Origin: Spirochaeta sp.
GTDB taxonomy: Bacteria > Spirochaetota > Spirochaetia > DSM-27196 > Alkalispirochaetaceae
Direction: 5' to 3'
DNA: 64,000 nt
Assembly: GCA_007130865.1 (NCBI GenBank)
Contig: SLRR01000001.1
Coordinates: 1 to 64,000 of the forward strand
Shown: positions 1 to 64,000 of the stretch, piece after piece
Position numbering within the stretch: the stretch's first letter is position 1
Layout: every line of letters starts with the position of its first letter
Notes under the pieces: generated by a model
Seen by the model: only the letters and a program-made list of their open reading frames with translations
Database searches by the model: none
Told to the model about the DNA's origin: nothing
Position numbers and translations under genes: made by a program

Positions 1-850
1 GACGAAGAAACTGTTCGGTAATCGTTCCCGCAGCGCCGAACGCCGTCGTGCTGCCGATCTCCTCGTGGTCGTAGAACACTGCAACCTGGGTATGACCGGC
101 CCCTTTCGCCCGACGAAGCGCCTCCATAACGGTAAAACAACCGGCCAGATTGTCTATACGCGGTGATACCAGAAGACCTGCCGCGGTCACCGTAGCCGGT
201 TCGGTCGGTATCAGGTTCAGTTCCGCCTCCAGGACCTCCTGCGGGTCGACACCCGCGATCTCCGCCATCCTCCCGATCAGCCAATCCTGAGCGGTCTCGG
301 ACGTTCGGATCTCCTCTTCTACCGGCCCGAACAGTGCCGGAAGGTGATCCTGCCGGTTGTACGAGAGATTGTCGTTGACCTCACGGTTGAGGTGGATCGC
401 GAGGTTGGGAATCACCGCCAGGGGCCGTGGAGAATGGACCTGAACGCCTGAGACATCGCCGGAAACGGTCCCGAGTCTTCCTGCGACCGTAAGATCACGG
501 TCCAGCCACGTCGCGAGAATTGGCGATCCGTAAACCTCTACCGGTACCTGTACAAGGGTATCGACGTAACGAGCGGACCGGTGTTTCAACTGTAACCCGG
601 GACTGTCCGTGTGCGCCGCGGCGATAAGGATCCCCCCTTCATGGGGAGGCCGTTCCCCCACGCGGAACGCCAGAACCGTCCCACCGAGACGGAGATAGCG
701 AGTCTCCCCGGGTTGAACAGGTCCTTCCCGGTACGGTGTGAACCCCGATTCCTGGAGAACCGTTTCGATCGAGTCTGCTACGTGAAAACTTGTAACCCCG
801 GTATCAAGAAACCGGCTGATACCCGTTGCGGTTTGTCTGTGCGTTGCCAT
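1..850 (-). CDS. M18 family aminopeptidase (aspartyl aminopeptidase-like), C-terminus outside window
   Basis: Reverse-strand translation from ATG at 850 gives MATHRQTATGISRFLDTGVTSFHVADSIETVLQESGF..., GGILIAAAHTDSPGLQLK, NLAIHLNREVN, VAVFYDHEEIGSTTAFGAAG, all typical M18 motifs; open at the window edge. Confidence 0.85.
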   Translation of the reverse strand, partial: MATHRQTATGISRFLDTGVTSFHVADSIETVLQESGFTPYREGPVQPGETRYLRLGGTVLAFRVGERPPHEGGILIAAAHTDSPGLQLKHRSARYVDTLVQVPVEVYGSPILATWLDRDLTVAGRLGTVSGDVSGVQVHSPRPLAVIPNLAIHLNREVNDNLSYNRQDHLPALFGPVEEEIRTSETAQDWLIGRMAEIAGVDPQEVLEAELNLIPTEPATVTAAGLLVSPRIDNLAGCFTVMEALRRAKGAGHTQVAVFYDHEEIGSTTAFGAAGTITEQFLR

Positions 851-1405
851 CTACCGCGCCCCTCGGTCGTCATTGTCTCCAGGATCATTGCCGATGTCGG
901 GGGAATCCGGATCCACGAATTTCGCTTCCGGATTATCCGCCGGCCGAACGCGCCGCGCTTCATTGAACGGATCGCGATCAGACGACTCGCTTCCATGGAA
1001 CGATTCACGATTAAACGTTCCGGCCACGTGTATTGACCCCTGCGCCGCAGCGCGCCGGATGAACCTGGCGATCACACCCTTGAGAAGGGTTCTTGTAGGA
1101 GGTATCAGCAGCAGAAAACCGAGCACGTCCGTTATAACCCCCGGCGTGATCAGCACCATTCCAGCGAGCAATATGCAGAGTCCGTCGATCATCGCGTCCG
1201 CGGGAAACTCGCCCCGGGCGGTACGGGCCTGTATCGTCTGTAGTACCGAAAAACCTTCCCGCCGCGCCAGGGACGCTCCGACAACGCCCGTAGCCAGAAC
1301 AAGAAGAATTGTCGGTCCCGCACCGATCACCGAACCGATACGAATCAGCAGCCAGAGTTCCACCACGGGGATAACGGTAAATAACAGGAGCAAACGTACA
1401 AACAT
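851..1405 (-). CDS. fxsA: FxsA family membrane protein
   Basis: ORF 184 aa, MFVRLLLLFTVIPVVELWLLIRIGSVIGAGPTILLVLATGVVGASLARREG; classic FxsA N-terminus. Confidence 0.85.
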   Translation of the reverse strand: MFVRLLLLFTVIPVVELWLLIRIGSVIGAGPTILLVLATGVVGASLARREGFSVLQTIQARTARGEFPADAMIDGLCILLAGMVLITPGVITDVLGFLLLIPPTRTLLKGVIARFIRRAAAQGSIHVAGTFNRESFHGSESSDRDPFNEARRVRPADNPEAKFVDPDSPDIGNDPGDNDDRGAR

Positions 1406-1420
1406 ACCTGGACCTCTCGC

Positions 1421-4400
1421 ATGAGAATACCAGAGAGTACCCCCGGGACCAACCCCTGCTTTTCCCTTGTACGGTGTCTACGTGCGGTATATGGTACAAC
1501 GGTGCAGGAACGACGACGCGGGATCGAACCGGGGTTTCGGGTGGTACGGGGAAACTTACTGGAAGATCTGCGGGCTCACCTGGTGACAAGCCTGCGATCG
1601 CAACCGCTGGAACCCCTGGAAGAGGAGACGATTCTCGTTCAAAGCAACGGGATCGCACAGTGGATCAAGTTCTCCCTGGCGGAGACGGATATCGCCATGG
1701 GGATGGACGTAATCCTACCGGCGCGGTTTCAGTGGAAGCTCTACCGTTCCATTCCAGAGGGCGCCGAGATCCCGCGACACTCTCCCTACGACACGGACCG
1801 TCTACTCTGGCGGATCATGCGGCTGCTGCCGAAATTGTTGAAACGGGAGGAGTTTGCCCCGCTGAAACCGTTTCTGGAGTTCCCCCGGGACGATGACCCG
1901 GAGTTTCTGACGCGGTCCCACCAGCTCTCGGCGACGATTGCCGATCTTTTTGACCAGTACCAGGTTTATCGCGCGGATTGGCTTACCGCCTGGGCACGGG
2001 AGGGAGAAGATCCCCTCGGCACCGGTTCTCAGGATGCTCACCGACGCTGGCAGGCGACGCTCTGGAGGGAGCTGGTACAGGATACGCCGGAACCGCTCCG
2101 CATGACCGATCGCGGGACGATCCACCGACGCTTCATGGAGTATCTGGACGGTATTCCGCCGGAGGCCCCTCCGGCGGCGTTTCCCCGACGGGTGATCGTA
2201 TTCGGCATCTCCTCCCTTGCCGAGCAGGTGATTGAGGTGCTGCACGGCATCTCCCGCTTCACGGAGGTGGTTTTCTTCGTTCAGGATCCCTGCCGGTCAC
2301 ACCTTTGGCGGCATCCCCTGCTCACCGCCTGGGGGCGGCAGGGTCGCGACTTTCTGGACCTGCTTCAGGAACGAGTCGGGCCGGACCAGGAGGAAACCGA
2401 GTTCCGGTCTCCCGGTACCGCGACGGTCCTGCAACGGCTGCAGAACGATATTCTGGAAAACAAGGACGCCACTGTTCCTCGCCCGGACGACTCCGGTTCG
2501 GACCGATCCGTGCAGTTCCACGTGGCACACAGTGCACTCCGGGAAGTGGAGATACTGCACGACCGGCTTCTGGACGCGTTAGATTCCGATCCGGACCTTA
2601 ATCCGCGGGATGTTATCGTCATGGTACCGGAGATCAAGCAGTATGGACCCCTGGTGGATGCAGTATTCGGTCGCCTCCGCCGGGACGATCCCCGTTTCAT
2701 ACCCTACAGCGTCTCCGACCGAGGAGAAAACGAGCCGGACCGGATCACCCTGGCGGTTGAAACCTTGCTCGGCCTGCCACGGTCCCGGGTAACGCTGGAA
2801 GACGTCGGTACTCTGCTGGAGGTTCCAGCCGTTCACCGCCGATACGGCCTCTCCGCCGGGGAGGTGGAGGCGATCGTCCCGCGCCTGGCAGACGCCGGTG
2901 TACGCTGGGGTTTACACGGCGATCACCGGGAAACGTTCGGTGTGCCCGCCGGTTGTGACCGAAACACCTGGCGTTTCGGCCTGCAGCGTATCCTCCTGGG
3001 ATACGCCCTGGGAGAAGAGGCGGAATGGAATGGTGTAGTCGCTCTGGAAGGTGTAGGAAGCGCGACGGGAGATACGGCGGGGCGCGTGTTCGACCTGGTG
3101 GACGACCTGGAACGGTACCGCCGGGAACTCGACGTGATGCGTCCCCCGGGGGAATGGACCGTTCTACTCAGAACGATGCTGGAACGTTTTTTCCTTATGG
3201 AAGACCAGGAAGAGTTGCAGCGATTGGACGCATTCTACCGGGCGTTGCAGGTCTGGGAAGACGCGTGTACGGAAGCTGATTTCCACACTCCCCTGCCCGT
3301 CGGCGTGGTGCGCGATGCCTGGCTCGCCCATGCGGAGCCAACAAACCTGCAGCGGCGGTTCCTCGGCGGATCCGTGACGTTTGCCACGCTCATGCCCATG
3401 AGGGCGATTCCCTTCCGTATGGTATGCCTGCTGGGAATGAACGACGGAGATTATCCGCGACAGACCACCGGGCCCGGATTTGATTTGATGAAAGCCGTCG
3501 ACGGGTTCCGCCGGGGCGATCGATCCCGTCGGGAGGACGACCGGTATCTCTTTCTCGAGGCGCTCCTCTCCGCCCGGAATCGGTTGTACGTGAGCTGGAT
3601 CGGGCGCTCGATAAGCGATAACAGCGAGAGACCCGCATCGGTCCTGGTGGGACAGTTGCGGGACCACCTCGAGATCGACGGTGTCGACCCGGAAGAGATC
3701 ACCACGGACCATCCCCTTCAACCGTTCGCTCCGGCGTATTTTTCCAGGGAGGGTCCGCTTTTCACGTACGCCCACGAGTGGATCCCCCGCCCCGGGAGAA
3801 CCGTCTCTGCTCTCCCGCAGGGCGATCAGACGGTGACGTGGCCCGCGCAACCCTCTCCGTCCGGGCAGCCGCCGTCCACGCCGGCGGCCACACCATCGTC
3901 CACGCCGCAAATCACCACCGATCGATACACCGTTGAACCGAGGGTGATCCGCCTGCGGGATCTCCTGAACTTTCTCCGGAACCCGCCGGAACTCTTTTTT
4001 CATGAAGCGCTCAGGGTACGGTTCGCCGCGCTGCAGGAGCGGGAGCTGCCCCGGGACGAACCGTTCGATCCGGACTCGCTGGAAGCGTGGCAGCTCAAGA
4101 ATGATCTGCTCCGACACGCTCTGGAGGACCCTGACCGATCTACAGAGGAGCACCTGTGCCGGCTGACGCGGTCGGGACGGATCGCTTTGCCGCCGTTCGA
4201 AGACGTGGTTGAGCAGAAACTTCTGCGGGCAACGGAGGGAATCATCCGCCGCTATCGGGAGGAATCGGAACCGGTGAAGAACGCCGTTCCTTTCAGCCGA
4301 ACCGTTTCAATCCGCTCCTCGGACGGTTCGGTAACACTGGAAGACGTCGTACCGGAGTTGAAGGAAGGCTCCGATGGGATGATCCGGAGGATCTTCGTGA

Positions 4401-4864
4401 GTCCTTCACGCGTTCATGACGGGCACGGCTCGTATCGCTGGGAAAAGCTTCTCTCCTGGTGGCCCGCGCACCTGGCCTCACAATACGAAAACGGACCGGT
4501 ACTGACAGTGATCGTCGCGGCGAACGGTACCGTTACGCTTCCGCCGATCGGCCCTACCCGGGCAGCACCGGTGCTCCAGGATCTGATAGACGCCTGGAGC
4601 GAAGCGGTCCTGACCCCGCTTCCCGTATCGGTGCGTGCGGGATGCGCCTGGGTCACGGCGTATACCGGAGATGAGCATTCCCGGGAGACCGCGGAGAAGA
4701 AAGCGCGGGATGCCCTGACCGGGACGTTCAACCGTGACGGCGAGTACCGGGAAAACGAGTACCTGCGGCGCCTCGTTCCGGATCCGCTGAGTCTGGTGGG
4801 ATCGGACGATTTCGTATGTGCCGCGGAACGTCTTTACCGGCCGCTGACGGAGGTGTTCACGTGA
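1421..4864 (+). CDS. recC: Exodeoxyribonuclease V subunit gamma (RecC); true start probably downstream of 1421
   Basis: VRGNLLEDLRAHLVTSL...ETILVQSNGIAQWIKFSLAE; MRAIPFRMVCLLGMNDGDYPR; followed directly by recB and recD. Confidence 0.9.
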   Translation: MRIPESTPGTNPCFSLVRCLRAVYGTTVQERRRGIEPGFRVVRGNLLEDLRAHLVTSLRSQPLEPLEEETILVQSNGIAQWIKFSLAETDIAMGMDVILPARFQWKLYRSIPEGAEIPRHSPYDTDRLLWRIMRLLPKLLKREEFAPLKPFLEFPRDDDPEFLTRSHQLSATIADLFDQYQVYRADWLTAWAREGEDPLGTGSQDAHRRWQATLWRELVQDTPEPLRMTDRGTIHRRFMEYLDGIPPEAPPAAFPRRVIVFGISSLAEQVIEVLHGISRFTEVVFFVQDPCRSHLWRHPLLTAWGRQGRDFLDLLQERVGPDQEETEFRSPGTATVLQRLQNDILENKDATVPRPDDSGSDRSVQFHVAHSALREVEILHDRLLDALDSDPDLNPRDVIVMVPEIKQYGPLVDAVFGRLRRDDPRFIPYSVSDRGENEPDRITLAVETLLGLPRSRVTLEDVGTLLEVPAVHRRYGLSAGEVEAIVPRLADAGVRWGLHGDHRETFGVPAGCDRNTWRFGLQRILLGYALGEEAEWNGVVALEGVGSATGDTAGRVFDLVDDLERYRRELDVMRPPGEWTVLLRTMLERFFLMEDQEELQRLDAFYRALQVWEDACTEADFHTPLPVGVVRDAWLAHAEPTNLQRRFLGGSVTFATLMPMRAIPFRMVCLLGMNDGDYPRQTTGPGFDLMKAVDGFRRGDRSRREDDRYLFLEALLSARNRLYVSWIGRSISDNSERPASVLVGQLRDHLEIDGVDPEEITTDHPLQPFAPAYFSREGPLFTYAHEWIPRPGRTVSALPQGDQTVTWPAQPSPSGQPPSTPAATPSSTPQITTDRYTVEPRVIRLRDLLNFLRNPPELFFHEALRVRFAALQERELPRDEPFDPDSLEAWQLKNDLLRHALEDPDRSTEEHLCRLTRSGRIALPPFEDVVEQKLLRATEGIIRRYREESEPVKNAVPFSRTVSIRSSDGSVTLEDVVPELKEGSDGMIRRIFVSPSRVHDGHGSYRWEKLLSWWPAHLASQYENGPVLTVIVAANGTVTLPPIGPTRAAPVLQDLIDAWSEAVLTPLPVSVRAGCAWVTAYTGDEHSRETAEKKARDALTGTFNRDGEYRENEYLRRLVPDPLSLVGSDDFVCAAERLYRPLTEVFT

Positions 4865-7800
4865 TACCCGGGACACTCGATATTTCCACAGTTCCACTTC
4901 ACGGGACCCGGCTGATCGAAGCCAGCGCCGGTACCGGAAAGACCTATACGATCACGCAGCTCTATCTGAGACTGGTACTCGGCCACGGAGACGAGCAGAA
5001 TCGTTTTCCGCGACCGCTGGCGCCGTCGCAGATCCTGGTAATCACGTTTGCGGAAGCGGCCAAACTAGAGCTGCGGGACCGGATTCGGCTTCGACTGAAC
5101 CGGGGCGCGGCGTACTTCCGTGGTCACGCAACGGAGGATACGGAGCTGCAGAAGATCTCCGAGACATGGTCCCGCGATCAGCGGGAGGAAGCGGCAAAGC
5201 GCCTGGAAAACGCCTCGGAATCGATGGACGAAGCGACGATCTTCACGATTCACGGATGGTGCCTTCGGACGCTTCGGCGTTACGCCTACGAGAGCGGGAT
5301 CGGCGACGCCCGGGACATAGGTGATGATTCCCGCGACCTCCTTGCCGAAGTTGTGCGCGATTACTGGCGCAGCACGTTTTACCGTGTTTCCCCCGACCAC
5401 GCCGCCGTACTTACGGAGGTCTTTCCGGATCCGGATGCGCTTCTCCAGGCGATTCAGCCGCTCCTCGTTCCGGTAACGGGCGAACCCAGATACGGTGATA
5501 CTCCAAGAGCGGTACCGGACGAACTCGAACCTATCCTGGAAAAGGCACGACGGGAACTGGAAGAGTGCCGGCGCCTCAACGGAGAAGCGCGTGCTCTGTG
5601 GAGGGGCAACGAGGAAACGTTGCAACAGATCCTCCAGGACCTGCGGGAGTACATGAACAAACAAACGTTCAAAAACTGTGACCGGGACGAGGTCTTTGCG
5701 GGGTGGCTCGATGAGATCCGTCGCTGGGCCCGGGGAGAAGATGATCCGGAAGATCCTCCCGCGATCCTGAGAAAACTCGCACCGGAACGGATACGCCTGA
5801 AAAAAGGAGCCTCGCCGCCGGATCACGCGTTCTTTACAATCCTGGGCGAATGGATAGCCGCGGTGGACGTCCGGGATACACGGGAGCTCGCCACGGACGT
5901 TATGCTCCACGCGGCGACGACGGTACGCCGGCTCTACGAGGAGGAGAAGCTCCAACGGTACCTGGTTGATTTCAACGATATGCTCACTTTACTCGACCGG
6001 GCGCTCCGGGACGACCGGGACGGAAATCTCCGCCGGGCGATCCGTGAAGAGTCTCCTGTGGTTCTGGTGGACGAGTTCCAGGATACCGATGAAGTTCAGT
6101 ACCGGATTCTCGACGCACTGTACGGTGTCGGCGGGGACGATCGAAATACGGGACTCTTTCTGATCGGCGACCCCAAGCAGGCGATCTACCGATTCCGCGG
6201 CGCGGATATCTACTCCTACCTCCGAGCTCGTCGTGCCGCGCGGGGACGCCAGTATTCCCTGACAACGAACTACCGGTCGCGACCGGAGCTTATCAACGCG
6301 GTGAACCAGCTTCTATCCGTGGCGGACCGACATCCCCGGGGAGCGTTCCTCTTCGGATCCGGTGAAACCGGAGAGGTACCGTTTATCCCCGTCCAGCCCC
6401 GACCGTCGACTCAATCCTCCGGGAAGTCCCCCTTGATTCTTGACGGTGCTCCCGCACCGCCGCTCACGATCTGGGTGACTCCGGAGGACCAGGAGACCGT
6501 TCAGACCGGGGCGTTTCGGGAGCTTGTGGCGGAACAGACCGCGCGATCGATCGCGCGATGGCTCGGTCCCGGGCGGTCCCTCCGACACGGAGAGAGCGGT
6601 AGTGTCCCGCTGGAGCCGCAGGATGTCGCGGTACTCGTCCGTTCGCGGACCGAGGCCGACGCTATTCTCGCGGCGTTTCGCCGGTATGGTATTACCGGGG
6701 TATACCTGTCCGCCCGGGATTCGGTGTTCGAGTCGCCGGAGGCGAGAGATATTCTCTTCTGGTTGCGGGCATGCCTGGACCCGGGTGATACGCAGCATGT
6801 GAGGTCGGCGCTTGCCACGCCGTCCCTGGGCCTCTCTCTGGAGGAGCTTCGGAGCTCCGCCGGCGACACACTTCTGGAGGAACTCCACGCGGACCGGTTT
6901 ACCCGTTACCACGATCTGCTCGTGCACGACGGTCCGCTCCCGGCGATCCGAGCGCTCATGCACGATTACCACGTGCCGTCGAACCTTCTGGCCCGGGAAG
7001 ATGGAGAGCGGGCTCTCACCAACGCCCTGCATCTGGCGGAATGGCTGCACCAGAGCGCAGCCACCGTGGAGGCGCCCCGCGAACTGGTGCGACTTCTGGC
7101 GGAACGGATCGACGATCCTCGGGAAGAACAGGTGCTCCGGCTCGAACGGGATGATCGCTGCGTGCGGGTGGTGACGATTTTCAAGGCAAAGGGGCTCGAA
7201 TACAACGTGGTGGTAGCGCCGTTTCTCTGTCTTCCTCCCCCTGCTCCGGGTAGAAACAACGCATCCCGCGTACCGAAACCAGTGGTTTGGCACGAGGAAA
7301 ACAACGGGCGGGTCATGGAGTTCCGGTTGGAGAAAGCGCCTCGGGCGATCGAGGCGCTGGAAGGAGAACTCCTGAGCGAGGAAATGCGCCTCTTTTATGT
7401 GGCGATCACGCGCGCTCGGGACGCTGTGTTTCTCGCGGTAGCGCCGGTGACGCAGGGAAGAAGCAAGACACCGGCGATACATACCAGTGGTTTCGGATAC
7501 CTGCTCTCCGGCGGCAATCGGTTTGAGACCGGCCGGGAGGTTTACGGTACGGTTCGAGCCCTGACCGGGGACACCGGCACGATCGTGCTGGAAAGGATGA
7601 TCCCGGAAGGAGCTCCCGCGCCAAAGGAGATAACGGGCCGTAACCCCGCGGGAGTCGCGCCCCCGGAGTATCACGTCCGCGAACCACGGCGAACACACCA
7701 TGAACGCTGGTGGATCGCGAGTTATACAGCCCTTGGCGCGTGCCGCCGGAAGCACGCGGAACGGGACCCGTATCCGCCGGAACCGGAAAGGCCCGATCAG

Positions 7801-8616
7801 GAAGTGGTGGCGGAGGAACTGGAACCGACCGTCCCCGGGACCACGCTCGGGACCGATCCGGGTTATCAGCCGGTAGCCGCAGCGGGTATACACCGTTTTC
7901 CCGCCGGTGCGCGCGCCGGGACGTTTCTGCACGATCTGATCGAGGAGTTTGCCCGGGAAGGTTTTCCAGGAATCGCATCGGACCGGGAAAGCCGGGAAAC
8001 GCTCATTCTCACGGCGTGCCGCTCTCGCGGGTGGGAGGAGTGGTTTCCGGTGGTCCGCGACTGGACTTTGGACTTTCTTCAGACTCCCCGGGTTCTGCCC
8101 GACAGGGACACTGCTTTCACTATAGCCGAGCTCTCCTCGTACCGGGCGGAGATGGAGTTCCTTTTCGAGAGCCGCCGCGTGAAGCTTGAAAAGCTCGACG
8201 GGATCGTGCGTCGGGCCGTGCTTCCCGGAGCCGAACGACCGGAGTGGACCTCCCCGGTAATGAACGGACTTTTCAAGGGATTCATAGACCTCGTCTTTCA
8301 GGTGGGAGACCGGTATTACCTCGCGGACTGGAAATCCAATCGCCTGGGCCAGGAGGACGAGGCGTATCGACAGGAACAACTGGCCGCCGCGTTTTTGGAC
8401 AAGCGGTACGACCTGCAGCTCGCGCTGTATATCCTGGCATTACACCGTCACCTGCGCGCACGAATCCCCGACTACGACTACGACCGGCATCTGGGAGGCG
8501 CGATTTTTGTGTTTCTCCGTGGCACCGGCGCGGAGACACGGGGATCTCTCTTCTCACGTCCGGAGCGATCGGTCCTGGAGGAACTGGACGAGCTTTTCCG
8601 GGGAGGATCACGATGA
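4861..8616 (+). CDS. recB: Exodeoxyribonuclease V subunit beta (RecB), likely GTG start overlapping the recC stop
   Basis: IEASAGTGKTYTITQLYLRL, VVLVDEFQDTDEVQYRIL, GDPKQAIYRFRGADIYSYL, C-terminal nuclease GFIDLVFQVGDRYYLADWKSN. Confidence 0.93.
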   Translation: MIPGTLDISTVPLHGTRLIEASAGTGKTYTITQLYLRLVLGHGDEQNRFPRPLAPSQILVITFAEAAKLELRDRIRLRLNRGAAYFRGHATEDTELQKISETWSRDQREEAAKRLENASESMDEATIFTIHGWCLRTLRRYAYESGIGDARDIGDDSRDLLAEVVRDYWRSTFYRVSPDHAAVLTEVFPDPDALLQAIQPLLVPVTGEPRYGDTPRAVPDELEPILEKARRELEECRRLNGEARALWRGNEETLQQILQDLREYMNKQTFKNCDRDEVFAGWLDEIRRWARGEDDPEDPPAILRKLAPERIRLKKGASPPDHAFFTILGEWIAAVDVRDTRELATDVMLHAATTVRRLYEEEKLQRYLVDFNDMLTLLDRALRDDRDGNLRRAIREESPVVLVDEFQDTDEVQYRILDALYGVGGDDRNTGLFLIGDPKQAIYRFRGADIYSYLRARRAARGRQYSLTTNYRSRPELINAVNQLLSVADRHPRGAFLFGSGETGEVPFIPVQPRPSTQSSGKSPLILDGAPAPPLTIWVTPEDQETVQTGAFRELVAEQTARSIARWLGPGRSLRHGESGSVPLEPQDVAVLVRSRTEADAILAAFRRYGITGVYLSARDSVFESPEARDILFWLRACLDPGDTQHVRSALATPSLGLSLEELRSSAGDTLLEELHADRFTRYHDLLVHDGPLPAIRALMHDYHVPSNLLAREDGERALTNALHLAEWLHQSAATVEAPRELVRLLAERIDDPREEQVLRLERDDRCVRVVTIFKAKGLEYNVVVAPFLCLPPPAPGRNNASRVPKPVVWHEENNGRVMEFRLEKAPRAIEALEGELLSEEMRLFYVAITRARDAVFLAVAPVTQGRSKTPAIHTSGFGYLLSGGNRFETGREVYGTVRALTGDTGTIVLERMIPEGAPAPKEITGRNPAGVAPPEYHVREPRRTHHERWWIASYTALGACRRKHAERDPYPPEPERPDQEVVAEELEPTVPGTTLGTDPGYQPVAAAGIHRFPAGARAGTFLHDLIEEFAREGFPGIASDRESRETLILTACRSRGWEEWFPVVRDWTLDFLQTPRVLPDRDTAFTIAELSSYRAEMEFLFESRRVKLEKLDGIVRRAVLPGAERPEWTSPVMNGLFKGFIDLVFQVGDRYYLADWKSNRLGQEDEAYRQEQLAAAFLDKRYDLQLALYILALHRHLRARIPDYDYDRHLGGAIFVFLRGTGAETRGSLFSRPERSVLEELDELFRGGSR

Positions 8617-10601
8617 CGCACATCCAAAATCCGCGCTCGTTGCTCGACCGCTGGGTGAAAGCAGAGCGGCTCCGTCCAATAGATCGAGCGTTTGCGCGTT
8701 TTCTCCAGGAAGCACACCCCGAAGCCTCTCCCCTGCTCATCGTCGCCGCGGCGCAGACCAGCTTCCTGAGTGGCCACGGTCACACGTGCCTGGATATCGA
8801 CTCGGTCACCGCCGTCGAGGATGAACCGGAAGAGCCACAGGAGCCGGGCCAGGTTCCTGACGTCGCGGACAGTACCGATGCGGTAAACGCCACACCCTCG
8901 GGAGTTCTCGCCGCGGCCGTTCGGGAGCACCTGCTGAACGCTCTGAGATTTCCCGCGCTCACGGCCACCACCGGCGACGCACCCCTGGCGTTCGTGGACG
9001 GCGCGCGTCCGCGGCTGTACCTGAAACGTCATTATCGTAATGAGCAAACGATACGCCGCCACGTAATGCACCGGATCGGAGAAACGTCGAACACCACGAA
9101 CGCCGGCGCGGTGAGAGCAGTCCTGGAGCGACTGTTCACTGAGAATCGGACTGGGGAGACACCGGACTGGGCAGGAATCGCCTGTTCTCTGGCACTGCGG
9201 TCCCTTTTTTCCGTCGTTACCGGGGGGCCGGGCACGGGAAAAACCACGGTGGTGGTTCGGATCCTGGCGGCGATCTTCCTCCTGGAAGGGACGTGTCGTG
9301 TCCGACTTGCCGCTCCCACGGGAAAAGCGGCAACACGCCTGCAGGATTCGATCCGGACGCAGCTGCCCGCTATGCCCGCGGAAGTACGAGACGCGATCCC
9401 GCAAACGGTTACCACGATCCACAAACTTCTCGGCGTGGACGGCCGGCGGGGAACGGCACGCTATCACGCCGGATCTACCCTGCCGGCAGATGTGGTTGTT
9501 ATCGACGAAGCGTCGATGATCGACGTGGAACTCACAGCACGGCTGCTGGAAGCGATCCCGGAACGGTGCCGGGTGATACTGCTGGGAGACAAGGATCAGC
9601 TCGCGTCGGTGGAAGCCGGAGCGGTCCTGGCGGATCTCTGCCTTCACGCTGAGGAAGGACGGTATACCGGCGAAACCGTACGCTGGGTGGAAGAAGCCAC
9701 CGGAGAATCGATCCCCCACCAGATGAGGTCCGAGAACGGCGGTCCCCTGGACCAGGCCGTCGCAATGCTGCGGTACAGTCACCGCTTCTCCCGGACCGGT
9801 GGCATCGGCGTGCCCGCCGAGGCGATACGCTCCGGCAACGCCACCGGCGTTCCCCGGGGTGAGGCGCCGGGGTTTGGTCGACTTCCCGTGGACGGAACGC
9901 GGGACGAACGGTTCCGTCGTCTACTGGAGGCGTTCGAGATACCCGTGTCGCGAGCCGTAGCGGGGCCGCCGCAGAACGCAGACGCGGGAGCGCTCGACGC
10001 GTGGGCGCTGGAAATTCTGCGTGATTACGGTACGGTCCGGGCGCTCTGCGCGATACGGGAAGGCCCCTGGGGCGTGTACCGGGTTAATGAGATGATCAGG
10101 ATCCTGCTTCAACGATCGGATATCGTTCCGGAAGGCCCTGAGTGGTATCCCGGCCGGCCGGTGATCGTGACGCGGAACGACTACCGTTTGAATCTGATGA
10201 ACGGAGACGTGGGCGTGGCGCTTCCTCTACCGGGAGGCTTGCGCGTTGCTTTTGAAGGGAACGTCCACCGACCCGTGCGGTGGGTGCTTCCGCGGCGGTT
10301 ACAGGCGGTGGAGACGGTATTCGCCATGACCGTACACAAGTCACAAGGATCGGAGTTTGAACGGGTGGTTCTGGTGCTGCCCGATCGTGACGTACCGGTC
10401 CTGACGCGGGAGTTGATCTATACCGGAATCACCCGGGCCCGCTCGGAGGTGACCCTGGTCGAGCCGGATCCGACTGTCCTGGAAAAAGGTGTCCGCCGAG
10501 GGGTAACCCGCGCCGGCGGACTGGGGGTGTTGCTTCACGATGAAGATTACGATCCGCTAACGACGGTTAGCAGACTGACGGATCGCACAATAGTGGATTA
10601 G
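8613..10601 (+). CDS. recD: Exodeoxyribonuclease V subunit alpha (RecD)
   Basis: ATG at 8613 (MTHIQNPRSLLDRWVKAERLRPIDRAFARFLQE), VVTGGPGTGKTTVVVRILAA, DEASMIDVELTARLLEAIP, TVHKSQGSEFERVVLVLP. Confidence 0.92.
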   Translation: MTHIQNPRSLLDRWVKAERLRPIDRAFARFLQEAHPEASPLLIVAAAQTSFLSGHGHTCLDIDSVTAVEDEPEEPQEPGQVPDVADSTDAVNATPSGVLAAAVREHLLNALRFPALTATTGDAPLAFVDGARPRLYLKRHYRNEQTIRRHVMHRIGETSNTTNAGAVRAVLERLFTENRTGETPDWAGIACSLALRSLFSVVTGGPGTGKTTVVVRILAAIFLLEGTCRVRLAAPTGKAATRLQDSIRTQLPAMPAEVRDAIPQTVTTIHKLLGVDGRRGTARYHAGSTLPADVVVIDEASMIDVELTARLLEAIPERCRVILLGDKDQLASVEAGAVLADLCLHAEEGRYTGETVRWVEEATGESIPHQMRSENGGPLDQAVAMLRYSHRFSRTGGIGVPAEAIRSGNATGVPRGEAPGFGRLPVDGTRDERFRRLLEAFEIPVSRAVAGPPQNADAGALDAWALEILRDYGTVRALCAIREGPWGVYRVNEMIRILLQRSDIVPEGPEWYPGRPVIVTRNDYRLNLMNGDVGVALPLPGGLRVAFEGNVHRPVRWVLPRRLQAVETVFAMTVHKSQGSEFERVVLVLPDRDVPVLTRELIYTGITRARSEVTLVEPDPTVLEKGVRRGVTRAGGLGVLLHDEDYDPLTTVSRLTDRTIVD

Positions 10602-10615
10602 CGTAAACGCGAAGA

Positions 10616-10659
10616 AAGGAAAAGACCCCGGGACCACGCTTTCACGCGAACCCGGGGTC
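10616..10659 (-). terminator. Rho-independent terminator of tRNA-Val(TAC)
   Basis: GACCCCGGG (10624-10632) / CCCGGGGTC (10651-10659) stem; minus strand continues TTTTCCTTTC. Confidence 0.7.
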
Positions 10660-10669
10660 CATTTAAACG

Positions 10670-10742
<73 letters not shown>

Positions 10743-10753
10743 GGAACGACCGG

Positions 10754-10782
10754 AATGTAGCATGCTCGCCGGGAAGCGTCAA
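10754..10782 (-). promoter_or_regulatory. Predicted sigma70-type promoter of tRNA-Val(TAC): TTGACG-17-TACATT
   Basis: cgtcaa at 10777-10782, aatgta at 10754-10759, 17-nt spacer. Confidence 0.5.
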
Positions 10783-10840
10783 TCACCGCTCGCTCCGGTC
10801 TGTAACAACTCCCCCCGGCTATGATAACATCGCCCCGTTT

Positions 10841-12871
10841 ATGACGGAAAATACACGAAATATCGGCATCATGGCACACATCGACGCCGGGAAGACCACC
10901 ACGACGGAACGCATCCTCTACTATACCGGCAAGTCCCACCGCATCGGAGAGGTTGACGACGGCGCCGCTACAATGGACTGGATGGTGCAGGAACAGAATC
11001 GGGGAATTACGATCACCTCCGCGGCGACCACTACCTACTGGAACGATCACGGTATAAACATCATCGACACACCGGGACACGTGGACTTCACCGCCGAGGT
11101 GGAACGGAGCCTCCGCGTGCTGGATGGAGCGGTAGCGATCTTCTGCGCCGTCGGTGGCGTGGAGCCACAGAGTGAAACGGTCTGGCGTCAGGCCAACACC
11201 TACGAGGTCCCGAGAATCGCCTACATCAACAAGATGGACCGTACCGGCGCGGACTTTTTTGGAGTCGTCCGGGAAATCCGGGAAAAATTGAAAGCCAACG
11301 CCGTTCCGGTAGCGCTTCCGATCGGCCGGGAGAACTCCTTCAGCGGTACTATCGACCTCGTGAAGATGAGGGAGCTGCACTGGAACGCACAGGACGCAGG
11401 AAAGACGATCTCGGAACACCCGATCCGGGACGAACTCCAGGATCTCGCCCGGGAACACCGCGAGAAGCTCCTGGACGCGGTTTCCACCTATTCCGACGAG
11501 ATCACGGAACTGATTCTCGAAGAAAAGGATGTTCCTGAGGAGCTTGTCTACAATGTGCTCCGGGAGCAGACCCTGGCACAGACGATCGTACCGGTGTACG
11601 TGGGCGCAAGCCTCCGGAATATCGGCGTGCAACCGCTCCTGGATTCAGTGATCCGGCTGCTCCCCTCCCCGACGGACCTTCCCCCGATCGTGGGGCACCA
11701 TCCCAAGAAGGAAACGGAGGTGGAGGTACACCGCACCGAGGACGGCCAGGCGGTAGCGATGGTTTTCAAGATCCAGACCGATCGGGAAGCGGGAAACCTC
11801 TGTTTTGTCCGGGTTTATCAGGGGTTTCTAAAGTCCGGTGTGGCGACGTTCAACCATAACCAGGGCAAACGGGAGCGGATCAACCGCATTTTCCGGATGC
11901 ACGCAAATCGGACGGAGCAGGTGGATCGGCTCGTCGCCGGTGAGATCGGTGTCGTGGTGGGCTTCAAGCTGGCCCAGACCGGCGATACGATCGGCAGCGA
12001 AGGCTTCCCGGTCGTACTGGAGCGGATGCATTTCCCGGAACCGGTTATCTCCGTCGCGATCGAACCGCGCACGATGAGCGAGCGTGATCGGCTTAAGGAC
12101 GTACTTGGACTGCTAACGAGAGAGGACCCTACGTTTTTCTGGAAAGAAGACTCCGATACGGGAGAGTTGGTTATTTCCGGCATGGGCGAGCTTCACCTGG
12201 ACGTGCTGGTCACCCGCGTTGTGGACGACTATAACGTGAAGGCAAAGGTGGGAAATCCGCAGGTGACGTATCGTGAGACGATCCTCAACGAGACCGAGCA
12301 CCGAGAGGTCTTTCACAAGGTTCTGGCCGGGAAGGATAACCATGCGGAGCTCACCCTCCGGGTAATGCCACGCAAACGGGGTGACGGGAACTGCTTTAAA
12401 AGCCTGCTTTCTCCGGATAAGCTGCCGGAACCGTTTGCTTCCGCCGCGGAACGAGGTATTACCGGTGCCTTTGCCTCGGGGATCAGCTGGGGTTATCCTA
12501 CGATCGATATCGGGGTGGAACTGATCGACGCGGTCTGGTCGGAACTGACCGCCACGGAGTTCGCCTTCGAGGCGTGCGGTGCGATCGCCTTTGACAACGC
12601 CTGTCGCGCGGCGGAGGCGGTTCTCCTGGAACCGGTTATGAAAGTGACCGTGCTGGTGCCTCAGGAGTTCATGGGTGAGGTAATCAACGGGATAACAACC
12701 CGGGGAGGAGTAGTCCACGCGGTCGAGAGTCGACCCGGGGTGGAGCAGATAATCGCTGAAGCGCCGCTGAAGAAGATGTTCGGGTACAGCACCGCCTTGC
12801 GCAGCGCCACGCAGGGCCGGGGAAACTACGCGATGGAGTTTTCCCATTTTGCCCGGGAGACCGCTCGTTGA
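10841..12871 (+). CDS. fusA: Elongation factor G, spirochaete EF-G2 (ribosome-recycling) type
   Basis: [77 protein letters not shown]-terminus [12 protein letters not shown] resembles recalled Borrelia EF-G2. Confidence 0.88.
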
Positions 12872-12984
12872 GGATATACGAACAAACTGTGGAACGCGCA
12901 TATTTTGCTTGACAACGCACGAGACCGCCGGGAGAATTGGAAGCTCGTTTACTTCAGTATAAAACAAGGAAGGAAGTGATCAGC

Positions 12985-15063
12985 ATGGGGTATACCACGG
13001 ACCAGATCAGGAACATTGCGGTAGCAGGCCATGGAGCTACCGGTAAAACGTCGTTTGTCGAGCAGATACTGGCTACCGGTGGGGTGGTTCCGCAGCCCGC
13101 CCTGGTAGAGTCCGGTAAGACGGTCAGCGACTACACGCCGGAAGAGGTGGAAAACGGCATATCGATTCACACGGCGCTCTCGCATCTTGAGTGGGACACG
13201 TGCAAGGTTAATATTCTTGATACGCCGGGATCCTCCGATTTCGTAGGTGAAGTGGTGACTGCTTTCAGAGTCGCCGAGGCGGCGGTGATGATGGTAGGCG
13301 CGCGGTCCGGTGTCCAGATCGAGACGATCAAGCTCTGGCGACGCCTGGACAACCGGAACATGCCCCGGATCGTCTTCATCAACAAGATGAACGAGGAACG
13401 CGCCGATTACGAGAGCGTTCTCCAGGACCTGCGGGACAAATTTCAGGTAACCCTGGTGCCGATCACGATCCCGATCGGTTCAGCCGGAGAGTTTTCCGGT
13501 ATTGTGGATCTCATTAACGCAAAAGCGTGGAAAGCGAACGGTCCCTCAGAGGCGGAGAGCGAGATGGAAATCCCGGGAGACCTGGCGGGTACGGTCGAGG
13601 ACTACCGGGCACAGCTGGTGGAAGCGGCGGCAGAAGGCGACGACGAGCTCACGATGAAGTATCTCGAGGAGGAAAGCCTCTCCGAAGAGGATATCCGCAA
13701 CGGTATCGCCGCGGGGCTGCGCGACAACCGAGTGGTACCGGTATTCTGCGGTTCTTCCCTCGCCAACAGTGGCATCCGCGTGTTTCTCGATTTTCTCGCC
13801 TGGGCGGCGCCGTCACCTGCGGGGGTAAAGGAAGTTTCCCTGGAGAAGGACGGCACGGAACAACCGTTCGATGTAACCCCGGACACCACCTTCTCGGCGA
13901 TGAATTTTAAAACTACGCTGGACCAGTTCTCGGGCAAGCTTTCCTTCATCAAGGTGATGGGTGGTTGTCTTGCTTCCGGTGACGAGTTCGTGATCGACCG
14001 GGACGGCAAGAAAGTCAAAGCGAGTAAACTCTATTGCGCCGTGGGGAAAAAACTCCTCGATACGGACAAACTCTGTGCCGGAGACCTGGGTATCCTGGCT
14101 AAGATCGGCGATGCCCACACCAATGACACCTTTCACGCACCGGACGCCTACGTGCACTTCCGCCCCCTTGCGCTTCCCCGGCCGGTTTACTCCCTGGCAA
14201 TTTCCGCCGGGAGCAAGAAAGACGAGGACAAGCTGAACGAGCAGCTCGTACGCGTCACCGAGGAAGACCGCACGTTCAAGGTTACGTTCGATCCCGAGAC
14301 GCACGAGACCGTTATCGCCGGCATGGGCGAGCTCCATATCAACACGATTCTCAACAAGATCAAGACGAGCCAGAAGATAGAGATAGAGACACGGCCTCCC
14401 CGCGTGGCGTACCGGGAGACGATAACAAAATCCACCGAGGTAAGTTATCGTCATAAGAAGCAATCCGGCGGACACGGTCAGTTCGGCGAGGTCCATATCC
14501 GGGTGCGCCCCCTGGAACGCGGCCAGAAGTACGAGTTCGCCAACGAGATCAAGGGCGGAGCCGTTTCCAAGGGATACGTCCCGGGGATCGAAAAGGGGTT
14601 CCACGAGGCGATGGAGCACGGCGTACTGGCGGGCTATCCCGTACGGGACGTGGGGATCGTGCTCTTTGACGGAAAAGAACATCCCGTGGATTCCTCGGAA
14701 ATGGCGTTCAAGATCGCCGCCCGGGGTGCTCTGAAGGAAGCGATGAAGAAGTGCGGACCTGTTCTGCTGGAGCCGGTGATGAAGCTGTCCGTCTTTATCG
14801 AAGATCAGTACCTGGGAGACGTACTCTCGGACCTGAGTTCCAAGCGCGGGCGTGTCCTCGGCCAGGATCAGCTCGGTGGCGGTATCATGGAAATCAACGC
14901 GCTGGTACCGCAGGCGGAACTTCTGCGGTACGCGATCGACCTTCGCTCACTTACCGCCGGCACCGGGAGTTTTGAGGTGGACTTTGACCATTACGATCCG
15001 GTAAGCGGCAAGATTGCCGACGAGATCGTGGCCAACTCCCAGTACGTGGAGAAGGAAGACTGA
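12985..15063 (+). CDS. EF-G-like translational GTPase (second paralogue) with atypical G motifs
   Basis: MGYTTDQIRNIAVAGHGATGKTSFVEQIL; DTPGSSDFVGEV; NKMN; full EF-G domain layout to LTAGTGSFEVDFDHYDPV. Confidence 0.85.
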   Translation: MGYTTDQIRNIAVAGHGATGKTSFVEQILATGGVVPQPALVESGKTVSDYTPEEVENGISIHTALSHLEWDTCKVNILDTPGSSDFVGEVVTAFRVAEAAVMMVGARSGVQIETIKLWRRLDNRNMPRIVFINKMNEERADYESVLQDLRDKFQVTLVPITIPIGSAGEFSGIVDLINAKAWKANGPSEAESEMEIPGDLAGTVEDYRAQLVEAAAEGDDELTMKYLEEESLSEEDIRNGIAAGLRDNRVVPVFCGSSLANSGIRVFLDFLAWAAPSPAGVKEVSLEKDGTEQPFDVTPDTTFSAMNFKTTLDQFSGKLSFIKVMGGCLASGDEFVIDRDGKKVKASKLYCAVGKKLLDTDKLCAGDLGILAKIGDAHTNDTFHAPDAYVHFRPLALPRPVYSLAISAGSKKDEDKLNEQLVRVTEEDRTFKVTFDPETHETVIAGMGELHINTILNKIKTSQKIEIETRPPRVAYRETITKSTEVSYRHKKQSGGHGQFGEVHIRVRPLERGQKYEFANEIKGGAVSKGYVPGIEKGFHEAMEHGVLAGYPVRDVGIVLFDGKEHPVDSSEMAFKIAARGALKEAMKKCGPVLLEPVMKLSVFIEDQYLGDVLSDLSSKRGRVLGQDQLGGGIMEINALVPQAELLRYAIDLRSLTAGTGSFEVDFDHYDPVSGKIADEIVANSQYVEKED

Positions 15064-15083
15064 TCATCGATCAATAAACCGAG

Positions 15084-15118
15084 ACCGGCTGCCGCGGAAT
15101 ATCCCGGCGGCCGGTTTG
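15084..15118 (+). terminator. Probable terminator after the EF-G-like gene
   Basis: ACCGGCTGCCGCGG-aatat-CCCGGCGGCCGGT followed by TTGT. Confidence 0.45.
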
Positions 15119-15191
15119 TCGGTCCTGCGCCGGCGGGCGTCGCCAGGTGATCCCCCCGAGTTATTCTCGCTATCACTGCCCGGATCATCGT

Positions 15192-16412
15192 CTAAAGCCG
15201 TTGCTCCAGAACCGCGTCACGCTCCAGGAAATCAAACACAGCACGACAGAAGACCGCAATTCCGTCCTTGAGGACCGTATCATCCACGCGGAACGCCGGG
15301 TGGTGGTGCTGGATCGTCTCTCCCTCCGGAGCGATCCCCAAAAAGAAAAACGTTGACGGCACAGCACCCGCGAAATAGGCGAAGTCCTCGCCTCCCATGG
15401 TGGGATACTCCGCTTCTCTCACACGTTCTCTACCCAGTACCGTTTGCGCGGCGTCACGCAGGAGCGCGGTGATTTTGGAATCGTTAATGAGCGGCGGATA
15501 CCGAAAATCGTAATCGAACCGGTAGTCCGCACCGTGAATCGCGGTCACCTGCCGGACAACGGCTTCCATCATCGCGGGGATCTCTTCCCGCAACGCCGGG
15601 TCCAGGGTCCGAACCGTTCCTTCCAGTTCCGCCTCGCCGGGAATCACGTTGTGAGTATTTCCTGCGCTTACGCGACACACGGAAATGACCGCCGGCAGAA
15701 CGGGGTTGACCCGACGGCCTACCAGGTTCTGGAACTGCTGTATCACTGTCGCTGCGATAGGGACCGGATCGACGCATTCGTGGGGACGTGCCGCGTGTCC
15801 GCCCCTGCCGAGAATCCTGATCGTAAAACTGTCCGGCGCCGCCATAAACGGTCCCGGTTTGTACTCCACGATACCCCGTGGAGCGCTACCCCACAGGTGT
15901 AATCCCAGAGCGGCTTCCACCCGGGGATTCTCCAGCACGCCTTCTCGGATCATTCCCTCCGCGCCCCCGGTTGTTTCTTCAGCAGGCTGAAACACGAACC
16001 GGACGTTTCCGGGAAGGTCTTCCTTCAGACCGCACAGCACCATGGCCGTACCCAGGAGAATCGCCGTGTGTCCATCGTGACCGCAGGCGTGCATCACGCC
16101 GGGAACCTCGGAGCTGAACGGGAGACCCGTTTCCTCCTGAACCGGGAGCGCATCCATGTCCGCCCGCAGCAGGATCGTACGTTCTCGGTGGGAATCTTTT
16201 CGTGACGTATCCCCGGTCAACAGTGCGCTCACACCGGTCCTGTTGACTCCGGTCCGTACCGAGAGAGGCAGTTCCGAGAGGACCTCCGCCACGAGAGCCG
16301 CGGTTCTGGTCTCCTGAAACGCCGGTTCAGGGTGCCGGTGCAGCGTATGCCGCAGTTCAACCACACGATCTTCCACTGCGGCTACCGCGTCCAGAATCGT
16401 TTCCGTCGTCAT
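15192..16412 (-). CDS. M20 family amidohydrolase (N-acyl-amino-acid/hippurate hydrolase type)
   Basis: LRHTLHRHPEPAFQETRTAALV, LRADMDALPVQEETGLPFSSE, GVMHACGHDGHTAILLGTA, YPTMGGEDFAYF. Confidence 0.9.
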   Translation of the reverse strand: MTTETILDAVAAVEDRVVELRHTLHRHPEPAFQETRTAALVAEVLSELPLSVRTGVNRTGVSALLTGDTSRKDSHRERTILLRADMDALPVQEETGLPFSSEVPGVMHACGHDGHTAILLGTAMVLCGLKEDLPGNVRFVFQPAEETTGGAEGMIREGVLENPRVEAALGLHLWGSAPRGIVEYKPGPFMAAPDSFTIRILGRGGHAARPHECVDPVPIAATVIQQFQNLVGRRVNPVLPAVISVCRVSAGNTHNVIPGEAELEGTVRTLDPALREEIPAMMEAVVRQVTAIHGADYRFDYDFRYPPLINDSKITALLRDAAQTVLGRERVREAEYPTMGGEDFAYFAGAVPSTFFFLGIAPEGETIQHHHPAFRVDDTVLKDGIAVFCRAVFDFLERDAVLEQRL

Positions 16413-16484
16413 CAGCCGATGATAGATCGAACCGGCTCAGACCGTCAAATCACGATTCGGAAACCCCCGGGGATAACCTGCCTC

Positions 16485-17213
16485 TTACTGAGCGCGCTCG
16501 TACACGAGCTCGTAAATCCGGTGTCCCTTGGCGAGTCCTTTTCTCTCGAAAGCGGTCTGCGGTCGCCACTTCCGGGGAGGAGCAAAACGATTCTGACTGT
16601 CCTCCGCGTAAAGGTTCTTCAGATCCCGCGACTCCTCCAGGATCCGTACCATCTGGTACGCGTAATCCTCCCAGTCGGTTACAAGATAAAGGTATCCTCC
16701 GGGCCGAAGCAGCGGAACCACGAGTTCCGAAAACCCGGGTCGGACCAGGCGCCGTTTATGGTGACGTTTCTTCGGCCATGGATCGGGGAAAAAGAGGTGT
16801 ATACCCGTGAGACTGCTCCGGGGTATCAGGTAACGGCATACCTGGACCGCGTCGTACCGGACAACCCGGACGTTTTCCAGGGATCGTCGCTCCAGTTCGC
16901 TCAGAAGTTTTCCCACGCCCGGTTTGTGTACCTCCACCCCGATAAAGTCCTGATCCCGGCGCCGGTCCGCCAGTTCCGCCAGCTCGCGCCCCATGCCAAA
17001 ACCGATATCCATTATGATCTCCCGGTCGGGTTGCTCTCGGCGGTGGGGGAAGAGGTCGTACCAGTCGAGGGTTTCCTCATCCGGATCGAACTGTTCCGTA
17101 ACAGGATCAAAGGGTATACAGTACCGTCCCTGCAGACGCTCGTAGGCGTGTTTCTGGTGATCGCTCATGCGGGTCATCCGCACGACATAACTGCGTATTC
17201 CGTTCAACTCCAT
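16485..17213 (-). CDS. trmB: tRNA (guanine-N7-)-methyltransferase TrmB
   Basis: IIMDIGFGMGRELAELADRRRDQDFIGVEVHKPGVGKLL, HLFFPDPWPKKRHHKRRLV. Confidence 0.92.
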   Translation of the reverse strand: MELNGIRSYVVRMTRMSDHQKHAYERLQGRYCIPFDPVTEQFDPDEETLDWYDLFPHRREQPDREIIMDIGFGMGRELAELADRRRDQDFIGVEVHKPGVGKLLSELERRSLENVRVVRYDAVQVCRYLIPRSSLTGIHLFFPDPWPKKRHHKRRLVRPGFSELVVPLLRPGGYLYLVTDWEDYAYQMVRILEESRDLKNLYAEDSQNRFAPPRKWRPQTAFERKGLAKGHRIYELVYERAQ

Positions 17214-17220
17214 TTGCTCC

Positions 17221-20200
17221 TTACAGCAGCTGTGCCAACCGTTCCCGGATGAACTCGGACTTCTCTCTCAACCCGACCCGGCCCGTTTCCATAACCAGCA
17301 CGTTTGGGCGCTTGGGATCGAGCGCGACCGATCCGCCGGAGTTCCTTATGAGTGCCAGGACGCGGTCCACCGAGACCGACGCTACCCGACCAAACTCCAC
17401 CTCCAGCCGCCCGCGACGCTCCTTTATTGCCGCCAGGTGCAACCGCTTGGCGAGCACCCGGATCTCCGCGAGTGCTAAAAGGCTCTGCACCTCCTCCGGC
17501 ATCGGTCCGAACCTGTCCTCGATCTCGCCGAGAAGGGCTTCCAGCTGCGTCTCTTCCGACACGGAGGCGATCTTCTTATAGACTTCCATCTTCTCCATGG
17601 GTTCCTCGATATACTGGTCCGGAATAAAACCGGTGTACTCCAGCTCGAGGTAAACCTCTTCTTCACCGGCGGTACCATCGGACTCAACCTCCCGAATCGC
17701 CTCATCCAGCAGCTGCAGGTAGAGATCAAACCCGACCGAGCCGATATCTCCGCTCTGCTGACTTCCGAGGAGGTTTCCCGCACCTCGGACTTCCAGATCC
17801 TTCAGGGCGATCTTGAACCCGCTTCCCAGTTCAGTAAAGTCATTGATGATCTCCAGGCGTTTCATCGCCAGATCGCTCAGGGCACGCTGTTCCGGGTAGA
17901 AGAGGTACGCCCAGGCTATCCGGTCGCTGCGCCCCACCCGGCCCCTGAGCTGGTACAGCTGAGAGATGCCGTACATATCGGCCCGGTCGATAATTATCGT
18001 GTTTACGTTGGGGATATCGATCCCGTTCTCGATGATCGTCGTAGCCACGAGAACGTGGAACGAACCATGCACAAAACGGTGCATGATATCCTCCAGATGA
18101 GACGCGCTCATCTGACCGTGGGCGGATTCCACCAGAACTTCCGGCACGAGCTGTTCGATGAACCGCTGCACGTTTTCGAGCGTTTCCACGCGGTTGTGCA
18201 AGAAAAAGACCTGCCCGTCCCGGGCTACTTCCCGTCGGATCGCATCCGCCACGGTTTGCTCGTTGAACTCGGCGATCACCGTTTCCACGGGGTGCCGGTT
18301 GTGCGGAGGGGTCCGCAACAACGACATATCCCGGATTTTCAGGAGCGACATGTGCAGCGTCCGGGGGATCGGTGTCGCCGTGAGGGTGATACTGTCGATA
18401 TTGTTCTTCAACTCCTTCAACCGCTCTTTGTCCTTCACCCCGAACCGTTGTTCCTCGTCGACAATCAGCAGACCCAGATCACGGAAATGTACGTTCTTCT
18501 GGAGAATGCTGTGCGTCCCCACAACCGCGTCGATTTCTCCCGCCGCAAGACCGTTCAGCACCGCTTTCTTTTCGCGGTTCTTCACAAACCGGGAGAGCAT
18601 CGCCAGTTTCACGGGAAAACGCTCAAACCGCTCCTGCATGCGCTCGTAGTGTTGTTCTGCGAGGATCGTGGTGGGAGCGAGAAACGCGACCTGCTTTCCG
18701 CTGGCTACCGCTTTGAACGCTGCTCGCAGGGCGAGTTCCGTTTTTCCGTACCCAACGTCACCGCAGACGAGTCGGTCCATGGGTTCGGGCTTCTCCATGC
18801 CATCCTTGATTTCCTGCATGCACCGGAGCTGGTCCACCGTTTCCTCGTAGGGAAAGGCCGACTCAAAGTCGAGCTGCCACTCCGTGTCGGGAGGGAACGC
18901 GTATCCCCGCGCTTTTTTCCGCCGTGAGTAGAGCGTAATCAATCGTTCCGCCAGGTCCTCCACGTTCCGGCGTACCGTGTCCTTGCGCTTTTCCCAGCTC
19001 TTGCCGCCGATCTTGTCCAGACGTGGCGCGGTACCGCCGGAGCCGATATAACGCTGGATCAGGTTGACCTGTTCGATCGGCGTGAAAACCGTTTCCTCCT
19101 GGGCGTACTCCAGCTGGATATAATCGCGCTCGTTTCCGGCGGCCACCATGCGGCGTATCCCCTGAAACCGGCCGATCCCGTAGTTTACGTGGACAACAAA
19201 GTCGCCCTCGTCCAGGTCAACGAACGTCTCGATCGGCGCGGACTCCACCTTCTTGAGGCTCGCCGGCGCACGGCGACGCCGGCCGAAAATCTCGTTCTCC
19301 TGGATAACCACCAGGCGTTGTTCGGGCAGCGCAAACCCACCGGAGATATGTGCAAGGACAACGTCCGCCTGATAGTCGCGCAGCAGGAACTCGATCCGCT
19401 TCTGCTGGGCTTCAGTGTCGGTCACCACTACCACGCGGTTCCCGTTTCCGGTAAGGTTGGCCAGCTCCTCTTTCAGGTAGTCCACGTTCCCGAAGAATGA
19501 CCGCGGGGGATCGCAGTTCAGGTGGAGAGCATTCCTCGCTTCCACGTCCGCCAGGGATTCGAGGTAGAGCGACCGTGATTCCGTCTGCTCCAGGAGACGA
19601 TCGATATCGATGAAAACCCGCCCCGGTCGGGGGAGAGGTTTCCGGAAATGTTCCTCCGCAAAAACCGACTCGTATTCCCTGGAAACGCTTTCCGCCGTGG
19701 CGAGCGCGCGCTTGCGATCCACCCACACCAGGCGCGTGCTCTTGTGCATGTAGTTGATGGCGGTGTGCTCCGGCGGTTCTGCACCTCCGAGCGCGGCGGT
19801 CCAGTGAGGCGCGCACATTTCCTGTTCCGTAAGCTCCTGGAGCTTGTCCCCGGTACTTCTCAGCTCCGGCCACCGCGACGCTTCCCGGAGGAGCTCGGAC
19901 CGTTCATCGGCAGTCCAGGGGCTCTCCCTCATCGGGTACAACCGGACCGAACGGAGCGTTTCGATCGATGTCTGCGCGTCCTCGTCAAAGAGACGGATCG
20001 CGGAGATCTCATCAAAGTCGAAAACGGTACGGATCGGATGGTCCCATCCCGGGAGGAATACGTCCAGCACCTCTCCACGCAGCGCAAACTCACCGGGCAC
20101 GGTCACCTTGGGCACTCGCCAGTAACCCATCGCGGACAACTGCTCTCCCACGCGAACCGGGTCGATACTCTGTCCCGTCTCAAGCGTTACGACACGACCG

Positions 20201-20631
20201 AGCACCAGTTCCGGAGACGCGACGCCCAGTACCAGCGCACGCAGCGATGTCACAAATACCGTGCGAGCACCCCGGTGAAGCTCCACCAGGGCCCGCATCC
20301 TTTCGCCCCAGGCGGGAGAACGAAGCGAGGGCGCACCGTACGCTGTGGTTCCCCAGGAGGGAAACGTGATAGAATCAACACCGAAGAGTTCCAGATCGCT
20401 TCGCAGGGACGGAATCTCGTTCTCGTTGGGAACGACCACCAGCATAGGGCCCTGGAGACCACCAAAAAAGTGCGTTAGAAGGTAACCGATGAACGAAGAT
20501 TTTGGACCGAGCAGCGATACGGGAAGATCCAGGGTTCGCATCCGCCGGGTGATCTCCCGCAGCGTCGGGTGTCCGCCGAGTCGAGACGTTAATTGCTCCT
20601 TCAGTAAGGTTTTGTCCATATCTGTCGACAT
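17221..20631 (-). CDS. mfd: Transcription-repair coupling factor Mfd
   Basis: DFVVHVNYGIGRFQGIRRM, MDRLVCGDVGYGKTELALRAAFKAV, LLIVDEEQRFGVKDKERLKEL, QLRGRVGRSDRIAWAYLFYP. Confidence 0.95.
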   Translation of the reverse strand: MSTDMDKTLLKEQLTSRLGGHPTLREITRRMRTLDLPVSLLGPKSSFIGYLLTHFFGGLQGPMLVVVPNENEIPSLRSDLELFGVDSITFPSWGTTAYGAPSLRSPAWGERMRALVELHRGARTVFVTSLRALVLGVASPELVLGRVVTLETGQSIDPVRVGEQLSAMGYWRVPKVTVPGEFALRGEVLDVFLPGWDHPIRTVFDFDEISAIRLFDEDAQTSIETLRSVRLYPMRESPWTADERSELLREASRWPELRSTGDKLQELTEQEMCAPHWTAALGGAEPPEHTAINYMHKSTRLVWVDRKRALATAESVSREYESVFAEEHFRKPLPRPGRVFIDIDRLLEQTESRSLYLESLADVEARNALHLNCDPPRSFFGNVDYLKEELANLTGNGNRVVVVTDTEAQQKRIEFLLRDYQADVVLAHISGGFALPEQRLVVIQENEIFGRRRRAPASLKKVESAPIETFVDLDEGDFVVHVNYGIGRFQGIRRMVAAGNERDYIQLEYAQEETVFTPIEQVNLIQRYIGSGGTAPRLDKIGGKSWEKRKDTVRRNVEDLAERLITLYSRRKKARGYAFPPDTEWQLDFESAFPYEETVDQLRCMQEIKDGMEKPEPMDRLVCGDVGYGKTELALRAAFKAVASGKQVAFLAPTTILAEQHYERMQERFERFPVKLAMLSRFVKNREKKAVLNGLAAGEIDAVVGTHSILQKNVHFRDLGLLIVDEEQRFGVKDKERLKELKNNIDSITLTATPIPRTLHMSLLKIRDMSLLRTPPHNRHPVETVIAEFNEQTVADAIRREVARDGQVFFLHNRVETLENVQRFIEQLVPEVLVESAHGQMSASHLEDIMHRFVHGSFHVLVATTIIENGIDIPNVNTIIIDRADMYGISQLYQLRGRVGRSDRIAWAYLFYPEQRALSDLAMKRLEIINDFTELGSGFKIALKDLEVRGAGNLLGSQQSGDIGSVGFDLYLQLLDEAIREVESDGTAGEEEVYLELEYTGFIPDQYIEEPMEKMEVYKKIASVSEETQLEALLGEIEDRFGPMPEEVQSLLALAEIRVLAKRLHLAAIKERRGRLEVEFGRVASVSVDRVLALIRNSGGSVALDPKRPNVLVMETGRVGLREKSEFIRERLAQLL

Positions 20632-20646
20632 TATGATAGAGGTCCT

Positions 20647-21606
20647 ATGCTGCAGAAACGCCTGTATTTTGGTCTGACATGTACGCTACTATTACTGGCC
20701 TTCCCGTTCCGGATCGAGGGCCTGTCTGTGTCGATTCGTTTATACAACGAACAGGTCTACTTCCCGGACAGTACGGTGGAGCTCTTCGTAACCGTGGAAA
20801 ACGAATCGCCGGAGAGCGCGCAATTCCGGATCGCCGACAACCGTGTATTCAACCTCGAGTTCGACGTGTCCGACAATACCAACCGTCGTCTGGAGAGCTC
20901 GCGGAAATTTATCACAGGCCGCTCGACTAATCAAGTTTACTATCGTACCGTTACCCTGGAACCGGGCGAACGGTTCAGCTTCACCGAGAATCTGACCGAC
21001 TACGTGGAAATCGCCGATCCGGCGGTCTATAACGTGCAGGCGGTGTTTTATCCGGAACTTTACCGCGGTAATCACCGTCGAACGATCCGGTCCAACCCGA
21101 TTACCCTCTCGATCCGTCCCGGAAGAACGCCGGAAACGCGTATCGAGACTCGTTTTACCGCCGTGGCGGAACGAGCCTTGCAACGGGAACAGAAAAGCCC
21201 CGACGAGGTCGTGGAGTATCTACTCGAAGCGCGCCGACAGGGGAACTGGGACCGCTTCTTTCTCTATCTCAACCTGGAGAAAGTGTTTCGTCAGGCCCCG
21301 GAGCGGGATCGCCGCTTCCGCCGTCTCGGCGAGGAGGAGCAACTTCAGGAATTGCGGGAATTCCGGACGCAACTGATCGAACAGCCACCCACAGGCGACG
21401 CCGAACTCGTGGTCGTTCCCGATCATTACCAAATTCTTCAGACGCGGTACTCCCCGATAGAGGGAGAGGTTACCGCGCTGTTGAGCTTCGACTACGACCG
21501 ATACCGCGAACGCAAACGATATACCTTTGACCTGGAACGGCGGAACGGTTTCTGGGAGATCATCGGGTACCAGGTGGTTAACCTTCCCAACGAGGCGCTT
21601 CGCTGA
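20647..21606 (+). CDS. Exported hypothetical protein, probably spirochaete-conserved
   Basis: Signal peptide-like N-terminus; 319 aa; TGA/ATG overlap with the next gene. Confidence 0.75.
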   Translation: MLQKRLYFGLTCTLLLLAFPFRIEGLSVSIRLYNEQVYFPDSTVELFVTVENESPESAQFRIADNRVFNLEFDVSDNTNRRLESSRKFITGRSTNQVYYRTVTLEPGERFSFTENLTDYVEIADPAVYNVQAVFYPELYRGNHRRTIRSNPITLSIRPGRTPETRIETRFTAVAERALQREQKSPDEVVEYLLEARRQGNWDRFFLYLNLEKVFRQAPERDRRFRRLGEEEQLQELREFRTQLIEQPPTGDAELVVVPDHYQILQTRYSPIEGEVTALLSFDYDRYRERKRYTFDLERRNGFWEIIGYQVVNLPNEALR

Positions 21607-22349
21607 TGAAGGTAATGCTCGTAAGCGATTCCGCCCAGTTAAAACCGATTATCCAGGAGTCGTTTGCGCATCACAGCGCCGACGTAATTCACTACGACAA
21701 TCCGATCAAGGCGATGGACAACCTCGAGGAGATCGAGCCGGATGTGGTCCTCTTTGGAGCCACCGACTTTCCACGCCATTGGAAACCTTTTGTCGCGTAT
21801 CTGCGTAACACTTTTACCCGTCGGGAAACGGTGTTTGTCCTGCTTATCAGCGAAAGTTTCGATACAACCGAGGCGGAAAAAGCGGAGCACCTGCAGGTAA
21901 ACGCGGTCATTACGGATGCCGGAAACGACAGCCAGACGATTCAGCGAATCCGTGGTATCGCTACCCGTTATTACCAGAAACTCGATATCCGAAGCGCTGC
22001 CCGTTACATTCCGTCCAGCTCCGACGAGATCAGGTTTCTGTTCACCAATCCGTACACGTTCCGAATCGTCCCGGGGGACGTGATCGATATCTCCAGCGGT
22101 GGTCTGCAGTTTAAACCGGAAAGGTCCACGGAGACGGAAAACCTGGACAGCTACGGAATCATTACGGCCGCGGCGTTGCGCGTGGGAGAATCGGTGCTGC
22201 CGGTCAAACTCAAGACAGTGCGTGTTACCGATTCGATCGCGTTTGAGTTTCTCGATCTCTCCCTGGACTCGGAGCAGACGATCGGCAACTACCTGAGCGA
22301 ACTCATCGCCCGCGACCGGGAAGTTCCACGGAAACCTGCCGGAGTCTGA
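21606..22349 (+). CDS. Degenerate receiver (pseudo-REC) domain fused to a PilZ c-di-GMP-binding domain
   Basis: REC-like N-terminus with EPDVVLFGATDF in place of a phospho-Asp; C-terminal RSAAR...DISSGG matches the PilZ RxxxR...D/NxSxxG signature. Confidence 0.75.
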   Translation: MKVMLVSDSAQLKPIIQESFAHHSADVIHYDNPIKAMDNLEEIEPDVVLFGATDFPRHWKPFVAYLRNTFTRRETVFVLLISESFDTTEAEKAEHLQVNAVITDAGNDSQTIQRIRGIATRYYQKLDIRSAARYIPSSSDEIRFLFTNPYTFRIVPGDVIDISSGGLQFKPERSTETENLDSYGIITAAALRVGESVLPVKLKTVRVTDSIAFEFLDLSLDSEQTIGNYLSELIARDREVPRKPAGV

Positions 22350-22442
22350 TTGTCCGCCCGCGGCGGAACTTGTCCGCCGATAGAAAGCACTCATCCCGTA
22401 GAGGACTTTCACCTCCAAGCGGGTGTGCCCTGCCGGGCACAC
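22350..22442 (-). pseudogene. Possible 5' remnant of a group II intron (domain I start), ORF-less
   Basis: Minus strand GTGTGCCCGGCAGGGCACACCCGCTTGGAGGTGAAAGTCCTCTACGGGATGAG resembles bacterial group II intron 5' ends (GTGYG..CCCGGCA.GGG.GCAC...GGTGAAAGTCC). Confidence 0.45.
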
Positions 22443-22445
22443 CAT

Positions 22446-22476
22446 CAAAAAGGCGGTGCCGCAATGCAGCACCGCC
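22446..22476 (-). terminator. Rho-independent terminator of tRNA-Asn
   Basis: Minus strand GGCGGTGC-TGCATTGCG-GCACCGCC-TTTTT. Confidence 0.85.
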
Positions 22477-22485
22477 CGTTATAAA

Positions 22486-22558
22486 CTCCCCCGGTTGGAC
22501 TCGAACCAACGACCTAGTGATTAACAGTCACCCGCTCTACCGGCTGAGCTACAGGGGA
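22486..22558 (-). tRNA. tRNA-Asn(GTT)
   Basis: Minus strand TCCCCTGTAGCTCAGCCGGTAGAGCGGGTGACTGTTAATCACTAGGTCGTTGGTTCGAGTCCAACCGGGGGAG; anticodon loop CTGTTAA. Confidence 0.95.
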
Positions 22559-22576
22559 ATGTTGAATGACGTGCAA

Positions 22577-22605
22577 ACTATACCGATTCGGTACGGTTGT
22601 GTCAA
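22577..22605 (-). promoter_or_regulatory. Predicted promoter of tRNA-Asn: TTGACA-17-TATAGT
   Basis: tgtcaa at 22600-22605, actata at 22577-22582, 17-nt spacer. Confidence 0.75.
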
Positions 22606-22613
22606 CCGGCTCC

Positions 22614-22775
22614 GTCGGAGGACAGGTATTCGCAAAGTGAAGGGACGTGGTCCCTTCACTTTGCGAATACGCCGCGGCACAACCTAGGAAAGAAGCAAAA
22701 TCGAGACGTTTTCGGCGAGTTCTCAATGTGGGGTGTCGGAACGACATCCCACATTGAGAACTCCTGGTCGGAGGA
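22614..22775. mobile_element. MITE-like non-autonomous element (22623-22766, 144 bp) with CAGG/CCTG ends, a hairpin at each end, and 9-bp target duplications GTCGGAGGA
   Basis: Direct repeats 22614-22622 and 22767-22775 identical; hairpins 22626-22670 and 22717-22763; ends CAGGTATTCGC... and (reverse complement) CAGGAGTTCTC... Confidence 0.8.
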
Positions 22776-22783
22776 AACGATTG

Positions 22784-23134
22784 TTACCGGCCCTTACCGG
22801 GCTCAACTTCAAAGGGAATCATCTCGATTCCGTGGCTTCCGGCGCGTACGTGTACTTCCAGAATATGAATCGTATCGCCCTCCTCCGTGACCAGCTGCTC
22901 GTAATCCCTCGTACGCACCACATCCCGAATTCTGAACTCGTAAAAGTGAGAGGGGTTCTCCACAGGCGAGGTTATCAGGAGAAACTTGGAATCGTCGTAA
23001 GGGTGTTTACGGACCGATCCGTGATAGGTTACGACCGCACCGGAATAAACGTCTTCTTCGGAATAACGAACAATGCTGTGAAGTTCTGAAGTTGTCAGAT
23101 ATGCACGCGTTACCATGGTCATATTGTACGGCAC
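22784..23134 (-). CDS. Hypothetical protein
   Basis: ORF 116 aa, no family recognised; start may be an internal Met. Confidence 0.6.
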   Translation of the reverse strand: MPYNMTMVTRAYLTTSELHSIVRYSEEDVYSGAVVTYHGSVRKHPYDDSKFLLITSPVENPSHFYEFRIRDVVRTRDYEQLVTEEGDTIHILEVHVRAGSHGIEMIPFEVEPGKGR

Positions 23135-23164
23135 AATAGGAACGATGGAAAGAGTTGTTTTCTT

Positions 23165-23998
23165 TCAGAACGCTCTGACCGGGGTCTCGGAGTCTCCGTG
23201 CTCGACCCGGACCACCGTAGTCTGAATCCGGAGCCGCCGGCGGGAGAACACGTTCTGTATCGCCGTGGTCACGGCATTACGTACGGGAACAAAGTTTTGG
23301 CGCTCAAACCAGACACCGAGCATTATCATCCACCCGTTTGTTGTCTGCTCGCGTACGATCACGATCGGCTCCGGTTCTTCCATCACCATCCGGCAGGACG
23401 TTCCCGCTTCGCGTAACGCCTCGATCGACTGTTCCAACGACTGGTTGACCGGAACGGTCACGAGCAGTTCCAGCCGACGTATGGGAAAACGGGTTATATT
23501 GGTCATCGTCTGTTCGATCAGATGCTGGTTCGGGATACGTAGAAGCTGGTTGTCAAAGGAACGTATCTTTATCGAGAGCAGATCAATCGAGTAGACGATC
23601 CCCGTATACTCGCCGATACGCACCACGTCTCCGATCTCGACAAACCGCTCCGAGACGAGAAAGAGGCCGCTGATTATGTTGCTCAGGCTTGTCTGGCTCG
23701 CGATACCGATCGCGATACCAACAACACCGGCCGCGCCGAGAAGTCCCGCCACGCTTACCCCGGTCGCGTTAAGAATGCTGATGAAAAGCAGCAACGTCCC
23801 GATGTAGAGAATCGTTTTCCGAAGAAGCTCGCGACTCTGATCCCTCAATCCCCGGGCGACGCTTCGCATGAGCAGACGCGTGACGATGCGGAGCAGAAAA
23901 AACCCCAGCACAAAAAGAACCAATCCGAGGAAAAAGAGCTCCCAGTCCGCGATCGACCCGAGCGAGATATTCTGAAGCGTTTCACCGATCGATTTCAT
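23165..23998 (-). CDS. MscS family small-conductance mechanosensitive channel
   Basis: LLGAAGVVGIAIGIASQTSLSNIISGLFLVSERFVEIGDVVRIGEYTGIV; start MKSIGETLQN at 23998. Confidence 0.9.
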   Translation of the reverse strand: MKSIGETLQNISLGSIADWELFFLGLVLFVLGFFLLRIVTRLLMRSVARGLRDQSRELLRKTILYIGTLLLFISILNATGVSVAGLLGAAGVVGIAIGIASQTSLSNIISGLFLVSERFVEIGDVVRIGEYTGIVYSIDLLSIKIRSFDNQLLRIPNQHLIEQTMTNITRFPIRRLELLVTVPVNQSLEQSIEALREAGTSCRMVMEEPEPIVIVREQTTNGWMIMLGVWFERQNFVPVRNAVTTAIQNVFSRRRLRIQTTVVRVEHGDSETPVRAF

Positions 23999-24744
23999 GC
24001 GGTAAGATCCCTGAGCCATATAAAGCTCTTGCGAATTATGTCGTTGGAAGCAGGTTCACGGCACCCCGCAAGTTTCCGGTATCCCGCGCGAATCAGCGAT
24101 TGTCCGTCACCCCAGGTGATCTGGCTGTATTGTTCCAGGCCCTTGAAGCTCACCGTCACACTGTTGCTCGTGACCCCGGAACCGGTACCGTAGAGGTCCA
24201 GGTGGACCACTCTCAGCAACAATCGTTCAAACCAAAGCACCGATTCTGATCTGTTCCTGATGGTCAGCGGGACGGAAAACTCATCTCTGCGCGGGGAGCG
24301 ACTGTTTTCGGGGGAAAAACGCCATCCGTAGGCGACTTCGCCGGTTTCGGGTGTACCGAACCAGGTTCGTTTAATCATGTGAGAAGGAAGGTCGGCCAGG
24401 GTGTCTGTGAAGAGATCTCGTCCGCGTTTACCGGCGACGGTTACTCTCACCCAGATCGGCAGGGAGACCTCGTAATGGACGGAAGCCCCCGGGACAAGCG
24501 CGACCGGCGTGTCCGGTTTAAGGACCACCGGAAGGTCAGGTGTTGCCGGGAGCAGTCGCGGCGGGGCGAGTCCGGTCCCGGGTACCGTACGCCATCCTTC
24601 CACAAGCCCGCTGTCGCCGACGATACGACCAAAATAACCGACGCGCCAGTCCGCCTCATTCCTGGCGAAGCGGAGTTCCACTTCACCTACCGAGACGGAG
24701 CGATCCTTGCCGGGCTCCAGTTCAACGTCCCCCCAGATACTCAA
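23995..24744 (-). CDS. Conserved hypothetical protein translationally coupled to mscS (possibly DUF432-like)
   Basis: 249 aa; 3' end overlaps the MscS start by 4 nt; beta-rich. Confidence 0.65.
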   Translation of the reverse strand: MSIWGDVELEPGKDRSVSVGEVELRFARNEADWRVGYFGRIVGDSGLVEGWRTVPGTGLAPPRLLPATPDLPVVLKPDTPVALVPGASVHYEVSLPIWVRVTVAGKRGRDLFTDTLADLPSHMIKRTWFGTPETGEVAYGWRFSPENSRSPRRDEFSVPLTIRNRSESVLWFERLLLRVVHLDLYGTGSGVTSNSVTVSFKGLEQYSQITWGDGQSLIRAGYRKLAGCREPASNDIIRKSFIWLRDLTA

Positions 24745-24782
24745 CGCGGGACCTCCCTGTACGCACGCCTCCTAGGCGCGTC

Positions 24783-24808
24783 AAAAAACCGACCCGGAAG
24801 GGTCGGTC
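24783..24808 (-). terminator. Rho-independent terminator of tRNA-Val(GAC)
   Basis: Minus strand ACCGACCC-TTCC-GGGTCGGT-TTTTT. Confidence 0.85.
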
Positions 24809-24811
24809 TGA

Positions 24812-24885
24812 TGGGCGGTACTGGATTTGAACCAGTGACCCCATGCATGTCAAGCATGTACTCTAACCAACTGAGCTAACCGCCC
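24812..24885 (-). tRNA. tRNA-Val(GAC)
   Basis: Minus strand GGGCGGTTAGCTCAGTTGGTTAGAGTACATGCTTGACATGCATGGGGTCACTGGTTCAAATCCAGTACCGCCCA; anticodon loop TTGACAT. Confidence 0.93.
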
Positions 24886-24942
24886 GAGAGCGCCGGAACC
24901 AGCGCCGTTTTCTGCTGCGCGTCTGAGCTTCCGTACGCGCGA

Positions 24943-24971
24943 ATATTACCCGGGTACCCTTCCCGTGTCAA
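24943..24971 (-). promoter_or_regulatory. Predicted promoter of tRNA-Val(GAC): TTGACA-17-TAATAT
   Basis: tgtcaa at 24966-24971, atatta at 24943-24948, 17-nt spacer. Confidence 0.75.
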
Positions 24972-24979
24972 CGGAGCCA

Positions 24980-25411
24980 CTATATGGAAGCGATGATTCG
25001 TTCCAGTACTTTCGTCCGGTCCAGGGGTTTTACGATATAGTTTCGCGCACCCAGCATCAGCGATTTCTTGACCAGGTCCTGCTTTCCCAGGGCGCTGATC
25101 ATCACCACCCGGGCGTCTTTGTCAAACGCGATTATCTTTTCCAGGGCAGACACACCGTCCATCTTCGGCATGGTAATATCCATCGTCACCAGGTCGATAT
25201 TCGGGTGCAGTTCCTTGTACTTTTCGACGCCTTCTTCGCCGTCCGCTGCGGAGGCAACCACGTCAAAGCCCTCGGACGTGAGTATTTGTCCGATCTGCTT
25301 CGTGACAAACATCGAATCGTCTACAACGAGAACCCGTATCGGCGTACCGTCCGGTTTCTTCCCGGCGGCGGGCTTCTGATTAATGCTTGGGAAGTCCTGT
25401 TTGGTCTTCAT
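24980..25411 (-). CDS. cheY: Chemotaxis response regulator CheY
   Basis: VLVVDDSMFVTKQI, DLVTMDITMPKMDGVSALEKI, VVMISALGK, NYIVKPLD. Confidence 0.92.
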   Translation of the reverse strand: MKTKQDFPSINQKPAAGKKPDGTPIRVLVVDDSMFVTKQIGQILTSEGFDVVASAADGEEGVEKYKELHPNIDLVTMDITMPKMDGVSALEKIIAFDKDARVVMISALGKQDLVKKSLMLGARNYIVKPLDRTKVLERIIASI

Positions 25412-25416
25412 AGGGA

Positions 25417-25893
25417 TTACGCTCTCTCCCGCACCGCCACGTTGATCTCGATTTTCCCCATGGGAAGCTCCATGGGAACTATCAGCGCCTCAAAATTGGC
25501 GTCCGACACGGACATGTTGTCACCGGTAAAAATAGCAGGCGGAGTGAGGTCAAACTTGAAACCAAGGTTATGAAGCTTCGTCACCGCTTGACCTGTGATC
25601 ATGTTGGCAAGCTCGGTAAGCGTCGCTCGGGCCATCTCGTTGAGCTCCGATACCGGTTCCATATCCATACTGGAGAGCATCGCCGAGGCGACCTTGACTC
25701 CGGTTTCCTTGGTCATGTCAAAAAGCACGCGTCCCTCTACGTCTCCGGCGAGTCCTATTATCGCCGCTACGCCGAGCATGGGCATCGCGGCATTCTTCAG
25801 GTAGAGATCTCCCCGTTGAACCTCCTCTTTCAGCACTTCCGTGAGGATATTGTACGCCGATTCCACAAAAGGGTTGATGTATTCCACTCGCAT
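25417..25893 (-). CDS. cheX: Chemotaxis phosphatase CheX
   Basis: 158 aa CheX fold, LTELANMITGQA (ExxN motif); che operon context. Confidence 0.92.
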   Translation of the reverse strand: MRVEYINPFVESAYNILTEVLKEEVQRGDLYLKNAAMPMLGVAAIIGLAGDVEGRVLFDMTKETGVKVASAMLSSMDMEPVSELNEMARATLTELANMITGQAVTKLHNLGFKFDLTPPAIFTGDNMSVSDANFEALIVPMELPMGKIEINVAVRERA

Positions 25894-25904
25894 TGTGTTC
25901 TCTC

Positions 25905-27266
25905 CTACTTTCGTCGATACAGGGATAATGGGGCTTCCAGGAGCTCCCAGGCGTCAGGATTTGGAACCTTCTCATTCTCTCCGAGCATGAGGAGGCCCGA
26001 CGGCTTGAGCACCTCTTCGAACACGGAAAAACACTTGTTCTGGTCGGCGGTCGACAGGAACGATACCAGGTCCCGGCATACAATCATATCCATCTTGGGC
26101 AACGCCGTGCCGTTAACCACGTCGCTGAACTCGAAGAGGATCAGATCCTTAAGAACAGACTGAAAGGTGTACCCGTTCTTGTTCTCCGTGAGAAACTCGT
26201 TCCAGGACTCGGGAACGTCGTTCTTCCCGAACACCAGATTGGGCGCCGTGGATATCTTCATCAGGTCCGTATCACCCGCCCAGATCTTGATCTGTTTGTC
26301 CGCGTAACGGCGTTTTAACGTCACCGCCAGACTGTAAGATTCGTGGCCACCACTGCAGCCGGGGTTCCAGAGGTGAAACATGCTGTGATCGATATCCGGA
26401 AGGTGCCCCTTGAGCGCGTCCGTGAGATCGTTCTGCCAGAACCGTCCGGTATACCTCGAGTAGAACGTCGTGAGAAACTCCTCCGTCTCCTCCCGGTTGG
26501 TGAGCTGGATACTCTTATCGGCAGAGCGGCGTTCTTCCTCCCATCGGGTGATCCGGTCAAGAAACCAAGCTTCGTTTACCGGCGACACGTGAAACGAGGA
26601 AAATGTGGCTAATCCCTCGCGCAGAAACTCCTGGTTTATCCGGGACTCGGAACGCGAGGTGCCTGCTGCTTCTGCTCGGGCAACAGGTTTCTCAACAGGC
26701 GGTTCACTCTCTCTCCGTGCGGAAGCTCGAGGCACGAGCTTTTCTTCCGTACGCGAATCCGGGTCTTCTTCCTTCCGGAAGATCCGGTCTACGTCCAGAA
26801 TTATGTAGAGACGTCCATCGTGTTCGGCTACGCCGCTGATGAACTTGATATTGATATCGCCGAAAATCGGGTGCGGTGGTTGGATATGCCGCGAATTAAA
26901 TCCCACCACCTTGTCGATGGAATCGACTATCACACCGAGATGATTGTTTTCCAGCCGAAGAATCAATCCGTTCTCCGCCTCTCCCTCGCTCTTCGGCTCC
27001 GCGGGAAGATTGAACATCAGTCTGAGGTCGATGATCGAGATAATATCGCCGCGAAGGTTGTAGACACCGCGCACATACGGTGCGGTGTTGGGGACATATG
27101 TGAACTGCGCAAATTTCGCGATCTCCTTTATGCGCATGATATCGATGCCGTAATCCTTCCCTCCCAGCGAGAAGGTGACCATCTTGAAGTCGATTACTTC
27201 CTGAGCGGTGACGTTCTCGTCCTGGGTGCCGTCTTTCTCTCGTTGCGCTTGTTTGGTCGCTGCCAT
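25905..27266 (-). CDS. CheW domain fused to a CheR-like (probably non-catalytic) domain
   Basis: N-terminus KMVTFSLGGKDYGIDIMRIKEIAKF...VRGVYNLRGDIISIIDLRLMF (CheW); C-terminus HLWNPGCSGGHESYSLAV...MDMIVCRDLVSFL (CheR-like). Confidence 0.9.
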   Translation of the reverse strand: MAATKQAQREKDGTQDENVTAQEVIDFKMVTFSLGGKDYGIDIMRIKEIAKFAQFTYVPNTAPYVRGVYNLRGDIISIIDLRLMFNLPAEPKSEGEAENGLILRLENNHLGVIVDSIDKVVGFNSRHIQPPHPIFGDINIKFISGVAEHDGRLYIILDVDRIFRKEEDPDSRTEEKLVPRASARRESEPPVEKPVARAEAAGTSRSESRINQEFLREGLATFSSFHVSPVNEAWFLDRITRWEEERRSADKSIQLTNREETEEFLTTFYSRYTGRFWQNDLTDALKGHLPDIDHSMFHLWNPGCSGGHESYSLAVTLKRRYADKQIKIWAGDTDLMKISTAPNLVFGKNDVPESWNEFLTENKNGYTFQSVLKDLILFEFSDVVNGTALPKMDMIVCRDLVSFLSTADQNKCFSVFEEVLKPSGLLMLGENEKVPNPDAWELLEAPLSLYRRK

Positions 27267-27278
27267 CTTTTTCTCCGA

Positions 27279-29666
27279 TCAGGATCCTATTCTGAGTTCC
27301 CGCCGCGCCCGTTCCTCTTTCTCCCGTTTCAATCCCAGATCAAGCAACTGGCTTACATCGATGATCAAGGAGACCTTTCCGTCTCCCGTTATATTGGCGC
27401 CGGCTATCCCCGGAGAGTTGGTGAAGTGATCCCGTAGCGGCTTGATAACCACGTCTTCCTCGCCGATCAGCGAGTCTACTATCAGTCCCATCTTCCGCTC
27501 GTTTGTACCCACAATCACGACGTAATGGTACTCCGGATTCTCCTGCGTGGGGATGCGGAAGAGACGGCTCAATCGGATGAGCGATACCACGTCATCGCGT
27601 ACGTTGAACACCTCATAGTTGTCGATCAACTTTATCTCCGATGGTTTTATCCGGTGACTGTCGATAACCGAAGTGATCGGGATCGCATACATCTCCTTGC
27701 CAACCTGTACGAGCAAGCCCTGTATTATAGCAAGCGTGAGCGGTATCTTGATCGTAAAACGGGTACCTGCCCCCTTTACAGACCAGACCGTCACCGTCCC
27801 GTTGAGCTTCTCTATCTGCCGTTTCACCACGTCCAGTCCAACACCACGGCCGGACACGTTTGTCACGGATCGTGCGGTAGAAAACCCGGGCTCAAATATC
27901 AGGTTGAACGCTTCCAGGTCGGAAAGCTGTTTGTTCGGATGGATTATCCCCCGATCGATCGCTTTCTTACGAACCGACTCCACGTCGATTCCCCGACCGT
28001 CGTCCATGATTTCAATGAGGATCATGTTACCCTCATTGCTGGCTCTGAGCGTCACGGTACCTTGTTCCGGCTTGCCGGAACTCACCCGGTCGGTAGGTTC
28101 CTCTATCCCGTGGTCGATACTGTTGCGTACGCAGTGAATCAGGGGGTCCAGGAGATCCTCAATCACGGACTTGTCAAGTTCCGTGTCCTCTCCTTCTATT
28201 TTCAGGTCAATCTGCTTCTTGAGCGAACGCGAAAGATCGCGGACAAGACGAGGAAAGCGTGAAAAGATCTGCGAGATCGGAACCATGCGGATCCGCATCA
28301 CCCCTTCCTGCAGCTCGCCGGCGATACGCCCAAGGTTTTGCGCGTTGTTTCTGAAGCGTGCTACGGCACTCTTGTACCCGCTCTCAAACTCATCAAACAG
28401 TCCTGGCAGGGTGGAGAAGCGTTCCGCAATCTCGTTCTTCACTTCCTTCACGGCCCGCCCCTGTTGAATTTGCTCCAGATACTCCGGAAGCGAATCGAAC
28501 AGTTCCTTGAGAAGCTCGTGATACTGAGATTCCACGGACTGAAACAGGTTGAGGTTATCCCCGAAGTCGGTGCTGATCTGGTTGAACGCGGCTTTATTTA
28601 TCACCGTTTCGCTCACCAGATTCAGCAGGTTATCGATCCGGCGACTGTCTACACGGAGAATCGATCCGGCAGTCTGCGTCTTTTTCTTTACCGCTGCCAG
28701 CGCTTCCTCCTGCCGTTGGTCCGCCGCTTCGACCTCTTCCTCTTCCTCCACGTCGGACCTTTCAAACCCGGAGGGCTCCTCCTGAGGTCGCACAGCTGCT
28801 CCGGGGACAGTATCCGTCGTCGCTTTCGTAAGCGACTTCTTTTCCGGTTGAGACGTGTCTCCCTGTTCCGGAGACCGTTCCTCGATCGCTACAACCTGGA
28901 GTGAGTATACGACATCGGAGATCTCCATTTTTGTCCGGTGATCCTCCGGTTCCTCGGCGGAGGCCACGTAATACGAAACGGTCGGGTGAAACACGTCTTC
29001 GTAAAGAGCGTCAAAGTCAGGCTCCGTTTTGAGGACGGTAGCAAAACTCTTGATCGCGGAAAAAAGATGGATTCCCCCAACGGTGTTCATCGGGTTGTCT
29101 TCCCGGAAGTTCACATCTATCCGGTATATCTTCTCCGACTCGTTTACGGCCTCGCGTAACTCCAGAAGCTCGTACTCCGAGATCTCCCCGGAAGCCGGTT
29201 TGTCCGGCGAGTCCCCGCTGCGAGCCTGTGCGGACGACTGTGAAGAAGCCTTCACTGAACCGATCTCCTGCCCGCTGACTATGCTCCGTAAACGATCGGC
29301 CAGAGACGAGACGTCCTCCTGGAAGACCCGGCCTTCCTGCCGCTCGCGTAGCATCTCCTTGATCACGTCCGTGGCGGAGAGAAGAGTATCCACGGTGTCC
29401 TCGTTGACCTTAAACTTACCCTCTCGGATTACATCAAGCGAATCTTCGACGAGATGGGTAAACTCCGCCAGTTCCGTCATCTGTACCGTTCCGGCGCCAC
29501 CTTTCAGTGTGTGGGCGGCACGGAATAACTCGTCTATGGCGTCGGCATTGGAGGGATCGTTCTCCAGGACAAGGATGTTACTTTCCAGTAGTTCCACCTG
29601 GGAGTCCGCTTCGACAAAAAAGTCTTTCAGCAATTCTTCGTTAGCCGGGTCAAGATAGTCGCTCAT
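27279..29666 (-). CDS. cheA: Chemotaxis histidine kinase CheA
   Basis: P1 LFRAAHTLKGGAGTVQM; HATPase DPLIHCVRNSIDHGIE, GRGVGLDVVKRQIEKLNG; C-terminal CheW-like domain. Confidence 0.96.
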   Translation of the reverse strand: MSDYLDPANEELLKDFFVEADSQVELLESNILVLENDPSNADAIDELFRAAHTLKGGAGTVQMTELAEFTHLVEDSLDVIREGKFKVNEDTVDTLLSATDVIKEMLRERQEGRVFQEDVSSLADRLRSIVSGQEIGSVKASSQSSAQARSGDSPDKPASGEISEYELLELREAVNESEKIYRIDVNFREDNPMNTVGGIHLFSAIKSFATVLKTEPDFDALYEDVFHPTVSYYVASAEEPEDHRTKMEISDVVYSLQVVAIEERSPEQGDTSQPEKKSLTKATTDTVPGAAVRPQEEPSGFERSDVEEEEEVEAADQRQEEALAAVKKKTQTAGSILRVDSRRIDNLLNLVSETVINKAAFNQISTDFGDNLNLFQSVESQYHELLKELFDSLPEYLEQIQQGRAVKEVKNEIAERFSTLPGLFDEFESGYKSAVARFRNNAQNLGRIAGELQEGVMRIRMVPISQIFSRFPRLVRDLSRSLKKQIDLKIEGEDTELDKSVIEDLLDPLIHCVRNSIDHGIEEPTDRVSSGKPEQGTVTLRASNEGNMILIEIMDDGRGIDVESVRKKAIDRGIIHPNKQLSDLEAFNLIFEPGFSTARSVTNVSGRGVGLDVVKRQIEKLNGTVTVWSVKGAGTRFTIKIPLTLAIIQGLLVQVGKEMYAIPITSVIDSHRIKPSEIKLIDNYEVFNVRDDVVSLIRLSRLFRIPTQENPEYHYVVIVGTNERKMGLIVDSLIGEEDVVIKPLRDHFTNSPGIAGANITGDGKVSLIIDVSQLLDLGLKREKEERARRELRIGS

Positions 29667-29702
29667 AGCGCCTCAATTTTCGTGCTTTTGGAAAATTCAG
29701 TC

Positions 29703-29776
29703 AAGCGAAAACAGGAGTTATCGAGTAGGAGGCCGGCGAAAGCCCGCCTCCTACTCGAGAATACCTGAAGCGAAAA
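29703..29776. mobile_element. MITE-like palindromic element (29712-29767, 56 bp), CAGG/CCTG ends, 9-bp target duplications AAGCGAAAA
   Basis: aagcgaaaa at 29703-29711 and 29768-29776; internal hairpin CAGGAGTTATCGAGTAGGAGG...CCTCCTACTCGAGAATACCTG with GAAA loop. Confidence 0.78.
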
Positions 29777-29806
29777 AAAGCCCCCCGGCGTTACCGCCGA
29801 AGGGCT
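29773..29806 (-). terminator. Rho-independent terminator of flaA
   Basis: Minus strand AGCCCTTCGGCGGTAACGCCGGGGGGCTTTTTTT. Confidence 0.85.
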
Positions 29807-29827
29807 GTTTATTCGGTTAGGCCGTCA

Positions 29828-30829
29828 TCAACCGTCGACGGCGTCGGGATCGTGCATCTTCCGCTGTTCCAGATAGCGCAGTACCTGAATGTTTCCGAGG
29901 CGGCGTAGCTCCGCGTCCCGCCGCGCCTGCTCACGATCCTGCAGGATTCCCCAGACATTTTCGTCGTCGATATCGCGCTCGAGCTGGAGCACTGCACGGT
30001 CAAAGGTCAAGCTGATATCCTTGATGTAGGTAATGAAGTCACCGCCCTGCTGAGATGCGTCACGGTAAATCCTGATCCCTACGAGCTTCCGCATGGGCGA
30101 AAGATTGGGATAGAGCGGCATCGTCCGTACCTCACGGTTCCGAACTTCCGTGATGTAGTTGGGATTCCGCCATTCCAACGTTCTCCAGCCGTCAAACTGC
30201 AGGTTCCCCATGAAAATCTCCTGCGTGTTGTTGTTCTCATCCATGAGAACGATGCTGACGCCGTGGGGAAAGTTGAGGCCATGCACGTTCATCGATACGG
30301 AACGGAGCACACCAACATTCTTGACCACACCGTAGTTGTCAAACTTGGCTCCCCGGCCCTGTTCCTCCTGCGGAGTTACCAGCTGACCGTCGGCGTCGAC
30401 TTCCTGCGTGTCGGAGAACGCGGGGATCTCGAAGGGGGGTCGGATCAGCGCCCAGGAGTTGAACGGTTCAGTCGGAAACCGGACGCGAACGCCCATAACC
30501 GTATCACCACCAAACCGGTCGGCGCCTTCGCGCACCGGGGCGGAGCGTACCATACTGTCGGAGATCGTGTTGACATTCCGTGAGGAGGAAGCGAGCTCCA
30601 CATCCCAGGAGTCGATCGCGAGAGAGATCCTCATCTCCAACTTTTCTTCTTCCGTGAAGCTGCTGCCGGCAGCAATACTATAGTCCAACAGCGTCCGCTC
30701 ATTATGCTGCGGATTGTCGGCCGGATAGTCCGCCGTCAGGGTGGAAAAATCGATGAGAACCGCTTCATCAGCGAAAGCGGTACCCAGCAACAGCAGAAAA
30801 ACCAATACGAATAGGACGGAACGTCTCAT
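29828..30829 (-). CDS. flaA: Periplasmic flagellar filament outer layer protein FlaA
   Basis: Signal peptide; DEAVLIDFSTLTADYP, NSWALIRPPFEIPAF, VKNVGVLRSVSMNVHGLNFPHGVSIVLMDENN; typical spirochaete FlaA. Confidence 0.92.
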   Translation of the reverse strand: MRRSVLFVLVFLLLLGTAFADEAVLIDFSTLTADYPADNPQHNERTLLDYSIAAGSSFTEEEKLEMRISLAIDSWDVELASSSRNVNTISDSMVRSAPVREGADRFGGDTVMGVRVRFPTEPFNSWALIRPPFEIPAFSDTQEVDADGQLVTPQEEQGRGAKFDNYGVVKNVGVLRSVSMNVHGLNFPHGVSIVLMDENNNTQEIFMGNLQFDGWRTLEWRNPNYITEVRNREVRTMPLYPNLSPMRKLVGIRIYRDASQQGGDFITYIKDISLTFDRAVLQLERDIDDENVWGILQDREQARRDAELRRLGNIQVLRYLEQRKMHDPDAVDG

Positions 30830-30878
30830 CCAAGTCTCCTTTACTTCAAACTCCGTATAATTACGTGACCGTGTCCAA

Positions 30879-30906
30879 ATTATAACGCGCTACGGCCCTT
30901 TGTCAA
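30879..30906 (-). promoter_or_regulatory. Predicted flaA promoter TTGACA-16-TATAAT embedded in the 3' end of the upstream GerMN gene
   Basis: tgtcaa at 30901-30906, attata at 30879-30884; the -10 overlaps the upstream gene's TAA (30880-30882). Confidence 0.75.
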
Positions 30907-31428
30907 TGTTGGGATACCAAAGCGCGGTACATTCGGTACCTGACCACCCACTGTGAATACGATTTCCTGTACAAATGGAAAGTTGTGCAGTACATTGCGT
31001 CTGATCGTCTCCTCTATCTCCTCCAGGGAAAAATCCAGCTCCTCTACGAGCACCGCCATTTCCGGTGAGAAATCAAGATATAACCGATTCCGTTCGTCCA
31101 GAAGGACGCTGCGGATCCTGATCTCTCGCGGCAGAAAGGGGATCGATCCCATCCGGGCCGGACCGAGGCGTAGTTCCTGGAGGTATAGCGAGATCGCGTC
31201 GCGCGGATTCTCGCGGTACGGAACAAATCGAAACTCCGCGTGTGTCGCTGTGCGCGTGCTGTCGGGGTACCATAACACACGCCGTTCCCGTTCCGGCGGT
31301 CCGACCAGGGGCAGCACGACAGTTGACAGCAGAAGCAATACAAATAAGACCGTGGCAGACAGCCCCAGTATCCGCCGGTCGTGCAACCATTTCCTAATCA
31401 CGCCCCACCTCTTCAAAGTTGTCCACAA
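30880..31428 (-). CDS. GerMN-domain membrane-anchored protein
   Basis: One TM helix then a GerMN-like fold (ISLYLQELRLGP...IRIRSVLLDERNRLYLDFS...VQEIVFTVGGQ). Confidence 0.75.
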   Translation of the reverse strand: MWTTLKRWGVIRKWLHDRRILGLSATVLFVLLLLSTVVLPLVGPPERERRVLWYPDSTRTATHAEFRFVPYRENPRDAISLYLQELRLGPARMGSIPFLPREIRIRSVLLDERNRLYLDFSPEMAVLVEELDFSLEEIEETIRRNVLHNFPFVQEIVFTVGGQVPNVPRFGIPTLTKGRSAL

Positions 31429-32416
31429 AGTTTATAACGCCAGTATAAATCCCCCGGGTAATCTCCCGCAAGTAACTTTCCTTCTCCAGCAGGAGAAACT
31501 CGTCACGGTTTGTCACAAATCCGATTTCCACAAGTACGGAAGGCATCCGGGCGTTACGCACTACGTACCAGCTCTCCTCCCGGATTCCCCTGTTGGGCGA
31601 TCGATCTCCCACAACCGACTCCAGCCCGGCAAGCACATTCCTCGCAAGGAGCACGCTCTCCAGCGTTATCTCCTCCTCCCTCATCGTGTTCAGTATCGAG
31701 AGGACATCCGGGTCGGATACACCGGTCCGCTCGGCGCTAACCAGGTCGCGTCGCCGGAACTCCGGGGGAAGCACCCACACCTCAAAGCCGCGAGCCCGGG
31801 TGTTGAGCGATGCGTTGGCGTGGATCGAGACGAACAACACCGACTCGTTCGGTTCCATCGGTATATCGTTTGCAAGATCCGTCCGCTCTTCCAGGGTGAG
31901 ATAAGAGTCGTCCTCCCGGGAGAGTACGACCTCCTTTTCCGGAAATCGTTGCCGGAGCAGATCGTACAGCTTCAGGCTCACGTCAAGGACGAGATCTTTC
32001 TCTCGCAGCTCCCGTAGTTCATCGTCAAATTCGTGTCGTCCGATCGCTCCGGGATCACGCCCTCCGTGGCCGGGATCTATGAAGATTGCCCCTACCCGCC
32101 GGAGTGTCTCCGGAGGCGGAAACAGTCGCATCGCCAGCGTCGCGAAGCGCGGGCCGAAAACGATGCTGCCCTCGGCGCGGCGAGGAGGTTCTATCCGATG
32201 GAGCATCGCAAGGTTTTCCACGGCTAGTTCTCTTCCGAGGCTGAAGGAGAGAATCCTGCTTCCCCGGACGATCGCACCGTGCCCTCGGTACGGATCCCAT
32301 TCAAGAGTCGTTCCCGTCCGCGAGAGTATCTCCTCCAGGAACAGTTCCTCCGCCGATACGGCACCACCGAGGATCACCAGAAGCAGGACCACCGTGATCG
32401 TCCTTCGCATGATCAT
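31394..32416 (-). CDS. N-acetylmuramoyl-L-alanine amidase (Amidase_3)
   Basis: IFIDPGHGGRDPGAIGRHEF, LFVSIHANASLNTRARGFEVWVL, VLVEIGFVTNRDE. Confidence 0.93.
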   Translation of the reverse strand: MIMRRTITVVLLLVILGGAVSAEELFLEEILSRTGTTLEWDPYRGHGAIVRGSRILSFSLGRELAVENLAMLHRIEPPRRAEGSIVFGPRFATLAMRLFPPPETLRRVGAIFIDPGHGGRDPGAIGRHEFDDELRELREKDLVLDVSLKLYDLLRQRFPEKEVVLSREDDSYLTLEERTDLANDIPMEPNESVLFVSIHANASLNTRARGFEVWVLPPEFRRRDLVSAERTGVSDPDVLSILNTMREEEITLESVLLARNVLAGLESVVGDRSPNRGIREESWYVVRNARMPSVLVEIGFVTNRDEFLLLEKESYLREITRGIYTGVINFVDNFEEVGRD

Positions 32417-34029
32417 TCCTGAGCCTCCGACGGAACCCGTCCCGACGCGAGAACGTCCAGGACGTATTCCGAACCCTGTCGCCCCGCCGCGGCGAAGGCG
32501 TTCCAGAACAACCGTCCCAGCGCGTCGGTGTAACGGCCGTTCCGTACCAACTCGATTCGTCCACGTTCAAGCAGGCTCGCCAGTACGTGCTCTGCCGGGA
32601 GTACCGGGTAACACGGCTGCCAGGAAACTTCCGGATCCAGTACAGGTATCGGTCGTTCTTCCCGCATCCTCGCGAGAACCGCATCCGCGTTGCCCGATAT
32701 CCACGGCAGGTGTTCCAAAGAACCGGGACCGTCCCCGCCGAGCGGACGGTATCGTCTAAACACACCCGCGCCGTCGCGAGAGAAAAGAAACGTTTCGGTT
32801 TCCCTGTTACCCGGTTCCAGGCGGACAACGATCTGGTCCAGCGCGCGCAGCGCGTGATCCTCCGCCGCTTCGGGATTTATATCCCGGGCGATCGCGTTGG
32901 CGATTTTTTCGACGTTGTTGGAAGGGGGACGAACCGTATCACCCGGGCGATACCGGATGAACAGTTCTTCTACCCCGGGAGGGGTTTTTTCAGGGACCTC
33001 CACGGCGCGAATCACCCCGGGACAGGAAATCAGCGCTCTCTCCGCCACGTAATTCTCGTACTTCGGAGTAAACAGCGCATCGCCGGGGTTCTCTCCCAGG
33101 GCGACGCGTATTCCAATCTCAGTGAGGGGAATACCGGTTGCAAGCGGATACGTCCAGCCGGACATGTATCCACCGGAGAGTCGCGCCGCCACCTCGCCCA
33201 CTACCGCCCTTGCAGTTTTACCGGAGAGATCCAGAAAAAGGTCACCCTTGGCGGCGCCCCGGTTTATTCCGAGCGCACGAACAGCCGCGGCAAAGGTCTT
33301 TTCCAGAAGGTTCCTGTCTTCCCGGGACAGAATGGCGGGAATCGTGTGTCCCATTTCCACAAAATGCGGCGGGAAAAAGATATGTCTCAGGGCCACACCG
33401 GTTATCCTCACCTTGCCGTCTACAACGATCGCGTCCAGACTGAACTCCTGACCGGGAATAAACTCTTCCACGATCGCGGTACCGCTCCGGGAAAACGGCA
33501 ACGCCTGCTCTACCGCCTCTTTCAGCAGAGTCGGATCGTTGACGCGGCGGACACCACGGGCTCCCATGCTGTCCGCCGGCTTCACCACCAGGGGAAACGC
33601 AAGGTCCCGGCAGCTCCGGTCCAGTTCGCCGGTATCGCGAATCGCCGTAAAGCGCGGCACAGGGAGTCCCGCGGCGGCCAGGACCGCGCGCATCCTGGCC
33701 TTGTCCGTCGCGTCAAGACTCGACTCGTAGGGAATGCCCGGCAGTCCCAGCGCCTCCGTTACCGCGGCGACGGAGGTGGAGAAGTCGGTGCCCGCCGTGA
33801 ACACCCCTTTTAGAGCGGGTATTCCGCGCGCGGTTTCGATCAGTCCCTCTCGGTCGCGCAGATCAACGTGATGAAACTGGTCCGCCCGGGATGCACCGGG
33901 ACACTCGGGGTTTCCGTCGGCCACGTGCACGCGGCAACCCAGGGAACGGGCCGCCTGGATAGCGGGAAGTTGCATCACCCCGCCGCCGAGAATAAATACC
34001 GCCGAGGTCTGTGCTTGACGATCGCTCAT
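32413..34029 (-). CDS. ATP-grasp domain protein
   Basis: FILGGGVMQLPAIQAARSLGCRVHVADGNP, DKARMRAVLAAAGLPVPRF, FPLVVKPADSMGARGV, IVEEFIPGQEFSLDAIV, VGEVAARLSGGYMSGWTYPLATG. Confidence 0.88.
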   Translation of the reverse strand: MSDRQAQTSAVFILGGGVMQLPAIQAARSLGCRVHVADGNPECPGASRADQFHHVDLRDREGLIETARGIPALKGVFTAGTDFSTSVAAVTEALGLPGIPYESSLDATDKARMRAVLAAAGLPVPRFTAIRDTGELDRSCRDLAFPLVVKPADSMGARGVRRVNDPTLLKEAVEQALPFSRSGTAIVEEFIPGQEFSLDAIVVDGKVRITGVALRHIFFPPHFVEMGHTIPAILSREDRNLLEKTFAAAVRALGINRGAAKGDLFLDLSGKTARAVVGEVAARLSGGYMSGWTYPLATGIPLTEIGIRVALGENPGDALFTPKYENYVAERALISCPGVIRAVEVPEKTPPGVEELFIRYRPGDTVRPPSNNVEKIANAIARDINPEAAEDHALRALDQIVVRLEPGNRETETFLFSRDGAGVFRRYRPLGGDGPGSLEHLPWISGNADAVLARMREERPIPVLDPEVSWQPCYPVLPAEHVLASLLERGRIELVRNGRYTDALGRLFWNAFAAAGRQGSEYVLDVLASGRVPSEAQE

Positions 34030-35810
34030 AGACGCTCCGCGTACACCTCGAACGTATCCCCGAGCCGGAGGATCCGGGATACCACGTTCAGCAACGGTCG
34101 AAGCAGAAGAACGTTGCCTCGGGGAAACCGTTCCGGATGATGCCCGGTGATACGAAAACTTCTCACCCGGAATCCCTTGTCCTCCAGCACTTTTTCCGCG
34201 GAACCACGGTCCCAGACGGTAAAATGGTCAAGCGGGCTGTTCCACAGAAAGTTTTTCGGATCGGTTCGGGCGGAAACCCCGCGACCGTGAGGCGTGGAAA
34301 AGGCCAGAATACCACCGGGCTTCAGGAGCGATCTGCACGTATGCAGCAGCTTATCGAGATCAACAACGTGTTCAATCACGTACCACATAGTAATGATATC
34401 GAACGACTCGCGAAACTCTTGGAGCGATAATCTGTTGAGATCTCCCTGAATCGCGTCAAAGCCGAGGTCTTCCCGCACGTACCGAACCGCTTCTTCGTTG
34501 ATCTCCAGGCCGCGCACGCGGCATCCCCGGCCTGCAGCGGCGTGCAGGAACGGACCGTAAGCACAACCGATATCCAGGAGTACCGGATCGGTATTCTCCT
34601 CTTGCCGCTTTCCTCCGGGACGTTTCTCTTTGAGCGAGAGAATCCGGTCGATCCTCGTCTCACCGGTACGCGCTATCGCGTAAAAATCCTGCAGGTAGGT
34701 ACGGCCATACTGTTTCAGGTAATCCTCGTTGAAATAACCGTGGTCGTACGTGATCGGAAGAGGACGGAAATTCTGCAGGTATACAAGTCCGTCCTTTTCG
34801 TTCCGGAAGTACGTTCGGTCGGGAAACCGAGCTACCACGGGTTGGTACCGAACTCCCCCGGAGGGGGCGTTCAGCCTGCGTGGGATCTCGAGGTTCCGAA
34901 CCAGTTCCGCGATTGATCGGGACTGGTCCGGTCGTATCGCGCGACACCGGTCACGAATATTCAAGAAGTTACCGATTGTTTCCCGCAGCACCTCCGCGCG
35001 GGATACCGTGACAAATCCCTCCTGTAACGCGAGTGCGTCGTGGTAAGCCGAGGGGTTCACAAGTATCACCGGCACGCGCGCCCACAACGCCTCCCAGGCA
35101 AGCATCCCGTAGTGCGTGATCACAAGGTCGTACCGGGCCAGCCGTTCCGACAGTGCCGGCGATCGTTCTATGTATTGAACTTTATCTCCCGCGCCGCGCC
35201 GGACCTCCTCCGCCGCGTCGCGTTCAGAAACACCGGAGATCACCGCGTCGACGGTGCAGCCCGTACCGGCCAGGGTATCGGCGATGCTCCGTGTTTTCCC
35301 GGTGTTCCCCTCGCCGCCGAACGCTACCAGTATCGTGCCGCACCGTTCCGGCCAGTCCTCGCGAACGGTGCGTGGAAACGGAAGGTACCGATGATCCGCG
35401 ATGTTCGCGGCAGGTTCATCCGGTGGTGGCGTCAGGGTATCCACCAGGTATGAGGCGTACCGTCTAAGGTCCCCGCCGGCGTCGATAGCGACAATAATTC
35501 CCCGGGACGGCAGTCGTTCAAGCTCGCTCCGGGACATCTCCCGGCGGTCCACGATGATCCGATCGTATTCGCCGCGAGGCGTATCCACCCAGGAGACGGG
35601 CAGGTTTTTCAGTTCCGGGGTGAGGTTGAACACCTCCGATCGATCGTAGAACTCTCGAGAGGTTTCTTCCGGAAGGAGCCAGTCCGGCGATTTGCTCGTT
35701 TCGCGACACAACGCGGCGCAACGACGGAGATGTCCCGTCCCGTGACCCCGACGATGCTCCGCGACTACAAGCCACCGTTCAGGCACTGTTTCGCAGTTTG
35801 TAGCGGCCAT
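34026..35810 (-). CDS. Fusion: PseG-like (GT-B/UDP-sugar hydrolase-like) N-domain plus class I SAM methyltransferase C-domain
   Basis: HRRGHGTGHLRRCAALCRE, ILVAFGGEGNTGKT, LVITHYGMLAWEALWARVPVILVNPSAYH; then VLLDIGCAYGPFLHAAAGRGCRVRGLEINEEAVRYVREDLGF. Confidence 0.8.
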   Translation of the reverse strand: MAATNCETVPERWLVVAEHRRGHGTGHLRRCAALCRETSKSPDWLLPEETSREFYDRSEVFNLTPELKNLPVSWVDTPRGEYDRIIVDRREMSRSELERLPSRGIIVAIDAGGDLRRYASYLVDTLTPPPDEPAANIADHRYLPFPRTVREDWPERCGTILVAFGGEGNTGKTRSIADTLAGTGCTVDAVISGVSERDAAEEVRRGAGDKVQYIERSPALSERLARYDLVITHYGMLAWEALWARVPVILVNPSAYHDALALQEGFVTVSRAEVLRETIGNFLNIRDRCRAIRPDQSRSIAELVRNLEIPRRLNAPSGGVRYQPVVARFPDRTYFRNEKDGLVYLQNFRPLPITYDHGYFNEDYLKQYGRTYLQDFYAIARTGETRIDRILSLKEKRPGGKRQEENTDPVLLDIGCAYGPFLHAAAGRGCRVRGLEINEEAVRYVREDLGFDAIQGDLNRLSLQEFRESFDIITMWYVIEHVVDLDKLLHTCRSLLKPGGILAFSTPHGRGVSARTDPKNFLWNSPLDHFTVWDRGSAEKVLEDKGFRVRSFRITGHHPERFPRGNVLLLRPLLNVVSRILRLGDTFEVYAERL

Positions 35811-36465
35811 AGGCGATCAGCTCCGGAAGTTCAATCGGTTTACCGGTATAAAGCTGTTTGAACAGCTCCTGGAGGAAATCGTAATCCTCTTCCGTGTCCA
35901 GCGTCACACGAAGTGAGGGAAAGTACAAGGATTCCTCGGCGTGACGGGTAACGACGCGATATCGGTGAGGGTTTCGATACAAACCGGGACTCACGTGTTC
36001 TATCTCGTACCGGTCGGTCGTGCGGGAAAGCAGGTCCTGAAGCGCGGAGGTTCGCAACACCTCGACTCCGGTACCCAGCGGTGTTCCGGTAATCCCCGCG
36101 TAGTCCGCTCCGGAGTCCCGCATAAGCCGCAGGGATCGCTCCGAGAGGTCCCGGGAAGTCAGAGGGTTGTCCCCGGTGACACGAACGATCGTGTCCACCG
36201 CGGCGTGCTGCGCGGCATCACAAAACCGGCGGAGCACGTTCTCCGGGTCTCCCGCGTAAAGAGAATAACCGCACTCGCCGGCGAGACGTTCCAGGCGTGG
36301 GGCGCTTCCTTCGTCGGTAACAAGCCAGTGCTGATCCGTATCGACCGCGCGCATCGCTTCCATTACGTGAACGATCACCGGCTTTCCCGCAAGGGGTAGC
36401 AGCGCCTTTCCGGGCAGTCGTGAGGAGGTCAGCCGAACCTGAAGAAAAACCGCGCTTTCACCCAT
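35779..36465 (-). CDS. Cytidylyltransferase, SpsF/NeuA-like
   Basis: MGESAVFLQVRLTSSRLPGKALLPLAGKPVIVHVMEAMR, IVRVTGDNPLTS, VTLDTEEDYDFLQELF; ATG at 36465. Confidence 0.87.
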   Translation of the reverse strand: MGESAVFLQVRLTSSRLPGKALLPLAGKPVIVHVMEAMRAVDTDQHWLVTDEGSAPRLERLAGECGYSLYAGDPENVLRRFCDAAQHAAVDTIVRVTGDNPLTSRDLSERSLRLMRDSGADYAGITGTPLGTGVEVLRTSALQDLLSRTTDRYEIEHVSPGLYRNPHRYRVVTRHAEESLYFPSLRVTLDTEEDYDFLQELFKQLYTGKPIELPELIAYGRYKLRNSA

Positions 36466-37408
36466 TATCCACGTTCCACTCGCGTACGACCGTGCGCGCG
36501 TCCCGCTGAAACCTTTCGCGCCAGGAATCGACCCACTGCGAAGCTTCCCGATAGAGTTTGAGCGCCTCGGGAATGCTCCGCCTCGAACGAAGAGCAAAGG
36601 GAATCGCCTGAAGGCGCGGGACCGATGCGGTCCGGTCGCGCACGCGAACGGCCAGGTTCTTGGCATAAAAACGGTCGTATCCGTACATCGCGGTCTGGTC
36701 TTCCGGTTCCGGCAGGCTGCGATAGCCCATACGGAACGTGGGTTCCGCTTTAATCGACTCTCCCCACATGGCGACGCGGAACCCGAAATCCATTTTCTGC
36801 CAGAACGGCCGCAGGATCTCCTCGTCGAACATTCCGGTCCGCATAAAACGCCGGCGGTCGTAGAGTCCGACGTAATCGTACGGAAAGAGCGTATCCACCG
36901 TCCTGCCCCGGATAGGCAGGGTCAGCACTCGCAGCTGTCGTCTTTGCAGAGCGGGAACCTGTACCACCGGAAGCGCTTCACCCCGTTCGTTTCGCAGAGA
37001 CGGAGCCACGCAGACCGAGCCGGTCCGCGCCAGGGTATCCAGTGCACGGGCAAGAACGGGAGGAGGAGCCATCGTGGACCACATGACGAGTACCGAATCA
37101 CAGCCGACCAGCCGCATCGCCAGGTTGATCCGCGTTCCCGTACTGACCGGATCGTCAAGCAGGAGAAAACGCACCGCCGGAAACTCACGGTTCAACGCTT
37201 CTACGGAAAAGGAGTTTGCCCGGGACTCCACGGATACAATATCGGAGAATCCCGCCTGGACTATCTCGGCAATATAGTCCCGCCGGACCAGGCGCGAACT
37301 GCGGTTAAGCAGTATCAGACCGGGTTTCCCGGAATCATCGGCGTTGCGTCGATAACCGACAACGGTATAGGGGAAATCCTGCTCAGGCGTTGATGGTGTA
37401 GTACTCAT
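36458..37408 (-). CDS. Putative glycosyltransferase/GT-A-like protein
   Basis: PGLILLNRSSRLVRRDYIAEIVQAGFSDIVSVESRANSFSVEALNREFPAVRFLLLDDPVSTGTRINLAM; product from fold-like pattern only. Confidence 0.6.
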   Translation of the reverse strand: MSTTPSTPEQDFPYTVVGYRRNADDSGKPGLILLNRSSRLVRRDYIAEIVQAGFSDIVSVESRANSFSVEALNREFPAVRFLLLDDPVSTGTRINLAMRLVGCDSVLVMWSTMAPPPVLARALDTLARTGSVCVAPSLRNERGEALPVVQVPALQRRQLRVLTLPIRGRTVDTLFPYDYVGLYDRRRFMRTGMFDEEILRPFWQKMDFGFRVAMWGESIKAEPTFRMGYRSLPEPEDQTAMYGYDRFYAKNLAVRVRDRTASVPRLQAIPFALRSRRSIPEALKLYREASQWVDSWRERFQRDARTVVREWNVDNG

Positions 37409-38984
37409 CACAACTCCTGCAGAGAGCCGGGTACTCTTCCCGGACGTGCGCGTCGAAATCATCCTCGCCCTTTTTCCAGATCGCCTCGAGCGAATCCTCC
37501 GGGAGGATGCCCCGGACAGTCTGTGACTGCAGGTCCTGAAAACAGCGCGGCACGGTTCCGTCCACCAGCACTACCAGGTCCCGTTCGAGATGGCGGCAGG
37601 GAACACGCTTCAGCGGCGTCAGGTCGGCTACACGCCGGTCCGGCAGACGACCGGCAAAACTGTTGTACTTCTGTATCAACGGTTGTACGCCGTCTACCGA
37701 TTGCCAGTGTTTGTAAAACTCCTGCAACTCCCACTCGTTATCGTTCATGCGTACCGCCTGGACATACACCCGGCCCGGATGAGCGCGGCGCATTCTCTCT
37801 ACGAATGCCAACGCTTCCTCCATTCCCGTACCACGCAACTTCCGGTACGTTTCTTCCCGGACTGCGTCGAGCTCCACGATTACCGCACCGGGACTGCGCC
37901 ACCGTTCCAGGGTTTCGAGGTTCTCCCTGGTCCATCCCACGCCGCTGGTCTCCAGGTAAACCGGATGCTCCGGGTAGCGCCGGAACACTTCCACCGCAGC
38001 GGGAAAAGCACGGTACAAACCGGGTTCGCCCCGATATCCCACCGCCAGGATCGCCTCGGGTGTCTCGGTGTGTACCTCTCGGACTATCGATTCCAGCAGC
38101 TCCGGCGCTATCTCCGTACCGCCGCTTTCGAATGGAGAGTAAACCGGGACCTGACTGAGTCGATCCGTCACCTGCAGCTGTACATACCGGGGAACGGTGC
38201 GGCGCAGCAGCGGTTCCTCCAGGAGCGTGCGCAGCAGCGGGTCTCGGTCGTCGGGATACCTTTCCGTGAACGGATCGGGATCGGCGGTAGCTTCAGACTT
38301 CCCGCCGACGTCGGTGGTCACCAGGCCCCTCTCGGCAAGACGGCGGCAGAGCAGGTAGTTCGCGCGACTGTCCACGGTAAGCTCCGCCCGCAGCAGCGAG
38401 TAGTCCTCCGCGGCGGCCTCGGTCTCCACGTCAAAGGCGTTGATATCGACACTGAGCGCGTCGAAAACGACCGTTCTCGTCCAGGGAAGATCACGACTAT
38501 CCGCAAGCGTGGCGAGTACGGGCAACGTCTCCCGCCGGAGAATCTGTACCGCATAACCCCCGGGGAATCCGTCGCCGAACGTGTAGTCACACCAGGATCG
38601 GCGGTGGAGCTGTCGGAGAAAACGTGCCAGAGGAAGCGATACAAACGGGGCATCGCCGTCGAGCCAGATTACGTGTTCCCTGTCCGGCGGAATTTCTTCG
38701 TGAACACGACGGAACGCGGCGGCGCCGTTATCGTCCTCGAGGATCAGTACGTTCTGCCCTGGAACGACCCGGGGAGGATCGAAATCACGGGGAATCACCA
38801 GGGTAACCGCCGGTTCTTCCGGCCGGTGGATATCCGCAAGGAGCGCTTCCACGCGGGAACGGAGGTGATCCAGCGGTGTTGTTCCGTCGTGAAACGCCAG
38901 TTCCAGGTAGGGCGTGGCCCGCGAAAACGCAAGAATTAGATGATCCATTCCCTGTAATGTATCGACAGGGGTTGAGCGTGTCAT
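37383..38984 (-). CDS. Spiro-SPASM-like protein (radical-SAM-like barrel lacking CxxxCxxC, C-terminal SPASM cysteines retained)
   Basis: AVGYRGEPGLYRAFPAAVEVFRRYPEHPVYLETSGVGWTRENLETL...AVIVELDAVREETYRKLRG...VPCRHLERDLVVLVDGTVPRCFQDLQ...ALCRSCDEYY. Confidence 0.8.
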   Translation of the reverse strand: MTRSTPVDTLQGMDHLILAFSRATPYLELAFHDGTTPLDHLRSRVEALLADIHRPEEPAVTLVIPRDFDPPRVVPGQNVLILEDDNGAAAFRRVHEEIPPDREHVIWLDGDAPFVSLPLARFLRQLHRRSWCDYTFGDGFPGGYAVQILRRETLPVLATLADSRDLPWTRTVVFDALSVDINAFDVETEAAAEDYSLLRAELTVDSRANYLLCRRLAERGLVTTDVGGKSEATADPDPFTERYPDDRDPLLRTLLEEPLLRRTVPRYVQLQVTDRLSQVPVYSPFESGGTEIAPELLESIVREVHTETPEAILAVGYRGEPGLYRAFPAAVEVFRRYPEHPVYLETSGVGWTRENLETLERWRSPGAVIVELDAVREETYRKLRGTGMEEALAFVERMRRAHPGRVYVQAVRMNDNEWELQEFYKHWQSVDGVQPLIQKYNSFAGRLPDRRVADLTPLKRVPCRHLERDLVVLVDGTVPRCFQDLQSQTVRGILPEDSLEAIWKKGEDDFDAHVREEYPALCRSCDEYYTINA

Positions 38985-39007
38985 GAGGGTCCGCTAAGCT
39001 CCCCGGG

Positions 39008-40216
39008 ATGGATGCTCCCTGGACAGATCGCGTACTACAGGTATCGGAACTCACCGCGGCGATAAAAAGTATTCTCCAGGAGGGTTTTCCCGACCTTTCC
39101 GTGGAGGGAGAGATCTCCAACTTCCGTCCCGCCTCCTCGGGACACTGCTATTTTGCGCTGAAGGACGCCGGTGCGGTTATCCAGTGCGTACTCTTTCGCG
39201 GCGCCGCGGCAAAACTTTCATTCCAACCGCAGGACGGAAACCTCGTGCAGATCAGAGCTTCCCTCGACGTCTATCCCCCGCGGGGTACTTACCAGCTCAT
39301 CGTGCGGGATATGCAACCCGCCGGAGAAGGACGTATCCTGGCGATGCTGGAGGCACGCAAGAAACAACTGCAGGCGGAGGGCGTGTTTGACCGGGAGCTT
39401 CCCCTGCCCTGGTTCCCACGCTCACTTGCCGTGGTTACCTCCCCTACGGGAGCGGCTGTCCGGGACGTTTTAGAGGTGTTGCGCCGTCGCGGCGCCGGCG
39501 TGGACGTGCGAATTCTACCGGTACCGGTCCAGGGTCAGGACGCCGGTGAAAGGATCGCCACGATGATCCGGTATGCCGACCGTCACAAGCTGGGCGACGT
39601 GATTCTGGTTACCCGCGGAGGCGGATCGCTGGAAGACCTGCTTCCCTTCAGTGAGGTCGCGGTGGTCCGCGCGATCTCCTCCACGACGACGCCGGTTATA
39701 TCGGCGGTGGGTCACGAAACGGACCTGGCACTCTCCGACTTTGCCGCGGATTACCGCGCCCCTACCCCCTCCGCCGCAGCAGAGGTGGTTTGCGCGGGAG
39801 AACAGGAAGTACGGGAACGGGTGCACCGGGCGGGATCCGCTTTGGTACGGGACTACCTGGCCCGACTGGAACGCGTGCAACTGCGCCTCAAACAGGTTAC
39901 TACGGCGGAGATACGGTACCGCTACCGCAACTTCGTCCAACCCTGGTACCAGCGGGTGGACGACGCTATTGAAGAAACGCGCCGTGCTTTTACGGAACGA
40001 ATCTCTACGGTAAAGCTGCGCCTCGAACGGGCTATGGACCGGATCGAGGGTGCATCACCGTACCGGGCACTGGACCGGGGGTACGCGATCGTACGCGACC
40101 GCGAGACCGGCTTGATCGTGACACGAGCGGAAAAAACGTTACCGGGTCAGGCGTTGGAGACGCAATTCGCCGACGGTGCGATCCTGGTCCACCGGGACGG
40201 AACGGAGCAGAAATGA
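39008..40216 (+). CDS. xseA: Exodeoxyribonuclease VII large subunit
   Basis: VSELTAAIKSILQEGFPDLSVEGEISNFRPASSGHCYFALKD; VTRGGGSLEDLLPFSEVAVVRAI; VGHETDLALSDFAADYRAPTPSAAAE. Confidence 0.96.
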   Translation: MDAPWTDRVLQVSELTAAIKSILQEGFPDLSVEGEISNFRPASSGHCYFALKDAGAVIQCVLFRGAAAKLSFQPQDGNLVQIRASLDVYPPRGTYQLIVRDMQPAGEGRILAMLEARKKQLQAEGVFDRELPLPWFPRSLAVVTSPTGAAVRDVLEVLRRRGAGVDVRILPVPVQGQDAGERIATMIRYADRHKLGDVILVTRGGGSLEDLLPFSEVAVVRAISSTTTPVISAVGHETDLALSDFAADYRAPTPSAAAEVVCAGEQEVRERVHRAGSALVRDYLARLERVQLRLKQVTTAEIRYRYRNFVQPWYQRVDDAIEETRRAFTERISTVKLRLERAMDRIEGASPYRALDRGYAIVRDRETGLIVTRAEKTLPGQALETQFADGAILVHRDGTEQK

Positions 40217-40467
40217 AAGACTTTGAAAAACGGCTGGAACGGCTGGAATCGCTTGCGGAGAAACTCCGGGACGGGACAGTTCCGATCGACGAAGCGGCGG
40301 GGCTCTTTGAAGAAGGGGTCAAGCTCTCGCAATCGCTGGAAGGCGAGCTCCGACGACTGGAGCGTCGGATCGAGATCCTCGTGAACGATCCGGAATCCTC
40401 CGGCGGCGAAGAACCTCCGGTGCTGGAACTCTTTCCGGAATTGAACAGGGGTAGCGATACGGAGTAA
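40213..40467 (+). CDS. xseB: Exodeoxyribonuclease VII small subunit
   Basis: KDFEKRLERLESLAEKLRDGTVPIDEAAGLFEEGVKL; overlaps the xseA stop. Confidence 0.94.
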   Translation: MKDFEKRLERLESLAEKLRDGTVPIDEAAGLFEEGVKLSQSLEGELRRLERRIEILVNDPESSGGEEPPVLELFPELNRGSDTE

Positions 40468-40468
40468 T

Positions 40469-40948
40469 TCAGCGTCGCAACGCGCGAGGTAGCGCGTCGA
40501 GGTCGATCCTGTCGCCGGGACGGATCCCGAGCTCTCGGAATCTTCCCTGGTTTACCTCGAGGGCGTACCGGGCGGGATAGCGCGAACGTACCGGAGTCAG
40601 CGAATGTGGCTCCATATCGTGTATTTCCAGGATGCGCCCCCGGGCATCAATATAGGCGATTGAGAGCGACAATGGTGTATCCTTCATCCAGAACGTGCGC
40701 AACGCCGACTCTTCAAAAACAAACAGCATCCCCGCGTCGGGTTCGAGTTCCCGGCGGAACATCAGTCCCCGCTGTCGCTCCTCGTCGGTAACCGCCAATT
40801 CCACCCGGAACGGGTGTTCCCCCACGCGAAGAATCACCGTTTCCTGATCGTCCGCGCAGGCGGAGACCGTAAACAGAACAACGAGCAGCACGGAAATTGA
40901 CCAGGTTGATCGAGTTGAGCGACGAAATACTCCGTTAAAACTCCTCAA
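40469..40948 (-). CDS. DUF192 family exported protein
   Basis: RVELAVTDEERQRGLMFRRELEPDAGMLFVFEESALRTFWMKDTPLSLSIAYID. Confidence 0.85.
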   Translation of the reverse strand: MRSFNGVFRRSTRSTWSISVLLVVLFTVSACADDQETVILRVGEHPFRVELAVTDEERQRGLMFRRELEPDAGMLFVFEESALRTFWMKDTPLSLSIAYIDARGRILEIHDMEPHSLTPVRSRYPARYALEVNQGRFRELGIRPGDRIDLDALPRALRR

Positions 40949-41495
40949 GAAACTGCTCCCTCGTCATGTCCTCGATCGCCTCAAGGGCGCGTCGCTCCCG
41001 ACGCCGTACTTCAAACGTCTCCAGGTCAAGGTAACGGACCGTCAACGGTCGTTCAAGCTCGATCCGGGTCAAACGGTCCTGCCACACCGCGCGTTGCGGG
41101 TTCAGGTCCAGCGGTGGCCCGTAGCGATCCTGAAGGCGGTTGTAGAGCTGGAAATAATCCAGGCGTTGTCGGTCGAGGTAAAGCGCTATGATGTACAGTG
41201 CACCGTCCTGAAACTGGAAGAGTCCCCGGGAAACGTATCCACGCCCGTCTGTATCGATCACTTCTCCACCGTTTCCGGGAGCCAGCGACACGTCCGGTTC
41301 TCCACGGTAGTTGAAGTAAAAGTCCGCCTCCAGGGCGGTTTGAACCGTCAAGTAGGGTGTACCGAGCTGCAGTTCACGGAAACCGCGCTGGAGGAACGGT
41401 TCCGCCGGGACCAGGTCCTGGGCGGCGGACTCTTCCGAGACGCTCCATAATGCAACAAGGACGATCAGAAACGCTGAACGCGGAAACCTTCTCAT
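40935..41495 (-). CDS. Exported hypothetical protein
   Basis: Signal peptide-like N-terminus; overlaps the downstream DUF192 gene. Confidence 0.65.
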   Translation of the reverse strand: MRRFPRSAFLIVLVALWSVSEESAAQDLVPAEPFLQRGFRELQLGTPYLTVQTALEADFYFNYRGEPDVSLAPGNGGEVIDTDGRGYVSRGLFQFQDGALYIIALYLDRQRLDYFQLYNRLQDRYGPPLDLNPQRAVWQDRLTRIELERPLTVRYLDLETFEVRRRERRALEAIEDMTREQFLEEF

Positions 41496-41514
41496 ATAAG
41501 ACGTATCGGCGTAA

Positions 41515-41886
41515 TCAGATCCTCAGGTAAACCTGGGAAAGAACGAGGAACGCCGCCACCATAGCGGCCAGCACCACCCAGAACAACCAGTCCGGTACGG
41601 GACGACGGCGCCGGGCGTACCGCTTCTCCCGGCGGGAGCGCCGCATCACCCGGGGAGTGGAATCTTGTGATCCCTCCGGGGGTGTCCCCGGGACGATCTC
41701 GTACCGGACAGGACGTTCCTCGGCGAGAAACCCGCAGATCGGGCATCCACGGACAAAATGGTGTTGTTTACCACGGTAACCACACTGCGGGCACTTGATC
41801 GCGACAAACACGGCTCCGCAGTGTGGACAGAGTTCGTCCGATTCCTTTACCTCTTTGCCGCAGTTTTCACAGAAAAACTGTCTCAT
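41515..41886 (-). CDS. Zinc-ribbon membrane protein
   Basis: MRQFFCENCGKEVKESDELCPHCGAVFVAIKCPQCGYRG...CPICGF; C-terminal TM segment. Confidence 0.75.
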   Translation of the reverse strand: MRQFFCENCGKEVKESDELCPHCGAVFVAIKCPQCGYRGKQHHFVRGCPICGFLAEERPVRYEIVPGTPPEGSQDSTPRVMRRSRREKRYARRRRPVPDWLFWVVLAAMVAAFLVLSQVYLRI

Positions 41887-41915
41887 CTACGGAGCCGGTC
41901 CGGGAGAACGCGAGT

Positions 41916-42896
41916 TCACGGCGCGGTGATCGACTGAGGAAACGCAAACGTACCGAGTGAGAAGCGTTCCGCCCTGTTTCCTGCACGGTGTGAAGCAGCA
42001 ACCTCCACGTAAAGCGGTCCCGCGCCGAGTAGTTCGAGAGAACGAAGATGATCCCGGATTGACGGACGGTCGACCTCAAACTCTATAAAGTTCTCGTGCT
42101 TGCCGTACTGTCCCACCCAGTGCAGGGAGCCGTCCGCGCTGTGATACACCACCGGTCCGCTGCGACCGTCCACGAGGATGGACACCTCGCCGATCGCGCG
42201 CTGCGGCGTCTCCGCGGTAACCAGACGAAGGTGATAACCGGTATCGTTCAGAATAGGACCGTCCGCGAGGATCGCCGTGAACCAGCGGTTGGCACCGTCC
42301 TGCGAATAAACGTGCCGGACCGCTGTACCGCCGATCCGCCAGAAACGCGACTCTTCCAGTGAGATCGTCTCTCCAAGCGACGCCGCCTCCACTCGCACGG
42401 GGACGTCGGTCGTCGTGAAGGAGAGCAACGGTCGTTCCTCCTCCCAATCGATCGCGATACCATCGATCATTACCGGTTCCGGATACGCCGGAAGATCCCA
42501 GGGGGCCAGCTGCAGCGTAGAATCGCCGACGCGTACTATCCGGGAACGATCGATCGTTACCGGCGTACTCCCATCGGGTAGCGACACCACCACCGCGCGA
42601 TAGGAAAGTCCGGAAACGAGCCCCGCGTAATACCCCACGAGAGTTCCCTTTCCGGAATCAACCGGCACCATCCCCTGCGGCGCGACGACGCGAAGATCCT
42701 CTGCGGATGCGTTCAGCGCCCGGGTTATACTGGACTCCGATTGGGGAACCACGGTTCGGTCCGGCGACACCACGGCAAAAACCAGGGGAGCCCGTTCCGT
42801 ATTGACGATCGTACGTGTTTCGCCCCGTAAAGTTCCGGGTAATGTCACCGCCAGGAACGCGCACGCCAGGAAAACCCCGAATCTTGTAGCTTTCAT
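41916..42896 (-). CDS. Exported hypothetical protein
   Basis: Signal peptide-like N-terminus; 326 aa; no family recognised. Confidence 0.65.
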   Translation of the reverse strand: MKATRFGVFLACAFLAVTLPGTLRGETRTIVNTERAPLVFAVVSPDRTVVPQSESSITRALNASAEDLRVVAPQGMVPVDSGKGTLVGYYAGLVSGLSYRAVVVSLPDGSTPVTIDRSRIVRVGDSTLQLAPWDLPAYPEPVMIDGIAIDWEEERPLLSFTTTDVPVRVEAASLGETISLEESRFWRIGGTAVRHVYSQDGANRWFTAILADGPILNDTGYHLRLVTAETPQRAIGEVSILVDGRSGPVVYHSADGSLHWVGQYGKHENFIEFEVDRPSIRDHLRSLELLGAGPLYVEVAASHRAGNRAERFSLGTFAFPQSITAP

Positions 42897-42928
42897 GCTA
42901 CTTTTATCGGCCGGTGACGTCCCGGGGT

Positions 42929-43735
42929 TCAGCTACGGAACCACTCGATCACGGAACGGGCAACCTCGTCCCGTTCCGGTCCGTTGGTTACGACGTGGCC
43001 GGACTCCGTGAGTTCCACCGTCTTCTGCATTGTTGCCCCGAGATCCCGTCGGATCCGTTCGGTCACGCCGGCAGGGACGGTCTCGTCCTCCCTGGAAACG
43101 ACGGTAAGCGTCGGGCACGTTACCCGGGGTAGCGCCCTTCGCGCTCTGCGGGCGAGTCGGTAGAGATGCGCGGTCTGACGCGGCCACTGCAGGTTCCAGT
43201 ACTGTTCCGCCAGATGCTCTCGTTCCGGATCTACCCGTTCGGGGTCCTCCGGATCGAACACGTTGGCCTCGGAGGTCTGGACCCTATGAGGAGGAACCAA
43301 AAACTGCAGCAACGGGGTGAAGCGTACAAGCGGATGCGTGAAATCCAGAGCGGGTGCAAACAGCGCCGCTCCGGCCAGCGGAAACTGCGCCGCCAGGAGA
43401 ACGGTTAATACGCCTCCCATGGACAACCCCGCGGCGTAGACGCGACGGGATCCGTCGGCAAGCTCCAGGTATCCGTCCACTGCGGCACGCCACCAGTCGC
43501 CCGCCCCGGATGCGCGGAAATCCTCCCCCGTCGTACCATGACCGGGAAGGCGTGGTCCCAGCACGGTGTAACCCGCATCGTAGAACCGTTCCGCCAGGTA
43601 ACGCAGATCACCGATGTATCCGGTGAACCCGTGGAGAAGTAATATCGCCGGGGCTTCAGGACCGGCGTCCATTCTGAGAGTTCTGGCTCCCGTCAGGACG
43701 CGCGTGTGTGCAGGTATACGTTGCAAACGTTCCAT
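42929..43735 (-). CDS. Alpha/beta hydrolase (carboxylesterase Est30-like)
   Basis: ILLLHGFTGYIGDLRYLAERF, GLSMGGVL, VSREDETVP, ELTESGHVVTNGPERDEV. Confidence 0.87.
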   Translation of the reverse strand: MERLQRIPAHTRVLTGARTLRMDAGPEAPAILLLHGFTGYIGDLRYLAERFYDAGYTVLGPRLPGHGTTGEDFRASGAGDWWRAAVDGYLELADGSRRVYAAGLSMGGVLTVLLAAQFPLAGAALFAPALDFTHPLVRFTPLLQFLVPPHRVQTSEANVFDPEDPERVDPEREHLAEQYWNLQWPRQTAHLYRLARRARRALPRVTCPTLTVVSREDETVPAGVTERIRRDLGATMQKTVELTESGHVVTNGPERDEVARSVIEWFRS

Positions 43736-43796
43736 TGATGAATCTTACGACGCACCGGGCGGTGACACAAGCGCTTCGTCACAGTACATTGGTATC

Positions 43797-44168
43797 ATGA
43801 AATCGGATAGTACTGTGTTTCACCAGACAACGCCCTTTGTCGTTCCTACCGGGGACGGAAAGCTGATCGAGGAGCACTTCGGGCTCGCCTCCACCGGAGA
43901 AGACGCGCTCAGCATCGCGCACATGGTAGCGCCTCCCGGGTGGAGCGAGCCGCCGCAGACACCGGAGTTTGGAGAGTTTACGCTCGTTTCCCGGGGACAC
44001 AAGCAGGCAGCGCTGGGGGATCGCACGATCGTTCTTGAACCGGGACATTCGCTCTTTGTTCCGCCCGGCGTAACGGTGCAATACAGCAACCCCTTCGATG
44101 AAGAGGTCGAATACTGGTCGGTCTGCATGCCGGCGTTCTCACCGGAACGGGTGAACCGTGAGTCCTGA
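43797..44168 (+). CDS. Cupin domain protein
   Basis: MVAPPGWSEPPQTPEFGEFTLVSRGHKQAALGDRTIVLEPGHSLFVPPGVTVQYSNP. Confidence 0.78.
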   Translation: MKSDSTVFHQTTPFVVPTGDGKLIEEHFGLASTGEDALSIAHMVAPPGWSEPPQTPEFGEFTLVSRGHKQAALGDRTIVLEPGHSLFVPPGVTVQYSNPFDEEVEYWSVCMPAFSPERVNRES

Positions 44169-44976
44169 CCGTTCCTGCTGGATCTACCATCTCGCCCGTC
44201 GCGACGGGAGCGCACTGTTTCTTCATCCCTTCGTCAAGCGGGGAAGTTTTCTGGATCTGCCTGCCGGCACGGAACTGGAGGGGTACTATGGACGTGAACC
44301 ACGGGTGGAATCGCTTTCTGCACTTCGAACCGAGTTGTACCGTCGTGCCGATGAAGATGTCCGGGACTGGATAAACGAGCGTCGATTCATCCCGCGTTTT
44401 CTCTTTGCGTCGATGATCTTTCTCGTGGTGTTTCTCTTCATGTCCCTGGTGGTCCATACTCCGATACCGCTGCTTGATGAGCTGCTCGCCAGCGGCGCCG
44501 CCGGAGCGACCGCGTTTGTCATGGCGGGGCGTTTCTTTGAGAAGACCGGTGTCGCGGTACAACGACGGGATGCGCTCCACGCGCAGGTAGACAACGTTCT
44601 CTTTAACGAATCGGATTACGTTCATAAACTTGAGAACGCCTTCCACCACCTCGATCGTACCGGAGCCGCTGTTTCATCGGGATCCGCCGATCGATACAAC
44701 CACGGATACGACCAGGATGGACGCTACCACGACGGCAGCGACGAAACATCCTCCCTCGAAAGGAAGCTTCAGGATCTCTGGCAGGATAACCGCGAGGAAA
44801 CGCAGCGGGTTCTGGAATTGTTAAAAACTCTTCTTGGTGTGAACCCCTGGAAACGAGCTGCCCGGGAGCTGCGTCGTGGCCGCCTCTCGCGTAAAGTGGA
44901 GGATCTCGTTCACCGGGGAGAAGTCGAACCGGCGCTGATCACGCTGTACGACAAGTTGCGCCGGTCCGCCCCGTAG
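44158..44976 (+). CDS. Hypothetical membrane protein (two predicted TM helices)
   Basis: ORF 272 aa; FLFASMIFLVVFLFMSLVV hydrophobic segment; GTG start overlapping the cupin 3' end. Confidence 0.6.
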   Translation: MSPDRSCWIYHLARRDGSALFLHPFVKRGSFLDLPAGTELEGYYGREPRVESLSALRTELYRRADEDVRDWINERRFIPRFLFASMIFLVVFLFMSLVVHTPIPLLDELLASGAAGATAFVMAGRFFEKTGVAVQRRDALHAQVDNVLFNESDYVHKLENAFHHLDRTGAAVSSGSADRYNHGYDQDGRYHDGSDETSSLERKLQDLWQDNREETQRVLELLKTLLGVNPWKRAARELRRGRLSRKVEDLVHRGEVEPALITLYDKLRRSAP

Positions 44977-44994
44977 GTATCGCCGTTACCTCCG

Positions 44995-47900
44995 TTATTT
45001 CCGCCTGACCACCAGGATCGTCAGGTCGTCATACTGTTCGTCTTCGCGCAGGTGCGTGTAGGTGCGGTATAAACCTTCCAGCGGTGAAACCTCGTCGCCC
45101 GGAGCCTTCCCGGAGGAATCGCCCTGCGCGGCGCTTCCGCGTCCACCATCGTTTGACTCTGCGGGACGAGCAGGATGCGCGAAGTACGTTCGGTACTGGA
45201 GGAAATGCTCCCGGAGAAAATCGTCCACCATTGCATCGACACGTACCCTGTCGGTCGGTCCCGCCGTCGGGTCCGGTACGAGGCGAAAGACCTTCTCCGC
45301 CGCGACGATCGCCAGGGCAAGATCCCGTCCGTCGGGAGAACACCCGCGAAAATCGAACTCCAGCACTTCTCCCTCTACGGGGTTCAGCACCTTCTCCAGT
45401 CGATACGTTCCACCGGTCTGCACCGCGCGGACAATATCGTGGATACGCTGGATGGTGAACTCCTCACCATCGTGTCCAAGGCCCAGATCGGCGGGCACCT
45501 CTTCCTTGTCGATCATCTCCTGCGTCACGACCATAGGTGAGAAATCACTGTTTCGAAGAAGTCGCTTCGCCTCTTCCATGCCGTCCGTGAAGAGAAGCAG
45601 AACGTCCCCCGACGCAACCTGCCTGGTCTCCTGCGGGAACGTGATCGGCATATCCTCGCTGCTGAACATCCCGGAGGCTGGACCTCCCGGAATTGAGAGG
45701 ATCTCCACGTCCCGGGAATCGTTCCGATAGACGTGAAGCTGGTTATCACCGGCGTTCACCGTGTAGAACGCGCCGGTCTGGACGTCCAGGATTCCCGCGG
45801 TAAGCGCGGCAAAACGGCCCTTGAACTGCTGTTCCGCCACCACGTCGTTCACGCGTACTACCATCGAGGAAAGATCCAGTCCGGGCCGTTTCTCCGTCCA
45901 TCCACGAAAGTAGTCCTGGAAGACCGTGGCCACCTGGACCATGATAAGCGCCGCGGGTATCCCCTTACCCGCGACGTCGCACTTGATCATCGCGTAGTAC
46001 CGGTCGCTGAGCTTCTGGTACGTAAAGTAGTCTCCGGAAACACCTTTTGCTCCCTCGTAGTACCCGAAGAAATAAGCGCCTGGAACGTCCAGCTCGCCGG
46101 AAGACTTCTTGGTGTCGTCGGATATCCGCTCCAGCGGAATGAACGCCTTCTGTGTCTCCTTACCAAAGAGCAGGTCCTTGTCGGCCTCGGCGGCTTTCAC
46201 GAGACCGTCGGTCATCGTATTGATCGAGTCGGCGAGCAGCTTGAGCTCGTCCCGGCTTCTGAGGTTCAGACTCGTTCCTTTCAGGGTGGACTTGTCCTCC
46301 GTGGCAGTGATCGTCTCCACGAGGCTCACCAGGCGCGTGATCGGAATAACGATGATCGTCGCCAGGAGGTACGCTCCCAGAATACCGAAACCCACCGCTA
46401 CGGCGGTCACTATAATGGTGGTAAGAATCAGCTCCCGTTGCGTCGCGGCGATCTCGTCCAGGATCGGTTGCGTCGTGACCGCCACGCGTACGGTACCGCG
46501 ATAGAAGTCCCGGAAATCGGCACCGGCGCCCGCCACGATATCCATTACCGGCCGGTAAAACACGAACGTCGTCATATCGGGACGTAGATCTTCCGGATCG
46601 AACGCGGGTTCGCTCCGAATCGGGCCGGCGATCTCCGTCAACCGCGCGCGACCGCGCTGGAGAAGATCGACCCGCACGCTGTCGATCCTGGCGATTTCCT
46701 CGTCGGGAGCGCCCTGCACGATAAGCTGCTGCGCCTGTCTCGATAGCTCCTCCAGCTCCGCCGGTATCTCACCGATCTCCTCGCGGGCGCGAAGATTAAG
46801 TTCCTCCACCATACGGGTTACGCTCGGAGTGATAATGTCTTCAAGTTGGGAGACCGCTACGGTGTATATCTCCGTATTAATCGTTTCACCGGACTGCGCA
46901 ACCGGATCACTGGTAGCGTAGATCGTCTCCACGTTGCCCTGAGCGTCCAGGCCGGTGATCGTTACGTGGAGCGCCTCCGCCATCGCCTCACCCTGCTCGA
47001 TCAGGTTCTGAAACTGGTCCAGATTCAGCTGGGGGTTCTCCAGGGCCGGGCGGGCACCCGTTACCTGACCTTCCAGCAGGAGTTCGATCCGCTCCTGCAA
47101 CCCCGCTACGAGGATGCGCTCCTGCCGTTGCAGCACGGTCCGGCCGAGCGAAACCGCCACGACCACCACCACGCTAACCACGAGGAGCACCACAAAGAAC
47201 GCGAACTTGAGGCGTAAACCGAATCCCTGCACTCTCATACGTCTGGTCCTTTCAGCGATGCCGGAAATATCTTCCACCGTTCTGCCGGACACGAGCGCCC
47301 GTGCCTCGAGGTTGAGTCGGCGGATTTCCCCGCCGATCGAGACGAGCCTCGTCATCGAGATCAGTATCAACGCCGCCGCCGCGGCGATCACCACAAGAAA
47401 CATCACGTCCTGGGTGTTCCGGCGGAGGTACGGGGCGGAAACGGTCTCGAAGCCCGGTCGATAGGCCGGGCGAAAGTCACCGTATTTTATGATACCTCGC
47501 GGGTCGAACCGCACCGGTTCCGGGGCAAAGTACATACCGCGCTCGGTATGGTTCAAACCCAGCCGATACGTGCCGCTCTCGATCTCTTCCACCAGGAGGT
47601 CCGTGATCGTCCGGTCATCGCGGAGAGCAAAACCATCCTGCCGGAGGTTGAACTCGTGGTCCCAGGGTGGTTCCCCCGTCCGGTCGAGCACGATCTGTCG
47701 GATCTCGCCGTTGGCAAGAAATCCCTGCCCGAGTATCGCCAGCCGGTGGCGACCGAGCAGGTCCCGTTCCACCGTTGTTCCCACCACTCGTGTAAAGGGT
47801 ACGAACTTGTCCAGGCGCAGCGGTACTGCCCTGGGCGGGCCGACGTTACCTACGTCGTCCACGGCGGCCACCGTCAGAACCCAGAGCCCGTCCGGCGCGT

Positions 47901-49623
47901 TGGTCCTGCTGATGGTCGGAACCGCGGTGGTCACCCGGGGAGGTACGGAGAACTGCGGAAGCTCTCCGGGCATCCGAGTCTCGGGTCCAAGGTAGTCCAG
48001 GCGGACGCTGTATCCCCCCAGGTGTTCCTCATCGGGAGGAGGCAGCCACCCCAGGGTAAACGTGTTGGACGCGAGGTAACCTCGTTCGTCCACCGGAGGC
48101 GGAGGAAACACCACCGGTCCCGGCGGAGTGGTATCGAGGTAATACCCGATCGTGGCCGGCTCCGACCAGTTCCCGGCAAAGTCGGTTGCTCGTACCCGCA
48201 GGTACCACTGTCCCTCCTCCTCCGCCCGGGAGACGATCGTACGGTCCGGTACACGCTGCATGATCTCCCGTGGTACGGGCGCGTCCGGGTCCCGGGACCA
48301 CGTCCAGGCGTAACCCCGGATTCCCGAGGGATCAGGAGGATCCCGCACGGCCACGCGGGCCGTAGCAGCGGCACTCCTGCCTCCGGCGGGGAAGTTCTCC
48401 GCCAGGAGCGTGGGCGCATCCACGGACTGGTCCGGCTCCTTGTAGACCACGGCGGCGCCACGCGGGCCTTCCCGCCGCTGCCAGAGTATGTGAAGACGAT
48501 CCCGGAAGTACACCGCTTCCGCGAACGACGCTTCTCCGACGGCGGGGCTGATCGTCTCGGTCTGCCACCTGAACTGTGCGGGTCGGCCCAGGACGATCCG
48601 GCTGTTTCCGGTGGGACTGGTAAACCAGACAATCACCGGTTCCGTACCGTCGAAGGTGATCCGCGGGGACCGGGCGGTATCAAAGCGGCCGGTCACCTCT
48701 TCGATGAAGCCGGTGGGTTCACCCCGAGCATCAAAGGTCTGCAGGTAAACCTGGGGGCTGCCCGCCTGAAAACGACGTTCCCATACAAGATAGAGTTCCG
48801 GGTCTTCCGGGTGCGCCACCAGGTGCGGTCGCTGGTTGTCGTACAGGTCCGCATTGTCGGTCTGCGCGGTATCCGCAAACGTTGTTATCCGACGCTGGTT
48901 CTCCCAGCTTCGGCCCCCGTCGGTGCTCTCCTTTATATAAAGCTGGTACGTGCTGCGGGCGGTGATATTGAGTCCCTGGTATACGACGAAATCTTTGTCT
49001 CCCACCGAGGCGTGACGCGGGAGAAAGATGAGACCCGTGGCGGAGTCCCTGTCCAGGGGGGTTGTGTCCGTCCATTCCAGGCCGTCACGGGAATTGACGT
49101 ACACTATCTGTTGACGACCGTCCAGGTTGCGGTTGACGAAGAGCGTGATCGACCCGTCGTTCATCTCCGCCAGGTACGGAGCGACGTTGGTGCGGTCCGT
49201 GCGGACGGTGTGGACCAGGTCAAATGAACGTCCCCGGTCAAGGGAACGGTAAATAAGCGTCTCCTCCGCGGAAGCGGTGACCGCCAGGTAGATCACGTCG
49301 TCCCGGGTGGCCACAGCGGAGTACAGCAACGGTGACGTTCCGCCGGAATAGTTGAACGGCCCCACCAACGCGGACCGACGATCCCACCGGCGGCCGGACC
49401 CGGAGTAGAGCGCGGAAATCCTCACCTCGCCGGACTCCTCGTCGAGTCGTGTCTCCTCCTGGTAGATGATCATGATCTCGTTCTGGAGAACGAGGAATCG
49501 GGGGTACCTGCCCTGGTCTCCCGTGAGCGAGACCGGGTCTTCAAAGAACTCCGTCCGTTCCGCCGCAACCTGCCGGGGCCACACCATTCCCGTGGCAACG
49601 AGAATCGAGAAAACCACAAACAC
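44995..49623 (-). CDS. SpoIIE/PP2C-type phosphatase with periplasmic sialidase-like (Asp-box) propeller and HAMP
   Basis: N-terminal Asp-box motifs (SLDRGRSFD, STDGGRSWEN), Fn3-like repeats, two TM regions, HAMP-like segment, C-terminal VSGDYFTY...IKCDVAGKGIPAAL...LLLFTDGMEEAKR...YDDLTILVV. Confidence 0.87.
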   Translation of the reverse strand: MFVVFSILVATGMVWPRQVAAERTEFFEDPVSLTGDQGRYPRFLVLQNEIMIIYQEETRLDEESGEVRISALYSGSGRRWDRRSALVGPFNYSGGTSPLLYSAVATRDDVIYLAVTASAEETLIYRSLDRGRSFDLVHTVRTDRTNVAPYLAEMNDGSITLFVNRNLDGRQQIVYVNSRDGLEWTDTTPLDRDSATGLIFLPRHASVGDKDFVVYQGLNITARSTYQLYIKESTDGGRSWENQRRITTFADTAQTDNADLYDNQRPHLVAHPEDPELYLVWERRFQAGSPQVYLQTFDARGEPTGFIEEVTGRFDTARSPRITFDGTEPVIVWFTSPTGNSRIVLGRPAQFRWQTETISPAVGEASFAEAVYFRDRLHILWQRREGPRGAAVVYKEPDQSVDAPTLLAENFPAGGRSAAATARVAVRDPPDPSGIRGYAWTWSRDPDAPVPREIMQRVPDRTIVSRAEEEGQWYLRVRATDFAGNWSEPATIGYYLDTTPPGPVVFPPPPVDERGYLASNTFTLGWLPPPDEEHLGGYSVRLDYLGPETRMPGELPQFSVPPRVTTAVPTISRTNAPDGLWVLTVAAVDDVGNVGPPRAVPLRLDKFVPFTRVVGTTVERDLLGRHRLAILGQGFLANGEIRQIVLDRTGEPPWDHEFNLRQDGFALRDDRTITDLLVEEIESGTYRLGLNHTERGMYFAPEPVRFDPRGIIKYGDFRPAYRPGFETVSAPYLRRNTQDVMFLVVIAAAAALILISMTRLVSIGGEIRRLNLEARALVSGRTVEDISGIAERTRRMRVQGFGLRLKFAFFVVLLVVSVVVVVAVSLGRTVLQRQERILVAGLQERIELLLEGQVTGARPALENPQLNLDQFQNLIEQGEAMAEALHVTITGLDAQGNVETIYATSDPVAQSGETINTEIYTVAVSQLEDIITPSVTRMVEELNLRAREEIGEIPAELEELSRQAQQLIVQGAPDEEIARIDSVRVDLLQRGRARLTEIAGPIRSEPAFDPEDLRPDMTTFVFYRPVMDIVAGAGADFRDFYRGTVRVAVTTQPILDEIAATQRELILTTIIVTAVAVGFGILGAYLLATIIVIPITRLVSLVETITATEDKSTLKGTSLNLRSRDELKLLADSINTMTDGLVKAAEADKDLLFGKETQKAFIPLERISDDTKKSSGELDVPGAYFFGYYEGAKGVSGDYFTYQKLSDRYYAMIKCDVAGKGIPAALIMVQVATVFQDYFRGWTEKRPGLDLSSMVVRVNDVVAEQQFKGRFAALTAGILDVQTGAFYTVNAGDNQLHVYRNDSRDVEILSIPGGPASGMFSSEDMPITFPQETRQVASGDVLLLFTDGMEEAKRLLRNSDFSPMVVTQEMIDKEEVPADLGLGHDGEEFTIQRIHDIVRAVQTGGTYRLEKVLNPVEGEVLEFDFRGCSPDGRDLALAIVAAEKVFRLVPDPTAGPTDRVRVDAMVDDFLREHFLQYRTYFAHPARPAESNDGGRGSAAQGDSSGKAPGDEVSPLEGLYRTYTHLREDEQYDDLTILVVRRK

Positions 49624-49667
49624 CGCGTAGAATCCGCGACGGTGGAACGGGGTGAATCCTGGTGACG

Positions 49668-52600
49668 TCAGATGCCGAGCCGTAGACCGATCCTCCTGCG
49701 CAGTTCCACCAGTGGAGGATATCCCTGATTCGCCGGATTGGAAAGCAGGCGTTCCGTGATCGCCAGGGACTGCAGAACCTGTCCTTGCTGAAAGAGCGTC
49801 TCCGCGCGGCGGTACTGCTGTTCATCCGTGGTGGAGAGCGACGCCGTGGCTTGTCCGCCGAGCCGGATTCTCAGCTGGTCTAGAAGAAAGCGAGCGTTAT
49901 TGTTACCAGGGTTGAGGTCCACCGCATCCTCCAGGAGGGATACCGCCACGGCCATCTGGTCCCGGGAACCGGTAGAGAGGTTCTCCGCCTGCTGAAAGAG
50001 TTGCTGCGCCCGGGTGATTCGCTGCTGATCTATTGGATCGGGGCGCAGGTTGAGCGCGATTTCCAGTTGTCGCAGCTGTTCCTGGATACCGGGATAGTCC
50101 GGGTTGATCTCCGCAAGCACTTCTATCTCTCCGTAAACCTCCAGGGGGCCTACCTGATCCAGACGGTTCACCGCCTGGTTGTATCGGGCGGCAAAAATCT
50201 CGTCAAACTCGTCGGCGTCCCGGACCTGTACGATCCGCAGTTCCAGTATCCGCGACTCCCAGTTAAGGGGCCGTACGTCGCGAACGTTGCGCAGATTCTC
50301 TATCGCCCGGTCAAAGTACCGGTCAGCCTCCTGCTCACGACCATCCTCGAACAAGCGCATGCCCCGCTGAAAGTCTTCCCGGGCAAGACTCAGGTAGTTT
50401 CCGAGTACCGGATACAGTGGATCTGTCTCCGCTAGTTCCCGTCCCTCTTCAAGGTTGAGCGCCGCCGTGGTCAGAAGCAGGAGACGATCGATCTCGCTGT
50501 TGGGGTCCACGTTGGTCTGCTCCCAGGTCTGTTGCGCCTGGAGCAGCGTATCCCGGGCCGCCACGTACTGGTCCTGATTGTACTGCGCCTCCGCTTGAGT
50601 GATCAGTTCCCGCACCCGCTGTATCACGATCACATTCTCCAGCTCCAGAAGTTCCCGGCCGAGTTCCGCTATCTCCTGGTCGGCTTCATCCCGCAAGTCC
50701 GGGTCTTCCCGGAGCTCCAGGGACTGGAAAAACGCTTCCCGCGCCGCTTCGAAATTGTTCCGTGCCGCGTTGATCTGCATAGCGGCGATCGCCGCCCGGG
50801 CGTCGGCGAGACGTTCGTACCCGCTGTCGCGCTGTTCCACCGCGTCCGCGATGAGCGTCTCCGCGCGGTTTGTAATCGCAAGGGCCTGGGTCCGGAAAGC
50901 AAAGAGCTCCTCTTCCAGGGAAGCCAGCCTCTCTACTTCCTGCTGTACTCCTTCACCGGACGTAACATGGTCCGCGTCTTCCTCGATCTCCGTGCGCGTG
51001 ACACGTACGATCTCCAGTGCTGCATCGAGTTCGCTCTCCAGCGGTCCCATGCGCTCCAGAGCCTCGTCGGGATAACGGACTATTCTAACGGCGGTTCCGT
51101 CGTCGACTTCGTCCGCGTTATCGATCGGCTCCTCGACTCCCTCCAGGAGCGGCGCCACCTGTCCGAGTTCCACCGGCACCCGGGCAAGCAGCGACGGCAC
51201 CGTTTCCGTCCTCAAACCGGCGATCCGTACCGCCAGGGAACGTTCCCGCTGAACCGCTCTCTCGACACCGGAACTCCAGCGATCCGTAACCTCATTCAGA
51301 AGCGCTCCGGTTCCGACAATAGCGTAATCCTCGGAAACGGCTTCTATCCCCTGACGCGCCTCTTCCCAGAGGAGTTCGCCTTCCGAGAGCGCCAGGAAAA
51401 CTTCTCGAACCGTGTCTTTTCTTGTCTGCAGCGTCGGCATAGGTGTCTCCTGGTCCTCCGGAAGCTCGACCAGGGGCGTGATCGTTTCGGCCAGCCCACG
51501 CATTCCTTCCGCTCCTCGATGGATCGCCCGCGCCGAAATCAGGTCCTGAGCCTGTTCCGGCTCAAACCGCTCGGCGATATCCGCCGTGGAGAGAGGTTCC
51601 TCGGCGATCTCCAGAAGCAGTGCTTCCGCCCGCTCCAGGTATCCTCCCGCCTCCCGGGCACGCACCAGCAGCGGGACCGCCGACTCCGGTCTGTCCTCGT
51701 CAAGTTCCTGCAGACCCTCCCGGAAAGCACCCCGCGCGTCTTCCCCGGTGATCTCCGCCAGCTTCCGAGGATACTCACGATAGAGCCGCCGGATCGCGTA
51801 GACGAGCCCCTCCTGTTCACGAAAGCCTCCCCGTCCCCGGGCGACGATATCCTTGAAGTTGATGTACCACTCCACCGGCTGATCCGGAAACTGCAACGGA
51901 ACTTGGGTACGGAGCACCAGGATCTCCTGCGAGAGCTCCTCCGCGCGATCCAGAACGCTTAGAAGCTCCACCACTTCCTCCAGAAATGGGTCAAAGAGCT
52001 CATTGTCAAGCTCGAGAATTTCTTCTTCCGCCCTGCGGAGGACCGGCTCACCCCGGTCTCGATACGGTTCCACTCTATCCAGAAACGCGGTCGCGATCGT
52101 CTCCAGCCGATTTACTACTTCTTCTACGCGATTGACAAAGATCTGGCCGAATCCCCGCGCTTCAAACTCGGACCGTTGCAAGTCTTCCATGGAGAGGTAC
52201 AGTTGGATCGCCCGGAAATAATCGTCGTTTTCCAGCGCGATCCGGGCTTCCTCCATCGTCTCCTCCACGACATTGCGGTCAAACGCGAGCTGAGCGATTA
52301 TCCGCGCGTCCTCCACCTGCCGGAGCACCCGCTCGTTGGGAAACTCGTCCAGCCCTTCCATCCGGTCGATAATTTCAAGAGTACGGGTAATGTCGTCCGG
52401 GTTATTGACGAGATTGTCTATGAGGAGTTCAAAAAGAACGTTGTATTCACCACGAATATCACGGATCATCCGCATCAGGTTCTCCGCTTCCACGATCCGG
52501 TCGGGATCGTCGCGGACGGTCTGCTCCAGGAGGAGGATCGCCTCGTTGATGCGGTTATTTGAAACGAGTTCCCGAGCCTGCCGTATCGGGTCCTCGCTGC

Positions 52601-52697
52601 GGCCGGCAGCGGGCAGAAACAGCGGGGTCATGAGCGTAATGAGAACCGCTGCGAAGAAGCGGATTGCAGACTTTTTCATCCCCATCCCTGGTTTCAT
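49668..52697 (-). CDS. Large exported TPR/helical-repeat protein
   Basis: Signal peptide (MKKSAIRFFAAVLITLMTPLFLPAAGR), long helical repeats; 44 nt upstream of the SpoIIE gene; start at 52697 or 52685. Confidence 0.75.
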   Translation of the reverse strand: MKPGMGMKKSAIRFFAAVLITLMTPLFLPAAGRSEDPIRQARELVSNNRINEAILLLEQTVRDDPDRIVEAENLMRMIRDIRGEYNVLFELLIDNLVNNPDDITRTLEIIDRMEGLDEFPNERVLRQVEDARIIAQLAFDRNVVEETMEEARIALENDDYFRAIQLYLSMEDLQRSEFEARGFGQIFVNRVEEVVNRLETIATAFLDRVEPYRDRGEPVLRRAEEEILELDNELFDPFLEEVVELLSVLDRAEELSQEILVLRTQVPLQFPDQPVEWYINFKDIVARGRGGFREQEGLVYAIRRLYREYPRKLAEITGEDARGAFREGLQELDEDRPESAVPLLVRAREAGGYLERAEALLLEIAEEPLSTADIAERFEPEQAQDLISARAIHRGAEGMRGLAETITPLVELPEDQETPMPTLQTRKDTVREVFLALSEGELLWEEARQGIEAVSEDYAIVGTGALLNEVTDRWSSGVERAVQRERSLAVRIAGLRTETVPSLLARVPVELGQVAPLLEGVEEPIDNADEVDDGTAVRIVRYPDEALERMGPLESELDAALEIVRVTRTEIEEDADHVTSGEGVQQEVERLASLEEELFAFRTQALAITNRAETLIADAVEQRDSGYERLADARAAIAAMQINAARNNFEAAREAFFQSLELREDPDLRDEADQEIAELGRELLELENVIVIQRVRELITQAEAQYNQDQYVAARDTLLQAQQTWEQTNVDPNSEIDRLLLLTTAALNLEEGRELAETDPLYPVLGNYLSLAREDFQRGMRLFEDGREQEADRYFDRAIENLRNVRDVRPLNWESRILELRIVQVRDADEFDEIFAARYNQAVNRLDQVGPLEVYGEIEVLAEINPDYPGIQEQLRQLEIALNLRPDPIDQQRITRAQQLFQQAENLSTGSRDQMAVAVSLLEDAVDLNPGNNNARFLLDQLRIRLGGQATASLSTTDEQQYRRAETLFQQGQVLQSLAITERLLSNPANQGYPPLVELRRRIGLRLGI

Positions 52698-52775
52698 AGT
52701 AACACTAGACCGGGTATTCCTTCCACGGTACCAAAACGATACCTTATATAGAATAATCGGCACGGGCGTAATACA

Positions 52776-54086
52776 ATGAACGTTAGGATGTCAGGAAACG
52801 GTATCTTCCGAGCGGGAATCATTCTATTTATCCTCTCCGCGATCCCGATATATGGTGCCGGTGTATCGGAAGACACCTTTCACGACTGGTACGGTGAGTT
52901 CGGCGACTATCTGGAGCCGGAACGCGTCAAAAACACGGGACTCACCGTATTTCCGACGCTCCTGATTCCGATCGGTGGTGAATACGAGGGTATGGGAACC
53001 GCCTATACCGCCGTGGGGCGCGACTCTTCCTTTCTTGAAGCAAACCCCGCGGCAAGCTCCGGACTGGAATACACGGAACTCTCCCTCTACCATAACAACC
53101 TCATCGCCGATACCAACATGGAGGGGATGGTCTATACCACCCGGTTCGATAATCTCGGGATCGGCGTCGGCGGCAAGCACCTGCACGTTCCGTTCACCAG
53201 TTACGATGACTTTGGAGCACAACTCGGAACCGCCCGTTATACCGAAACGATCATGGCGGCGAACCTCTCCTACAACTTCTTCAGGAGTTTCTACTTTCAC
53301 GGTGTATCCGCGGGAGCCAATGTAAAGGCGGCGTACCGTAATATCCCGGACCGGATCGCCCCGGACCAGTCCGCCGCCGCGGTGATGGGAGACCTGGGAT
53401 TACTGACGCGGTTTCATTTTCTCAAGTTTCACTCCTCGCAGAACCCCAACTTCTCGGTGGGAACCACCCTGAGAAACGTTGGGCCACCGGTACTGGACGA
53501 ACCCCTCCCGGCGATGTGGTCCACCGGGATCGCCTGGTCCCCCTTCCGACCGGTAACCCTTGCGGCGGACTATAACGTGCCGCTTATACTCTTTTCCGAC
53601 CTTCCCCCGCCGGAACCGGGATACGCCGTCGGTGCCGCCGTCACCGTGACGGATTTCTTTACGCTGCGGTCGGGGTTCCTCATGCATGGAGGCAATCCCC
53701 GGTTTACCATGGGGGGCAGCGTGGGACTCGCGGCGATGACCCTGACGGTCAACTACACCCTGGATATGACGACCCAGCTCACCGCGTTCGACCGGTTCAG
53801 CGTCCACGCAGGCTTCACTTTCAGCGATCGCGGTCGCGGAGAACGGCAGGATACGGTCCGGCAACTGTACCTGGACGCGCTCCAGTCTTTTGCCGCGGGT
53901 GAACTGGAGCGGACGATCGAACTGACCGATCGAGCCCTCGCGATCGACCCCACGTTTCAACCGGCGGCGGAGACCCGGGCGATGGCGTCGCGCATGCGGG
54001 ATCTGCAGTTCCGCATGGAAGCGATCCGTCTCGACGAGGACGAGCCGGACGAAGAGAACGATCCGTCGGTGGAGATCGACGAATAA
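52776..54086 (+). CDS. UPF0164-family (FadL-like) outer membrane protein with C-terminal TPR-like tail
   Basis: Signal peptide; GMGTAYTAVGRDSSFLEANPAASSGLEYTELSLYHN, alternating beta pattern; resembles recalled treponemal UPF0164. Confidence 0.8.
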   Translation: MNVRMSGNGIFRAGIILFILSAIPIYGAGVSEDTFHDWYGEFGDYLEPERVKNTGLTVFPTLLIPIGGEYEGMGTAYTAVGRDSSFLEANPAASSGLEYTELSLYHNNLIADTNMEGMVYTTRFDNLGIGVGGKHLHVPFTSYDDFGAQLGTARYTETIMAANLSYNFFRSFYFHGVSAGANVKAAYRNIPDRIAPDQSAAAVMGDLGLLTRFHFLKFHSSQNPNFSVGTTLRNVGPPVLDEPLPAMWSTGIAWSPFRPVTLAADYNVPLILFSDLPPPEPGYAVGAAVTVTDFFTLRSGFLMHGGNPRFTMGGSVGLAAMTLTVNYTLDMTTQLTAFDRFSVHAGFTFSDRGRGERQDTVRQLYLDALQSFAAGELERTIELTDRALAIDPTFQPAAETRAMASRMRDLQFRMEAIRLDEDEPDEENDPSVEIDE

Positions 54087-54203
54087 CGAGCACCGGCGAG
54101 TTCGTACGTTCGATCCGGTGTAACAACGAGCACCGGCGAGTTCGTACTTTCGATCCGGTGTAATAACGAGCACCGGCGAGTTCGTACGTTCGATCCGGTG
54201 TTA
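54084..54203. repeat. Three tandem 40-bp palindromic units spanning stop codon to stop codon
   Basis: taacgagcaccggcgagttcgtacgttcgatccggtgtaa at 54084, 54124, 54164; each holds CACCGG...CCGGTG. Confidence 0.95.
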
Positions 54204-55199
54204 TCGCAGAACCAGTGAGGACATCCCACCGCAAGCGCGGTCGACTACACGAAGTGCCTCCCAGGCGTCGGCGGCGCTGGAACGGGAGCGTCCCCGGGGA
54301 TCGTCGACGAGGCGGATCGCTTCCTGAACCATGCCGCTGAAGTATCCCGTGGGGGACGGAACGATCCGTGGTTGCGGTGCGAGGGAACGGTACCCCGTGT
54401 AATAAGGGCTCTTCTCGCTCCGTTCCCAGGAGAAGATCCCGTTCCCCACGCGGATCCGACCCGCGGAAAAAGTCAATTCCGTCTCCAGGTGCAGAAAGTC
54501 GCGACCGGCCCCCACTTCCAGAACGACCGGAATCGACCGTCCCTTCAGCGTTCCATGGACATAGACTGTAGAATCACTGCTGCGCACGTTGCCGACGCGT
54601 CGCGTCACGCCGATACGATCGTCGCACACGTAATGGATCGCATCTATCAGGTGGGTCCCGTCGTGGAGCAGCACCTGATCGTGGCGAGCGGTCTTTCCAA
54701 AGTAGAGAATACCTCGCACGGACAGCAGTTCTCCAAACTGTTCTCGCATCACCGCGTCCCGGACAAGCCGGTAGTCCCGGGAAAACCGGCGTTCGTGATT
54801 CACCACCACCCGGCTTTTACCGGAGCGTTCCAGGCGTACGATTCGCCGCGCAGAGAGCAGATTATGCGCTAGAGGTTTCTCACAGATCACTACCGGTACG
54901 GACTCCCGCACGGCAAGTCTCACGTAGCGGGTATGAGATTCAGGGTCCGATGCGATCACGAGAATTTGCGGTTTCACGGCGCGAACCATCGCCCGGGCAT
55001 CGTCGAAGGCGGGGGTGTTCCAACGCCGCGAGAACGATCTGCGTCTGTCCGCTTCGCGGTCCATCCCACCGGTTATCGCGCATCGGCCGGACGCAACGAG
55101 AGCCCCCGCGTGTGTACAGGGCTTTTCCCGCAGGGGATCGTCTTCCAGAAGCGATGCGATCCTTCCCAGACCAATTATCGCCGCGGGGATCGTTCCCAT
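54201..55199 (-). CDS. Gfo/Idh/MocA family oxidoreductase
   Basis: MGTIPAAIIGLGRIASLLEDD, VVICEKPLAHNLLSARRIV, GTHLIDAIHYV. Confidence 0.87.
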   Translation of the reverse strand: MGTIPAAIIGLGRIASLLEDDPLREKPCTHAGALVASGRCAITGGMDREADRRRSFSRRWNTPAFDDARAMVRAVKPQILVIASDPESHTRYVRLAVRESVPVVICEKPLAHNLLSARRIVRLERSGKSRVVVNHERRFSRDYRLVRDAVMREQFGELLSVRGILYFGKTARHDQVLLHDGTHLIDAIHYVCDDRIGVTRRVGNVRSSDSTVYVHGTLKGRSIPVVLEVGAGRDFLHLETELTFSAGRIRVGNGIFSWERSEKSPYYTGYRSLAPQPRIVPSPTGYFSGMVQEAIRLVDDPRGRSRSSAADAWEALRVVDRACGGMSSLVLR

Positions 55200-55227
55200 G
55201 GTTGCTCCCGTAATCGGGAAGTCGTGA

Positions 55228-56466
55228 TCATAGTACGAAACGCCCCTCTTCCATGATCGTCCGATCGGAACCGGACGCCAGCGTCGCGGTGATTCGTGTT
55301 TCCGGGCGGCCGATCATAAAGTCCAGATGCTGCCGACTCCGGTTTGCACCGCGAGCTTCCAGCTCTTCATCGTTCAGAGAAGCTCCGCCGGCGATGCACG
55401 TGGGATACGCAAAACCCAGCGCGAAATGGCACGCCGCGTTTTCATCGAGAAGGATGTTGTGAAAGAGTAGACCCGACTGGAATATGGGAGAGGTGGAATC
55501 CACCAGAGCGATCTCGCCCATGGCACGACTGCCGGGATCCACGTCGAGAAACGCTTCGAGCGCATCCAGCCCCGACCGGGCGCCGACGTTCACCACGCGC
55601 CCCTGGCGGAACTCCATCCATGCACCTTCCAGCAGCTGGCCGTAAACGCGAACCGGCCGGGAGATCGCGACGCGACCTTCCGTGAGACGGAAATCCGGGG
55701 TGGTAAAGACCTCCTCGGTGGGTATGTTAGGCGCGAACCGCTTCCCGTCGGTGGTATACGCACCTCCGCCTTTCCATACAGAGTCGGCGCTGAGCCCGAC
55801 GGTCAGGTCGGTACCGGGACTCTCAAAACGCAGCGACCTGATCTGCATCTCCGTGAGCATTCGAGCGCGCTCTTCCAGGGAAAGACCATGATCGTGCCAG
55901 AACTCGACAGGATTCTCCTTGTCCAGCCGGAGAATCGGTACGATTGCTTCCCACATCGCGTTCAGAGCATCCTCCCCGGCGGGGATGCCGAGCACGGTGG
56001 AGGCCCACTTGGGGGAGGGTACGGCCATCACCGTCCACTGCGTCTCGTCATTGCTGAGACCCCGTCGCAACTCCGCATCGGCGATACTCTCTGCCCGGGC
56101 AACCGCGCCGGTCCTGGCGGCGCTTGCCCCGTCCATTACAGTCGGATCGAAGGGAGACTTGATCGAAAGCAGGGCCCACTTTTCCTGGAGAAATTCCCGG
56201 TTCCGTTTCTGTCGGTATCCCGGTACAAACTCGAGGTGGTCACCTTCACTGTTATCCACGCGGGATCGCAGCATCCGGCTGGATTCCGCCCACAGATCGA
56301 CGTAGCGCGCTCCGCGGCGATACGCCTGCGTCGCTACGGTAACCGCTGCGTCGAGGTTTTCCGGCTCCACTTTGATCGCAAGACTCTGCCCTGATTGCAG
56401 GTTGAGCGCGCCCAGGGCCAGGTTGGCGAATTTGTTCAGATATGCAGATTGCCTCATAGCGGGCAT
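55228..56466 (-). CDS. M29 family aminopeptidase
   Basis: LQSGQSLAIKVEPENLDAAVTVATQAYRRGARYVDL, FNIPTEEVFTTP-like NIPTEEVFTTPDFRLTEG, HLDFMIG. Confidence 0.9.
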   Translation of the reverse strand: MPAMRQSAYLNKFANLALGALNLQSGQSLAIKVEPENLDAAVTVATQAYRRGARYVDLWAESSRMLRSRVDNSEGDHLEFVPGYRQKRNREFLQEKWALLSIKSPFDPTVMDGASAARTGAVARAESIADAELRRGLSNDETQWTVMAVPSPKWASTVLGIPAGEDALNAMWEAIVPILRLDKENPVEFWHDHGLSLEERARMLTEMQIRSLRFESPGTDLTVGLSADSVWKGGGAYTTDGKRFAPNIPTEEVFTTPDFRLTEGRVAISRPVRVYGQLLEGAWMEFRQGRVVNVGARSGLDALEAFLDVDPGSRAMGEIALVDSTSPIFQSGLLFHNILLDENAACHFALGFAYPTCIAGGASLNDEELEARGANRSRQHLDFMIGRPETRITATLASGSDRTIMEEGRFVL

Positions 56467-56504
56467 CTTAGCACGTCACGGTAACGCCGTGTATACTTTC
56501 GCCT

Positions 56505-57302
56505 GTGATGAGTTCAGAGCGTCGTTATTTTGTGATCGGTGACGTACACGGGTGTACCGAGCAGACCCGGGCGTTACTGAAACTTCTGGAATCCCGGTGC
56601 GAACCGGAGGGACCGAAGCGGGAATTTCTCTTTGTGGGCGATCTCGTGGATCGCGGGCCCGATGCAAAAGGCGCCGTGGACCTCGTTATTCGAGGTACGC
56701 AGGAACGGATATTCCGCTGTATTCTGGGCAACCACGATGAGATGTTTCTGCAGAATCTTCTGCTTTTCAGGCCGGATCTCGTGGCCGGTGCGGGGGTAGA
56801 CCTGGAACGGCAGGAACCGCTGGTTGCTTCCTACCGCTTTGCGAAAGACTTTATTCTGGATCACTGGTTAAGCCAGGGCGGCGACGCGACGATTCGCAGC
56901 TACCGAGGTGTCCCGGAAGATCCCGAAACCTGGGAGATACCGGCGGAGCATATCCACTTCATCGCGAATCTTCCCCTGGCGATCCGCGTGGACGATCTGG
57001 TAATCACTCACGCCTGGGCCGACGCGGAAGCAGCGGAAGCCGCTTTGAAGCATCAGGAGGACCCCTGGTCCATTCCGCCGGACACGCGGGAGGTGATCTT
57101 GTGGAATCGCGACCAGCCATCCAAACCGGTGCCGGGACTCCACATCAGCGGACACACCGCCCGCACCGCGCCTCTGGTCCGGAACGGTGCGATCGGAATC
57201 GACACGGGGTGCTGTTTCGGGAACCGTCTTACCGCGTACGACTACCGGGAGGATCGCTTCATCCATGTGTCCTGCGAGGATATTACTCCTTTCTCCGGTT
57301 GA
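56505..57302 (+). CDS. Serine/threonine protein phosphatase-like metallophosphoesterase
   Basis: YFVIGDVHGCTEQTRALL, FVGDLVDRGPDAKGAVDLV, LGNHDEMFL. Confidence 0.9.
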   Translation: MMSSERRYFVIGDVHGCTEQTRALLKLLESRCEPEGPKREFLFVGDLVDRGPDAKGAVDLVIRGTQERIFRCILGNHDEMFLQNLLLFRPDLVAGAGVDLERQEPLVASYRFAKDFILDHWLSQGGDATIRSYRGVPEDPETWEIPAEHIHFIANLPLAIRVDDLVITHAWADAEAAEAALKHQEDPWSIPPDTREVILWNRDQPSKPVPGLHISGHTARTAPLVRNGAIGIDTGCCFGNRLTAYDYREDRFIHVSCEDITPFSG

Positions 57303-57741
57303 GGCCGAGCTTCCTGGCAAGGATCGTAAGTGTTTCCTGCTCTTCCGCGGTCAGCACCTCCGCCCGCCGTGTAAAGCCTTCGGCGATCCGGGGAAAGTAA
57401 TCGTCCATAAGTTTCCTGCCGGCCTCCGATAGTTCCAGCCGGTGGCTGCGGCGATCGCCGGCGGTGGTGGTGCACCGGATCAGCCCTCGATCGGCAAGAC
57501 GACGCGCTACAAGACTGACGTTCCCTTTTGTCTTAAGCACTTTCCGCCCCACTTCCGTCTGAGTCAGAGGACCGACATGGTACAACGCTTCCAGCACTGC
57601 AAACTGCGAAAGCGTGAGATTGCCCGGAAGAGGTGCTGCTTCCAGCGCTCCCCGCTGAAAGCTTTCCGACGCACGGGTAAGACAAACGAACAGCTTGAGC
57701 GCGCGCCGGGTATCCGGGTCGTGACAAGAAATGACGCTCAT
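57283..57741 (-). CDS. MarR family transcriptional regulator
   Basis: LTLSQFAVLEALYHVGPLTQTEVGRKVLKTKGNVSLVARRLADRGLIRCTTTAGDRRSHRLELSEAGRKLM. Confidence 0.92.
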   Translation of the reverse strand: MSVISCHDPDTRRALKLFVCLTRASESFQRGALEAAPLPGNLTLSQFAVLEALYHVGPLTQTEVGRKVLKTKGNVSLVARRLADRGLIRCTTTAGDRRSHRLELSEAGRKLMDDYFPRIAEGFTRRAEVLTAEEQETLTILARKLGLNRRKE

Positions 57742-57767
57742 GTCGCACTATAGCACGGAGCGGTTTG

Positions 57768-58868
57768 TCAGGCCAGCAAACGTACCCGGCTGAAAATGTA
57801 AGAGAGGCTCTCCTCCTTGATTACTATTCGCTGTATCCCGGTATCGTACAATGGCTCGGGAGTGTGCTCCCGGAAACGCCTGAAACGCTCGCGTCGCGAA
57901 CTGTCGTACCAGTACACCAGGCGCAACATCCCCCCCTCGATCTCCAGGCAGGTCATCCCGAACTTCCCCAGGACCGTACCGGAATTGAAGAGACTCGGTA
58001 CGAGTAGATTCTCCCGGTAGAGGCTCTCGTGGTTACCGGTATGCGCCTCGATCTCCCGGATCTGTTCCAGTTCCACTTTAAGTTCCTGGACACGCGCTTC
58101 CACCTCCGCCTGACGGTCGCTCTCCGGATAACTTCGGCACAGGAGTTCGATCTCGAAGAGTACCGAGTCAGTTTTAGACATCGACTCAAAAAGCGGACGG
58201 TGCGTGTGACCGATCATCGCCAGGATCTTCTTCTCCGAAGCGAACTCGTAAGCGCACCTCTCCACCTTGAACCGCTTACGACTGTCCGCCGCGACGGTGG
58301 GACTGCTGATGTGAAGCGGATTTGCGAGATACCGCAGCAGAACGCGTACTGTATTGTTGTGTTCCTGGTACCACCGGGATGCCTGGTGACCGTGGTAGAC
58401 GAAAATATCTCCGTTCGGGCACTGGAGCCGCAACCCCTCGTGAACCGTGTCGATAAAAAGCTCGGGCCAGTGATCCCGCCCGAGCATCGCTATGAGACTT
58501 ACCGCCGGGCCGCCTTCAAGCCAGTCCAGGTCATGGTTACCCGCGATGCGGGTGAGTCCTCCGCTCGCGGCGACCTCTCCTAACGCGTGATAAACCGATT
58601 CCCAGCGGTGAACGATACTACGGAGACTGAAACGCTGCAGATCCTCCACGTCCCCGTTCAACACCAGGTGATACCGTCGGTCCCGGTAAAACCGTTCCAG
58701 GACGGTGCAGAAAAGCGATCCGTTATGCCGAAAACTGTCGTTCCGTCCGCCGTTACCCATGTGCAGATCGCTGAACACCACCACACGGTCGTCGCTGGTG
58801 ACCCGGCGCCGCGGACACGTTTCAAAAAGTTCGTCCAGCTTGTTTTTACGTAGAGATTCACATGACAT
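57768..58868 (-). CDS. Calcineurin-like metallophosphoesterase (LpxH-like)
   Basis: VVVFSDLHMGNGGRND, LNGDVEDLQRF, IAGNHDLDW, MIGHTHRPLF. Confidence 0.87.
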   Translation of the reverse strand: MSCESLRKNKLDELFETCPRRRVTSDDRVVVFSDLHMGNGGRNDSFRHNGSLFCTVLERFYRDRRYHLVLNGDVEDLQRFSLRSIVHRWESVYHALGEVAASGGLTRIAGNHDLDWLEGGPAVSLIAMLGRDHWPELFIDTVHEGLRLQCPNGDIFVYHGHQASRWYQEHNNTVRVLLRYLANPLHISSPTVAADSRKRFKVERCAYEFASEKKILAMIGHTHRPLFESMSKTDSVLFEIELLCRSYPESDRQAEVEARVQELKVELEQIREIEAHTGNHESLYRENLLVPSLFNSGTVLGKFGMTCLEIEGGMLRLVYWYDSSRRERFRRFREHTPEPLYDTGIQRIVIKEESLSYIFSRVRLLA

Positions 58869-58965
58869 CGTCTATGTACCAGTATAATGGAGGACTATCG
58901 TTCCGACCATGTTTGACCGATTATCATGACAGAATCGATCGGTGCTGGTATATTCATATGGAGTG

Positions 58966-60780
58966 ATGATGCAACCACGATATATTTCGTACGAGAATAA
59001 GGAGCGGGAAGAGTTTCTCTCGCAAATCGGTAATTTCACCCCGGGAGAACGAGATGTCTTTTACAAGCTCTGCCAGAACTGGCAGTCCCGCATACCTTAC
59101 GAGCGTTTTACCCGTATGCTCAACAGCGAGAGCGGCGGTAACGCCGGTGATCTTACCTCCCTTTTAACCAAACTACGGAAGGATGGCTGGGGATTACTGC
59201 GTACACGTATCGTGGACGGCAACCGGAGCCGGGAAGCGGTCATCCTGACGGATCAGCACAGCCCGCGTTTCTTTGCAGAACTGGTGGACGAGTATTTTAC
59301 GGACATGATGGAGTCGATCGTCAACCCCCTTCCCTTGAAGTCCTACGTGGAGAAGACGTATGGACCCGTTCCACCAGAAGCGGTACGCCCGATTCCAGCC
59401 AACCAGCTCGCTACAGTCCTCACCTCGGAAGACTCGCCGACCGAGGAAGAGGGAGACCGGGACGAGGATGCAGCCAAAGCGCTCAGCGTGCAGAGTCTCA
59501 ACAACGACAGCCTCCTGATCACTCAGAAGAACCTTCGGGCGTTTCTCAACGTGGCGATCCTGAAGCTTCGATACTACCTGAGCAACACCACACTGCTGGG
59601 TCTGCTGGCGAAGCTGCAGGACACAAGTCTTCTGGCCCTCAAAAAAGGCGTCGGCGGAAAGGACTCCCCTTTCTGGCTGGCCCTGACAAAGTCGGTCGTA
59701 ACTCACCACCGAGAGATCGAAGCGTTACGTAACGTCAGTGTCGACGCGAACTTCTACCACGCGGCGTGGCTCCTTAAAAACCTGATCGAATCTCAGTTGA
59801 CCGAGGCGGAGGAGAGGAAGAAACGTCAGGAGGAGGAAAACCTCGATCTTGACGCGGTCGCCCTGGCGGTGAAAGAAGCCCCGGAGAAGATCCTCGACCA
59901 GGACGAGCTTACCAGTATAATCAACACCCAGGCGGAGAAGTACGGGGATCAGATCGAGCAGTTTCGCGATCGTTTTTACGAGCGGTACGTAAAGGACAAA
60001 GCGGGATCCAAGCTGCCTCGCGTGGTAATAATCAATTCCCGCTACATCCACCGGGACAATATCTTCCCGCTCTTTCTGGAGAAGTTTCGGGTCGCCGAGA
60101 TGGAGTTGCGACCGTTTTTTGTGCAGCTCATGGAACGGCAGCTGCGATCCGGAAACCGCAGCCGCGACGAGACGTTCTTCACGGTGGAAAACTTCGAGGA
60201 AGCGATCCTCGACCAGGTCCGAGTTCAGAGCGTGTTCCTGGCGGATGTTATCAAGAAACCGGCGATCCTCGCCGAAGGTATGATCCACTACCTCAAGCTG
60301 AACAAGCTCGTGAAGGACGTGGACGAGCTCAAACAGCGGCTGGCCCTCTATTTTGACCCGGGCTCGATGAATCCGCTGCCGCTTAACCAGTGGTTCAACC
60401 TGCGCCTGGTGGAGATCTTCGAGCAGGCTTTTGAGCGGTTACCCATATGGCAGAGAATCTGGATCCGCCTCACCGGGAAGTACGAGTCGTTTCGGAGCAG
60501 GTTTGTTGGTCAGGGCGCGGCTACCGCGACGATGCATACCGGCGTTGTCGCGTCCGTTTCCGAGCGTAAAAAAGCGGACCGGCGTTCCTCGCAACAGGAT
60601 AAACGAGAGACCCGTCGGGGTCGCCGCAAGTCCGGAGAGTCCCCGCGGAAAGGACGGCCCGCCGCAGCGGCACGTTCTTCCTCCGGAGGCTCCACAGACG
60701 CGGCAAAGCGCGCAATGAACCCGAAGCAGGTGGACAGCGCCTGGGAGCAGTTCGGCTCGACCTTGAAGAAAAACGACTGA
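58966..60780 (+). CDS. Hypothetical protein, probably spirochaete-restricted, with basic low-complexity tail
   Basis: 604 aa; C-terminal KKADRRSSQQDKRETRRGRRKSGESPRKGRPAAAARSSSGG; start at 58966/58969. Confidence 0.7.
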   Translation: MMQPRYISYENKEREEFLSQIGNFTPGERDVFYKLCQNWQSRIPYERFTRMLNSESGGNAGDLTSLLTKLRKDGWGLLRTRIVDGNRSREAVILTDQHSPRFFAELVDEYFTDMMESIVNPLPLKSYVEKTYGPVPPEAVRPIPANQLATVLTSEDSPTEEEGDRDEDAAKALSVQSLNNDSLLITQKNLRAFLNVAILKLRYYLSNTTLLGLLAKLQDTSLLALKKGVGGKDSPFWLALTKSVVTHHREIEALRNVSVDANFYHAAWLLKNLIESQLTEAEERKKRQEEENLDLDAVALAVKEAPEKILDQDELTSIINTQAEKYGDQIEQFRDRFYERYVKDKAGSKLPRVVIINSRYIHRDNIFPLFLEKFRVAEMELRPFFVQLMERQLRSGNRSRDETFFTVENFEEAILDQVRVQSVFLADVIKKPAILAEGMIHYLKLNKLVKDVDELKQRLALYFDPGSMNPLPLNQWFNLRLVEIFEQAFERLPIWQRIWIRLTGKYESFRSRFVGQGAATATMHTGVVASVSERKKADRRSSQQDKRETRRGRRKSGESPRKGRPAAAARSSSGGSTDAAKRAMNPKQVDSAWEQFGSTLKKND

Positions 60781-60781
60781 C

Positions 60782-61981
60782 GTGGACCGCGACGTCTTTG
60801 ATCTGATCGTGGTGGGCACCGGTATACACGGCGTACACCTGGCGTCGTCGATCGTGGAGGCGCGCATCGTTGCGCGAGACCGGGTACTCCTGGTAGATCC
60901 GCACCGGGAGTTTCTCCAGCTCTGGAACCGGCGCGTCCACAATTGCTGTATGGACTTCCTCCGTTCCCCCGGGAGTCACGGCCTGGCACCGAATTTCTAC
61001 GATCTCCGCCGGATGATGCGCTCCCGCCGGGACTGGATACCACCGTACCGTCGTCCCGCGGTTTCGCTCTTCCACCGCCATGCCCGGGAGAGGATCCGGA
61101 CGTACCTGGACGGGCTTCAACGGGTCCAAGGTACCGTCCGGACGATTAACGATACCGGCCCGTTTCGACTCGTGGTCGGACCCGCCGGAGAGACCTATAC
61201 GTCACGAACGGTGATACTTGCCACGGGAATGGGAGCCCCCCACGTCCCGGAAGCGTTACGGTCCGTTTACGACCGGAGCAATCGTGTTGTGCACGTCTAC
61301 GACACAGAGTTTGATCCGCTGGAGCTTTTCCGGGGAGAACGAGTTCTGATCGCAGGCGGCGGTATCGCTGCACTGCACCTGGCCGGGGCCCTGGCTCGCC
61401 GGGATCTCGACGTGACGATCTGGACGCGGGACAGAATGACGGTGCACCAGTTTGACAGCGATCCCTGTTTTACCGGTCCCCGTTGCGGGGACCGGTTCGC
61501 GGCGATCGAGGACGACGCGGCCCGTCTTGAACTTATCCTCGCGAACCGTCGTCCCGGCAGCGTGCCGCCGGACCTCTTCGAACGTTTTCAGCGGGATCTC
61601 CAGCAGGGCATTCATCACCAGAAATATATCGAAGTCAAGGAGTGCCGCCTTCACGGCACCGAGATCGAAGTTGTCGGAGGGACTCGGGATCACGAGACCC
61701 GCGATGTGACCGACCGGTTTGACCGGGTGATATCGTGTACCGGTTTTGAACCGGGTCCACCCGCCAGGGATCTTCTGGAACGCATCGCCCGGGACGTGGA
61801 TGCCCCCCTCGGCGCGGGTGGATTTCCCCGCGTCGATCACACCCTGTCCTGGCTACCGGGTCTCTACGTCACGGGAGGACTCGCCGACCTTGCCCTGGGG
61901 CCACCGGCACGGAACATCATTGGAGCGCACCTGGCGCGGCGGCGTGTACTGCCTCAACTGGACGCCGAACTCAACCGCTGA
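60782..61981 (+). CDS. FAD/NAD(P)-binding oxidoreductase
   Basis: DLIVVGTGIHGVHLASSIVEA, VILATGMGAPHVPEAL, VLIAGGGIAALHLAGALARRDLDVTIWTRD; GTG start. Confidence 0.83.
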   Translation: MDRDVFDLIVVGTGIHGVHLASSIVEARIVARDRVLLVDPHREFLQLWNRRVHNCCMDFLRSPGSHGLAPNFYDLRRMMRSRRDWIPPYRRPAVSLFHRHARERIRTYLDGLQRVQGTVRTINDTGPFRLVVGPAGETYTSRTVILATGMGAPHVPEALRSVYDRSNRVVHVYDTEFDPLELFRGERVLIAGGGIAALHLAGALARRDLDVTIWTRDRMTVHQFDSDPCFTGPRCGDRFAAIEDDAARLELILANRRPGSVPPDLFERFQRDLQQGIHHQKYIEVKECRLHGTEIEVVGGTRDHETRDVTDRFDRVISCTGFEPGPPARDLLERIARDVDAPLGAGGFPRVDHTLSWLPGLYVTGGLADLALGPPARNIIGAHLARRRVLPQLDAELNR

Positions 61982-63383
61982 GCAGCTCCAGATCCTCCTG
62001 ATCAGCCTGGTATTCCAGGATCGCCGCACGAAAACTATGAAACACCATGGGGAACACCACCTCGTGGAAGTAGGCTCGTTGAGCAATCTCGGTCTTGCGC
62101 TCCTCATACACCCGGATCAGCCGCTCCTGTAGATGCGGTACGTAGTTTTCATACGTGGAGAACGGCAGCGCGTCGATCTCCTCCAGGTACCGTTCGTTGA
62201 TTATATCCTGATAACGGCCCAGTTTTACCATCACGTCGTAGAGCGAGAGCGTCTCTCCCAGTTCCCGTTCCGCCGCGGTCCGATCCCCTCCGTGCTGTTC
62301 CAGGAGCTTTCCGTACCGACGCGGATACATTGCCGACCAGGCGTCGCTTCGGCGCAGCTGCACACCGGCGTCGCGCAGGGTTTCCTCGATCGAATCGACC
62401 ACGTGGCGGTTGCCACGGTAGTACTTGAGAATCTCCAGAATTCGATCGGCTCCAAAACGACCATGTCCGAGCAGAGCTACAATCTGTCCCGAGATCTGCT
62501 CCGGCAGCCCAGGGTCGACCTGGATACTGCACGTCTCGAACACCGCGTTGCTCTTCTCCCGGAGTCGAACGTTACGCAGTGCGAACAGTTCGTCCCAGGT
62601 AATATCGGCGTACCGACTTCCCAGAGCGCGGGCTTCCCGACGAAACCGTTCCATGTACTCGTCGAGAAATCCATGCCGGGAGAGAATGTCGTAGTAAGAC
62701 CGTGAGATCCTGAGACCACCTACCGGTGCGGTCGTTTCCATTCTTTTTGCGTCGATCACGGGCATGCCGATCACGTCCCATTGGCGGGCTCCCTCCGGTC
62801 CGAAGTTTCCAATCGTCACCTCGCCCAGGTTTGCGCCTACCCGGATGCGGATCTGGAACATCGCGCTCAGCGGATTCGCTACGACGCTGTCGCTGCGAAG
62901 CCGTTGTATTATCGAGAACGCCCGTTCCAGCACCGACCGTTCGGTCCGGCTCGTGTACTGGTCCAGGAATCGCTCATCGGCATTGTTGAACCGCACGCTC
63001 ACCCGCTGCATCTCAACGCAGGTGAAAAACAACTCCCGGGCTATGTACAGGCGTACCGCTTCGGGATCATCGCTTTTACGGGCGACAGGATCGATGAGGC
63101 CGCCGAAGTGGAACATCAGCGAATCTCCCTCGATCTTGTTGAGGTACCCTCCGTGACGCTGCAGGACGCCGTTGAATGCGGTATAGAGTCCGTTCAGTAC
63201 TTCCTGGTTCTCCTTGGGAGTCAGAAACTTTGAGAGGAACGTGTAGTCCGCGATGTCGATGAAACCGACCCCGACGTCCACCTCCTCGCTGTCCATGGGG
63301 ATCTCCCCCACTTCCAGAATCGCTTCGATAAGCTGTCGAGGAAGATAGAAGTCCTCGATCTGGTCGCGCAATGTCCGGTCCAT
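61971..63383 (-). CDS. Class III adenylate/guanylate cyclase domain protein
   Basis: VGFIDIADYTFLSKFLTPKENQEVLNGLYTAFNGVLQRHGGYLNKIEGDSLMFHFGG, RVGANLGEVTIGNFGPEGARQWDVIGMPVIDAKRME. Confidence 0.85.
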   Translation of the reverse strand: MDRTLRDQIEDFYLPRQLIEAILEVGEIPMDSEEVDVGVGFIDIADYTFLSKFLTPKENQEVLNGLYTAFNGVLQRHGGYLNKIEGDSLMFHFGGLIDPVARKSDDPEAVRLYIARELFFTCVEMQRVSVRFNNADERFLDQYTSRTERSVLERAFSIIQRLRSDSVVANPLSAMFQIRIRVGANLGEVTIGNFGPEGARQWDVIGMPVIDAKRMETTAPVGGLRISRSYYDILSRHGFLDEYMERFRREARALGSRYADITWDELFALRNVRLREKSNAVFETCSIQVDPGLPEQISGQIVALLGHGRFGADRILEILKYYRGNRHVVDSIEETLRDAGVQLRRSDAWSAMYPRRYGKLLEQHGGDRTAAERELGETLSLYDVMVKLGRYQDIINERYLEEIDALPFSTYENYVPHLQERLIRVYEERKTEIAQRAYFHEVVFPMVFHSFRAAILEYQADQEDLELLSG

Positions 63384-63397
63384 AGAGTTGGATGCTA

Positions 63398-64000
63398 CTA
63401 CGGCTCGGGAACGGACGCAACAGATACCGGAGAGCCATCCTCCAGCATCGTTAAAAACTCATCTTCCGAAATGATCGGCACGCCCAGCTCCCGGGCGCGG
63501 CGCGCCTTGGAAGAACCCGACTCCGGATCGTTGGTAACGAGCCGGGACAGGTCCCGGGAGACGTTGCTCCGCGCTTCACCACCGGCTTGCCGTACCAGAC
63601 GTTCCGCGTCGGCCCGCTTCATGCGCTCCAGGGAACCGGTAAAGCAGAACGTCATGCCCGCCAGGGGTTTTGCGCTTCCCCCGGCATCCCCGGAACCCGG
63701 GTACGCGCCCTCCTCCGCGTCGGTCCGTTGCAGAAGTTCTATCGCTCCCGTGGCGAGCAACCGATCCATCTCGGGCCTGACCGCGCGAATTCCCCGAAGA
63801 ATTGCTTCGGCGGTTGTCCCGGCGATTCCCTCCGCTGTGGAGAGTTCCTCCACCGAGGCGTTTTCGATTCTATCAAGCGTATCGAAACCGGCGTCCACTA
63901 CTTTTCGGATCTTCAGCTCCGCTATCCCGCCGATATCGAATCCCGCGATGAACCGTGCCAGGTCGATCGGGTTCGCCGAACGCAGGTTCTCCAGGGCCTT
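63398..64000 (-). CDS. ligA: NAD-dependent DNA ligase LigA, C-terminal part (HhH and BRCT), N-terminus outside window
   Basis: LENLRSANPIDLARFIAGFDIGGIAELK, AEGIAGTTAEAILRGI, LAGMTFCFTGSLERMKRADAERLVRQAGGEARSNVSRDLSRLVTNDPESGSSKARRARELGVPIISEDEFL. Confidence 0.93.
   Translation of the reverse strand, partial: KALENLRSANPIDLARFIAGFDIGGIAELKIRKVVDAGFDTLDRIENASVEELSTAEGIAGTTAEAILRGIRAVRPEMDRLLATGAIELLQRTDAEEGAYPGSGDAGGSAKPLAGMTFCFTGSLERMKRADAERLVRQAGGEARSNVSRDLSRLVTNDPESGSSKARRARELGVPIISEDEFLTMLEDGSPVSVASVPEP

What the first reader, a model, noticed from the sequence alone, without database searches (positions are those of the whole stretch)
22614..22775. 144-bp element with hairpins at both ends and a perfect 9-bp target duplication
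The block 22623-22766 begins CAGG and ends CCTG and is bounded by identical 9-mers GTCGGAGGA (22614-22622, 22767-22775). Each end is a near-perfect long hairpin starting at the last G of CAGG: GTATTCGCAAAGTGAAGGGAC/GTCCCTTCACTTTGCGAATAC (22626-22670, about 21 bp) and GAGTTCTCAATGTGGGGTGTCG/CGACATCCCACATTGAGAACTC (22717-22763, about 22 bp). The two ends read inward as CAGGTATTCGCAAAGTG and CAGGAGTTCTCAATGTG, so they are related inverted repeats. IS200/IS605 and REP elements have end hairpins but make no target duplication, and ordinary MITEs have TIRs and duplications but rarely a full hairpin at each tip. This element combines both. It sits just upstream of the tRNA-Asn -35 box.
Basis: partly seen in the sequence, partly recalled or inferred. 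Interest (0 to 1): 0.85.

Follow-up and report, generated by a model that had tools for sequence, protein, structure and literature searches.

The report
Double-hairpin mobile mini-element in spirochaetes
A gene-less 144-base stretch of DNA that folds into a hairpin at each tip has jumped to dozens of places in an uncultured spirochaete and its sister species, duplicating 9 bases each time; it is a new family of small hitch-hiking transposon whose helper enzyme was not found.

Summary
Window 22623-22766 is one copy of a dispersed element. Its own genome has 12 intact or near-intact two-hairpin copies plus many truncated ones; copies also occur in three of six sister species. Of 27 insertions with both ends (three genomes), 16 have perfect and 10 have one-mismatch 9-bp target duplications, all different. 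All six sisters are empty at the window site. Three 143-bp copies in one sister are identical at different sites, so movement is recent.

The hairpins covary strongly, also between species. Same-tipped, double-hairpin 149-150-bp elements with 9-bp duplications occur in another family of the class.

Derivatives lacking one hairpin (102 bp at two sites; 111 bp) and single-hairpin forms (27-56 bp) also carry duplications, one of them at window 29712-29767.

No autonomous partner was found. In one distant genome the tips adjoin a GxxExxY (PD-(D/E)XK) gene, a weak lead. Most likely it is a MITE-like element moved in trans by an unidentified transposase making 9-bp staggered cuts. The layout recalls REPINs, but the duplication and CAG tag argue against IS200/IS605 or REPIN membership. 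New variant of a known kind.

The parts
22614..22622 (.). left 9-bp target duplication GTCGGAGGA
   Evidence: identical to 22767-22775
22623..22766 (+). whole element, 144 bp
   Evidence: aligned with other copies, nearly all starting CAGG and ending CCTG
22623..22639 (+). left tip CAGGTATTCGCAAAGTG
   Evidence: matches the tip motif CAGGNRTTCTNAAWGTG with one mismatch
22626..22670 (+). hairpin 1, 21 pairs
   Evidence: two-sided changes in 6 of 17 outer-stem pairs
22671..22673 (+). inner GCC, can pair with the inner GGC
   Evidence: 96% of cells paired, but no two-sided changes
22674..22713 (+). core between the hairpins, well conserved within the genome
   Evidence: core matched in many truncated copies; differs between species
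22714..22716 (+). inner GGC
22717..22763 (+). hairpin 2, 22 positions
   Evidence: two-sided changes in 7 of 22 pairs
22750..22766 (-). right tip, inward CAGGAGTTCTCAATGTG
   Evidence: exact tip match
22767..22775 (.). right 9-bp target duplication GTCGGAGGA
29712..29767 (+). second, 56-bp single-hairpin element with related tips (CAGGAGTTAT...GAGAATACCTG)
   Evidence: flanked on both sides by AAGCGAAAA; hairpin z = -7.2
29703..29711 (.). 9-bp duplication of the second element, left copy AAGCGAAAA
29768..29776 (.). 9-bp duplication of the second element, right copy AAGCGAAAA

Best explanation
The block is a non-autonomous transposable element (MITE-like) with CAGG...CCTG termini. SHOWN: it is multi-copy; its copies are flanked by different 9-bp target duplications; the window copy is an insertion absent from the sister species; it moved recently in at least one sister. 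INFERRED: a transposase supplied in trans recognises the outer tips, cuts out or copies the element, and joins it to 9-bp staggered target cuts that the host fills in. INFERRED: each tip carries an inverted second copy of itself, making a foldback hairpin, perhaps because the element arose from two solo palindromic units (CAGG-hairpin-CCTG, as seen in a sister genome) whose inner ends changed from CTG/CAG to GCC/GGC, so that only the outer ends work. Matching changes in the two arms and inverted loops fit correction of one arm from the other during replication, with or without selection for the folded form.
For: Copies: 80 matches to the 162-bp query in its own genome and 67 with a covariance model, hairpin self-matches included. 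26 of 27 two-ended copies have 9-bp duplications with at most one mismatch, 16 of them perfect, all different. Empty sites between tRNA-Asn and the neighbouring gene in all six sisters. Identical 143-bp copies at three sites in G005. Same architecture with a different core in G001, G003 and G005. Related 149-150-bp double-hairpin elements with 9-bp duplications in another family. Symmetric target preference: A is almost absent at position 3 and T at position 7 of the duplication. Solo palindromes of 27-54 bp with 9-bp duplications in G003.
Against: No transposase with matching ends was found: tip pattern in seven genus genomes, DDE_Tnp_1 loci without matching ends, no ISAs1 family. Most assemblies searched are fragmented, so a multi-copy partner may be unassembled. 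The assignment to a DDE-type enzyme rests only on the fixed-length duplication.
Confidence: 0.82

Rival explanations
1. Structure-guided transposition: the folded hairpins (as cruciform or single strand) are what the mobilising enzyme recognises, so the stems are under selection.
For: Strong two-sided covariation (covariation score 0.193 against 0.100 in shuffles; 40 cells changed on both sides against 11.9). The double-hairpin layout persists in another family with other sequence.
Against: A 102-bp derivative without the left hairpin occurs at two loci with different perfect duplications, and a third locus has the same junction (L019, L021, L039). A 111-bp copy lacks the right hairpin (L062). 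Loop inversions and a hairpin built on intron sequence (29712-29767) fit DNA-level palindrome correction. Related sequences can exceed the shuffles without selection.
Confidence: 0.3
2. REPIN-like element moved by a RAYT/HUH (Y1) transposase.
For: Layout is like a REPIN: two hairpins in inverse orientation, each with a short tag at its outer foot.
Against: 9-bp target duplications in 26 of 27 copies; IS200/IS605-type HUH transposition makes none (established knowledge). The tag is CAG, not GTAG or CGTC as described in PMC3733652. RAYT genes in the genus were not searched for.
Confidence: 0.04
3. The mobiliser belongs to gene-bearing elements encoding a GxxExxY (PD-(D/E)XK) protein, and the short elements are deletion derivatives of these.
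For: In G163 (other family, same class) a multi-copy tip CAGCAATTCTCAATGTG leads into a GxxExxY-like gene start (L197); a decayed GxxExxY gene is followed by a tip (L220; PF13366 26.4 bits over cut-off 22; TIGR04256 27.4 bits, below its cut-off of 35).
Against: No intact copy with both tips was seen. No PF13366 gene in any of the seven genus genomes, including G005 where the element moved recently. The gene may be a passenger.
Confidence: 0.08
4. A fixed structured RNA, terminator or regulatory element of the tRNA-Asn region.
For: Perfect hairpins next to a tRNA gene; sub-threshold RT-3 match, 22.3 bits.
Against: Absent from the orthologous site in all six sisters. No Rfam match at threshold. 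The RT-3 match is not shared by the other copies scanned, and miRNA models match the hairpins equally well by shape.
Confidence: 0.01

Closest known systems
Bacterial MITEs (review PMC10969869; e.g. Chunjie, MITEAba12)
   Same: Short, gene-less, multi-copy, constant-length target duplication, related inverted ends, truncated copies.
   Different: Each end here is a complete foldback hairpin of about 21-22 bp; no parent IS with the same ends was found; solo-hairpin forms down to 27 bp also carry duplications.
REPINs / REP elements with RAYT (PMC3116915, PMC3733652)
   Same: Two hairpins in inverse orientation with a short tag at each outer foot, short and dispersed.
   Different: CAG tag instead of GTAG or CGTC; 9-bp target duplication; RAYT not tested for.
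IS200/IS605-derived elements
   Same: Subterminal hairpins at both ends.
   Different: Those make no target duplication (established knowledge); here it is 9 bp in almost every copy.
ISAs1 family and IS4-group (IS10/IS50) elements
   Same: From general knowledge: CAGGG ends with 8-10-bp duplications (ISAs1); 9-bp duplications (IS10/IS50).
   Different: No ISAs1 transposase in the genus; DDE_Tnp_1 loci found in the genus lack matching ends; hairpin tips are not a feature of those families as far as I know.

Membership tests
MITE (non-autonomous DNA transposon) | short, no transposase gene, many dispersed copies | tested here: met
MITE (non-autonomous DNA transposon) | constant-length target duplications that differ between copies | tested here: met
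   26 of 27 copies, 9 bp
MITE (non-autonomous DNA transposon) | terminal inverted repeats | tested here: met
   CAGGNRTTCNNAAWGTG-like at both ends, related rather than identical
MITE (non-autonomous DNA transposon) | autonomous relative with the same ends | tested here: inconclusive
   none among 7 genus genomes; assemblies fragmented; weak GxxExxY link elsewhere
REPIN / RAYT | GTAG or CGTC tag at the hairpin foot | tested here: not met
   tag is CAG apart from a few point variants; tag consensus from PMC3733652
REPIN / RAYT | no target duplication | tested here: not met
   9-bp duplications
REPIN / RAYT | RAYT (Y1) transposase gene in the genome | not tested
IS200/IS605-derived element | insertion without target duplication | tested here: not met
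ISAs1-derived MITE | ISAs1 transposase present in the genome or genus | tested here: not met
   NF033564: 0 of 7 genomes
RT-3 RNA (RF03068) | match at gathering score, shared by homologues | tested here: not met
   22.3 against 40.5 bits in the window; absent in other copies scanned

The most novel reading that the evidence does not exclude
An undescribed superfamily of transposable elements in Spirochaetia in which transposition needs the tips folded as hairpins yet produces 9-bp duplications, with a mobiliser that is not a known transposase, possibly the PD-(D/E)XK protein GxxExxY found next to such tips in one genome.
Probability: 0.12. Interest if true: 0.8.

Novelty: new variant of a known kind. 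Interest (0 to 1): 0.5.

Why it matters
It combines two hallmarks usually kept apart: complete hairpins at both ends, as in single-strand (HUH) elements, and fixed 9-bp duplications, as in double-strand (DDE) transposition. Natural derivatives (two hairpins, one hairpin, solo 27-bp palindrome) form a ready deletion series for asking what such an end really needs. The hairpins also appear to act as landing pads for group II introns. It probably explains many contig breaks in assemblies of this genus.

Tried and rejected
Autonomous partner: C233:30870 and 32165 looked like two ends about 1.3 kb apart, but ordinary genes lie between them and they are separate remnants. DDE_Tnp_1 loci: no matching tips. 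ISAs1: none. PF13366 in the genus: none. About 0.75 Mb of G163 and G177 was fetched to find an intact GxxExxY element; only the decayed copy was found again. Exact core pattern in the GTDB collection: no match; tip pattern: 25 loci, 23 of them in two Spirochaetaceae MAGs, plus single tips without hairpins in a Bathyarchaeota and a Sneathiella record, judged chance. Viral contigs, plasmids and phages: no match. RT-3 RNA: rejected. ORF-spanning test for insertion into genes: uninformative in this GC-rich DNA.

Full report
OBSERVATION. The block is exactly as described. The 9-bp repeats are at 22614-22622 and 22767-22775, with 144 bp between them, hairpins at 22626-22670 and 22717-22763, and CAGG/CCTG termini. 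Only one other stem of 13 or more pairs with a short loop exists in the 64 kb (29721-29758). DNA folding gives -51.5 kcal/mol, z = -11.8.

IT IS MULTI-COPY. The 162-bp query finds 80 matches in the window's own genome, G000, and a covariance model built from 18 copies finds 67; both counts include hairpin self-matches on the opposite strand. Twelve copies in G000 are intact or near-intact (12 full-length model matches over 140 bits), and many more are truncated. Many copies sit at contig ends, as expected when repeats break a short-read assembly. Among 46 genomes of the order, only G000 and three of the six sister species (G001, G003, G005) carry it.

IT MOVES. Of 27 two-ended copies from three genomes, 16 have perfect 9-bp duplications and 10 have one mismatch, all different in sequence; the last (L017) has an altered left tip, and its flanks repeat in another register. 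Folded symmetrically, the duplications avoid A at position 3 and T at position 7, as expected for a symmetric synaptic complex. All six sister genomes keep tRNA-Asn next to the same neighbouring gene without the element. In G005 three copies at different sites are identical over 143 bp, so movement there is recent.

ANATOMY ACROSS SPECIES. The sister elements keep CAG-hairpin 1-core-hairpin 2-CTG and a length of 142-145 bp, while hairpin bodies and core differ. On the alignment, 93% of cells pair; 40 cells have two-sided changes (shuffles 11.9 +/- 2.8); the covariation score is 0.193 (shuffles 0.100 +/- 0.008; slid versions at most 0.067). Within G000 alone the same stem step reads GC, TA, CC or TC with matching partners. 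Loops occur in both orientations: CTTG and CAAG in G005, GTG and CAC, GGAAC and GTTCC in G000. Matching arms plus inverted loops are what copying of one arm from the other would give, so the covariation is not by itself proof of selection.

DERIVATIVES. The 102-bp form that lost hairpin 1, with the junction CAGGTATTGCCACC, occurs at two loci with different perfect duplications, and a third locus shows the same junction (L019, L021, L039). The simplest reading is that it moved after losing the hairpin; identical independent deletions are less likely but not excluded. A 111-bp copy of the G005 type in G000 lacks hairpin 2 and has a perfect duplication (L062). G003 has solo palindromes of 54, 51, 51 and 27 bp with 9-bp duplications. 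The window holds a second element at 29712-29767 (56 bp, AAGCGAAAA on both sides). Its hairpin body contains GCCTCCTACTCGA, nearly the 3' end of a group II intron found elsewhere in the genome (RF00029), which suggests an intron fragment trapped between the two tips and then made palindromic (inference).

WIDER FAMILY. The tip motif occurs in 19 of 249 genomes of the class. Several hits are single and may be chance. In G177 (another family, f36), elements of 149-150 bp have the same tips, an inverted second copy of each tip (two hairpins, z about -4.4 to -4.6) and 9-bp duplications with one mismatch. In G163 the tips are multi-copy and lead into the start of a GxxExxY-like gene; a decayed GxxExxY gene (PF13366) is followed by a tip. 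No intact example was found, and the genus of the window has no such gene.

MECHANISM. Shown: mobility, 9-bp duplication, recent activity, covarying hairpins. Inferred: trans-mobilisation by a transposase that uses the outer tips and a 9-bp stagger. Not shown: the enzyme, whether movement is cut-and-paste or copy-paste, and whether the folded hairpins are recognised or are by-products of palindrome correction. In the 102-bp derivative the left end shares only about 8 bp with the canonical tip, so requirements at that end may be small.

COMPARISON. By behaviour it is a MITE. By layout it resembles REPINs (PMC3116915), but the tag (PMC3733652) and the duplication fail that test. It was therefore filed as a new variant of a known kind.

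Noticed in passing
window 29703-29776: Second element of the same kind: 56-bp single hairpin with related tips and a perfect 9-bp duplication AAGCGAAAA; its body carries group II intron 3'-end-like sequence.
   Followed up: yes
L034:1646-1694 (G000:C130) and L028/L188 (G000:C157:1-180): Group II introns (3' end RF00029 in L188) abut the element's hairpin 1, and L191 has an intron-like 3' end followed by a tip: hairpins appear to serve as intron landing pads.
   Followed up: partly
window 22395-22452, minus strand: About 58 bp about 90% identical to the apparent group II intron 5' end seen in L034; probably a truncated intron fragment beyond the 3' end of tRNA-Asn.
   Followed up: partly
L063:1557-1573: A lone 17-bp tip CAGGAGTTCTCAATGTG between perfect 9-bp repeats GGTAGACAT; a deletion at a TGGG microhomology would explain it.
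   Followed up: partly
L147 (G003:C71:7537 and 10044): Two same-strand tips 2.5 kb apart, both followed by CGGCGCCGT; nature unclear.
   Followed up: no
L210, L212, L213: Isolated tip-like sequences in G020 and G030 without a recognisable second end or duplication.
   Followed up: no
G163 contig ends (L196-L201): Multi-copy leader from tip towards a GxxExxY-like start codon; assembly breaks inside it.
   Followed up: partly
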